From contig ONVI01000026.1 in NCBI GenBank assembly GCA_900321275.1, forward strand, positions 1 through 33,528: a DNA stretch of 33,528 nt, read 5' to 3'. Below, one piece after another: positions 1 through 33,528 of the stretch; position 1 is the stretch's first letter, and each line of letters begins with the position of its first letter. The notes under the pieces are model-generated. The model made no database searches, was not told the DNA's origin, and worked only from the letters and a program-made list of their open reading frames with translations. Source of the DNA: an uncultured Eubacteriales bacterium. GTDB lineage: Bacteria > Bacillota > Clostridia > Oscillospirales > Oscillospiraceae. Position numbers and translations under genes: made by a program.

Positions 1-694
1 AGCCTGCCTGTTCCCGGTCAAGGCTTTCGAGTGCTGTGCTGACGCTCTCCATACTCCGCTGACCGCTTCCGACCTCCAGCAGCGTCCCGGTCAGAATGCG
101 CACCATATTATAAAGAAACCCGTTTCCCGTGAAGCTGAGCCGCACCTCGCCGCCGCGCCGCTCGATTTCAACGCTTTTGAGCGTGCGCACGGCGGATTTT
201 TTCATGTGCTTATTGGAGCAGAAGGCGGAGAAATCGTGCTCACCAAGGAGAATGACCGCCGCGGAGCGCATGGCGTCCAGATCCAGCGGGGCGGGGAAGA
301 CGTAAAGATACCTCCGCTCGAAGACGTTTGGCTCCTCACTGTTCCACAGGCGGTAGACGTAGGTCTTCTCCCGGCAGTTGAGCCTCGCGTGAAAGCGCGG
401 CGCGGCCTCGGCAAGCGTCAGCGCTCCGATATCCTCCGGGAGATGTTTCCGTAATTCAGTTAACATAAATAAGGCGTCATAATCCGTATCCGCCCGAAAG
501 GAGCAGACCTGCCGCCGCGCGTGGACGCCCGCGTCCGTCCGCCCGGAGGCGGCGATCTCGATCTCCTGCCCCAAAAGGCGGGACAGCAGGGTCTCCATCC
601 TGGCCTGTATGGTGTTGTCGGTATTGCCCTGCCGCTGCCACCCGCGGTAGCGGCTGCCGTCGTAGCAGAGCGTGAGCATGAAATTGCGCGTCAT
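1..694 (-). CDS. truA: tRNA pseudouridine synthase A (partial, 3' end beyond the window)
   Basis: This enzyme converts uridines 38-40 of the tRNA anticodon stem-loop to pseudouridine in the cytoplasm. About 231 codons are visible of a family length near 245, so only the C-terminus is missing at the left edge. The N-terminus carries the family pattern YDGSRYRGWQRQ (residues 11-22). The catalytic aspartate is D54 in GRTDAGVHA. Further right come KTYVYRLW and the late motif FLYNMVRIL. The start ATG at 694 is preceded on the minus strand by GGAGG about five bases away. In Clostridia truA often follows ECF transporter genes, but what lies downstream here cannot be seen. The family call is secure. 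Confidence 0.95.
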   Translation of the reverse strand, partial: MTRNFMLTLCYDGSRYRGWQRQGNTDNTIQARMETLLSRLLGQEIEIAASGRTDAGVHARRQVCSFRADTDYDALFMLTELRKHLPEDIGALTLAEAAPRFHARLNCREKTYVYRLWNSEEPNVFERRYLYVFPAPLDLDAMRSAAVILLGEHDFSAFCSNKHMKKSAVRTLKSVEIERRGGEVRLSFTGNGFLYNMVRILTGTLLEVGSGQRSMESVSTALESLDREQAG

Positions 695-712
695 GGCTGC
701 CTCCGGGTTGTG

Positions 713-791
713 TGTCATGGCTTCGCGCAGCGAAGGATCCCACCGGTATTCCGCATCCCATACGGGATTCTTCGCTTCGCTCAGATTGACA
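713..791. repeat. Imperfect palindromic intergenic element with TGTCA/TGACA ends
   Basis: The element begins with TGTCA (713-717) and ends with its complement TGACA (787-791). Inside, the left arm contains GCGAAGGATCCC and the right arm reads, on the other strand, GCGAAGAATCCC, so the two halves are near-inverted copies. I recall similar TGTCATCCTGAGCGAAGCG-type sequences as dispersed repeats in gut Clostridia. It sits just upstream of truA and would lie in its leader. A partial relative may occur at 4847-4870. Confidence 0.55.
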
Positions 792-874
792 GGTATAATA
801 AAAATGACAAGTACATTGTAATACTACGTAGTTTACACGGTCCGCGCAATTTTGACAAGTGCCGCAATTTCCCC

Positions 875-903
875 TTGAACAGTGGGCTTGTTCGTGGTAT
901 CTT
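875..903 (+). promoter_or_regulatory. Possible sigma-A promoter for the 1009-2895 operon
   Basis: TTGAAC (875-880) is followed after 17 bases by TATCTT (898-903). Each hexamer matches four of six consensus positions. A long A+T-rich leader would follow before the first gene at 1009. Another -10-like hexamer, TAAAAT near 956, lacks a good -35. Confidence 0.35.
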
Positions 904-1008
904 AATACTGTTTCAGAAATTCACAGTTTTTTTAATACATTGCTTCCGCAGTGTGGTAAAATCACATGGTAAAAAACTGAGAATTTTTAAGAAAGCGATG
1001 GCAAAGGC

Positions 1009-1416
1009 ATGATGAGAGAAAAACTGGCGAGCTTCATGGCCGGGAGAAACGGCAACGACCAATTGAATCTGTTCCTCTATGCTGTGGACGCGGTGCTGCT
1101 CATCGCGGGAATGTTCGTCCGCGGGCAGATCGGCCAAATCCTCTATGCGGCGTTTTTTGTCCTGCTGGGGCTTATCTATTTCCGCATGTTTTCGCGCAAT
1201 CTTTCCAAACGGCGCGAGGAGAACGCCCGTTTTCTCCGCTGGTACTACAGGATCGCCGCCGCGTTCAAGATTCGCAGGGAAAAATGGGTGCAGCGCAAGG
1301 AGTACAAGTTCTTTACATGTCCCTCCTGCAAGACCACGCTGCGCGTTCCCAGGGGCCATGGCAAGATCAAAATCGTCTGCCGCAAGTGCGGAAACTCTTT
1401 TGAAGGGAAAAGCTGA
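1009..1416 (+). CDS. Small membrane protein with C-terminal zinc ribbon
   Basis: The product has 135 residues. Two hydrophobic helices are predicted at about residues 21-37 and 41-58, followed by a basic segment (65-100). A treble-clef-like zinc ribbon follows, with cysteine pairs C104/C107 and C124/C127. It is therefore probably a membrane-anchored protein with a cytoplasmic metal-binding tail. The start is uncertain by one codon: ATG at 1009 is directly followed by another at 1012, and the AAAGG before them suits the second better. It overlaps the next gene by one base (TGATG), which implies translational coupling. The function is unknown; the link to the DUF5685 and J-domain genes suggests a shared role in protein handling, but that is inference. 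Confidence 0.75.
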   Translation: MMREKLASFMAGRNGNDQLNLFLYAVDAVLLIAGMFVRGQIGQILYAAFFVLLGLIYFRMFSRNLSKRREENARFLRWYYRIAAAFKIRREKWVQRKEYKFFTCPSCKTTLRVPRGHGKIKIVCRKCGNSFEGKS

Positions 1417-2261
1417 TGTTCGGTTATCTGGTTGCCGCGACAAAGGTGCTTGAGGATGACGAGCTGTCGCGTTATAAATCCGTTTACTGCGGGCTGTGCA
1501 GAAGTCTGAAGCGCTGCTTCGGACAGCATGCGCGGCTGACATTGAATTTCGATATGACCTTCCTTGTCCTGCTGCTCTCCTCCCTCTATGAGCCGGAGGA
1601 GGAGCGGGGGGACCATACCTGCCTGCGCCATCCCATTGAGGCCCACCCCTATGTGATGAGCGAGCTGTCCGACTACGCGGCGAATATGAACATCGCCATG
1701 GCCTATCTCAAATGCCTGGACGACTGGAAGGACGACAGGAACCTCACCGCCCTCGCCGAAGCGAAGACGCTGCGTTCCTCCTATCAGCTCGTGAAGGAGC
1801 GCTACCCCCGTCAGTGCGCCGCCATTGAATCGGCGCTGGACGCCCTCTCCGAGATCGAGAAGGAGGGGCGGGAGGACCCGGACGCCGCTGCCGCCTGCTT
1901 CGGAAAGATGATGCGGGAGGTCTTCGTCTGCCGGGATGACCGCTGGGGCGACGACCTGCGCAATATGGCGGACGCCCTCGGGCGCTTCCTGTATCTGCTG
2001 GACGCGGCGATGGATTTGGACGACGACGCGGCGCGCGGGCGCTACAATCCCTTCCGGAGCTATGCGGGCGACCCGGAGAACGAGTCGCGCTTTCGTGATA
2101 TCCTCCGCATGCAGCTGGGGGATTGCATCTATTGGTTTGACAGGCTGCCGCTTGTGCAGGACGCGGCCCTCATGAAGAATATCCTATGCGTGGGGCTGTG
2201 GTCTGCGTATAATCAGAAATACTGTGGAGAGGAAGCCGGAAATGGTTCAGGATCCGTATAA
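1416..2261 (+). CDS. DUF5685 family protein
   Basis: The protein has 281 residues. It opens with MFGY and a CGLC motif at residues 25-28, both typical of DUF5685. A conserved acidic patch ([12 protein letters not shown], about 192-203) is followed by RYNPF. The protein looks soluble and helical. The function of the family is not known to me; the paired cysteines and the aspartate-rich patch suggest metal binding. It is coupled to the zinc-ribbon gene upstream through TGATG and overlaps the J-domain gene downstream by 20 bases, so the three genes form one operon. Clostridial genomes often keep a DUF5685 gene next to a J-domain gene. Confidence 0.8.
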
Positions 2262-2895
2262 AGTGCTGGGCGTGTCCCCGGACGCCTCCGATGAGGAGAT
2301 CAAAAAGGCCTACCGCGATCTGACAAAGAAATACCACCCCGATCTGAACCCCGACAATGAAGAGGCCGCCCGGAAGATGAACGACATCAATGCCGCCTAC
2401 GATCAGATCAAGAGCGGCAATACCGGCCCCCGTGCCTACAGCTCCGCCTATGGCCCTGCCTACGGGGCGGGCGCCTATCAACAGCAGTACTACGGCGGCT
2501 GGTCGGACGGGGCCCAGGCCCGTCAGACCGAGCGCAGCGAATACACCGCCGCTGTCAACTATATCAAAAACGGCATGTTCCGGGAGGCGTTCAACGCGCT
2601 GTCCGGCGTGCCGCAGGAGGAACGGGACGCCAGGTGGTATTTCCTCACCGCATACACCAATATGTACCTGGGTAATAAAATCGCCGCGCTCGAGCAGGCA
2701 AAGCGCGCCGTTGCCATGGAGCCGAACAATTTGGAGTACCGTCGGCTTCTTGAGATGCTGCAGAGCGGCGCGGACTTCTACGACAACTATTCCGGGAATT
2801 ATACCCGCTCGGCGAATATCAACCCCCTGTGGATCTGGCTCTGCCTTGGCACCCTCTGCACCGGCGGACGCCTGCCCCTGCTGTGCTGCTGCTGA
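2242..2895 (+). CDS. DnaJ (J-domain) protein with cysteine-rich C-terminus
   Basis: This 217-residue protein starts with a J domain (about residues 3-65). It has the HPD tripeptide at 32-34, which stimulates the ATPase of DnaK-type chaperones. A glycine/tyrosine-rich linker follows, then a helical TPR-like part (about 105-180) and a hydrophobic tail ending in CCC. It lacks the zinc-finger and substrate domains of full DnaJ, so it is a specialised J protein rather than the general co-chaperone. I chose ATG 2242 because GAGAGG lies about ten bases upstream; a GTG at 2224 would remove that site. The start lies inside the DUF5685 gene, consistent with coupling. The cysteine-rich tail may be membrane-associated or bind metal. 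Confidence 0.85.
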
Positions 2896-2908
2896 ACCGA
2901 ATACGGTC

Positions 2909-2934
2909 AAAAGTCCCCGGCTGCGGCCGGGGAC
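2909..2934 (-). terminator. Intrinsic terminator of the P-loop ATPase gene
   Basis: On the minus strand a nine-pair stem (arms 2913-2921 and 2926-2934, loop of four) follows the stop codon directly and runs into TTTT (2909-2912). On the plus strand there is no T run, so it mainly stops leftward transcription. Confidence 0.75.
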
Positions 2935-3984
2935 TCAGACTGTAGACAAACTATTGCAACCCAAGTTGGTCTTGCAAGGGGGATCTGTGAAGGGGGACGG
3001 GGAGTCCCCCTTCACGTACAATCCATGCAAAAATGGGAACTTTTTCGGAAGTTCCCATTTCGTCAGCGCCGCGAAATCCATGTACGGCCTGTAAACCGCC
3101 TCTAACTTGTCGTGCAGGGCCTTTGCCTCGCGCAGCTCGGTTACGGCGCGGGAGAGCGCTTCCCGACTGAGAAGCCTTTCTCCGGACGGAACGGGCAGGG
3201 GAGCGGGGGAGAGCAGAAACGCGATCCCGAGCTCTGGCAGCAGGACGCCCTCCAACTGCCTCGGATTCAGCGGCCGGGGACAGAGCAGGATGCGCCCGGT
3301 CTTTTTCTCGGCCCACGCCGCGGCCTGTTCCAGCACGGAGCTGCCGCCGCGCAGATAATAATATTGTTTACATAATATATTTGCGGTCTCCTTCAGTTCG
3401 ACCACTCCGCGGCATGTGATGGCCGAGAGAAAGCGCTTTTCCCGGATGCAAAGACCGCCCGCGCGGTCGGGGTACGCGTCCAGGATCTTCCGAACCCGTG
3501 CCTCTTCCTCCTGCGTGACCGTCGCGTCCGGAAGCTGCTCGGCGCGTTCCAATGCCTCCGCTGCCGAGAGATGCCGATACGCGGCCGTATAGCGCTCCTT
3601 ATACGCGCGGTTCAGCGCCAGCGCCCGCTCCCGATCTCTTTCACGGAGCGGCAGGGCACAGAAACGACCAAGGTTTACATAATCAGCATCAACGCCGAAG
3701 AGCCGGGGTTCCCGGACGTGAGGCGCGGTGCCGTCGACCCAGGCCTGACCCAGCGCCGGGATGAGCAGACCGTCGAGAGAATCCGGATCCCCGGAGCAGA
3801 GGATGCTCAAGGTATCGAGGCCGCGCTTCTGCGCCTCCCCGCGGATACGGCGCATAAAGCCGGACTTGCCGGTGCCCGGGCCGCCCTTGATGATATGCAG
3901 AAAATGCGGTTTGCCCGGAAAGGCGTCGTACAGCGAGAAAAAGCCATCCCCGGAGTTTGCCGCCAGAAAAAATGTCTGATCCAA
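2935..3984 (-). CDS. P-loop ATPase, PRK06851-like
   Basis: The protein belongs to an uncharacterised ATPase family that I know as PRK06851. It has a FFSLYD motif, a Walker A GGPGTGKS (about residues 34-41 from this start), then CSGDPDSLDG and DGTAPHV, which are hallmarks of that family. The conserved segment matches up to about residue 100. I chose the TTG start at 3984 because AAGGGGGA lies six bases before it, and because a promoter with -10 at 4008-4013 would leave the upstream ATG (4002) with no leader. Using ATG 4002 adds six residues. The last 45 or so codons are made of perfect inverted repeats (2987-3060), so the C-terminus appears rewritten by a repeat. The substrate is unknown. Confidence 0.8.
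   Translation of the reverse strand: MDQTFFLAANSGDGFFSLYDAFPGKPHFLHIIKGGPGTGKSGFMRRIRGEAQKRGLDTLSILCSGDPDSLDGLLIPALGQAWVDGTAPHVREPRLFGVDADYVNLGRFCALPLRERDRERALALNRAYKERYTAAYRHLSAAEALERAEQLPDATVTQEEEARVRKILDAYPDRAGGLCIREKRFLSAITCRGVVELKETANILCKQYYYLRGGSSVLEQAAAWAEKKTGRILLCPRPLNPRQLEGVLLPELGIAFLLSPAPLPVPSGERLLSREALSRAVTELREAKALHDKLEAVYRPYMDFAALTKWELPKKFPFLHGLYVKGDSPSPFTDPPCKTNLGCNSLSTV
2987..3060. repeat. Two perfect 12-bp hairpins inside the ATPase 3' end
   Basis: The first hairpin has arms 2987-2998 and 3004-3015 with a five-base loop. The second has arms 3031-3042 and 3049-3060 with a six-base loop. Both arms match without error and are translated as the ATPase C-terminus. With the terminator stem at 2913-2934 they make three palindromes in 150 bases, which looks like a dispersed palindromic element inserted at the gene end. 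Confidence 0.7.
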
Positions 3985-4007
3985 GAGAGTTCCCCCTTCC
4001 ATGCTGT

Positions 4008-4036
4008 ATTCTATGCAAAGAAGGGGGATTTGACAC
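4008..4036 (-). promoter_or_regulatory. Likely promoter of the P-loop ATPase gene
   Basis: Read on the minus strand, GTGTCA (4036-4031) is followed after 17 bases by TAGAAT (4013-4008). Transcription would start near 4001, so the ATG at 4002 would be unusable and the TTG at 3984 with its AAGGGGGA site would be the start. Confidence 0.5.
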
Positions 4037-4061
4037 AGAAGGCAAAAAGGCCGCTCCTTTT

Positions 4062-4565
4062 TTACTCGATCTCGATGATGACCGTCTTCACGCCGCTGCG
4101 TTCGGCATAGAGGATGGTGCTCATGGTCCCGCCGGGCCTGCCGTCAAAGCAGGCCAGCAGCAGGGAGGAGCGGTCGACCATATAGCGGTTGCGGCGCATC
4201 ATGCAGTCGGGCGTGTAGCCGTATTGCAGCACCGTCACCGTATCCGCCCGGTCGATCAGCCCGTTATACCGCCGCCGAAGCTTTTCCGTCCAGCGCCCCG
4301 GCTGGTCGCCGAAGGGGATCGCGGCCTCCAGCGTCACGTCGCCGTGCGTCTCGCGCAGCTTCAAAACCGACTCGGCAAAGTACATGTCGCAGCCGATGGC
4401 CATGCCGCAGAGGAAGCGGCGGTAGCCCAGCTCGTAGATCGCCTCCATCCGCGCGTCCAGCTCCTGCTTGAGCGATACGCAGCGCGGGTCGTCCTCGTTC
4501 ATGCCCCAGGGCAGCTTCATCGGCCTGTGCCCCGTAAAGCAGCAGCTGCATTCCCGATCGTCCAT
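4062..4565 (-). CDS. SLOG / DUF1273 (YpsA-type) family protein
   Basis: This 167-residue protein starts with the family signature CCFTGHRPMKLPWG (about residues 7-20). It later carries CGMAIGCDMYFAE and RPGGTMSTILYAE, matching the Rossmann-like nucleotide-binding SLOG fold of B. subtilis YpsA and its relatives. SLOG proteins are proposed to bind or process nucleotide-derived ligands; the precise role of this one is unknown. ATG 4565 is chosen because AGGTG lies about six bases upstream, whereas the alternative GTG at 4574 has no site. The gene is divergent from ribU, and their promoters overlap at the -35 hexamers. The gene downstream, the P-loop ATPase, probably has its own promoter. Confidence 0.85.
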   Translation of the reverse strand: MDDRECSCCFTGHRPMKLPWGMNEDDPRCVSLKQELDARMEAIYELGYRRFLCGMAIGCDMYFAESVLKLRETHGDVTLEAAIPFGDQPGRWTEKLRRRYNGLIDRADTVTVLQYGYTPDCMMRRNRYMVDRSSLLLACFDGRPGGTMSTILYAERSGVKTVIIEIE

Positions 4566-4592
4566 CGGCCTCACCTCACTTTCACCATGCCC

Positions 4593-4621
4593 ATTGTACC
4601 CTGTAAATTGCCTCTTGTCAA
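4593..4621 (-). promoter_or_regulatory. Promoter of the SLOG gene
   Basis: On the minus strand TTGACA (4621-4616) is followed after exactly 17 bases by TACAAT (4598-4593), a near-consensus sigma-A promoter. The leader to the ATG at 4565 is short, about 20 bases. The -35 shares five base pairs with the -35 of the opposite ribU promoter. Confidence 0.75.
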
Positions 4622-4643
4622 AAGCAATTAACCGTGCTATACT
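4615..4643 (+). promoter_or_regulatory. Promoter of the FMN riboswitch-ribU transcript
   Basis: TTGTCA (4615-4620), 17 bases, TATACT (4638-4643). The start site expected near 4650 coincides with the first bases of the riboswitch aptamer, which supports the assignment. Confidence 0.8.
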
Positions 4644-4650
4644 CTATGTG

Positions 4651-4758
4651 TCTTCAGGGCAGGGTGTAATCCCCGACCGGCGGTATAGTCCGCGAGCCGA
4701 GAGATCGGCACGAACCGGTGCAATTCCGGTACCGACAGTATAGTCTGGATGGAAGAAG
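4651..4758 (+). promoter_or_regulatory. FMN riboswitch (RFN element)
   Basis: The sequence shows the full set of conserved RFN blocks in order: AGGGCAGGGTG, CCCCGACCGGCGGTATAG, TCCGCGAGCC, GAACCGGTGCAATTCCGGTA, CCGACAGTATAGTCTGGATG and the closing GAAGAAGG that pairs with the 5' TCTTC. The aptamer binds flavin mononucleotide. With FMN bound, the terminator at 4794-4828 should form and prevent expression of ribU; this mode is known for many riboflavin genes and fits the layout. A G+C-rich hairpin (about 4763-4780) between aptamer and terminator may be part of the switching region. Confidence 0.95.
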
Positions 4759-4793
4759 GCGTCCGCGCGTTTTGCGCGGGCCTTGTCGTACTG

Positions 4794-4828
4794 CCCGAAG
4801 AAAGATTCTTCGGGTGTTTTGTTTTTTT
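4794..4828 (+). terminator. Riboswitch-controlled intrinsic terminator
   Basis: A nine-pair stem (4794-4802 with 4806-4814, loop AGA) is followed by a long T-rich run (4815-4828). It lies 36 bases after the FMN aptamer and 120 bases before ribU, so it is the expression platform of the riboswitch. Confidence 0.9.
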
Positions 4829-4947
4829 AAACTGTCTTTCCTCGCGTGTCATCCCGAGCCCCGGCGAAGAAGCTTTCAAAATCAGCGGCAAAAGCTGCTC
4901 CGCGGCGCAAAATGGCAGGAGGAAAGAAAACCAAAGGAGGTCACATT

Positions 4948-5685
4948 ATGGAAAATCTGGGATTCGTTCTGGCCTGCGCTGCGACCGTCGCCGCGCTGTT
5001 TCTCGCTGCCGCGCTGTTTGAAAAGTATGTGGTCAGGGACCGCAAGGCATTTTCCGGCACGCACTATCTCACCTATACCGCCATTTTCGCAAGCCTCGCG
5101 GGCGTGCTGATGTTTCTGGAAATCCCGCTGTTCTTCGCCCCGTCCTTCTATAAAATCGACCTGAGCGAGATCCCCATCCTGATCTGCACCTTCTACCTCG
5201 GCCCGGTGGCGGGCGTCGCGGCGGAGCTTGTGAAGATCATGGTGAAGCTCCTGCTCAAAGGCACCAGCACCGCCTTCGTGGGCGATTTTGCAAACTTCGT
5301 GGTGGGCTGCTCCTTCGTACTCCCCGCCAGCATCATCTACCACGCCCGGCCCGGAAAACGCTCGGCCCTCGTCGGTATGGTGGCCGGCACCCTTGTGATG
5401 ACCGTCTTCGGCAGCGCCTTCAACGCGATCTACCTCCTGCCCAAGTTCGCCGCCCTCTACGGTATGCCCATGGAGGCCATCATCGGCATGGGCACCAAAA
5501 TCAATCCCAGGATCACCAGCGTCGGCACACTGGTTCTCTTCGCGGTTGTTCCCTTCAACCTGCTCAAGGGCATCATCGACTCGGCGCTCACCTTCCTGCT
5601 CTACAAGCGCATTTCTCCCATCCTGCACAAGGGCGACCAGCGCCGTCGGCAGCGCCGCGCGCAGACGGCGAAAGAGAACGCGTGA
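4948..5685 (+). CDS. ribU: Riboflavin ECF transporter substrate-binding subunit RibU
   Basis: RibU is the membrane S-component that binds riboflavin and works with the shared energy-coupling module (EcfA1, EcfA2, EcfT) encoded elsewhere. The 245-residue protein has about six hydrophobic segments. The motif IDLSEIPILI (about residues 70-79), followed by LGPVAGVAAELVK, is typical of RibU. The start ATG 4948 has AAAGGAGG seven bases upstream. An FMN riboswitch with terminator directly precedes the gene, which independently supports a riboflavin role. A first transmembrane helix (about 5-24) before the core makes it somewhat longer than the usual 190-210 residues. Its last 98 bases overlap the 3' end of the convergent flippase gene. 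Confidence 0.93.
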   Translation: MENLGFVLACAATVAALFLAAALFEKYVVRDRKAFSGTHYLTYTAIFASLAGVLMFLEIPLFFAPSFYKIDLSEIPILICTFYLGPVAGVAAELVKIMVKLLLKGTSTAFVGDFANFVVGCSFVLPASIIYHARPGKRSALVGMVAGTLVMTVFGSAFNAIYLLPKFAALYGMPMEAIIGMGTKINPRITSVGTLVLFAVVPFNLLKGIIDSALTFLLYKRISPILHKGDQRRRQRRAQTAKENA

Positions 5686-6976
5686 TTTTTCTTAAGCGCC
5701 CGACGCTCAGCGCGAAGTTGAAAAGCTCCGTTAAGTAGATGATCCCGATGTACGCGCTCAGGGCATAACGCGGCAAAAGCTGCCAGATGAGCAGCAGCCC
5801 CAGCAGGGCGTCGAGAATATTGACGCCCATGCTCCACACCTGCTGCCCGAGGCCCTTTAAGCAGCCGTCCACGCTCATGTCCGTGTACATGAACGGCACC
5901 AGCGGGGCAAAGATGCGGATATAGCGGCCCGTGTCCCGGCTGTCATAGATCAGCATGCCCAGGGCGTCGGAGCAGACGAAGAGAAACAGCCCCACCGCAA
6001 GGGAGAACAGCGCGCTCAGGGAAAGAAGCCCTCTTACCGTGCGGCGGATCTCGTCCCGATCCCGCCGCACCTGCGCTTCCGTGAGTTCCGGCACGATGAG
6101 CTCCGCCGCCGCGGCCGTGATGCAGGAGGGGAAAAAGATCACCGGCAGCACCATCCCCTGGATCGTCCCGTAGCCCGAAAGGGCGCTGTCGGCGGAGTAC
6201 CCCGCCGCCCTGAGCCCGCGCGGAACCAGCAAATGCTGGAGCGTCGTCAACGCGCTTCTCGCATAGGCCGACAGGGCCAGCGGCCCCGCGATGCGCAGCA
6301 TCCGCAGGGTAAACTGTCCGGCGATCCGCTCTCCGGCATAGTGTCCGTGGCGGTCGTAAAGATAAACAAGCGCCATCATAACAAGACTCAGCACGTCCGC
6401 CGCCACCCGGCCGAGGGTGACGGCGGCGCAGCTTTTCTCAAGGCTTCCCGCCGGGACGCGGCCCAGGAAAAAAGCCGCCAGCGCGATCGTGGCAAGCTGT
6501 TCGATCAGGTGGACAAGCGTCGGCTTCCACACTCTGCCGCAGGCGGTGAAATAGCCGGACATGGAGGAACAGAGCGACACGCAGGGCATGCTCAGGGCGG
6601 AAAGGCGCAGCGAGCGCACCGTGCGCACATCCCCGATCCAGCGGGCGCCGATGGGTCCTGCCAGCTCCCAGAGGATGACGGCGGCGGCCAGTCCGAAAAA
6701 CGCGCCGTAGGCCAGACACCGCGACATCACTGCCCGAACGCCGCAGGGCCGCTCCAGACCCAGTTCCTCGGCGACAAGGCGTGTCGACGCAAAGCGAATG
6801 CCCGAGATGGCAAAGGTCGCGCAGAGTCCCGTCACCGACAGCACCAGCTGATAAAGCCCGATGCCCGCCGAGCCGATCCGCCCCACGAGCCAGACCTGAA
6901 AGGCCATGGAGATGCCGCTCATCAGAAGGGAGGACGCGGTCAGCAGGGCGGTATTGTACAGCAGCTTGCGTTTCAT
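5588..6976 (-). CDS. SpoVB/MATE-like polysaccharide flippase family protein
   Basis: A 462-residue membrane protein with about 12-14 hydrophobic helices. The opening, with the charged MKRKLL start, then a long helix and GRIGSAGIGLYQLVLS (about 32-47), is typical of SpoVB-like members of the MOP exporter superfamily, which flip lipid-linked saccharides across the membrane. SpoVB acts in spore cortex formation and several paralogues are common in Clostridia, so the exact substrate is open. ATG 6976 has AAAGGAG ten bases upstream. The last 33 or so residues are hydrophilic and read from the strand opposite ribU, so the C-terminus overlaps ribU by 98 bases; this tail is probably a late extension. 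Confidence 0.8.
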   Translation of the reverse strand: MKRKLLYNTALLTASSLLMSGISMAFQVWLVGRIGSAGIGLYQLVLSVTGLCATFAISGIRFASTRLVAEELGLERPCGVRAVMSRCLAYGAFFGLAAAVILWELAGPIGARWIGDVRTVRSLRLSALSMPCVSLCSSMSGYFTACGRVWKPTLVHLIEQLATIALAAFFLGRVPAGSLEKSCAAVTLGRVAADVLSLVMMALVYLYDRHGHYAGERIAGQFTLRMLRIAGPLALSAYARSALTTLQHLLVPRGLRAAGYSADSALSGYGTIQGMVLPVIFFPSCITAAAAELIVPELTEAQVRRDRDEIRRTVRGLLSLSALFSLAVGLFLFVCSDALGMLIYDSRDTGRYIRIFAPLVPFMYTDMSVDGCLKGLGQQVWSMGVNILDALLGLLLIWQLLPRYALSAYIGIIYLTELFNFALSVGRLRKITRSLSPSARGAADGAGRPCAGWEKCACRAGR

Positions 6977-7046
6977 GTCCGCCGCGCTCCTTTCATTTTG
7001 CTGCTATCATCCTATGCGCGCCCTTGTCCCCAAAATGACAAAGCCC

Positions 7047-7075
7047 TTGAAAAGCGCTCCCCGCAGTGGTATTCT
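7047..7075 (+). promoter_or_regulatory. Promoter of the cytidylate-kinase-like gene
   Basis: TTGAAA (7047-7052), 17 bases, TATTCT (7070-7075). Transcription would start near 7082, giving a 24-base leader with the AAGGAGG site at 7091-7097. Confidence 0.7.
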
Positions 7076-7105
7076 TTCCTAAAAGGAATCAAGGAGGTAC
7101 AGAAC

Positions 7106-7639
7106 ATGATCATTACCATCGGCAGACAGCACGGCAGCAACGGCCACGCCGTCGCCCAGGCGCTGGCGGACAGACTCGGCATCCCCTGCTACAGCAAGGA
7201 GATCGTCGACCGCACGGCCAGGGACTCCAACCTGTTCGGCATGGATGAGGGCTTCCGGCTGAACATGCAGATCGCCTCCGCCCAGTTCGATACGATCCGC
7301 ACTCTCGCCGAGGAGGGGGATGCCGTCTTTGTAGGCCGCTGCGCGGACTATGTGCTCCGCAGCCGGAGCGACCTTGTCCGTGTCTTTGTGATGGCCGACA
7401 TGCCCTACCGCGTCCACGCCATGATGGAGCGCAAGAACCTCTCGGAGGATCAGGCAAAGAAGCTCGTCAGGGAGGTGGACAAGGACCGCGCCAGCTATTA
7501 CCGCTACTACACCGACCAGAGCTGGGGCGATAACGAATACTACGACCTCTGCCTGAACGTCGCCCGCGTCGGAACCGAGGGCGCGGTCGATACCATCCTG
7601 AGCTACCTGGAAGCGATCAAAAAGGAAAAAATGGAATAA
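7106..7639 (+). CDS. Cytidylate kinase-like family protein
   Basis: The 177-residue product begins MIITIGRQHGSNGH, a variant P-loop (GRQHGSNG, residues 6-13) as in the cytidylate-kinase-like family (Pfam 13189). It then has PCYSKEIVD, VGRCADYVL and near the end RASYYRYYTDQSWGD. These proteins resemble CMP kinase, but their substrate is generally not established, and a true Cmk is usually longer (about 220 residues). The AAGGAGG site is nine bases before the ATG. It has its own promoter and terminator, so it is a single-gene unit. It is not obviously linked to the sporulation genes that follow. Confidence 0.85.
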   Translation: MIITIGRQHGSNGHAVAQALADRLGIPCYSKEIVDRTARDSNLFGMDEGFRLNMQIASAQFDTIRTLAEEGDAVFVGRCADYVLRSRSDLVRVFVMADMPYRVHAMMERKNLSEDQAKKLVREVDKDRASYYRYYTDQSWGDNEYYDLCLNVARVGTEGAVDTILSYLEAIKKEKME

Positions 7640-7644
7640 TAAGC

Positions 7645-7683
7645 ACGCCCGCCGTTTGAAAAAATCAGACGGCGGGTGTTTTT
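7645..7683 (+). terminator. Intrinsic terminator after the kinase-like gene
   Basis: A 15-pair stem with two wobble pairs (7645-7659 with 7665-7679, loop of five A) is followed by a T run up to 7683. It separates the kinase-like gene from spoVAD. Confidence 0.85.
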
Positions 7684-7730
7684 CTGCCCAAATCGGGAAT
7701 ACTGCACACAAAAATGAAAGGAGCATTTCG

Positions 7731-8744
7731 ATGGCAAAACGAATGGGCAGGCGGACGCTCACGCTGGAAAACAGACCCGGCATTGTTTCATACGCCGCGG
7801 TGGTCGGCGGCAAGGAGGGCGCGGGGCCGCTGAAAAAGGGCTTCGACGAGGTGTCGCAGGATTCCTATTTCGGGCAGGACAGCTGGGAGAAGGCGGAGAC
7901 CGCCATGCTGGGGCGCTGTCTGGATCTCTGCACGGAGAAGGCGGGCGGGACGACGCCCGAGCTCATCCTCGGCGGGGATCTGCTGAACCAGTGTGTCAGC
8001 TCCGCCTTCGCCGTCAAGGACCGCAGCATTCCCTATCTGGGGCTCTACGGCGCCTGCTCCACCATGGCGGAGGGACTGGCCCTGGCCGCCCTGCTGCTGG
8101 ACGGCGGCGGGATCGGCAGTGCCCTGGCCTTTACCGGCTCCCACTTCTGCGCGGCGGAGCGGCAGTACCGCTTCCCGCTGGAATACGGCGGGCAGCGGAC
8201 GCCGACCTCCCAGTGGACGGTGACGGGCGCGGGCGCGGCGCTGCTTTCCGGGGAGGGCGGAGGCCTGCGTATCACCCATATAACCGCAGGGCGCGTGGTG
8301 GACGCGGGAGTGACGGACGCAAACAACATGGGAGCGGCCATGGCACCCGCGGCCTTTGACACCCTGCTTGCCCACTTTGCGGATACGGGGCGGGACTTCT
8401 CCGATTACGACGCGGTTTTCACCGGCGATCTGGGCGCGGTGGGACATGACATCCTGCAGGACATGCTGCAGAAGGAGGGGCTCTCACCGGGGGCGCAGTA
8501 TATGGACTGCGGCGTGCTGATGTATGATCTTCTGACGCAGGATGTGCACGCGGGGGGCTCAGGCTGCGGCTGCTCCGCCTCGGTGCTGGCGGCGCATATC
8601 CTCCCGGCCATGGAGCGCGGCGTATGGAAGCGCGTCCTCTTCGCGGGGACCGGGGCGCTCATGTCGCCGCTGACCTGCCAGCAGGGGTGCAGCATCCCCG
8701 GCGTCTGCCATGCCGTGGCGATTGAGAGGAGGGAGACCGTATGA
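7731..8744 (+). CDS. spoVAD: Stage V sporulation protein AD
   Basis: SpoVAD is a thiolase-fold protein of the SpoVA complex that moves dipicolinic acid into the forespore and releases it at germination; it binds dipicolinate. The 337-residue length equals that of the family. The segment YLGLYGACSTMAEGLALA (about 102-119) corresponds to the thiolase-like nucleophile loop, and SGCGCSAS lies near residue 280. The start ATG 7731 follows AAAGGAG. It overlaps spoVAE by four bases (ATGA). Unusually, no spoVAC precedes it: upstream is the terminator of an unrelated gene. No convincing sigma-G promoter could be read in the 50-base gap, though expression in the forespore is expected from the family. 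Confidence 0.93.
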   Translation: MAKRMGRRTLTLENRPGIVSYAAVVGGKEGAGPLKKGFDEVSQDSYFGQDSWEKAETAMLGRCLDLCTEKAGGTTPELILGGDLLNQCVSSAFAVKDRSIPYLGLYGACSTMAEGLALAALLLDGGGIGSALAFTGSHFCAAERQYRFPLEYGGQRTPTSQWTVTGAGAALLSGEGGGLRITHITAGRVVDAGVTDANNMGAAMAPAAFDTLLAHFADTGRDFSDYDAVFTGDLGAVGHDILQDMLQKEGLSPGAQYMDCGVLMYDLLTQDVHAGGSGCGCSASVLAAHILPAMERGVWKRVLFAGTGALMSPLTCQQGCSIPGVCHAVAIERRETV

Positions 8745-9109
8745 GCGCGCTGATCCCCTATGGAAAAGCCTTCCTCGTCGGGGGCTTTCTGTGCCTGATC
8801 GGGCAGGTGCTGATCGACTATACCAGGCTCACCCCGGCCCGCATCCTCACAAGCTACGTGGTCGCCGGCGTGCTCCTCGGCGCGCTGGGGCTCTACGGCC
8901 CGCTGAGCGACTGGGCGGGAGCCGGGGCGACCGTGCCGCTCACCGGCTTCGGAAACGCCATCGCCAAGGGCGTGCGCGAGGCGGTGGGGGAGAAGGGACT
9001 GCTCGGCGTCTTCTCCGGGGAATTCACCGCGGCCTCCGCGGGACTGGGCGCCGCGGTCACGGCGGGGCTGGTGGTCTCGCTGCTGTTCCGGCCGAAGGAC
9101 AAGGGATAG
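8741..9109 (+). CDS. spoVAE: Stage V sporulation protein AE (SpoVAEb type)
   Basis: A 122-residue hydrophobic protein with about four membrane segments. FLVGGFLCLIGQVLIDYT (about 11-28) and RILTSYVVAGVLLGALGLY are typical of SpoVAE/SpoVAEb. With SpoVAC it is proposed to form the membrane channel for calcium dipicolinate. Translation starts inside the spoVAD stop (ATGA), so the two are co-translated. No terminator is evident before the next promoter at 9156. The family call is firm; the channel role is known from Bacillus, not from this sequence. Confidence 0.9.
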   Translation: MSALIPYGKAFLVGGFLCLIGQVLIDYTRLTPARILTSYVVAGVLLGALGLYGPLSDWAGAGATVPLTGFGNAIAKGVREAVGEKGLLGVFSGEFTAASAGLGAAVTAGLVVSLLFRPKDKG

Positions 9110-9155
9110 GCTTCCCTCTTCAGAATTATTAAGGGATATGCGGAGCCTCCGCGTG

Positions 9156-9184
9156 TGGACACCGACAGGGAAACATGCTATAAT
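9156..9184 (+). promoter_or_regulatory. Promoter of the double-glycine CW_7 peptide gene
   Basis: TGGACA (9156-9161), 17 bases, TATAAT (9179-9184): five of six and six of six consensus positions. Transcription would start near 9191 and leave a leader of about 48 bases to the ATG at 9239. The strength suggests high expression of the small cargo gene independent of the exporter genes. Confidence 0.8.
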
Positions 9185-9238
9185 AACGCCGTACTCGAAA
9201 AGAGCGTAAAACGAACCATACACGAGGAGGATGCAGAC

Positions 9239-9565
9239 ATGAGCGACGAAATGAAAAAACTCAGCGAGAAGCAGCTTGACGCGGTATCCGGCGGCACAAC
9301 CGCGAATCTGGTCGCGGCCTACGATGTACTGGCCGGCAAATACGGCGAGGGGCAGGATCGCGTGAACAGACTGAGCGCTGCGGGATATAACTACAACGAC
9401 GTGCAGTCCCTGGTAAACGCCCTGTGCAAGGGCTACGGCCCTGTCGCCGCCGACGTGGTCAACGGCAGGTACGGCAACAACGCCGCCCGCCGCGCAAACC
9501 TGATCCGCGCGGGCTACGATCCCGACCAGGTTCAGAATCTTGTCAACAACATGGTCTGGGGCTGA
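9239..9565 (+). CDS. Double-glycine leader peptide with two CW_7-like cell-wall-binding repeats
   Basis: The 108-residue product has a short polar leader, residues 1-19, ending LSEKQLDAVSGG, the pattern cut by C39 peptidases of ABC exporters. The remaining 89 residues are two repeats with an exact 43-residue period: GKYG at 33-36 and GRYG at 76-79, AGY at 48-50 and 91-93, DVQSLVN at 54-60 and QVQNLVN at 97-103. This pattern (GKxGxGxxRxxRLxxAGYxYxxVQxxVN) is that of CW_7 repeats, known as the peptidoglycan-binding modules of the Cpl-7 phage lysozyme. There is no enzymatic domain. A single cysteine, C63, lies between the repeats. GAGGAGG is eight bases before the ATG. The gene has its own promoter and terminator, upstream of a C39 exporter operon. 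Likely an exported wall-binding miniprotein; antagonism, wall remodelling or adhesion are all possible. Confidence 0.82.
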   Translation: MSDEMKKLSEKQLDAVSGGTTANLVAAYDVLAGKYGEGQDRVNRLSAAGYNYNDVQSLVNALCKGYGPVAADVVNGRYGNNAARRANLIRAGYDPDQVQNLVNNMVWG

Positions 9566-9583
9566 GACGAAAGCGGCCGGAAC

Positions 9584-9622
9584 AAAGCCGGGGCAGGTCC
9601 GAAGGGGCGCTGCCCCGGCTTT
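9584..9622 (+). terminator. Terminator-like hairpin after the CW_7 peptide gene
   Basis: A perfect 13-pair stem (9584-9596 with 9610-9622) ends in TTT, then CCCCGTTT. The T run is weak, so it may only partly stop transcription or may stabilise the small mRNA. Confidence 0.6.
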
Positions 9623-9671
9623 CCCCGTTTGAAGAAGGAAACATTTTCCGGCAATAATTTCCGTTCAGCCG

Positions 9672-9700
9672 TTGATTTTGAAATGATTATACGGTATAAT
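9672..9700 (+). promoter_or_regulatory. Promoter of the STAS-exporter operon
   Basis: TTGATT (9672-9677), 17 bases, TATAAT (9695-9700). It would start transcription near 9707, about 70 bases before the STAS gene, and drive the genes up to 15201. Confidence 0.75.
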
Positions 9701-9779
9701 TAACCTGATTATTTATGCGCACAAAAACATGGGGGAGATTACATGCCGTGCGCATATCCACACACAGGAGGACAAAAAG

Positions 9780-10085
9780 ATGCTGAATATTCTGAAAACG
9801 GTTGAAGACGGTACGCTGTGCTATGCCCTCGAGGGGCGGCTGGATACCACGACGGCCCCGCAGCTGGAGGAAGCGCTGAAGGGTGAGCTTGACGGCGCGG
9901 ACAAACTGGTGCTGGACTTTGCAAAGCTGGAGTACATATCTTCCGCGGGGCTTCGCGTTCTGCTCTCCGCACAGAAGGTGATGGCCAGGAAGGGCGGCAT
10001 GAAGATCCGGAACGTGAGCGACGTGATCATGGAGATCTTTGAGGTGACCGGCTTCTCCGACATTCTCGATATTGAGACGGCCTGA
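9780..10085 (+). CDS. STAS-domain protein (anti-sigma factor antagonist family)
   Basis: The 101-residue protein is a complete single STAS domain. It has the beta-strand pattern of SpoIIAA/RsbV and the loop YISSAGLRVLL (residues 52-62), whose serine (S54 or S55) is the expected phosphorylation site. Such proteins bind anti-sigma kinases or other partners in a phosphorylation-dependent way. No partner kinase or phosphatase gene is present in the window. It is the first gene of the exporter operon, 19 bases before the HlyD-like gene, and uses an AGGAGG site eight bases before ATG 9780. In this position it may regulate the exporter or sense wall stress; that is inference. Confidence 0.85.
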   Translation: MLNILKTVEDGTLCYALEGRLDTTTAPQLEEALKGELDGADKLVLDFAKLEYISSAGLRVLLSAQKVMARKGGMKIRNVSDVIMEIFEVTGFSDILDIETA

Positions 10086-10104
10086 CAGGTGAGGGGAAAA
10101 TACG

Positions 10105-10527
10105 ATGGATCAGAATCAGAATCTGTTTCGGAAAAAGAGCATTGAACGCATCTCCTCGCCCGAACAGCTCAATGACTATCTGCGCGTGACAAGTCCATCG
10201 ACCTGGATCATCCTCATTGCGGTCATCGTGCTGCTGGCCGGGCTCCTGCTCTGGAGCTCCGTCACCACGATTGAGAGCTATGTGGAGGGCTCGGGCGAGG
10301 TGAAAAACGGCGTCATGACCATTCGTTTTTCCGATCAGGGAAAGGCCAAGAATGTGGCGAAGGACATGGTCGTCAGCGCCGGCGATACGCAGACCGCGGT
10401 TTCCACCGTGGCGCACGACGAGAACGGCCTGATCATCGCCACCGCGCACACCGAGCTTGCAGACGGGTTCTACTCCGTCCGCGTCAGCTACAGGCAGACG
10501 CAGGTGCTGAGTCTGCTGTTTGACTGA
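10105..10527 (+). CDS. Short HlyD-like (NHLM-type) secretion accessory protein
   Basis: The product has 140 residues. Its N-terminus (LFRKKSIERISSPEQLNDYLRVTSP, split as residues 7-19 and 20-31) resembles the start of NHLM bacteriocin-system HlyD proteins, and a single transmembrane helix follows at about 33-54. About 85 extracellular residues remain, rich in beta strands. Full-length NHLM HlyD proteins have about 420 residues with a long coiled-coil hairpin and lipoyl domain; these are absent. The reading frame is clean, with its own GAGGGG site and stop, so it is a compact form and not an obvious pseudogene. It presumably assists the ABC exporter encoded next. Confidence 0.75.
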   Translation: MDQNQNLFRKKSIERISSPEQLNDYLRVTSPSTWIILIAVIVLLAGLLLWSSVTTIESYVEGSGEVKNGVMTIRFSDQGKAKNVAKDMVVSAGDTQTAVSTVAHDENGLIIATAHTELADGFYSVRVSYRQTQVLSLLFD

Positions 10528-10538
10528 GGAGACGGGTG

Positions 10539-12719
10539 ATGGCGGAAAAAAAGGTAAAAAAACCGGTAACCGGGGGCAAAGTCAAGGTACCGGTCGTCAT
10601 GCAGATGGAGGCGCTGGAGTGCGGCGCCGCCTCTCTTGCCATGGTGATGGCCTACTACGACAAGTGGGTGCCGCTGGAGCAGGTGCGCCTTGACTGCGGC
10701 GTCTCCCGCGACGGGTCGAGCGCGAAGAATATTCTCATCGCCGCGCGCAGCTACGGCTTTGAAGCCCAGGGTTACCGCTGCGAGATTTCGGCTCTGCGGG
10801 AAGAAGTCCAGCTTCCCTGCATCATCCACTGGAACTTCAACCACTTTGTCGTGCTGGACGGCTTCAAGGGGAACTATGCCTACATAAACGATCCCGCCCG
10901 CGGCGAGGTCAGGGTGCCCATGGAGGAGTTTGATTCCTCCTTCACCGGCATTGTTCTGCAGATCGTCCCCGGCCCGGATTTCGTACCCAGCGGCAAACCG
11001 AAGAGTACGCTGGAATTTGCGCGCAAGCGTCTCACGGGCGCGGGCGCGGCGGTAGCCTTCGTGCTGCTGTCCACCGTGGTGGGCTATCTCTTCGGCATCG
11101 TCAATCCCATTTTCAGCCGCTTCTTTATGGACAGACTGCTCACCGGCGAAAACAGGGAGCTGCTTATGCCCTTTATTCTGCTCCTGTCGGTCATGAGTTT
11201 TGCACAGGTGACGGTCGCCTGGGTACAGGCGATCTATTCCCGAAAGATCGACGGCAAGATGAGCATCGTCGGCAGCAGCGAGTACATGTGGAAGGTTCTG
11301 CGCATGCCGATGGAGTTCTTCTCCCAGCGCATGGCGGGCGATATTCTCCAGCGCCAGTCCACCAACGCCAGCATCGCCTCGACCCTCGTGAACACGCTGA
11401 CACCGCTGCTGCTCAACACGATCATGATGTTCTTCTATCTCTTCGTGATGCTGCGGATGAGCGTCATTCTCACCTGCGTCGGGCTTGTGACGGTGGTGCT
11501 GAACCTGCTGGTCTCGCAGATCATCTCCAAAAAGCGCGTGAACATCACCCGCGTCCAGCTGCGCGACGCCGGCAAGCTGGCCTCGGCCACGGTCTCCGGC
11601 ATCCAGATGGTGGAGACCATCAAATCCAGCGGCGCCGAGAACGGCTACTTCCAGAAATGGGCGGGCTATCAGGCTTCGGTCAACACGCAGAAGGTGAAGT
11701 TTGCAAAGCTGAACCAGTACCTCGGCTCCATTCCGAGTTTTCTGTCCTCCGTGGCCAGCGCCGCTGTTATGGTGATCGGCGTGGGATTGTGCATGGAGGG
11801 CAAGTTCACCCTCGGTGCCATCATGGCCTTCCAGGGCTTCCTGAGCTCCTTCATGGCTCCGGCCATGACCCTGGTCAGCGCCGGCCAGACCATTCAGGAG
11901 ATGCGCACGGAGATGGAGCGCGTCGAGGACGTCATGGAGTATCCGCAGGACCCGAACTACAGCGACAGCCCGCTGGTGGACGGCGCGGACTATTCCAAGC
12001 TCTCCGGCACGGTGGAGCTGAAAAACGTCAGCTTCGGCTACTCCCGTCTCGGCAAGCCCCTGATCGAGAATTTCTCCATGACCATGAAGCCGGGCAGCCG
12101 CGTGGCCTTCGTCGGCACCTCCGGCTGCGGCAAGTCTACGCTCTCCAAGCTGATCTCCGGCCTGTATCAGCCCTGGAGCGGGGAGATCCTCTTCGACGGC
12201 AAGCCCATGTCCGCCATCGACCGCAGCGTGTTCACCGGCTCGGTGGCCGTGGTGGACCAGGACATCGTGCTCTTTGAGGATACCATCGCAAACAACATCA
12301 AGATGTGGGACAACTCCATCGAGGATTTTGAAATGATCCTCGCGGCGCGTGACGCCCAGATCTATGACGATATCATGGCCCGTGACGGCGGCTTCTACGG
12401 CATGCTCACCGAGGGCGGCAAGGATCTCTCCGGCGGTCAGCGCCAGCGCATCGAGATCGCCCGCGTCCTCGCGCAGGACCCGTCCGTCATTATCATGGAC
12501 GAGGCCACCTCCGCCCTTGACGCCAAGACCGAATTTGAGCTTGTCAAGGCGGTCAAGGACCGCGGCATCACCTGCATCGTGATTGCCCACCGTCTCTCCA
12601 CCATCCGCGACTGCGACGAGATCATTGTCCTGGACAAGGGCAAGGTGATCGAACGCGGTACCCATGATGAGCTCTTCGCCAGGGGCGGCTATTATACAGA
12701 GCTCATATCCAGCGACTGA
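10539..12719 (+). CDS. Peptidase-containing ABC exporter (C39, NHLM type)
   Basis: This 726-residue half-transporter cleaves double-glycine leaders and exports the peptide. The N-terminal C39 peptidase has the oxyanion glutamine Q22, catalytic C28 in ECGAAS, H102 in NHFVVLDG and D118 in INDPARG. A six-helix membrane domain follows (about 160-450). The ATPase has Walker A GTSGCGKST (526-534), signature LSGGQ (630-634), Walker B with D654/E655 and the switch histidine H684. All catalytic residues are present. I chose ATG 10539, with GAGGAG eight bases before it; a GTG directly upstream is less likely. It lies 11 bases after the HlyD-like gene and 13 before the second transporter gene. The cargo is probably the two GG-leader peptides at 9239 and 14947. 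Confidence 0.92.
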   Translation: MAEKKVKKPVTGGKVKVPVVMQMEALECGAASLAMVMAYYDKWVPLEQVRLDCGVSRDGSSAKNILIAARSYGFEAQGYRCEISALREEVQLPCIIHWNFNHFVVLDGFKGNYAYINDPARGEVRVPMEEFDSSFTGIVLQIVPGPDFVPSGKPKSTLEFARKRLTGAGAAVAFVLLSTVVGYLFGIVNPIFSRFFMDRLLTGENRELLMPFILLLSVMSFAQVTVAWVQAIYSRKIDGKMSIVGSSEYMWKVLRMPMEFFSQRMAGDILQRQSTNASIASTLVNTLTPLLLNTIMMFFYLFVMLRMSVILTCVGLVTVVLNLLVSQIISKKRVNITRVQLRDAGKLASATVSGIQMVETIKSSGAENGYFQKWAGYQASVNTQKVKFAKLNQYLGSIPSFLSSVASAAVMVIGVGLCMEGKFTLGAIMAFQGFLSSFMAPAMTLVSAGQTIQEMRTEMERVEDVMEYPQDPNYSDSPLVDGADYSKLSGTVELKNVSFGYSRLGKPLIENFSMTMKPGSRVAFVGTSGCGKSTLSKLISGLYQPWSGEILFDGKPMSAIDRSVFTGSVAVVDQDIVLFEDTIANNIKMWDNSIEDFEMILAARDAQIYDDIMARDGGFYGMLTEGGKDLSGGQRQRIEIARVLAQDPSVIIMDEATSALDAKTEFELVKAVKDRGITCIVIAHRLSTIRDCDEIIVLDKGKVIERGTHDELFARGGYYTELISSD

Positions 12720-12732
12720 GGAGGTGTGGAAA

Positions 12733-14937
12733 ATGGGATGGTTTGACGAACAAATCCGACAGCGCAAGCTGAGCGATCAGGAGACCTTTGAGGAATCCAT
12801 TTTCCGCATGGCCTCCGTTGTCCTCGGCAAACAGAAGGCGGGCAGCCTCGATGACCAGCGCATTATCACCAAGGCCGCCATCGACGATATTCTGAAATAC
12901 TATCACGCAAAGCCCGTAGAAATTCCCGATTCCATCCACGACGCGGACGAGGCGCTGGAATTCTGCCTGCGTCCCCACGGCATCATGCGCCGCGGGGTGA
13001 AGCTGGAGGAGGGGTGGTACAAGGACGCCTACGGCCCCATGATCGCCTTCCGGAAGGAGGATGATCTGCCGGTTGCCCTGCTGCCGAAGCCCTTCATGGG
13101 CTACTGGTTCCGCGACCCCGTCACCGATAAAACATGCAAGCTCGACAAGCACACCGCCGCCCAGTTCGATCAGGAGGCGATATGCTTCTATCGGCCGATG
13201 CCGCTGAAAAAGCTCGGTATCTCCGATCTGGTCAAGTATCTCACCGACTGCCTGGACATCGGCGATTACATCTCGCTGATCGGCCTGACGCTGCTGGTCA
13301 CGCTCTTCGGCATGGTTGCCACGCCCATTACCCGCGTGCTGACCGGCTTCGTGCTGGACAGCGGGAACCGCATGCTCCTGATGGGCACGGCGGTGTTCAT
13401 GCTATGCTCCATCATTTCCAGCCAACTGATCAATATCGCGCGAGAGCTGTTCATGAGCCGCATGGAGATCAAGACCTCCCTGTCGGTGGAGGCGGCCATG
13501 ATGATGCGCCTGATGAACCTGCCGGCAAACTTCTTCCGAAAATACTCCTCCGGTGAACTCTCCAGCCGTATGAATTCCGTCAATCAGCTCTGTACGCTCC
13601 TGCTGGGCGGCGTCTTTTCCACAGGCCTGAGTTCCCTGATGAGCCTTCTCTACATTACCCAGATCTTCCACTATGCCCCTGCGCTGGTGGTGCCGGCGCT
13701 GCTCATCACCGCGGCGTCCCTCGCCGTCAGCCTGGTCAGCTCCTTCATGCAGATGCGCGTCAGCAAACAGATCATGGAGCTGGGCGCCAAGGAAAACGGC
13801 ATCAGCTTTGCACTGATCTCCGGCGTGCAGAAGGTCAAGGTCGCCGGCGCGGAGAAACGCGCCTTCGCCCGCTGGGCGGACGCCTATTCCAAGGCCGCGG
13901 AATACAGCTATAATCCGCCGCTGTTTTTGAAGGTCAACGGGGCCATTTCCACCGCCGTGAGTCTGGCCGGCACCATTATCCTGTTCTATATCGCGGTGAA
14001 GACCGAGGTCACCCCCTCGGAGTATATTGCCTTCAACGGGGCCTACGGCATGGTTTCCGGCGCTTTCTCCGCCCTGGCGGGGATCGCACTCTCCGTGGCG
14101 CAGATCAAGCCCATCCTGGAAATGGCCGAGCCTATTCTCAAGACGGAGCCGGAATCCACCGAGAACAAGACGATGGTCACCTCGCTGTCCGGAAACATTG
14201 AGCTTTCCAACGTCTATTTCCGCTACACGGACACCATGCCCTATGTGGTGGACGGCATGAGCCTCAAGATTAAGGCGGGGGAATATGTCGCCATTGTCGG
14301 CAAGACCGGCTGCGGCAAGTCCACGCTGATCCGCCTCCTGCTCGGCTTTGAGGCGCCGGAGAGAGGCGCCATCTACTATGACGGCAAGGACATGTCCAAG
14401 CTGGATCTGCGCTCCCTGCGCCGCAAGATCGGCGTCGTGATGCAGGACGGCAGCCTCTTCCAGGGGGATATCTACTCCAATATCGTGATTTCCGCGCCCC
14501 AGCTCACGCTGGACGACGCCTGGGCCGCCGCCGAGATGGCGGGCATTGCCGACGATATCCGCGCCATGCCCATGGGCATGCAGACCATTATCTCCGAGGG
14601 CGCGGGCGGTATCTCCGGCGGGCAGAAGCAGCGCCTCATGATCGCACGTGCCGTGGCCCCCAAGCCGAAGATCCTGATTTTCGACGAGGCCACCTCCGCC
14701 CTCGACAACAAGACGCAGAAGCAGGTTTCCGACGCGCTGGACAATCTCAAGTGCACACGCATCGTCATCGCGCACCGCCTGTCCACCATCCGCAACTGTG
14801 ACCGCATCCTGGTACTCGACAAAGGCCACATCACGGAGGACGGCACATATGATGAGCTGATTGCGAAAAAAGGTTTCTTTGCCGAGCTCGTCGCGCGTCA
14901 GCGCCTGGACGTCCCGACAGAAGCCGTACATTCCTGA
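12733..14937 (+). CDS. NHLP-type ABC transporter, permease/ATPase, no peptidase
   Basis: A 734-residue ABC half-transporter. The first 160 or so residues form a soluble domain without the C39 catalytic residues, as in the NHLP bacteriocin export permease/ATPase family (TIGR03797). Six membrane helices follow (about 175-440). The ATPase has Walker A GKTGCGKST (523-531), signature ISGGQ (627-631), Walker B with D651/E652 and H681. It likely forms a heterodimer with the upstream C39 transporter, as commonly seen for NHLM/NHLP pairs. AGGAGG precedes ATG 12733. The two genes are 13 bases apart. A homodimer with another substrate cannot be excluded. Confidence 0.88.
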   Translation: MGWFDEQIRQRKLSDQETFEESIFRMASVVLGKQKAGSLDDQRIITKAAIDDILKYYHAKPVEIPDSIHDADEALEFCLRPHGIMRRGVKLEEGWYKDAYGPMIAFRKEDDLPVALLPKPFMGYWFRDPVTDKTCKLDKHTAAQFDQEAICFYRPMPLKKLGISDLVKYLTDCLDIGDYISLIGLTLLVTLFGMVATPITRVLTGFVLDSGNRMLLMGTAVFMLCSIISSQLINIARELFMSRMEIKTSLSVEAAMMMRLMNLPANFFRKYSSGELSSRMNSVNQLCTLLLGGVFSTGLSSLMSLLYITQIFHYAPALVVPALLITAASLAVSLVSSFMQMRVSKQIMELGAKENGISFALISGVQKVKVAGAEKRAFARWADAYSKAAEYSYNPPLFLKVNGAISTAVSLAGTIILFYIAVKTEVTPSEYIAFNGAYGMVSGAFSALAGIALSVAQIKPILEMAEPILKTEPESTENKTMVTSLSGNIELSNVYFRYTDTMPYVVDGMSLKIKAGEYVAIVGKTGCGKSTLIRLLLGFEAPERGAIYYDGKDMSKLDLRSLRRKIGVVMQDGSLFQGDIYSNIVISAPQLTLDDAWAAAEMAGIADDIRAMPMGMQTIISEGAGGISGGQKQRLMIARAVAPKPKILIFDEATSALDNKTQKQVSDALDNLKCTRIVIAHRLSTIRNCDRILVLDKGHITEDGTYDELIAKKGFFAELVARQRLDVPTEAVHS

Positions 14938-14946
14938 GGATGGGAG

Positions 14947-15201
14947 ATGAATGAAATGGAAAACGAAAAAAGCATGATGAAAGCAGGGCAGGTGCTCCTG
15001 GACGACGAGCTGCTCGACGCGGTCTGCGGCGGACAGAGCATCTATGACCAGGCGGACGGCCTGGACAGAGATTCCTGGTTCGTAAGACTCGTGAAAAAAA
15101 TGCGGGATGAGCGGGAAGGCGATCCCAATCTTCCGCTCAGCGCGCAGGGGAGCAGCGCGCCCCGCGGCGCGACCGTCGCGGGATACCGCAATATGTCCTG
15201 A
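14947..15201 (+). CDS. Second double-glycine leader peptide
   Basis: This 84-residue product has a leader, residues 1-29, ending LLDDELLDAVCGG. It shares LDAV-x-GG with the leader of the CW_7 peptide at 9239, so both should be handled by the same C39 peptidase. The 55-residue remainder begins QSIYDQADG and is charged, with a basic stretch VKKMRDER and a C-terminus rich in serine, alanine and glycine. It has no cysteine and no known domain, and it does not resemble CW_7. The start may be 14947 or the in-frame ATG at 14956; GGGAG favours the second. It is the last gene of the operon, ten bases after the second transporter. It could be a bacteriocin-like or signalling peptide. Confidence 0.78.
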   Translation: MNEMENEKSMMKAGQVLLDDELLDAVCGGQSIYDQADGLDRDSWFVRLVKKMRDEREGDPNLPLSAQGSSAPRGATVAGYRNMS

Positions 15202-15210
15202 ATAAGCAAA

Positions 15211-15235
15211 CCCGGCGGGATTTGATCCCGCCGGG
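15211..15235 (+). terminator. Terminator-like hairpin closing the exporter operon
   Basis: A perfect 11-pair stem (15211-15221 with 15225-15235, loop TTG) lies nine bases after the last GG-peptide stop. The following CGGTTCTGTTTG is only moderately T-rich. Confidence 0.6.
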
Positions 15236-15282
15236 CGGTTCTGTTTGTGCGGCATGCCGCCTCTTTTCGTCGGATGAGAAAT

Positions 15283-16497
15283 ATGATGAAATTCAATACC
15301 AGAACAAAAAAACCGAAGCTCTACAATATTGCCGTGCTCAGCGCCGTTTTGCTCGCGTGCCTGGGGCTCCTTGCAATCTACGGCGGGGAGAATACGCGCC
15401 TGCAGTGGGGAAACCTGCTTCTCACGCTGTACTTTGCCGCGGTGATCGTTCTCCTGCTGCGGGCCTTTTTCAGACAGCTTCAGTATAATCCCTATTCCTA
15501 TAACACCATCCTCTATCCGGGCTTTGCGCTCTTTGTCCTGTTCCTGTTCCTGACCCACGCCTATATCACGATCCGCTGTTTTTGTGATCCGGGCGGGTAC
15601 AAGGCGGTGGAGATGCTGTTTACACTGGTGCACTCGGCGAAGAACTACATCCTTCTGACCATGCCGCTGCTGATCGCGTTTTCGATTTCCCTTTTCGTCT
15701 CGAACATATCGCTGATCCGGCATGAGGGCGGGCGCTTTGTGAACATACTCGGCATTATTCTCGCGTTTCTGATCCTTGCCGGCGCCGTCGTGATTGCGCT
15801 TTTGGATCTGTACAGCGCCACAACCGAGAAGGGGAGCCTGGCGGCGAACCTGATCGTGAACCTGCTGGCCGCGTTCTATCTATATTTTGAATGCATGATC
15901 CTCGGCGCAATCATTGCGGATACGATCGCGGCGCGCTATATTCCCGAGCCGGACAAGGACTTTCTGATCGTGCTCGGCTGCGGTATCAAAAAGGACGGCA
16001 CACCGACCCCGCTGCTGCGGGGACGCTTGGATCTGGCGCTGAGCTTTTACGAGCGGCAGATCCGGGAGACCGGAAAAGTGCCCCGCTTCGTCGTTTCCGG
16101 CGGACAGGGCCCGGATGAAGTGCAGTCCGAGGCCGCGTCCATGCGCGATTATCTGATCGAAAAGGGAATCCCGGAAGACAGAATCCTGGTGGAGGACAAG
16201 TCTACCGACACGGCGGAAAACATGCGCTTTTCCAAAAAGATCATCGAGGAAGCCGGCGGGGGAGAGGTTGCCTTCTTTACCACGAACTATCATGTCTTCC
16301 GTGCAGGACTGAAGGCGCGGCGGGTCAAGATGCGCGCCGTCGGGATGGGCGCGCCGACCAAGTGGTATTTCTGGCCCAACGCGGCGGTTCGTGAATTCGT
16401 CGGCCTGCTCACAGAGCATCGCATGAAGCAGGGCCTGCTGCTGCTTGGACTGAGCGCAGTCTACACCGTGCTGACCGTACTGGCATACGCGCAATAA
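15283..16497 (+). CDS. YdcF/ElyC-like membrane protein (DUF218)
   Basis: The protein of about 404 residues has some six N-terminal membrane helices (about residues 12-215), then a DUF218 domain starting at DFLIVLGCG (about 226) with RGRLD, VVSGGQG and STDTAENM motifs, and a last helix near the C-terminus. Members include ElyC and SanA of E. coli, linked to envelope integrity, and Firmicute homologues with the same multi-helix front. The exact activity is unknown. The start is uncertain: ATGs at 15274, 15283 and 15286 are in frame, and GGATGAG favours 15283. It is followed after 25 bases by a small gene and may be co-transcribed with it. Confidence 0.83.
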   Translation: MMKFNTRTKKPKLYNIAVLSAVLLACLGLLAIYGGENTRLQWGNLLLTLYFAAVIVLLLRAFFRQLQYNPYSYNTILYPGFALFVLFLFLTHAYITIRCFCDPGGYKAVEMLFTLVHSAKNYILLTMPLLIAFSISLFVSNISLIRHEGGRFVNILGIILAFLILAGAVVIALLDLYSATTEKGSLAANLIVNLLAAFYLYFECMILGAIIADTIAARYIPEPDKDFLIVLGCGIKKDGTPTPLLRGRLDLALSFYERQIRETGKVPRFVVSGGQGPDEVQSEAASMRDYLIEKGIPEDRILVEDKSTDTAENMRFSKKIIEEAGGGEVAFFTTNYHVFRAGLKARRVKMRAVGMGAPTKWYFWPNAAVREFVGLLTEHRMKQGLLLLGLSAVYTVLTVLAYAQ

Positions 16498-16522
16498 TGA
16501 TAAACATACAGGAGGAAGAACC

Positions 16523-16870
16523 ATGTTCAGTAAGCTAATGGAAAAGACCGCAAAAAACGCGCTTGCCGCCCGCGCCGAGCAGACGCTGGTCGAGCAGCTG
16601 CCCGTGGATCAGAAAGCGCTCCGCGTCATGGGATGGCTCATCAAGCCGGAGAACCTGAAAAAAGTCGGGATCGGCGCCATCGGCTGCGCGGTGGCCGTTT
16701 CCATGATCAAAAACGCAAACCAGATGCGCAGCTACCGCACGGCGATGGGGAAAGAGCTGAAAAAGCAGCTTGAGCCCGTCACCGAAAAACTCAACGAGCT
16801 CGAAGCGCAAAACGAAGAGCTGAAACGCCAGAATCAGGAGCTTCTGAAGAAGCTGGAACAAAAGGCATAA
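16523..16870 (+). CDS. Small protein with one membrane helix and a coiled coil
   Basis: I do not recognise this 115-residue protein. A hydrophobic stretch (about residues 49-62) may cross or touch the membrane. The C-terminal half is a charged heptad-rich helix (about 75-115) with repeated E, Q, K and L, as in a coiled coil. AGGAGG lies eight bases before the ATG. It follows the YdcF-like gene by 25 bases and is closed by a strong terminator. A role as an envelope or scaffold protein is possible but unsupported by a known family. Confidence 0.7.
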   Translation: MFSKLMEKTAKNALAARAEQTLVEQLPVDQKALRVMGWLIKPENLKKVGIGAIGCAVAVSMIKNANQMRSYRTAMGKELKKQLEPVTEKLNELEAQNEELKRQNQELLKKLEQKA

Positions 16871-16879
16871 ACAATAAAC

Positions 16880-16917
16880 AAAACGTCTTGGAAAAACGAA
16901 GCTTTCCAAGACGTTTT
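16880..16917. terminator. Strong bidirectional terminator
   Basis: A perfect 15-pair stem (16880-16894 with 16903-16917) starts with AAAA and ends with TTTT, so it can act on both strands. It ends the 15283-16870 unit and can also catch minus-strand transcripts that run past the phospho-sugar mutase gene. Confidence 0.85.
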
Positions 16918-17055
16918 ATACTATTATGCGATAAGGCGGTTTGAAAGATTTCCGAGACAGATTTGCGTCAGGCAAGGCAGCGGATGCAGAGCATACTTTG
17001 CGTATGGTCAAGTCCGATCACGAAGCCTGGCACAAATATTATAGTCGGACAGAAA

Positions 17056-18738
17056 TCAGGACAGGAAGGGCTTGACGGCTTTGGCCAGCTTGTCCTTTTT
17101 GTCGGTAGCCGCAAGGAGATCCTTGCCCTTGGTGGTGAAGTAGGTCTTGATCTTCGGCTCGGTGCCGGAAGGGCGCACAATGACGGTGGAGCCGTCGGCC
17201 AGCTTGTAGATGAGGACGTTGGCATTGGGCAGACCGGTCAGCTTGGGCTTTGTAAAGTCGATGGCCTTCACAACGTCGATGCCGCCAATCTGAGCGGGCG
17301 GGTTCTCACGAAGCTGTGTCATGATACCGGCCATCTTGTCCATACCGGTCAGGCCGGGGAACTCGAAGGAGTCCACCTTGTTCAGGTAGCGGCCGTACTC
17401 GGCATAGATCTCCTCCAGACGCTGCTTGATGGAAGAGCCGATGCTGCGGTAGTAGGCGGCCATCTCGCAGATCAGCATGGATGCCACGACCGCGTCCTTG
17501 TCGCGGACATAAGGCCCGGCCAGATAGCCATAGCTCTCCTCAAAGCCGAAGATGAAGCGCTCCACCTCGCCGGCGGCTTCGAGCCGGGCAATCTGATCGC
17601 CGATCCACTTGAAGCCGGTCAGCACATGGCGCAGCTCTACCCCGTAATGCTCCGCCACGGCGTCGGCCAGCGGCGTGGAGACCAGGGACATGACGGCCAC
17701 GGGATTTTTGGGCATGGTGCCCTTCTCAATGCGTCCGGCGCAGATGTAGTCCAGCAGCAGCACGCCCATCTCGTTACCGGAGACCAGTTCATAGCTTCCG
17801 TCCGGGCAGCGCATGGCAATGCCCACGCGGTCGGCGTCCGGGTCGGTGGCGAGCATGAGATCCGCGCCCACGTCCTTGGCGAGCTCCAGCCCGTATTTCA
17901 GCGCCTCGAAAATCTCGGGGTTCGGGTAGGAGCAGGTGGTGAAGTAGCCGCTGGGGTATTCCTGCTCGGGCACGATGGTGATATCGTTGATGCCGATATC
18001 GTTGAGCACATGGGTGACGGGAACAAGGCCGCTGCCGTTGAGCGGGGAGTAGACCAGCTTGAGACCCGCGGTCTTCGCGAGACCCGGGCGGACCTGGCAG
18101 GCCTCGATCGCGTCGTAGAAAGCCTTCTTGCAGTCATCGCCGACAAAGCGGATCAGCCCCTTCTCCACACCATCGGCAAAGGAGACATGCTTGGCGCCGG
18201 TCAGAATATCGGTCTTCTGGATTTCGTCATAGACGATGGCGGCCGCGTCGTCGGTCATCTGGCAGCCGTCGGGGCCGTATGCCTTGTAGCCGTTATATTT
18301 GGCGGGGTTGTGAGAGGCCGTGACCATGATGCCCGCGTTGCAGTGATAATACCGCGTTGCGAAGGACAGGGCGGGGACGGGCATGAGCGCGTCGTAAATG
18401 CGGACCTTGATGCCGTTTGCGGCGAGGACGCCGGCGGCTTCCTTGGCGAAGATATCGCTCTTGATGCGGCTGTCATAGGAAATGGCGACGGTCTGCGTGC
18501 CGCCCTGGGTGAGCACCCAGTTGGCAAGGCCCTGCGTCGCCTGGCGGACGACCCAGATGTTCATGCGGTTGGTGCCCGCGCCGAGTGTGCCGCGCAGACC
18601 CGCGGTGCCGAATTTCAGCGAGACCGCGAAGCGATCCTTGATTTCGTCATCGTTGTCCTTGATCCGCAGAAGCTCCGGAGTCAGGTCGGGATCCTCCAGA
18701 TTATGGGCTAACCAGCGTTCATATTCTTTTTTGTACAT
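17056..18738 (-). CDS. Phospho-sugar mutase (phosphoglucomutase/phosphomannomutase)
   Basis: The 560-residue enzyme interconverts hexose 1- and 6-phosphates, feeding UDP-glucose and polysaccharide synthesis. The active-site serine is S142 in TASHNP. The metal site is DPDADR, the sugar-specificity loop is FGFEESYGY and the phosphate site is RPSGTEPK. The length and the FKWIGDQ segment fit the PgcA-type alpha-phosphoglucomutase of Firmicutes. GAGAGGAG precedes ATG 18738. A good promoter lies at 18792-18820. GalE and a sugar nucleotidyltransferase encoded later in the window could use its product. The enzyme type is clear; glucose rather than mannose preference is inferred. Confidence 0.93.
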   Translation of the reverse strand: MYKKEYERWLAHNLEDPDLTPELLRIKDNDDEIKDRFAVSLKFGTAGLRGTLGAGTNRMNIWVVRQATQGLANWVLTQGGTQTVAISYDSRIKSDIFAKEAAGVLAANGIKVRIYDALMPVPALSFATRYYHCNAGIMVTASHNPAKYNGYKAYGPDGCQMTDDAAAIVYDEIQKTDILTGAKHVSFADGVEKGLIRFVGDDCKKAFYDAIEACQVRPGLAKTAGLKLVYSPLNGSGLVPVTHVLNDIGINDITIVPEQEYPSGYFTTCSYPNPEIFEALKYGLELAKDVGADLMLATDPDADRVGIAMRCPDGSYELVSGNEMGVLLLDYICAGRIEKGTMPKNPVAVMSLVSTPLADAVAEHYGVELRHVLTGFKWIGDQIARLEAAGEVERFIFGFEESYGYLAGPYVRDKDAVVASMLICEMAAYYRSIGSSIKQRLEEIYAEYGRYLNKVDSFEFPGLTGMDKMAGIMTQLRENPPAQIGGIDVVKAIDFTKPKLTGLPNANVLIYKLADGSTVIVRPSGTEPKIKTYFTTKGKDLLAATDKKDKLAKAVKPFLS

Positions 18739-18791
18739 GTGCTGTCTCCTCTCATAGTAAAATAAAACCGAAACAGATATGCTCTGGATTG

Positions 18792-18820
18792 ATTATAGCA
18801 TAGCTCACAGCGGGCGACAA
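18792..18820 (-). promoter_or_regulatory. Promoter of the phospho-sugar mutase gene
   Basis: On the minus strand TTGTCG (18820-18815), 17 bases, TATAAT (18797-18792). The -10 is perfect and the -35 matches four of six positions. Confidence 0.75.
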
Positions 18821-18842
18821 CGGATTTTTCACCGATTTTTAT

Positions 18843-18868
18843 TTTTATTATAGCGTTTTATTATAGCG
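18843..18868 (-). repeat. Tandem 13-bp repeat carrying TATAAT
   Basis: Two perfect head-to-tail copies (18843-18855 and 18856-18868), reading CGCTATAATAAAA on the minus strand. The right copy covers the Nudix stop codon. Each contains a perfect -10 hexamer facing the mutase gene, but no good -35 is visible at the right distance. Confidence 0.6.
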
Positions 18869-19331
18869 GAAGCGGCTTCCCGTTCAGAACGGCCTCCGCG
18901 AGCCTGTCGCCCTGATAACACAGCTTGAGAGAGAAGAAGGGGCGGTCCGTGTCCAGCAGACGCAGGAAGATCCTGTCGCCCTCCCAGATGGGCAGCTCGA
19001 GCAGCGCCCGCTTGTCGATCCACTCCAGAACGCCCTCGTCGCATTCCTTGATGACGCCCTCAAAGTCCGCGGAGTGGAACAGGTGCATGTACTCCGTGCC
19101 CCATTCGTCGGACACGAAGGTCACGATCCCGCGATAGGCCCAGCTCTTCACCGTCAGGCCCGTCTCTTCTTTGACCTCGCGCAGGGCGCAGTCCTCGGGA
19201 CTCTCGCCCGGCTCGAACTTTCCGCCGATGCCGACCCATTTGTCGTGGTTCTCGTCCCGCTCCTTCTTGACGCGGTGGAGCATCAGATACTTCCCGTCCC
19301 TCTCGAGATGGACGAGTGTGGTATTGCGCAT
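18861..19331 (-). CDS. Nudix hydrolase (MutT-like, 8-oxo-dGTP diphosphatase type)
   Basis: The 156-residue protein contains a complete Nudix box: G37, E43, R51-E52, E55-E56 and G58 in the pattern GX5EX7REUXEEXGU. The family hydrolyses nucleoside diphosphates linked to another group. The segment around residues 14-36 (YLMLHRVK, then KWVGIGGK) and WIDKRALLELPIWEGDRIFL fit the YtkD/MutT-like 8-oxo-dGTP subgroup of Firmicutes, though substrate cannot be fixed from motifs. The start ATG overlaps the stop of the upstream oxidoreductase gene by one base (TGATG), so translation is coupled. Confidence 0.88.
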   Translation of the reverse strand: MRNTTLVHLERDGKYLMLHRVKKERDENHDKWVGIGGKFEPGESPEDCALREVKEETGLTVKSWAYRGIVTFVSDEWGTEYMHLFHSADFEGVIKECDEGVLEWIDKRALLELPIWEGDRIFLRLLDTDRPFFSLKLCYQGDRLAEAVLNGKPLPL

Positions 19332-20347
19332 CAGAGGCGCACCTTGTCGCGGGTGATATCCGCGAGCGTTGCCGCGCCGCACATGGTCATGGTGGACTTG
19401 AGCTCGCCAATGATCTTGTCCATGTAAACCTTGAAGCCCTCTTCGCCCGCGGCGTAGATCATCGGCAGGATGGGACGGCCGATCAGCACGCCGTCCGCGC
19501 CGAGGGCGATGGCGCGGAACACGTCCACGCCGGAGCGGATGCCGCCGTCGACGAGGATGACGGTATCACCCTTGACGGCCTCGGCGATTTCGGGCAGCAC
19601 CTCGGCAGTCGCGGCGACGCCGCCCTGCACTCTGCCGCCGTGGTTGGACACGACGATGGCGGCTGCCCCGGCCTCGACGGCCTTCTCCGCGCCTTTAACG
19701 GTCATGATGCCCTTGACGATAAAGGGCATGTCGGCGTATTCGATGATCTCGCGCATCTCGGGGACGGACTTGCTGCCCGCGTTGGGGTTCATGGCCTTGA
19801 GGAAGGGCAGGCCCGCGCCGTCCACATCCATGCCGGCGCAGAAGATCTTTGCCTCGTTCAAAACGTCCAGCTTCTCAAACACGGCCTCCTTGTTCCAAGG
19901 CTTGATGATCGGGCAGCCGAGACCGCCGACCTTCTTCATGTCCTCGGCCGAGCGCAGCATGATGTTGGGGTCGACGCCGTCACCGGTCAGGGCCATGACG
20001 CCGTAGTCGGCGCAGGCCTTGATGAGGATGCTGTTGTACTCGGGATCCTTGTACTTCGGTCCGTAGTGCAGGTCGATGGCACCGAGAGGCGCGGCGAAGA
20101 TGGGCGCGGTGAACTGCCTGTCGAACATCTCAAAGCGCACGTCGGGGTCGGCGTTGGGGCAGAGCGTGTCCATGTTCACGCAGATCTCCTGCCATTTGTC
20201 GAAGTTGCGCGCCGCGGCGTTGCCGGGGTACTTGCAGCCGGGGCCGGGCATGGCGTTGCCGCAGGCCCTGCCGTTGCAGACGGGACACGCCTTGCAGTAC
20301 GGCCCGACCTGATCCTTCGCCGCTGCCATGATTTCGTTATAATTCAT
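19331..20347 (-). CDS. FMN-dependent alpha-hydroxy-acid oxidoreductase with N-terminal cysteine cluster
   Basis: The 338-residue protein is a TIM-barrel flavoenzyme of the lactate/glycolate oxidase family. It has IVKGI with the FMN-contacting lysine, the VVSNHGGR motif with the catalytic histidine and the substrate-binding arginine, then DGGIRSG and GRP for phosphate binding. Ahead of the barrel lie five cysteines at 18, 21, 24, 29 and 38 (CKACPVCNG, ACG, GC), absent from classical lactate oxidases and able to hold a metal or Fe-S cluster. In an anaerobe it probably acts as a dehydrogenase rather than an oxidase. ATG 20347 has AAGGAG eight bases upstream; a GTG three codons earlier overlaps that spacing. 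It follows the acetyltransferase gene by 43 bases. Confidence 0.85.
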   Translation of the reverse strand: MNYNEIMAAAKDQVGPYCKACPVCNGRACGNAMPGPGCKYPGNAAARNFDKWQEICVNMDTLCPNADPDVRFEMFDRQFTAPIFAAPLGAIDLHYGPKYKDPEYNSILIKACADYGVMALTGDGVDPNIMLRSAEDMKKVGGLGCPIIKPWNKEAVFEKLDVLNEAKIFCAGMDVDGAGLPFLKAMNPNAGSKSVPEMREIIEYADMPFIVKGIMTVKGAEKAVEAGAAAIVVSNHGGRVQGGVAATAEVLPEIAEAVKGDTVILVDGGIRSGVDVFRAIALGADGVLIGRPILPMIYAAGEEGFKVYMDKIIGELKSTMTMCGAATLADITRDKVRL

Positions 20348-20390
20348 GCTGAACACTCCTTTTTGTTTTATTGGGTTTTATATTGGTTTT

Positions 20391-21032
20391 TCATTTCAAC
20401 TTTTCTATTAAAAAGGCCCTCACTGTTTCGAGCTCGCTGTTTGTGAGAATCGGGATCAGGGAATTGATCTCTTCAATACTCTTATTCCACCATTGAAAGC
20501 GCAGCAGCAGTTCAGTCAGCTCCTCATCAAAACGGTGCCTGAGCAGTCGCGCCGGATTGCCAATCACGATCGTATATGGGGCAACGTCACAGCCGACAAC
20601 GCTGTTTGCACCGATGATGGCTCCGTCGCCGATATGGACGCCGGGGAGGATTACGGCGTTCTGCCCGATCCAGACATCGTTCCCGATCACCGTATCGCCC
20701 TTGAAGGGCATGTCGGATGCCGCCGGGGGTTCCATGTCCCAGCCCTCCAATGTGTAGAAGGGAAAGGTTGAGACGGCATTCATCTGGTGGTTCGCGTCGT
20801 TCATCACGAACTCTACGCCCGCCGCGATCTGGCAGAATTTGCCGATGATCAGCTTGTCCCGACTCCAGGGGTAGAAGTGCGTCACATGGCGCTCAAACTC
20901 CGCATCGGCGATGTAGGTAAACTCACCGACGAGAATACTCGGATTTGTGATCGTGGGCTTTACGTAGATTTCCTTCTCATATCCGGGGATGGGGTGCACA
21001 GTATCCGGATTCGGCAGCTTTCCGCTTTTCAT
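20391..21032 (-). CDS. Vat/CatB-like xenobiotic O-acetyltransferase
   Basis: The 213-residue protein has a left-handed beta-helix built from hexapeptide repeats (GNDVWIGQNAVILPGVHIGDGAIIGA, residues about 118-143). It has the family's N-terminal KPTITNPSILVGE, and FVMNDANHQM with H82, which aligns with the catalytic histidine of VatD. It ends with FQWWN. Vat enzymes acetylate streptogramin A and CatB types acetylate chloramphenicol; chromosomal homologues are common and their natural substrates often unknown, so resistance is not proven. The start ATG 21032 follows GGAGGGAG; a longer frame upstream is built from repeat DNA and is rejected. A near-perfect promoter lies at 21061-21089. Confidence 0.85.
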   Translation of the reverse strand: MKSGKLPNPDTVHPIPGYEKEIYVKPTITNPSILVGEFTYIADAEFERHVTHFYPWSRDKLIIGKFCQIAAGVEFVMNDANHQMNAVSTFPFYTLEGWDMEPPAASDMPFKGDTVIGNDVWIGQNAVILPGVHIGDGAIIGANSVVGCDVAPYTIVIGNPARLLRHRFDEELTELLLRFQWWNKSIEEINSLIPILTNSELETVRAFLIEKLK

Positions 21033-21060
21033 GCCTGCTCCCTCCAAAGCTTTTACACCC

Positions 21061-21089
21061 ATTATGCGCGGTAGGGAATAGACTGTCAA
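21061..21089 (-). promoter_or_regulatory. Strong promoter of the acetyltransferase operon
   Basis: On the minus strand a perfect TTGACA (21089-21084), 17 bases, CATAAT (21066-21061). No terminator separates the acetyltransferase, oxidoreductase and Nudix genes, so it may drive all three. Confidence 0.8.
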
Positions 21090-21106
21090 GGTTTTTCCGG
21101 GGAGTT

Positions 21107-21252
21107 CAGAGGGGACGCCCTCTGTGTTTTCGCCTCGCAAGGCGAAAAACAATTCAAACCCGTTTTTTTCGGGGGCGTGTACCTCGGAAAAAACGCTTCT
21201 CAGCCTGCCGGTGTGCGAGCGTCTCACGCAAGCGAGTGCGCGCAGCAGGCTG
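21107..21252. repeat. Palindrome-rich intergenic element
   Basis: Three hairpins lie in 146 bases: 21107-21113 with 21118-21124 (7 pairs), 21127-21135 with 21140-21148 (9 pairs, perfect) and 21201-21208 with 21245-21252 (8 pairs enclosing a G+C-rich loop). The minus strand is open through it, but the resulting peptide is arginine-rich and unlike the acetyltransferase family. It looks like a dispersed non-coding repeat. Confidence 0.5.
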
Positions 21253-21263
21253 CATCTCCTCTC

Positions 21264-21300
21264 GTTTCGTGAAAATGCCATCAGGGCATTTTTATGAAAC
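21264..21300 (-). terminator. Terminator of the radical SAM gene
   Basis: A 16-position stem with wobble pairs (21264-21279 with 21285-21300, loop of five) overlaps the last codons and stop. On the minus strand the inner stem AAAATGCC/GGCATTTT supplies a T run, so leftward transcription should end here. Confidence 0.65.
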
Positions 21301-22188
21301 GACGGGAACCCCCGTCAGATCCCAGTCGGGGATCATATCCTCCGTCGCGGCGTCGGGCTCCTGCCAGAAGCCGGAGAGCCCTCTCACCTGCATGTAGTGG
21401 ATCAGCGCACGGTTCTCTTCTGCCGTAACGCGGCGCTGAAGCTCCGGGTATTTTTCGAGCCCCGGCATGGGCGTGTACTGGCTCATGAGCGAGAAGAGCA
21501 CCGAGCCCTCCGGAAACTCGTCGGCGGCAAAATCGATCACGTCCCGCGCATCGTCCGCGCGTCCGGGAAGAATGAGGTGGCGGATCAGCACGCCGGACTT
21601 CATAAGGCCGTTCCCGTACAGCACATACGGCCCGGTCTGCCGGTACATCTCCCGTATGGCTTCCGCCGCGACATGCGGATAATCCGCCGCCGCGCTGTAT
21701 TGCCGGGCGGCCTCCGGATCATAATACTTGAAGTCCGGCATGTAGACCTGTACCAGCCCCTCGAGCATCCGCAGGCTGTCGACGCTTTCGTATCCGGAGC
21801 TGTTCCAGACCACCGGGATACTGAGACTGAGCCCGGACAATGCCTCCGCAACGGCGGGGATAAAATGTGCCCCGGTCACAAGGTCGATGCTGTCTACGCC
21901 CTGATCCCGCAGCCGGAGCAGCATATCCCGCAGCCGCGGAACCGTGACAGCCTGCCCGCCCTCGCCGCGGCTGATATCCATGTTCTGGCAGAAGACGCAG
22001 CGCAGATTGCAGCCGGTGAAGAAGACCGCGCCGGTGCCGTTTTTGCCCGCGATGCAGGGCTCCTCCCCGTAATGCGGGGCGGCGCGGGCAACGCGCGGCA
22101 GCAGGGGAGAGCGGCAGAAGCCGCCCGGCATAGCCTCCCCGCGCACCGTATTGCAGCGGCGGGGACAGAGATTACAGCGTAGATCCAT
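21292..22188 (-). CDS. Radical SAM protein, PflX-like (COG1313)
   Basis: The 298-residue protein has the radical SAM cluster motif CNLRCVFC (C60, C64, C67), which binds a [4Fe-4S] cluster and cleaves S-adenosylmethionine. Before it lie four more cysteines (C5, C8, C12, C25) in CNLCPRRC and GGFC, the hallmark of the PflX/AmrS-type family. VWNSSGYE and QYTPMPG are also typical. The family resembles pyruvate formate-lyase activases, but its substrate is not established. ATG 22188 follows TGGAG by eight bases; an upstream in-frame extension lacks family similarity. It has no obvious partner gene nearby and its promoter is unclear. Confidence 0.85.
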   Translation of the reverse strand: MDLRCNLCPRRCNTVRGEAMPGGFCRSPLLPRVARAAPHYGEEPCIAGKNGTGAVFFTGCNLRCVFCQNMDISRGEGGQAVTVPRLRDMLLRLRDQGVDSIDLVTGAHFIPAVAEALSGLSLSIPVVWNSSGYESVDSLRMLEGLVQVYMPDFKYYDPEAARQYSAAADYPHVAAEAIREMYRQTGPYVLYGNGLMKSGVLIRHLILPGRADDARDVIDFAADEFPEGSVLFSLMSQYTPMPGLEKYPELQRRVTAEENRALIHYMQVRGLSGFWQEPDAATEDMIPDWDLTGVPVVS

Positions 22189-22528
22189 TTTGAAAACTCC
22201 ATAATGAATTTGCTCGTGCGCAGGGATGCAATACTTGAGAAAAAAGTGACAAGGATTCGTCATTTTTACAAGATTTCCGGCCAAAGAAACGTCACGCTGA
22301 ACGAAATAACACCGGAAACCGGATTTTGTGCAGCGGCGATCTATGCAAAATGACAATTTCGTGCCGTCTGACGGGGATGATTATAGCCCATATTTGTACA
22401 GTTTGCAAGAAGATGAAAAAAATAGAAAATTGTACATGATTTTTTTGCTTTCTGTGCTAAAATGGGATGAACTCAAGGATGAGGTAATACTTTTTCGCCT
22501 CGCGGCACCGCAGGAAAGAGGAAGAAAA
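22189..22528. other. Intergenic region between divergent radical SAM gene and trmL
   Basis: The 340-base gap is A+T-rich from about 22380 to 22465. I found no RNA gene and no clear sigma-A promoter with correct spacing on either strand. TTGTAC (22433-22438) and TAAAAT near 22461 are 22 bases apart, which is too far. A short inverted pair, TGAC/GTCA, lies near 22250. Confidence 0.4.
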
Positions 22529-23017
22529 ATGCTCAATATCGTGCTTGTCGAGCCGGAGATCCCACACAATACGGGCGCAATCGCGCGTACCTGCGCGGCG
22601 ACCGGGGCACGGCTCCACCTCGTCAGGCCGCTGGGCTTCGATATCTCCGACAAGGCGGTCAAACGCTGCGGCCTGGACTACTGGTATCTGGTCGATATCA
22701 GCGTCTACGACAATCTGGACGACTACTTCAAAAAGAACGGGGACGGGGGACTGTGGCTTGCCACGACCAAGGCGCCCCGGGCTTATCATGAGGTGGATTT
22801 TACCGGAGATGCGACGCTGATGTTCGGCAAGGAGACGGCAGGCCTGCCTCAGTGGCTGCGGGAAAAATACCGCGACAGATGTATCCGCATCCCGATGATC
22901 TCTCAGGCAAGGAGCCTGAATCTCTCCAATTCCGTCGCCATCCTCGCCTATGAGGCACTGCGGCAGCAGGGCTTTCCCGGCCTGCTGGACGTGGGCTCCA
23001 TGGCGGATGATCTTTGA
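22529..23017 (+). CDS. trmL: tRNA (cytidine(34)-2'-O)-methyltransferase
   Basis: TrmL is a SPOUT-fold methyltransferase that 2'-O-methylates the wobble base of tRNA-Leu. The 162-residue protein matches the family length. It has the opening [14 protein letters not shown] (residues 3-16), FGKETAGLP and the knotted SAM-binding end with [30 protein letters not shown] precedes ATG 22529. It lies 34 bases before pgk and may be co-transcribed with the glycolytic genes. A possible -10 (TATAAT, 23025-23030) in that gap has no -35. Confidence 0.92.
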
Positions 23018-23051
23018 AACAAATTATAATTTTATATCAGGAGGAATCAGC

Positions 23052-24317
23052 ATGAACTACAATAAAAAAACCGTCTATGATGCCGACGTCAAGGGCAAAA
23101 AGGTTCTCGTTCGCTGCGATTTCAACGTTCCCCAGGACAAGAAGACCGGCGAGATCACCAGCGACAAGCGCATCGTTGCTGCGATCCCCACGCTGAAGTA
23201 CCTGCTCGATCAGGGCGCTGCCGTCATCGCCTGCTCCCACCTCGGCAAGCCCGTCGCTACCTTCGACGGCTATGTCAAGAAGCAGGTCGAGAAGGGCAAG
23301 AACGCTGAGGACATCACCAAGGAAGAGTGGGAGAAGTCCCTGCAGAAGCTGACCCTGGCCCCCGTAGCCAAGAGACTGAGCGAGCTGCTCGGCCAGGAAG
23401 TGATCTTTGCCGCCGATACCATCGGCCCCGACGCCCAGGCCAAGGCTGCCGCGCTGAAGCCCGGCCAGATCATGCTGCTTGAGAACCTGCGCTTCGCCAA
23501 GGGCGAAACCAAGAACGATCCCGAGTTTGCCAAGGCCCTGGCCGACATGGCCGAGGTCTATGTCTCCGACGCGTTCGGCACCGTGCACCGTGCTCATGCC
23601 TCCACCGCCGGCGTCGCGGCCTACCTGCCCGCCTACTCCGGCCTGCTCGTCAAGAAGGAGCTCGACGTCATGGGCAAGGCTCTTGACAATCCCGTGCGTC
23701 CCTTTGTCGCTGTCCTCGGCGGCGCCAAGGTCTCCGACAAGATCAACGTCATCAACAACCTCCTGGAGAAGGCCGACACCATCATCATCGGCGGCGGCAT
23801 GGCCTACACCTTCAAAAAGGCCCAGGGCTTCGAGATCGGCAAGTCCCTGCTTGAGGCTGACCGCATCGACTACGCCAAGGACATGATCGCCAAGGCCGAG
23901 GCCAAGGGCGTCAAGTTCCTCCTGCCCGTCGACAATCTCTGCGCGGCTGAGTTCTCCGCCGATGCCGAGCCCGTCCTCGTCGAGGGCAATATTCCCGCCG
24001 ACCTCATGGGCATGGACATCGGCCCCAAGACCGTGGAGCTCTTCTCCGACGCTGTCAAGGGCGCAGGCACCATCGTCTGGAACGGACCCATGGGCGTGTT
24101 CGAGTTTGAGAAATTTGCCGGCGGCACCAAGGCCATGGCCAAGGCTCTGGCCGAGTCCGGCGCGATCACCATCGTCGGCGGCGGCGACAGCGCGGCTGCG
24201 GTCGAGAAGCTCGGCTTCGCCGACAAGATCACCCACATCTCCACCGGCGGCGGCGCTTCCCTCGAGTTCCTTGAAGGCAAGGAGCTTCCGGGCGTGGCCT
24301 GCCTGCTTGACGCATAA
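23052..24317 (+). CDS. pgk: Phosphoglycerate kinase
   Basis: Pgk makes ATP from 1,3-bisphosphoglycerate and ADP in the cytoplasm. The 421-residue protein shows [10 protein letters not shown] (residues 18-27), [40 protein letters not shown] and the C-terminal [13 protein letters not shown]. It is longer than the usual 390-400 residues because of an insert of about 25 residues after SHLGKP (about 70-95), before [21 protein letters not shown] is the usual form, so the arginine is replaced by lysine here. AGGAGG precedes ATG 23052. It is followed by tpiA and gpmI in the same direction; gap is not in this cluster. Confidence 0.97.
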
Positions 24318-24365
24318 ATCTTTGCAAGATTCACGCAGCTTTCCGCAAGTGGGTACACCCCTTCC

Positions 24366-24398
24366 GGCGCTGCGCGCCACCTCCCCCGGCGGGGGAGG
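24366..24398 (+). repeat. G+C-rich double hairpin between pgk and tpiA
   Basis: Two adjacent hairpins: GGCGC/GCGCC (24366-24370 with 24374-24378) and an eight-pair stem (24380-24387 with 24391-24398). There is no T run, so it is not a normal terminator. It resembles palindromic elements dispersed in Clostridia and may affect mRNA processing between the two genes. Confidence 0.5.
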
Positions 24399-24421
24399 CT
24401 ATAAGGAAAGGATGATTTGAA

Positions 24422-25195
24422 ATGAACAGAAAATACCGCAAGACCGTTATCGCCGGCAACTGGAAGATGAACATGCTGGCGTCCGAGATCAAGCCCTTCA
24501 TGGAAGAGCTCAAGGAGAACCTTCCCAAGACCCGCACCTGCGAGATGGTGCTCTGCACCCCCGCTGTGATGCTCCCTGCCATGATCAAGGCCGGCAAGGA
24601 CTGCAAGGTCGCCGCCGGCGGTCAGGACGTCTCCAAGTACGAGAAGGGCGCCTACACCGGTGAGATTTCCGCCAGCCAGCTGGCCGATATCGGCGCCAAG
24701 TACTGCATCGTCGGCCACTCCGAGCGCCGCCAGTACCACGGCGAGGACGACATGCTCATCAACGCCAAGGCCAAGGCCCTCATCGAAAAGGGCATCATCC
24801 CCATCATCTGCGTCGGCGAGAGCCTTGAGCAGCGCGAGATGGATCTGACCATGGAGTACGTGGCTTATCAGGTCAAGGCCGCCCTCAGCGGCATCGACGC
24901 CTCCAAGCTGCGCCGCTGCATCATCGCTTACGAACCCATCTGGGCCATCGGCACCGGCAAGACCGCCACTGCCGAGCAGGCGCAGGAGGTCTGCGAAGGC
25001 ATCCGTGCCGTCATCCGCGGCATCTACGGCGCCCGCCCCGCCCGTGCGGTCAGCATCCTCTATGGCGGCAGCATGAACGCCAAGAACGCGGCCGAGCTGC
25101 TTGCCCAGCCCGACATCGACGGCGGCCTCATCGGCGGCGCTTCCCTCAAGCCCGTTGACTTTGCCACCATCATCAAGGCTACCGATCAGGAGTAA
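24422..25195 (+). CDS. tpiA: Triose-phosphate isomerase
   Basis: TpiA interconverts dihydroxyacetone phosphate and glyceraldehyde 3-phosphate. The 257-residue protein has all catalytic residues: K15 in GNWKMN, H99 in VGHSERR and E171 in AYEPIWAIGTG. The phosphate-binding LYGGSM and GGASL occur near the end. A GGAAAGG site lies about ten bases before ATG 24422. It is separated from pgk by 104 bases that hold a palindromic element and from gpmI by 212 bases with a terminator. Confidence 0.97.
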   Translation: MNRKYRKTVIAGNWKMNMLASEIKPFMEELKENLPKTRTCEMVLCTPAVMLPAMIKAGKDCKVAAGGQDVSKYEKGAYTGEISASQLADIGAKYCIVGHSERRQYHGEDDMLINAKAKALIEKGIIPIICVGESLEQREMDLTMEYVAYQVKAALSGIDASKLRRCIIAYEPIWAIGTGKTATAEQAQEVCEGIRAVIRGIYGARPARAVSILYGGSMNAKNAAELLAQPDIDGGLIGGASLKPVDFATIIKATDQE

Positions 25196-25201
25196 AGCCA
25201 T

Positions 25202-25228
25202 TCAATTGCGAACAAGGTTCGCAATTGA
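25202..25228 (+). repeat. Perfect 12-bp hairpin after tpiA
   Basis: Arms 25202-25213 and 25217-25228 pair perfectly around the loop AAG, six bases after the tpiA stop. No T run follows, so it may protect the 3' end of processed mRNA rather than terminate. A perfect 12-base palindrome, GCGAGGCCTCGC, occurs further on at 25282-25293. Confidence 0.6.
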
Positions 25229-25309
25229 GATACTCGCGCTTATCGCATGCGGCGAAGCGTGATACGCCGCGTTTGGTCGGCGCGAGGCCTCGCTTAGCTC
25301 GGCTTATGG

Positions 25310-25348
25310 TGTATTTGCCGTGGCAAAGCTACGGCAAATACATTTTTT
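25310..25348 (+). terminator. Intrinsic terminator between tpiA and gpmI
   Basis: A perfect 12-pair stem (25310-25321 with 25331-25342, nine-base loop) is followed by six T (25343-25348). It would end the trmL-pgk-tpiA transcript at least in part. No clear promoter for gpmI was found after it, so read-through may occur. Confidence 0.85.
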
Positions 25349-25407
25349 AATTCAAAATCTGCCTGGTGCTGAACAGCTTATCAGGAGAATAGTAAGGAGC
25401 TTGTAGA

Positions 25408-26928
25408 ATGAGCAAAAAAGCAGTCCTTATCATCATGGACGGCTACGGGCTGGCCGCTCCCTCTCAGGGAAACGCCGTCTATGTCGCCAATACCCCCAAT
25501 CTTGACAGACTCTTTGCCGAGAATCCCCACACCATGCTCCAGGCCTCCGGCCTCGACGTGGGTCTCCCCGAGGGGCAGATGGGCAACTCCGAGGTCGGTC
25601 ACACCAATATGGGCGCGGGCCGCGTCGTATTCCAGATCCTGCCCAAGATGACCCAGGAGATCAAGAACGGCAAATTCTTCCGGAACCCGGTCTACCTCAA
25701 GGCCATTGAGGACGCGAAAGCAGGCGGCCGCGCTCTGCACATCATGGGCCTCATGTCCGACGGCGGCGTCCACAGCCACCTGACCCATGTCTTCGCCATG
25801 CTGGATATGGCAAAGCAGCACGGCGTGGAGAAGGTCTACGTCCACTGCTTCCTCGACGGGCGCGACGTGCCGCCCACCAGCGGCGCGGGCTTCGTCAAGC
25901 AGCTTAAGGAGAAGTGCGATTCCCTCGGCAACGCGAAGATCGCCACCGTCCAGGGCCGCTTCTGGGGCATGGACCGTGACAAGCGCTGGGACCGCGTGGA
26001 GAAGGGCTACAACGCCATCGTCTGCGGCGAGGGCGTACAGGATCCCGATCCCGTCCACGCCGTCGAAACCAGTTACGCAAACGGCAAGACCGACGAGTTT
26101 GTCGAGCCTGTGGTCTGCTGCCCCGAGGGGCAGATCAACCAGGGCGACAGCGTGATCTTTATGAACTTCCGCCCCGACCGCGCCAGAGAGATGACCTGGG
26201 CACTGAACCTTGAGGACTTCGACGGCTTCGAGCGCAAGAAAAAGGTCTTCCCCCTCAGCTATGTCTGCACCGCGCAGTATGACGAGGCGCTGCCCCTGCC
26301 CATCGCCTACCCGCCCGAGGTCATCGAGAACACGCTCGGCGACTATGTCAGCGCCCTGGGCCTCAAGCAGTTCCGCGTGGCCGAGACCGAGAAGTATGCC
26401 CACGTCACCTTCTTCTTCAACGGCGGCGTTGAGAAGGAGACCGCGGGTGAGGTGCGCTGCCTTGTGCCCTCTCCCAAGGAGTTCCCGACCTACGACCTCA
26501 TCCCGGAGATGAGCGCCTATAAGGTCTGTGACAAGGTGGTCGAGGCCATCGCCTCCGACAAGTACGGCCTGATCGTCTGCAACTTTGCCAACTGTGACAT
26601 GGTTGGCCACACCGGCGTGATGGAAGCGGCGATCAAGGCGGTTCAGACCGTCGACGCCTGCATCGGCAGGATCATGGACGAGGTTGCCAGACACCCCGAC
26701 ACCGTCCTGCTCGTCACCGCCGACCACGGCAACGCCGACTGCATGTTCGACGAGGCCACCGGCAAGGTCAACACCGCCCACACCACGAACCCGGTGCCCT
26801 TCGTCGTCTGCGAGAAGGGCATCACCCTCAAGCCCGGCAGACTCGCCGACATCGCGCCGACGATCCTGCACGTCATGGGTCTTGCACAACCCAAAGAAAT
26901 GACCGGCGTGTGCCTGGTTCAGGAGTAA
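25408..26928 (+). CDS. gpmI: 2,3-bisphosphoglycerate-independent phosphoglycerate mutase
   Basis: This metal-dependent enzyme interconverts 3- and 2-phosphoglycerate. At 506 residues it has the family length. It has IIMDGYGL at the start, the catalytic serine S61 in GNSEVGHTNMGAG, HCFLDGRDVPPTSG, RPDRAREMT and TADHGNADCMF for metal binding. These are all residues expected of an active enzyme of the alkaline phosphatase superfamily; as in sporulating Firmicutes, it is probably manganese- and pH-sensitive (family knowledge). AAGGAG lies nine bases before ATG 25408. A terminator follows at 26938-26961. Enolase is not in the window. Confidence 0.97.
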   Translation: MSKKAVLIIMDGYGLAAPSQGNAVYVANTPNLDRLFAENPHTMLQASGLDVGLPEGQMGNSEVGHTNMGAGRVVFQILPKMTQEIKNGKFFRNPVYLKAIEDAKAGGRALHIMGLMSDGGVHSHLTHVFAMLDMAKQHGVEKVYVHCFLDGRDVPPTSGAGFVKQLKEKCDSLGNAKIATVQGRFWGMDRDKRWDRVEKGYNAIVCGEGVQDPDPVHAVETSYANGKTDEFVEPVVCCPEGQINQGDSVIFMNFRPDRAREMTWALNLEDFDGFERKKKVFPLSYVCTAQYDEALPLPIAYPPEVIENTLGDYVSALGLKQFRVAETEKYAHVTFFFNGGVEKETAGEVRCLVPSPKEFPTYDLIPEMSAYKVCDKVVEAIASDKYGLIVCNFANCDMVGHTGVMEAAIKAVQTVDACIGRIMDEVARHPDTVLLVTADHGNADCMFDEATGKVNTAHTTNPVPFVVCEKGITLKPGRLADIAPTILHVMGLAQPKEMTGVCLVQE

Positions 26929-26937
26929 ACAACAGCA

Positions 26938-26968
26938 GCGGCGGCCTGAAAAGGCCGCCGCATTTATA
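26938..26968 (+). terminator. Terminator after gpmI
   Basis: A perfect ten-pair G+C-rich stem (26938-26947 with 26952-26961) closed by a GAAA tetraloop, followed by ATTTATAAA. The T run is short but the stem is very stable. Confidence 0.75.
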
Positions 26969-26980
26969 AAGGGACAGGTT

Positions 26981-27664
26981 ATGGAATCAACAACACGGGA
27001 AAAGCGCATACGCTGGATCTGGGGTATATGCCTCGTGCTGATGTGGGGCTGTGCCCTGCTGCTGTTCATCAAGACAAACGGGAAGCTGAGCATAGAGGAG
27101 CTGCTGCGCTACAAACCGGAAAACCCCTGGCTGGCGGCGCTTGCCATGCTCGGGCTGTACCTTCTCAAGAGCGTGGATTTCCTGATGCATACCGGCGTGC
27201 TCTGCGCGATCTCGGCCATCCTGTTCCCGCTGCCGGCGGCCTTTGCCGTCAACCTGATCGGGCTTGCGATCATCTCCGCGGTGCCGTACTTCATCGGAAA
27301 GAACCTCGGCGCGCCGATTCTGGCACTGATCCGAAACCGGTATCCCAAGCTGCGGCGGCTTGAAAGCCTGCATGCGCGCGGCGTCTTTTTCTTTGCCGTG
27401 CTCCTGCGCTGCGTGGGCGTGCCGGTTTTTGTCGTCGGCGTTTACTTCGGCGCGCGGAAGGACGATTTTGCCCAATACATGGCGGGCTCTGTGCTCGGCA
27501 TGCTGCCCATGATGATTCCGTTCACCCTTCTGGGCGAAAGCGCCGCAGATTTCACATCTCCGGTCTTCCTCGCCGCGATTGTCACAAGAGTCGTCGTCCT
27601 CGTCGGCTCGATCCTGCTGTATCGGCACATGCTGAAAAAGGAGAGCGCATCGCGGGAAAAATGA
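26981..27664 (+). CDS. VTT-domain (TVP38/TMEM64-like) membrane protein
   Basis: The 227-residue protein has about six hydrophobic segments. The central VTT/SNARE-associated region contains GKNLGAPILALIRNRYPKL (split as about residues 107-116 and 117-125), then a re-entrant loop FFFAVLLRCVGVPVFVVGVYFG. DedA/TVP38 proteins are linked to lipid scrambling and envelope homeostasis; a precise role is not assignable. AAGGGACAGG lies just before ATG 26981. Because the start is only 20 bases after the gpmI terminator and no promoter is seen, it may depend on read-through from gpmI. Confidence 0.82.
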   Translation: MESTTREKRIRWIWGICLVLMWGCALLLFIKTNGKLSIEELLRYKPENPWLAALAMLGLYLLKSVDFLMHTGVLCAISAILFPLPAAFAVNLIGLAIISAVPYFIGKNLGAPILALIRNRYPKLRRLESLHARGVFFFAVLLRCVGVPVFVVGVYFGARKDDFAQYMAGSVLGMLPMMIPFTLLGESAADFTSPVFLAAIVTRVVVLVGSILLYRHMLKKESASREK

Positions 27665-27679
27665 CACGCGAAAACAACA

Positions 27680-27729
27680 AAACGACAGCCCTCTGTCCGA
27701 TGCGTCATCGGGACGGGGAGCTGTCGTTT
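27680..27729. terminator. Bidirectional terminator between convergent genes
   Basis: A ten-pair outer stem (27680-27689 with 27720-27729) encloses a further imperfect stem. TTTGTTCT follows on the plus strand, and the minus strand reads into GTTTTGTTGTTTTC, so both the VTT gene and the convergent TIGR00300 gene can end here. Confidence 0.7.
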
Positions 27730-27747
27730 GTTCTATATTCCCGGACC

Positions 27748-28833
27748 TTACCCGCACAGCTTCTCGGCCAGCATGACCACGAAGTCCTGGACGTTGGTGA
27801 CGATGCCGCGGGCGGAGAGGCTGCCGCGGTCGGCGAGCTTGTTGATCACGAACTCCGACACGTCCACGCAGTAGAAGTAGACCTGCCTCACCGTGCCGTC
27901 GGGCAGGACGCGATAGGAGGGCGTCATGTTGCCCGCCGCGATGGAGTGGAGCATCGTCGCCATGCAGATCATGGTGGTGGCGCTGCGCAGCTCATGGCGC
28001 ATGCGGTCCTGGGCCTCGTAAACGTCGCCGAAGACCGGGGGCAGGGGGCCGTCGTCCCGGATCGAACCGGCGAGCACATAGGGAACGGCGCACTTTTCAC
28101 AGGTATAGATGATGCCGTCGTGAATTCCCTCGGTCTCGATGAATTCCCGCACGCCTCCGCAGGCGCGCACGTAGTTGACGGTATCGAGATGGTTGTAGTG
28201 CCCGCGGGGGACGGGGCGCTGGGAATAGATATCCTGTCCGAGCGCGGTGCCGAGCCAGGCAGCCTCCAGATCGTGCACGGCCAGCGCGTTGCCCGCGAGG
28301 ATCGCGTCGACAAAGCCGGCCTCGATGAGTTTTGACATGGCCTGCCGCGCGTCCTTGTCGAAGGCAAAGGCCGGGCCCATGACCCAGACAATTTTTCCGT
28401 GCTCCCGCTCATGACGCATAAGCTCATAAAGACCGTCATAGTCGCGGGAGAAGGCGGTCTCGCGGGTGCGGCTCTGCCGGAAGGCGAAGGCCTCGCGCTT
28501 TTCACGATCCTCTCCGAAGCCGTCCGGCCAGAGAAGAATACCCTCGCTTCCGTCCTCGCTGCGCCCGACGGCGACAGGCTGGCCGCGCCGCAGGTGCCGG
28601 AATTCCACAACCGCGATCCTGCCGTTTTCCAGAACGGCCACACAGTCCATGCGGCTCTCTTCGGCAAGCAGCCAGCCATCCGCGGTCTTGAAGTACTCGG
28701 GAAAAATGCTCATCGCATGGTAGCCGGCCGGGGCCACGCCGTCCAAGGGCGCCGGCTCAAACCGGCACAGCGGCGCGTGAACCAGCGCCGGAGCCGAAAA
28801 ATCCGGCGGCGTGTATTTCCTCAATTGAAACAT
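27748..28833 (-). CDS. TIGR00300 / LOR-SDH domain family protein (possible ornithine cyclodeaminase)
   Basis: The 361-residue protein carries in its second half the signature run of the LOR/SDH family: LAGSIRDDGPLPPV (about 256-269), AQDRMRHEL, MATMLHSIAAGNM, then VDVSEFVINKL and DRGSLSARGIVT. Relatives include the C-terminal domain of cyanobacterial AgrE/ArgZ and archaeal enzymes reported to convert ornithine to proline with NAD, so this activity is possible here. No arginine or proline genes lie nearby. It is the last gene of a leftward run starting at 31369, 58 bases after galE, with a hairpin in between. TGAGGTG precedes ATG 28833. The family call is good, the reaction is inferred. Confidence 0.7.
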   Translation of the reverse strand: MFQLRKYTPPDFSAPALVHAPLCRFEPAPLDGVAPAGYHAMSIFPEYFKTADGWLLAEESRMDCVAVLENGRIAVVEFRHLRRGQPVAVGRSEDGSEGILLWPDGFGEDREKREAFAFRQSRTRETAFSRDYDGLYELMRHEREHGKIVWVMGPAFAFDKDARQAMSKLIEAGFVDAILAGNALAVHDLEAAWLGTALGQDIYSQRPVPRGHYNHLDTVNYVRACGGVREFIETEGIHDGIIYTCEKCAVPYVLAGSIRDDGPLPPVFGDVYEAQDRMRHELRSATTMICMATMLHSIAAGNMTPSYRVLPDGTVRQVYFYCVDVSEFVINKLADRGSLSARGIVTNVQDFVVMLAEKLCG

Positions 28834-28850
28834 ATCGACACCTCAATAAC

Positions 28851-28875
28851 CTGGCTCTCCCAATGGGAGAGCCAG
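28851..28875 (-). terminator. Hairpin between galE and the TIGR00300 gene
   Basis: A perfect 11-pair stem (28851-28861 with 28865-28875, three-base loop). The minus strand continues GTTATTGAGG without a T run, so it is a weak terminator or an mRNA-stabilising structure that lowers expression of the downstream gene. Confidence 0.5.
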
Positions 28876-28891
28876 ATTTCCGTTATTACTT

Positions 28892-29908
28892 TCAGCTCTC
28901 GTACCCCATCGGGTTCTTCGACTGCCATGCCCAGGTGTCGCGGCACATGTCGTCGAGGGTGTACTCCGCCTTCCAGCCCAAAAGCTCGGCGCTCTTGTCG
29001 GGGCTGGAGTACACGGTGGCGAGGTCGCCGGGGCGGCGGTCGACGATCTCATAGGGGATCTTCACGCCGGTGACGCGCTCGAAAGCATGTACCATGTCCA
29101 GCACGCTGTAACCGGTGCCGGTGCCGAGATTGAAGACGTTCTCGCCGCGGTGCTTCATCATGTACTCAATGGCGCAGACATGGCCGCGGGCGAGGTCGAC
29201 CACGTGGATGTAGTCGCGCACGCCGGTGCCGTCATGGGTGTCGTAGTCGTTGCCGTAGACGCTCAGATGATCGCGGCGGCCGACGGCGACCTGGGCGATG
29301 AAGGGCATGAGGTTGTTCGGAATGCCGCGCGGATCCTCGCCGATCATGCCGCTGGAATGGGCGCCGATGGGGTTGAAGTAGCGCAGCAGGGCAACGGAGA
29401 AGTCGTCCACGGCTTTGGCGGTGTCGCGCAGGATCTGCTCGGACATGTATTTCGTCCAGCCGTAGGGGTTGGTGCACATGCCGGTTTTGGAGGTCTCGCG
29501 CAGGGGCATGTCGTTGTCGCCGGAGTAGACCGTGGCGGAGGAGGAGAACACGATGTCGTGCACGCCGTGATCGCGCATGGCCTCGCAGAGGCGGATCGTG
29601 GAATACAGGTTGTTGTCGTAGTATTCCAGCGGCATCGCCACGGATTCACCCACGGCCTTGAGCCCGGCGAAGTGGATGGCGCAGCCGATGTCGTGCTTTT
29701 CAAAAATGCGGTCGAGAGCGGCGCGGTCGCGCACGTCGTTTTCGTAGAAAGCCACCTTTTTGCCGGTGATCGCTTCCACGCGCTCGATCGCCTTGGGGTT
29801 GGAATTGACCAGGTTGTCGATGACGACGACACCGTAGCCGCGGTTCAAAAGCTCCACGCAGGTATGGCTGCCGATATACCCGGCGCCGCCGGTAACAAGT
29901 ACGTTCAT
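28892..29908 (-). CDS. galE: UDP-glucose 4-epimerase
   Basis: GalE interconverts UDP-glucose and UDP-galactose with bound NAD. The 338-residue protein begins with the Rossmann motif VTGGAGYIGSH (residues 4-14). It has FSSSATVYS with the catalytic serine/threonine region, YGWTKYMSE with the YxxxK pair, and LRYFNPIGAHSSGMIGEDP, the usual GalE signature. AAAAGGAGAA precedes ATG 29908. It follows the GNAT gene by 18 bases in the leftward operon with the nucleotidyltransferase. Together with the phospho-sugar mutase it can supply sugar nucleotides for cell-surface polymers. Confidence 0.96.
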   Translation of the reverse strand: MNVLVTGGAGYIGSHTCVELLNRGYGVVVIDNLVNSNPKAIERVEAITGKKVAFYENDVRDRAALDRIFEKHDIGCAIHFAGLKAVGESVAMPLEYYDNNLYSTIRLCEAMRDHGVHDIVFSSSATVYSGDNDMPLRETSKTGMCTNPYGWTKYMSEQILRDTAKAVDDFSVALLRYFNPIGAHSSGMIGEDPRGIPNNLMPFIAQVAVGRRDHLSVYGNDYDTHDGTGVRDYIHVVDLARGHVCAIEYMMKHRGENVFNLGTGTGYSVLDMVHAFERVTGVKIPYEIVDRRPGDLATVYSSPDKSAELLGWKAEYTLDDMCRDTWAWQSKNPMGYES

Positions 29909-29926
29909 GTTCGTTCTCCTTTTATG

Positions 29927-30439
29927 TTATTCTTGGCCTTTCAGCAAGGCATACATTTTCATGTCTTCCGTTTTCCCGTTCTTGACGGCATTGCGGCGCA
30001 GCACGCCCTCCAATCGAAAGCCCGCTTTTTCCAGGACCCGGCAGGAGGCGGTGTTGCGCGCAAACGGTTCTGCATAGATCCGCATGATATCCGAATGTGC
30101 AAAAACATATTCGCAGGCCTGCTTTACTGCGCTTGTCGCATAGCCGTGTCCCCAGTACGGTTCACCGAGATAATAGCCCAGCTCCGCGGTGCGGGAATGG
30201 ATGTTCTCACCGCGGAAGACGCCGATGCTCCCGATGGCTTCATCGTCCAGCGTGACGGCAAACGCGAAGCACTTGTCCGGATCGGCCGACAGCATGGCCC
30301 GGATATAGTCCTCCGCGTCCTGCTCCGTATAGGGAAAGGGGAGCCCGTCGCGCAGATTGTCCAGAATGTTTGTGTTGTTGAGATTCCGGGACAGGGCCGC
30401 TTTGTCTTCAAGCCGCCATTTTCTGATTACGCAGTTCAT
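29927..30439 (-). CDS. GNAT family N-acetyltransferase (RimJ/RimL-like)
   Basis: The 170-residue protein opens with IRKWRLEDKAAL and has ELGYYLGEPYWGHGYATSAVK (about residues 85-105) with the acetyl-CoA pyrophosphate loop pattern, then NTASCRVLEKAGFRLEGVLR, typical of the Acetyltransf_3 (RimJ/RimL) group. It probably acetylates an amino group of a protein or small molecule; the substrate is unknown. It sits between the nucleotidyltransferase gene (21 bases away) and galE (18 bases). The ribosome binding site is poor, so translation may depend on coupling to the upstream gene. Confidence 0.87.
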   Translation of the reverse strand: MNCVIRKWRLEDKAALSRNLNNTNILDNLRDGLPFPYTEQDAEDYIRAMLSADPDKCFAFAVTLDDEAIGSIGVFRGENIHSRTAELGYYLGEPYWGHGYATSAVKQACEYVFAHSDIMRIYAEPFARNTASCRVLEKAGFRLEGVLRRNAVKNGKTEDMKMYALLKGQE

Positions 30440-30460
30440 ACACAGGACGTTCGGCGGAAC

Positions 30461-31369
30461 TCAGTCCAGCAGCTTTTCCGGATAGACGCCTTTCTCGCGC
30501 ATACCCTTGATTGCCGCTTTTACGCTCTCCATATCCTCCTTGTAGGTCATGCCGTACCATTGCTCGTGGCAGGGGAGTACCCGCACGACGGCGCTGCCGT
30601 CCTTGATGCAGGCGTTGGTGACGAAGGGCAGGAAGTACTCGGCCTTCAGGGGGTTGACGGGCAGATTCTCGTCCAGCCAGCCGGGAAAGCGCCTGTACAG
30701 CTCGTCGAGCATGGAGCGCCCGAAGGCCCAGCAGTTCATGGAGACCTGCGTCTCACCCGGCAGGTCGACCCAGTGCTCACCGTCCTCGGTATAGGCCGCG
30801 TCCTCGCCGCGCTTCTCAATATGTACGCGCTCCACCACGTCGGTGAGGCAGCCGTCCACCACCCGGCACACGCCGCGGGAGACGTAGCCGTTTTCCGTCA
30901 CGGTATTGCGCACGAGGTAGGCGACCATGGCGTGCTCGTTCTCCGGCCTCTCGGCGGCGAGGAAATCGTACAGCGCCTTGTATGCGGTGGGGCCGTAGAA
31001 GTCGTCGGCATTGATGACGGCGAAGGGGCCGTCCACCACGCCGCGGCAGCAGAGCACTGCGTGACCCGTGCCCCAGGGCTTGACGCGCCCTTCGGGTACG
31101 GAATAGCCCTCCGGCAGCGTGTCGATGCTCTGGAAGACGTATTTCACGTCAAAGTACTTCTCCATGCGCGTCCCGACGGCGGCCTTGAAGTCGGCCTCAA
31201 TCTCCTTCTTGATGATGAAGGCGACCTTGCGAAAGCCCGCGCGGTAGGCGTCATAAAGCGAAAAATCAATGATGGCGTGTCCGTGCTCGTCCACGGGCAT
31301 GATCTGCTTGAGCCCGCCGAAACGGCTCCCCATCCCGGCGGCAAGAATGACAAGTGTGGGTTCCTTCAT
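30461..31369 (-). CDS. Sugar phosphate nucleotidyltransferase-family protein
   Basis: The 302-residue protein has the nucleotidyltransferase signature LAAGMGSRFGGLKQ (residues 9-22), VINADDFYG as the metal-binding aspartate loop and WGTGHAVLCCRG. It joins a sugar phosphate to a nucleotide. Compared with GalU the length fits, but the VERVHIEKRGEDAAY region differs, so the sugar and nucleotide are not assigned. AGAGGTG precedes ATG 31369, and a promoter at 31416-31444 makes it the first gene of the leftward operon with GNAT, galE and TIGR00300. A role in surface polysaccharide precursor synthesis is likely. Confidence 0.85.
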   Translation of the reverse strand: MKEPTLVILAAGMGSRFGGLKQIMPVDEHGHAIIDFSLYDAYRAGFRKVAFIIKKEIEADFKAAVGTRMEKYFDVKYVFQSIDTLPEGYSVPEGRVKPWGTGHAVLCCRGVVDGPFAVINADDFYGPTAYKALYDFLAAERPENEHAMVAYLVRNTVTENGYVSRGVCRVVDGCLTDVVERVHIEKRGEDAAYTEDGEHWVDLPGETQVSMNCWAFGRSMLDELYRRFPGWLDENLPVNPLKAEYFLPFVTNACIKDGSAVVRVLPCHEQWYGMTYKEDMESVKAAIKGMREKGVYPEKLLD

Positions 31370-31415
31370 GGCGATACACCTCTGTTAAACAGTGTCATAC
31401 GAAAATTGCCAAGCT

Positions 31416-31444
31416 ATTATAGCAGGCTTTTTGACTTTTGTATA
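31416..31444 (-). promoter_or_regulatory. Promoter of the nucleotidyltransferase-galE operon
   Basis: On the minus strand TATACA (31444-31439), 17 bases, TATAAT (31421-31416). The -10 is perfect. The -35 lies two bases from a long inverted repeat (31447-31494), which could be a binding or insertion site. Confidence 0.7.
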
Positions 31445-31446
31445 TA

Positions 31447-31494
31447 GGAAGCGCTGATTAAATCGAAGTGTGCAGCGATTTATTCAGCGTTTCC
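31447..31494. repeat. 19-bp imperfect inverted repeat
   Basis: Arms 31447-31465 and 31476-31494 match at 17 of 19 positions, with one further G-T wobble, around a ten-base spacer. GGAAGCGCTGAT begins the left arm. No T run follows on either strand, so it is not a simple terminator. It lies between divergent promoters; an operator, an mRNA structure or the remnant of a small mobile element are possible. Confidence 0.6.
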
Positions 31495-31548
31495 ATAGGA
31501 TCGAATGAAAAACAGGCATGGATGCTGAAAACAGGCCGGAGCTCCGTA

Positions 31549-31577
31549 TTGAATACCGGGGATTTCCATGTTATACT
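31549..31577 (+). promoter_or_regulatory. Promoter of the secreted repeat protein gene
   Basis: TTGAAT (31549-31554), 17 bases, TATACT (31572-31577). Transcription would start near 31584, about 37 bases before the ATG, with the TGGAGGG site at 31604-31610. Confidence 0.75.
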
Positions 31578-31620
31578 CAAAATGGTGTGAAATACAGATT
31601 TTTCAATGGAGGGACACGCC

Positions 31621-33528
31621 ATGAAAAACACGCTGAGACTTGCGCTGGCTGTGCTGTTCTGCATCGTGCTGTGCCTGGGGATTGGTGCGGACGCCTGGGC
31701 GGAGAACTGCACAATCACATTTAGTCCTAATGGTGGATACGGAAGTATGGAACCGCAGTCTTTCATACTTAACGAGCCGTTTGCTATCAATGCAAATGAA
31801 TTCACACGCACCAACTATGTTTTCGCTGGCTGGTTGGATGAAGAAGGTAATCCTTACACGGATGGGCAAAGGAACGTAAGAATGACGAAGAATCATAACC
31901 TTACCGCCCAGTGGAAGAAAGCCTATTACAGCGTAACTTACATCAATCCCGACGACAACACCGGAAAAGCGTATACGAATATTCCTACAAGCAATAAAGT
32001 CGAGGTCATTGAGTGCCCGTTTGAGGCGAGGCAGGGCAAGATTTTTGCCGAGTGGAACACAGTTAAGAATCCTACTCTGACAAATCCCGGTGTCAGTTAC
32101 CAGCCCGGCGAGATGATCGGAACTGAACTGAATGAGATCACAAAAGAACCGAAGGATATCATGCTATACGCAATCTGGAAGGACTACGTTACAGTATACT
32201 TCTACCCCGCTGACGGAAGTTATGAAACACAGAATGTCCCTGTGAATACCGACACCAAGCTTACAACCTATAGCGCACTCCTCTTCAAAGATAAGACACC
32301 GGAGGGTCAAAACTTCGCCTATTGGGTTGATGCCGTTGGCACGAAGTATTTCAATGGTCAGGAAGTCAATCTTGCGGATAATCTGATACTCGAAGCCGTT
32401 TACGGCAATTCCATAGACCTTGTCTATAATGCAAACGGCGGAACCATCACACATGGCGACTCGACCGGCACCTCACTCAGAACCAAAATAGCAAAAGACA
32501 GGGAATATCAGTTCTATACAGCGGAGTATCTGCAGTTGAAGCGCAGCGGTTACAAGTTCCTCGGCTGGGCCTTGGGCTCAGGCGCGGATATGCCGAAAAC
32601 GGGCTGGGAAGTTGAGAATGAGCCGCTCATTGTTGCATTCCCCAACGATACAACGCTCTATGCCGTCTGGGAACAGCTTGACTTTGAGGGTATCGTGACC
32701 ATCGAGGGCAGCGTAACGTCTGGGAATCCAAACGGCCTTGTGGGCGAGACGCTGACAGCCGATGTAAACGGAGAGAAAGAGTTCTTCGATTACAAATACC
32801 AGTGGCTGCGCGACGGCGTGGAGATCTACGGCGCAACAAAGCAGACCTATACCGTGACGGCTGACGACTTTGAACACAGAATCACCTGCCGTGTGACGGC
32901 TGTTGACGCAAAGGGCGAAAAGACAAAGCTCAGTATTAACTACAAGGAAATTGAGCTCGAAGCATATACCAAAGAGATCGACATCATTGACAACCTTCCG
33001 GACGATGAAGACGACTTCCTCCGCGGCCTCACAAACGGGATGAAGTATTCCTTCAATTCGACCGATCCGAAGGACAGAGAATATGTAGACGATAAGCTTG
33101 TCACAATAAACGGCGTTAAGGCGTTCCCGTTTTATAAGCAGGGCACCTACAGATTCTATGATACGGAAGGAACGGTAGAGCAGGGAAGTCTGATCGCAAT
33201 CGTCGAGGTCAGAAACTGGTGGAGTCTCAGCTATAGCGTCACCAACCGCGTCACGACAAGCTCGTCCTCCAGCTCCAGCAGCAAGAGCTCCAGCAGTTCG
33301 AGCAGCACCAGCTCCAGCAGCGGCGGCGGCACGGTACGCATGTATAACGGCGGCACCCAGCTCACCGCGACGTCCAAGGTTACGGATAAGAGCGGAAATG
33401 TTATCATCCAGGGCACCGGCACCAATTCCTGGCTGGTGCGCGAGGGCGCGAACACCAATCTGAAGATGGTTGTCACACCTGCCATCGGAAGCTATGGCCA
33501 TGTCAGCATCAACGGCAGCAGCTACCAA
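31621..33528 (+). CDS. Secreted InlB/Listeria-Bacteroides repeat protein (partial, right end beyond the window)
   Basis: The frame is open for 636 codons to the window edge. A signal peptide covers residues 1-27 with a cleavage site after AWA. Four repeats of the InlB B-repeat / Listeria-Bacteroides type follow, at about 30-99, 101-187, 189-262 and 264-351. Each starts with a beta strand such as ITFSPNGG or DLVYNANGG, has a GW or W core, and ends in AQW, AIW or AVW. An Ig-like region with YQWLRDGVEIYGATKQTY follows (about 354-450), then a linker of almost pure serine (547-567) and GGG. Such proteins act at the cell surface in adhesion or polymer binding. TGGAGGG precedes the ATG. Its first two thirds are more A+T-rich than the neighbours. 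The anchor domain, if any, is not visible. Confidence 0.88.
   Translation, partial: MKNTLRLALAVLFCIVLCLGIGADAWAENCTITFSPNGGYGSMEPQSFILNEPFAINANEFTRTNYVFAGWLDEEGNPYTDGQRNVRMTKNHNLTAQWKKAYYSVTYINPDDNTGKAYTNIPTSNKVEVIECPFEARQGKIFAEWNTVKNPTLTNPGVSYQPGEMIGTELNEITKEPKDIMLYAIWKDYVTVYFYPADGSYETQNVPVNTDTKLTTYSALLFKDKTPEGQNFAYWVDAVGTKYFNGQEVNLADNLILEAVYGNSIDLVYNANGGTITHGDSTGTSLRTKIAKDREYQFYTAEYLQLKRSGYKFLGWALGSGADMPKTGWEVENEPLIVAFPNDTTLYAVWEQLDFEGIVTIEGSVTSGNPNGLVGETLTADVNGEKEFFDYKYQWLRDGVEIYGATKQTYTVTADDFEHRITCRVTAVDAKGEKTKLSINYKEIELEAYTKEIDIIDNLPDDEDDFLRGLTNGMKYSFNSTDPKDREYVDDKLVTINGVKAFPFYKQGTYRFYDTEGTVEQGSLIAIVEVRNWWSLSYSVTNRVTTSSSSSSSSKSSSSSSSTSSSSGGGTVRMYNGGTQLTATSKVTDKSGNVIIQGTGTNSWLVREGANTNLKMVVTPAIGSYGHVSINGSSYQ

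What the first reader, a model, noticed from the sequence alone, without database searches (positions are those of the whole stretch)
9156..9622. Export-ready miniprotein made only of two CW_7 peptidoglycan-binding repeats
The 108-residue product combines a double-glycine leader (cut after G19) with two 43-residue repeats matching the CW_7 pattern and nothing else. CW_7 modules are known as targeting domains on phage and bacterial lysins, where they accompany a catalytic domain. Here they appear to be the entire cargo of a C39 exporter. A non-catalytic wall binder could block neighbours' wall enzymes, mark or shield the producer's wall, or act as a bacteriocin of a new type. I know of no described system of this layout, though I could not search.
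Basis: partly seen in the sequence, partly recalled or inferred. Interest (0 to 1): 0.85.

Follow-up and report, generated by a model that had tools for sequence, protein, structure and literature searches.

The report
Exported cell-wall-binding miniproteins without enzymes
A group of gut bacteria from ruminants appears to export sets of tiny proteins made only of cell-wall-binding modules, perhaps to coat and protect bacterial walls.

Summary
Window 9239-9565 (+) encodes a double-glycine (GG) leader plus two CW_7 repeats (Pfam E 2e-27), with no catalytic domain. The locus also encodes an NHLP-type C39 exporter, the only complete C39 transporter found in this genome. The layout recurs: 47 complete distinct GG-CW_7 genes were collected; 25 lie within 2 kb of the exporter, all on its strand. 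The same genus makes GG-leader single-LysM miniproteins, seven in this genome. Among 24 genomes of the genus they occur in the 11 with a full-length exporter and in none of the other 13. A leader search hit 9 of 9 chosen exporter-bearing genomes and 0 of 9 without. Neither form was found in 393 other genomes of the order. Residues that bind peptidoglycan in Cpl-7 are kept. Best reading: a C39-exported set of non-catalytic wall-binding miniproteins that most likely coats wall against muralytic enzymes, as fungal single-LysM effectors shield chitin. Export and wall binding are well supported by sequence only; shielding is inference. Bacteriocin is the main rival.

The parts
9156..9184 (+). sigma-70-like promoter upstream of the CW_7 gene
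   Evidence: 11 of 12 consensus matches; consensus match only
9239..9565 (+). GG-leader + 2x CW_7 miniprotein, 108 aa (leader 9239-9295; repeats about 9317-9424 and 9443-9556)
9584..9622 (+). strong stem-loop after the gene, possible attenuator between cargo and exporter genes
   Evidence: 81 nt, z -3.8; role inferred
9672..9700 (+). second promoter-like site, before the STAS gene
   Evidence: 10 of 12 matches
9780..10085 (+). STAS protein (anti-sigma factor antagonist family)
   Evidence: Pfam 2.6e-16, TIGR00377 over cut-off
10105..10527 (+). short HlyD-like membrane protein, 140 aa
   Evidence: TIGR03794 partial match, 45.5 bits, under cut-off 156.2
10539..12719 (+). NHLP ABC1: C39 peptidase/permease/ATPase; triad C28, H102, D118
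   Evidence: TIGR03796 928 bits, over cut-off; Peptidase_C39 5.6e-35; residues by sequence
12664..14937 (+). NHLP ABC2 permease/ATPase (listed from the first ATG; the start is more likely 12733, after the ABC1 stop)
   Evidence: TIGR03797 741 bits, over cut-off
14947..15201 (+). second GG-leader peptide (DRDSWFV type)
   Evidence: leader model hit E 0.06; similar frames in relatives
15247..16497 (+). DUF218 membrane protein, recurrent neighbour of the exporter
   Evidence: Pfam 8.2e-28

Best explanation
This is one cargo of a C39 (NHLP-type) exporter that secretes a set of small non-catalytic wall-binding proteins. The leader (residues 1-19) docks on the C39 domain and is cut after G19. The mature 89-residue pair of CW_7 bundles is released outside, where each bundle binds the GlcNAc-MurNAc-L-Ala-D-isoGln unit of peptidoglycan. 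Sister miniproteins with a single LysM leave by the same route and bind glycan strands. Together they most likely form a non-covalent coat on wall, first of all the producer's own, that hinders muralytic enzymes (lysozyme, phage or rival lysins), as single-LysM effectors do for fungal walls. Shown by sequence or computation: gene, domains, predicted fold, kept ligand residues, link to the exporter across genomes, purifying selection. Inferred from known families: cleavage and export (about 0.9) and peptidoglycan binding (about 0.85). Inferred by analogy only: coating and shielding (about 0.4). The confidence given is for the whole chain.
For: CW_7 x2 and nothing else after the leader. Exporter at the locus with intact C39 triad, the only complete C39 ABC protein found in the genome. 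25 of 47 distinct GG-CW_7 genes within 2 kb of an exporter ABC gene and 32 within the held stretch, all on its strand. GG-LysM in 11 of 11 exporter-bearing and 0 of 13 other genomes of the genus (Fisher 4e-7). GG-CW_7 in 16 of 20 exporter-bearing and 1 of 17 other genomes (Fisher 7e-6). Leaders in 9 of 9 chosen exporter-bearing and 0 of 9 other genomes. Arg and Gln that bind the muropeptide in Cpl-7 (PMC5705596) kept: repeat 1 in 21 and 22 of 23 two-repeat proteins, repeat 2 in 23 and 23 of 23. dN/dS 0.06-0.52 in 30 listed pairs. Cargo size fits a C39 transporter: about 11,700 A3 against a 15,000 A3 cavity in PCAT1 (PMC6959990, passages). Single-LysM effectors Mg1LysM and RiSLM protect hyphae against chitinases (PMC7337405, passages).
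Against: No experiment of any kind. The shielding role rests on analogy; in fungi, high-affinity wall binding alone (Ecp6) is not enough to protect. The exporter is not dedicated: G001 and G015 carry mostly Cys-rich or very short GG cargos and 4 of 20 exporter-bearing genomes lack GG-CW_7. 15 of 47 GG-CW_7 genes have no exporter in the held stretch. G009 has GG-CW_7 but no exporter found (65% complete); G021 has an exporter fragment at a contig edge but no GG-LysM hit. In the window protein repeat 1 has Glu where Cpl-7 has the ligand-contacting Asn267 (N in 20 of 26). L034 and L057 have lost the Arg in repeat 1. The Fisher values treat related species as independent.
Confidence: 0.4

Rival explanations
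1. Bacteriocin-like antagonist: the exported CW_7 pair binds the wall of neighbours and blocks their wall enzymes or growth.
For: C39/GG export is the usual bacteriocin route (PMC8836110 and PMC6363468, passages and listing). One GG peptide beside another exporter of the genus (L198) is weakly bacteriocin-like (Bacteriocin_IIc 20.9 bits, under cut-off 27.1). A recurrent unknown 169-aa neighbour in 9 of 33 loci examined, some overlapping, could be an immunity protein.
Against: Near-neutral, soluble, no membrane-active stretch evident. Purifying selection. No known immunity protein recognised. Parallel LysM cargos are hard to read as killers.
Confidence: 0.25
2. Capture or masking of soluble muropeptides (for signalling, recycling or escape from host sensing), in the manner of Ecp6 for chitin oligomers or with a host-directed role like MAM.
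For: The CW_7 ligand in Cpl-7 is GMDP, a soluble muropeptide (PMC5705596). MAM, a GG protein near a PCAT in the same broad group of bacteria, has host effects (PMC8836110).
Against: Binding of Cpl-7 repeats to GMDP was seen by STD-NMR at millimolar ligand and vanished at high salt, which suits a wall polymer better than scavenging. No uptake gene was recognised nearby.
Confidence: 0.15
3. Anchor or scaffold: the miniproteins hold other exported partners or surface proteins on the wall.
For: Single-CW_7 forms with Tyr/Pro-rich tails (L040, L049, L053) and beta-rich GG partners in some loci.
Against: Most forms are only two repeats, with no partner-binding region.
Confidence: 0.12
4. Not an exported protein: a stray lysin fragment, pseudogene, or cytoplasmic protein with a chance GG.
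For: CW_7 is a lysin domain; the best PHROG matches are endolysins. Three viral contigs hold short CW_7 frames without GG.
Against: GG in 47 of 47 complete genes. GG-form repeats cluster apart from lysin repeats (5 label changes against a shuffled mean of 62). dN/dS below 1. None of the 80 listed viral loci has the GG form.
Confidence: 0.04

Closest known systems
Cpl-7-type endolysin wall-binding module (CW_7, PF08230)
   Same: Same repeat, same predicted fold, ligand residues kept
   Different: No catalytic domain; GG leader; exported by a C39 transporter instead of a phage lysis route
NHLP export system (TIGR03794/03796/03797; Haft et al. 2010, PMC2887384, passages)
   Same: ABC1 with C39 and ABC2 pass the curated cut-offs
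   Different: Cargo has no nitrile-hydratase or Nif11 leader hit; no peptide-modifying enzyme seen in the window genes scanned; the HlyD part is short and under the cut-off
MAM of Faecalibacterium prausnitzii (PMC8836110, passages and section 5)
   Same: GG small protein; in some strains beside a C39 PCAT, with an HlyD-like gene and a sporulation cluster near, as in the window (spoVAD/spoVAE)
   Different: The paper describes no wall-binding module in the passages seen; sequences not compared here
PCAT1/CtA of Clostridium thermocellum (PMC6959990, passages)
   Same: C39 transporter exporting a GG protein of similar size (24-residue leader, 66-residue cargo)
   Different: CtA cargo is drawn as unstructured; here the cargo is a known wall-binding domain
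Fungal single-LysM effectors Mg1LysM and RiSLM (PMC7337405, passages)
   Same: Secreted, small, non-catalytic wall-glycan-binding modules; the same logic as proposed here
   Different: Eukaryotic, different export, chitin instead of peptidoglycan; analogy of function, not membership

Membership tests
CW_7 (PF08230) | profile match over the curated cut-off, in repeats | tested here: met
   95.1 bits against 25, two stretches
CW_7 (PF08230) | three-helix fold of the repeat | tested here: met
   AlphaFold2 and Foldseek, 0.6 A to 4cvd over 36 residues; a prediction
CW_7 (PF08230) | binding of muropeptide/peptidoglycan | not testable with these tools
   Arg and Gln of the site kept in both repeats; Asn267 position is Glu in repeat 1
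Endolysin / autolysin | catalytic domain | tested here: not met
   only CW_7 passes the cut-off in Pfam
NHLP export system | ABC1 (TIGR03796) and ABC2 (TIGR03797) | tested here: met
   928 and 741 bits, both over cut-off
NHLP export system | HlyD-like subunit TIGR03794 | tested here: not met
   45.5 bits against 156.2, covers 1-86 of 421
NHLP export system | cargo with nitrile-hydratase-like or Nif11-like leader | tested here: not met
   no such NCBIfam hit for the CW_7 protein up to E 1
Class II GG-leader bacteriocin | GG leader recognised by a C39 exporter | tested here: inconclusive
   GG leader present, TIGR01847 15.3 bits against 15.7; cleavage not testable
Class II GG-leader bacteriocin | short, usually cationic, membrane-active core and a linked immunity gene (recalled) | tested here: not met
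   89 residues, charge +0.4; no known immunity protein recognised, an unknown one is not excluded
MAM (F. prausnitzii) | sequence homology to MAM | not tested
   MAM sequence not held; only gene context compared from the paper

The most novel reading that the evidence does not exclude
One genus of ruminant-gut Clostridia has evolved a bacterial counterpart of fungal LysM/Avr4 effectors: a C39-exported arsenal of non-catalytic CW_7 and LysM miniproteins that coats peptidoglycan and protects it from muralytic attack, possibly including the expanded digestive lysozymes of ruminants (PMC8162674) and CW_7-bearing phage lysins.
Probability: 0.3. Interest if true: 0.87.

Novelty: new variant of a known kind. 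Interest (0 to 1): 0.72.

Why it matters
C39 transporters are usually read as bacteriocin, pheromone or RiPP exporters. Here recurrent cargos are complete wall-binding modules without enzymes, so genome mining would label the loci 'bacteriocin' and miss a surface-biology system. If shielding holds, it would be a bacterial defence against lysozyme and lysins that needs no chemical change of the wall, and a source of small wall-coating proteins. It also offers a clean test set: exporter-bearing and exporter-free species of one genus.

Tried and rejected
Lysin fragment or pseudogene: rejected (GG in 47 of 47 complete genes, dN/dS below 1, separate repeat clusters). Dedicated one-cargo system: rejected (16 leaders in the genome). 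Phage origin of the GG form: none of the 80 viral loci listed (of 153 found) has it; three (L135, L141, L193) hold short CW_7 frames without GG, and L149's regex hit lies in a 371-aa frame that reads as a lysin by eye. Defence system: no PADLOC match for the five proteins tried. RiPP precursor: no peptide-modifying enzyme in the Pfam or NCBIfam tables of the window genes scanned, nor among the recurrent neighbours tested. Identity of the beta-rich GG cargo: model confident (83.0) but no PDB match with E <= 0.001; open. SH3b-like reading of two GG proteins is by eye; Pfam gives nothing over a cut-off.

Rows dropped before counts: of 52 distinct small CW_7 frames five were set aside (two halves of a split gene in L074; L081 and L094 cut at the contig start; L107 cut at its end), leaving 47. 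Distinct means different in the last 75 residues of the frame; several come from related species and are not independent, and the pattern scan favours close relatives of its query. Exporter tallies use ABC1 over 600 bits (list truncated far below that); G021 (416 bits, contig edge) counts as without. The 18 genomes were chosen by me, not drawn at random; for G029 and G035 'without' rests alone, since one search did not include them.

Full report
What is there. The gene at 9239-9565 (+) codes for 108 residues: a leader ending in GG at 18-19, then two CW_7 repeats 43 residues apart, then the stop. Pfam CW_7 gives E 2e-27, 95 bits, cut-off 25; residues 20-108 alone give only CW_7 at E up to 0.01. 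An AlphaFold2 model from 26 sequences has mean pLDDT 83.7, two three-helix bundles and a poorly ordered leader. Foldseek ranks the two Cpl-7 structures first: 5i8l (E 1.1e-3, 31% identity, 12.7 A over both repeats) and 4cvd (E 0.48, 47% identity, 0.6 A over one repeat). So each repeat has the CW_7 fold, while the placement of the two is not that of the crystal. A near-consensus promoter lies upstream and a strong stem-loop downstream, followed by a second promoter-like site before the exporter genes. That could let cargo be made in excess of exporter, which is inference.

The locus. Upstream lie spoVAD and spoVAE. Downstream on the same strand are a STAS gene, a short HlyD-like gene, NHLP ABC1 with C39 peptidase (triad C28, H102, D118), NHLP ABC2, a second GG-leader peptide and a DUF218 gene. 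Both ABC subunits pass the NCBIfam cut-offs; the HlyD part does not. A full arrangement in relatives is CW7-LysM-LysM-STAS-HlyD-ABC1-ABC2-GG peptide-DUF218 (L070 and L072). One more spoVAD-spoVAE-HlyD-ABC1-ABC2 locus is seen, L204, without CW_7.

Recurrence of the CW_7 form. PF08230 was found in 19 of 60 genomes: 18 of 37 of the genus, own genome included, and G044 of another family. In 17 of the 37 the protein is the small GG form. G020 has a 412-aa protein in which Pfam sees only CW_7, and G044 a GH25-CW_7-LysM lysin. A pattern scan of 84,980 species genomes gave 55 loci, 37 of them of the small form (L060-L095 and L107, three cut at contig ends), all in uncultured genomes titled Oscillospiraceae, Ruminococcaceae, Clostridiales, Eubacteriales or Clostridia, and once Lachnospiraceae (L107); sources stated in titles are sheep rumen and duodenum, goat omasum, reticulum and ileum, and yak abomasum. 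Pooled and made distinct, 47 complete genes remain, all with GG. Of these, 25 lie within 2 kb of an NHLP ABC gene, 28 within 3 kb and 32 within 10 kb, every one on the exporter's strand; 15 have none in the held stretch, several of them near contig ends. By my arithmetic about 0.2 of 47 would lie within 2 kb by chance (8.5 kb of a 2.4 Mb genome). In 390 other genomes of the class no match covers the leader; the earliest, at query position 10, is in a 542-aa frame. In 393 others of the order the two remaining matches at E <= 1e-12 start at positions 26 and 27 in longer frames. These samples hold no other listed genome of the genus.

A wider cargo class. The same loci hold GG leaders joined to a single LysM (Pfam E 6e-11 to 1e-19 for four from relatives; 2e-11 to 7e-18 and 7e-11 for four of this genome). 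Across the loci 46 distinct LysM frames of these types were found; 40 lie within 10 kb of an exporter ABC gene, 37 of them on its strand, and 15 within 2 kb. Not every one was checked for its leader. In this genome 10 LysM genes were found and 7 are GG-leader miniproteins. A GG-LysM alignment searched over 24 genomes of the genus at E <= 1e-12 hit 11, exactly those with ABC1 over 600 bits, and none of the other 13 (Fisher 4e-7). G001's hits were judged by coordinates, not read. G021, with an exporter fragment at a contig edge, has none; counted as exporter-bearing it makes 11 of 12. For GG-CW_7 the split is 16 of 20 exporter-bearing and 1 of 17 without (Fisher 7e-6); the exception, G009, is 65% complete. 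Species are related, so these values overstate independence. GG-LysM was not found in 393 other genomes of the order at E <= 1e-20. In the class sample the listed matches outside this genome start at position 17 or later, or lie in frames of 281 aa or more; that list is truncated.

Leader control. A 17-position leader model (24 leaders) over 18 chosen genomes gave 93 hits at E <= 0.1 in 9 of 9 exporter-bearing genomes and none in 9 of 9 without an NHLP ABC1 over 600 bits. G001, G015, G024 and G027 gave no leader to the model and had 19, 31, 4 and 9 hits. In this genome 16 leaders are found: 2 CW_7, 7 LysM, 1 PepSY (Pfam 2e-11), two that look SH3b-like by eye, two zinc-ribbon-like, the DRDSWFV peptide and one unknown. 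G015 and G001 carry many Cys-rich or very short cargos, with some LysM in G015. So the exporter is a general route for GG miniproteins, and wall-binding modules are recurrent but not its only freight. The window's ABC1 is the only complete C39 ABC protein found in its genome (the other hit is a partial match in a 280-aa frame), which makes it the natural exporter for the unlinked genes too.

Does it bind wall? In Cpl-7 each repeat is proposed to bind GlcNAc-MurNAc-L-Ala-D-isoGln, with Arg271 and Gln286 at the site; changing the Arg, or the Gln, to Ala in all repeats weakens the NMR signal of the bound muropeptide (PMC5705596, passages and sections 5 and 7). Among 23 two-repeat relatives the Arg and Gln are kept in 21 and 22 (repeat 1) and in 23 and 23 (repeat 2); the window protein has both in both repeats. 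L034, this genome's second copy, and L057 have lost the Arg of repeat 1. Against this, the window's repeat 1 has Glu at the Asn267 position. Pairwise dN/dS in the 30 closest listed pairs of 23 genes is 0.06-0.52, so the proteins are kept, not decaying. GG-form and other CW_7 repeats separate on a tree with 5 label changes against a shuffled mean of 62 (185 repeats, short sequences, low resolution). That suggests few captures and then descent within the genus.

What it does. Shown: a conserved, genus-restricted family tied to a C39 exporter. Inferred with good support: cleavage after GG, export, peptidoglycan binding. Open: the purpose. I favour a coat that shields wall. First, modules with different wall epitopes are exported by one route. 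Second, the genus hardly uses CW_7 elsewhere (only G020 of 37 has a larger CW_7 protein), so control of its own CW_7 autolysins is unlikely. Third, single-LysM effectors of fungi do this for chitin (PMC7337405, passages). Fourth, the named hosts are ruminants, whose lysozyme c genes are expanded, with four bovine copies expressed in the abomasum (PMC8162674, passages). None of this is proof: Ecp6 shows that wall binding alone need not shield, and the bacteriocin, muropeptide-capture and anchor readings stay alive.

Regulation, briefly. STAS genes recur in many of the loci, and in 5 of 33 loci examined a further gene lies near; the one tested (L046) joins SpoIIE and HATPase domains, the usual parts of a partner-switching stress switch. 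A response-regulator-like gene recurs in 13 of the 33 (some of the 33 overlap). Stress control of production is a guess.

What is known. No paper in the library joined CW_7 or LysM to a GG leader and a C39 exporter as far as the listings show; subscription papers and bioRxiv are mostly not held. The one paper with 'double-glycine', LysM and C39 together (PMC3482391) concerns polymorphic toxins, and its passages describe LysM as an extra adhesion domain of toxins. The Hungate1000 bacteriocin survey has no LysM, CW_7, NHLM, NHLP or peptidoglycan wording in its main text (PMC13289728, word search). Closest in context is MAM of F. prausnitzii, a GG protein near a PCAT in some strains, with an HlyD-like gene and a sporulation cluster near (PMC8836110, passages and section 5). 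I rate this a new variant of a known kind: known exporter type, known domains, new cargo class.

Noticed in passing
L135:335-625, L141:619-888, L193:5887-6138 (viral contigs): Short phage CW_7 frames (75-83 aa from the first Met) with no catalytic domain and no GG leader; Pfam sees only CW_7. A separate class of enzyme-free CW_7.
   Followed up: partly
L211:8663-9082, L200, L202, L063, L068, L296: GG-leader proteins with a beta-rich core of about 120 residues, no Pfam family over a cut-off, confident model, no significant PDB match.
   Followed up: partly
L244 (G000:C55:11585, minus strand); similar frames in L293 and L301: GG leader joined to a PepSY domain (Pfam 2e-11 for L244; the others by eye), possibly an exported protease inhibitor.
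   Followed up: no
G015 (L272-L283, L308) and G001 (L284-L291, L304-L307): 31 and 19 leader hits; many G015 cargos are Cys-rich with CxxC motifs, many G001 cargos are very short.
   Followed up: no
L040, L049, L053: Single-CW_7 GG proteins with a Tyr/Pro-rich C-terminal tail, away from any exporter in the held stretch.
   Followed up: no
L046:9743-11887 and clusters in L070, L072, L093, L209: SpoIIE-HATPase protein (tested in L046) near STAS genes of the exporter loci, a possible partner switch.
   Followed up: no
L039, L063, L090: D-Ala-D-Ala dipeptidase-like gene (Peptidase_M15, tested in L090) in the exporter neighbourhood.
   Followed up: no
L074:10254-10852: A second CW_7 gene lies split over two frames: frameshift, pseudogene or assembly error. 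Described only.
   Followed up: no
window 31606-33528: Start of a large protein with Listeria-Bacteroides (Flg_new) repeats, running off the contig.
   Followed up: no
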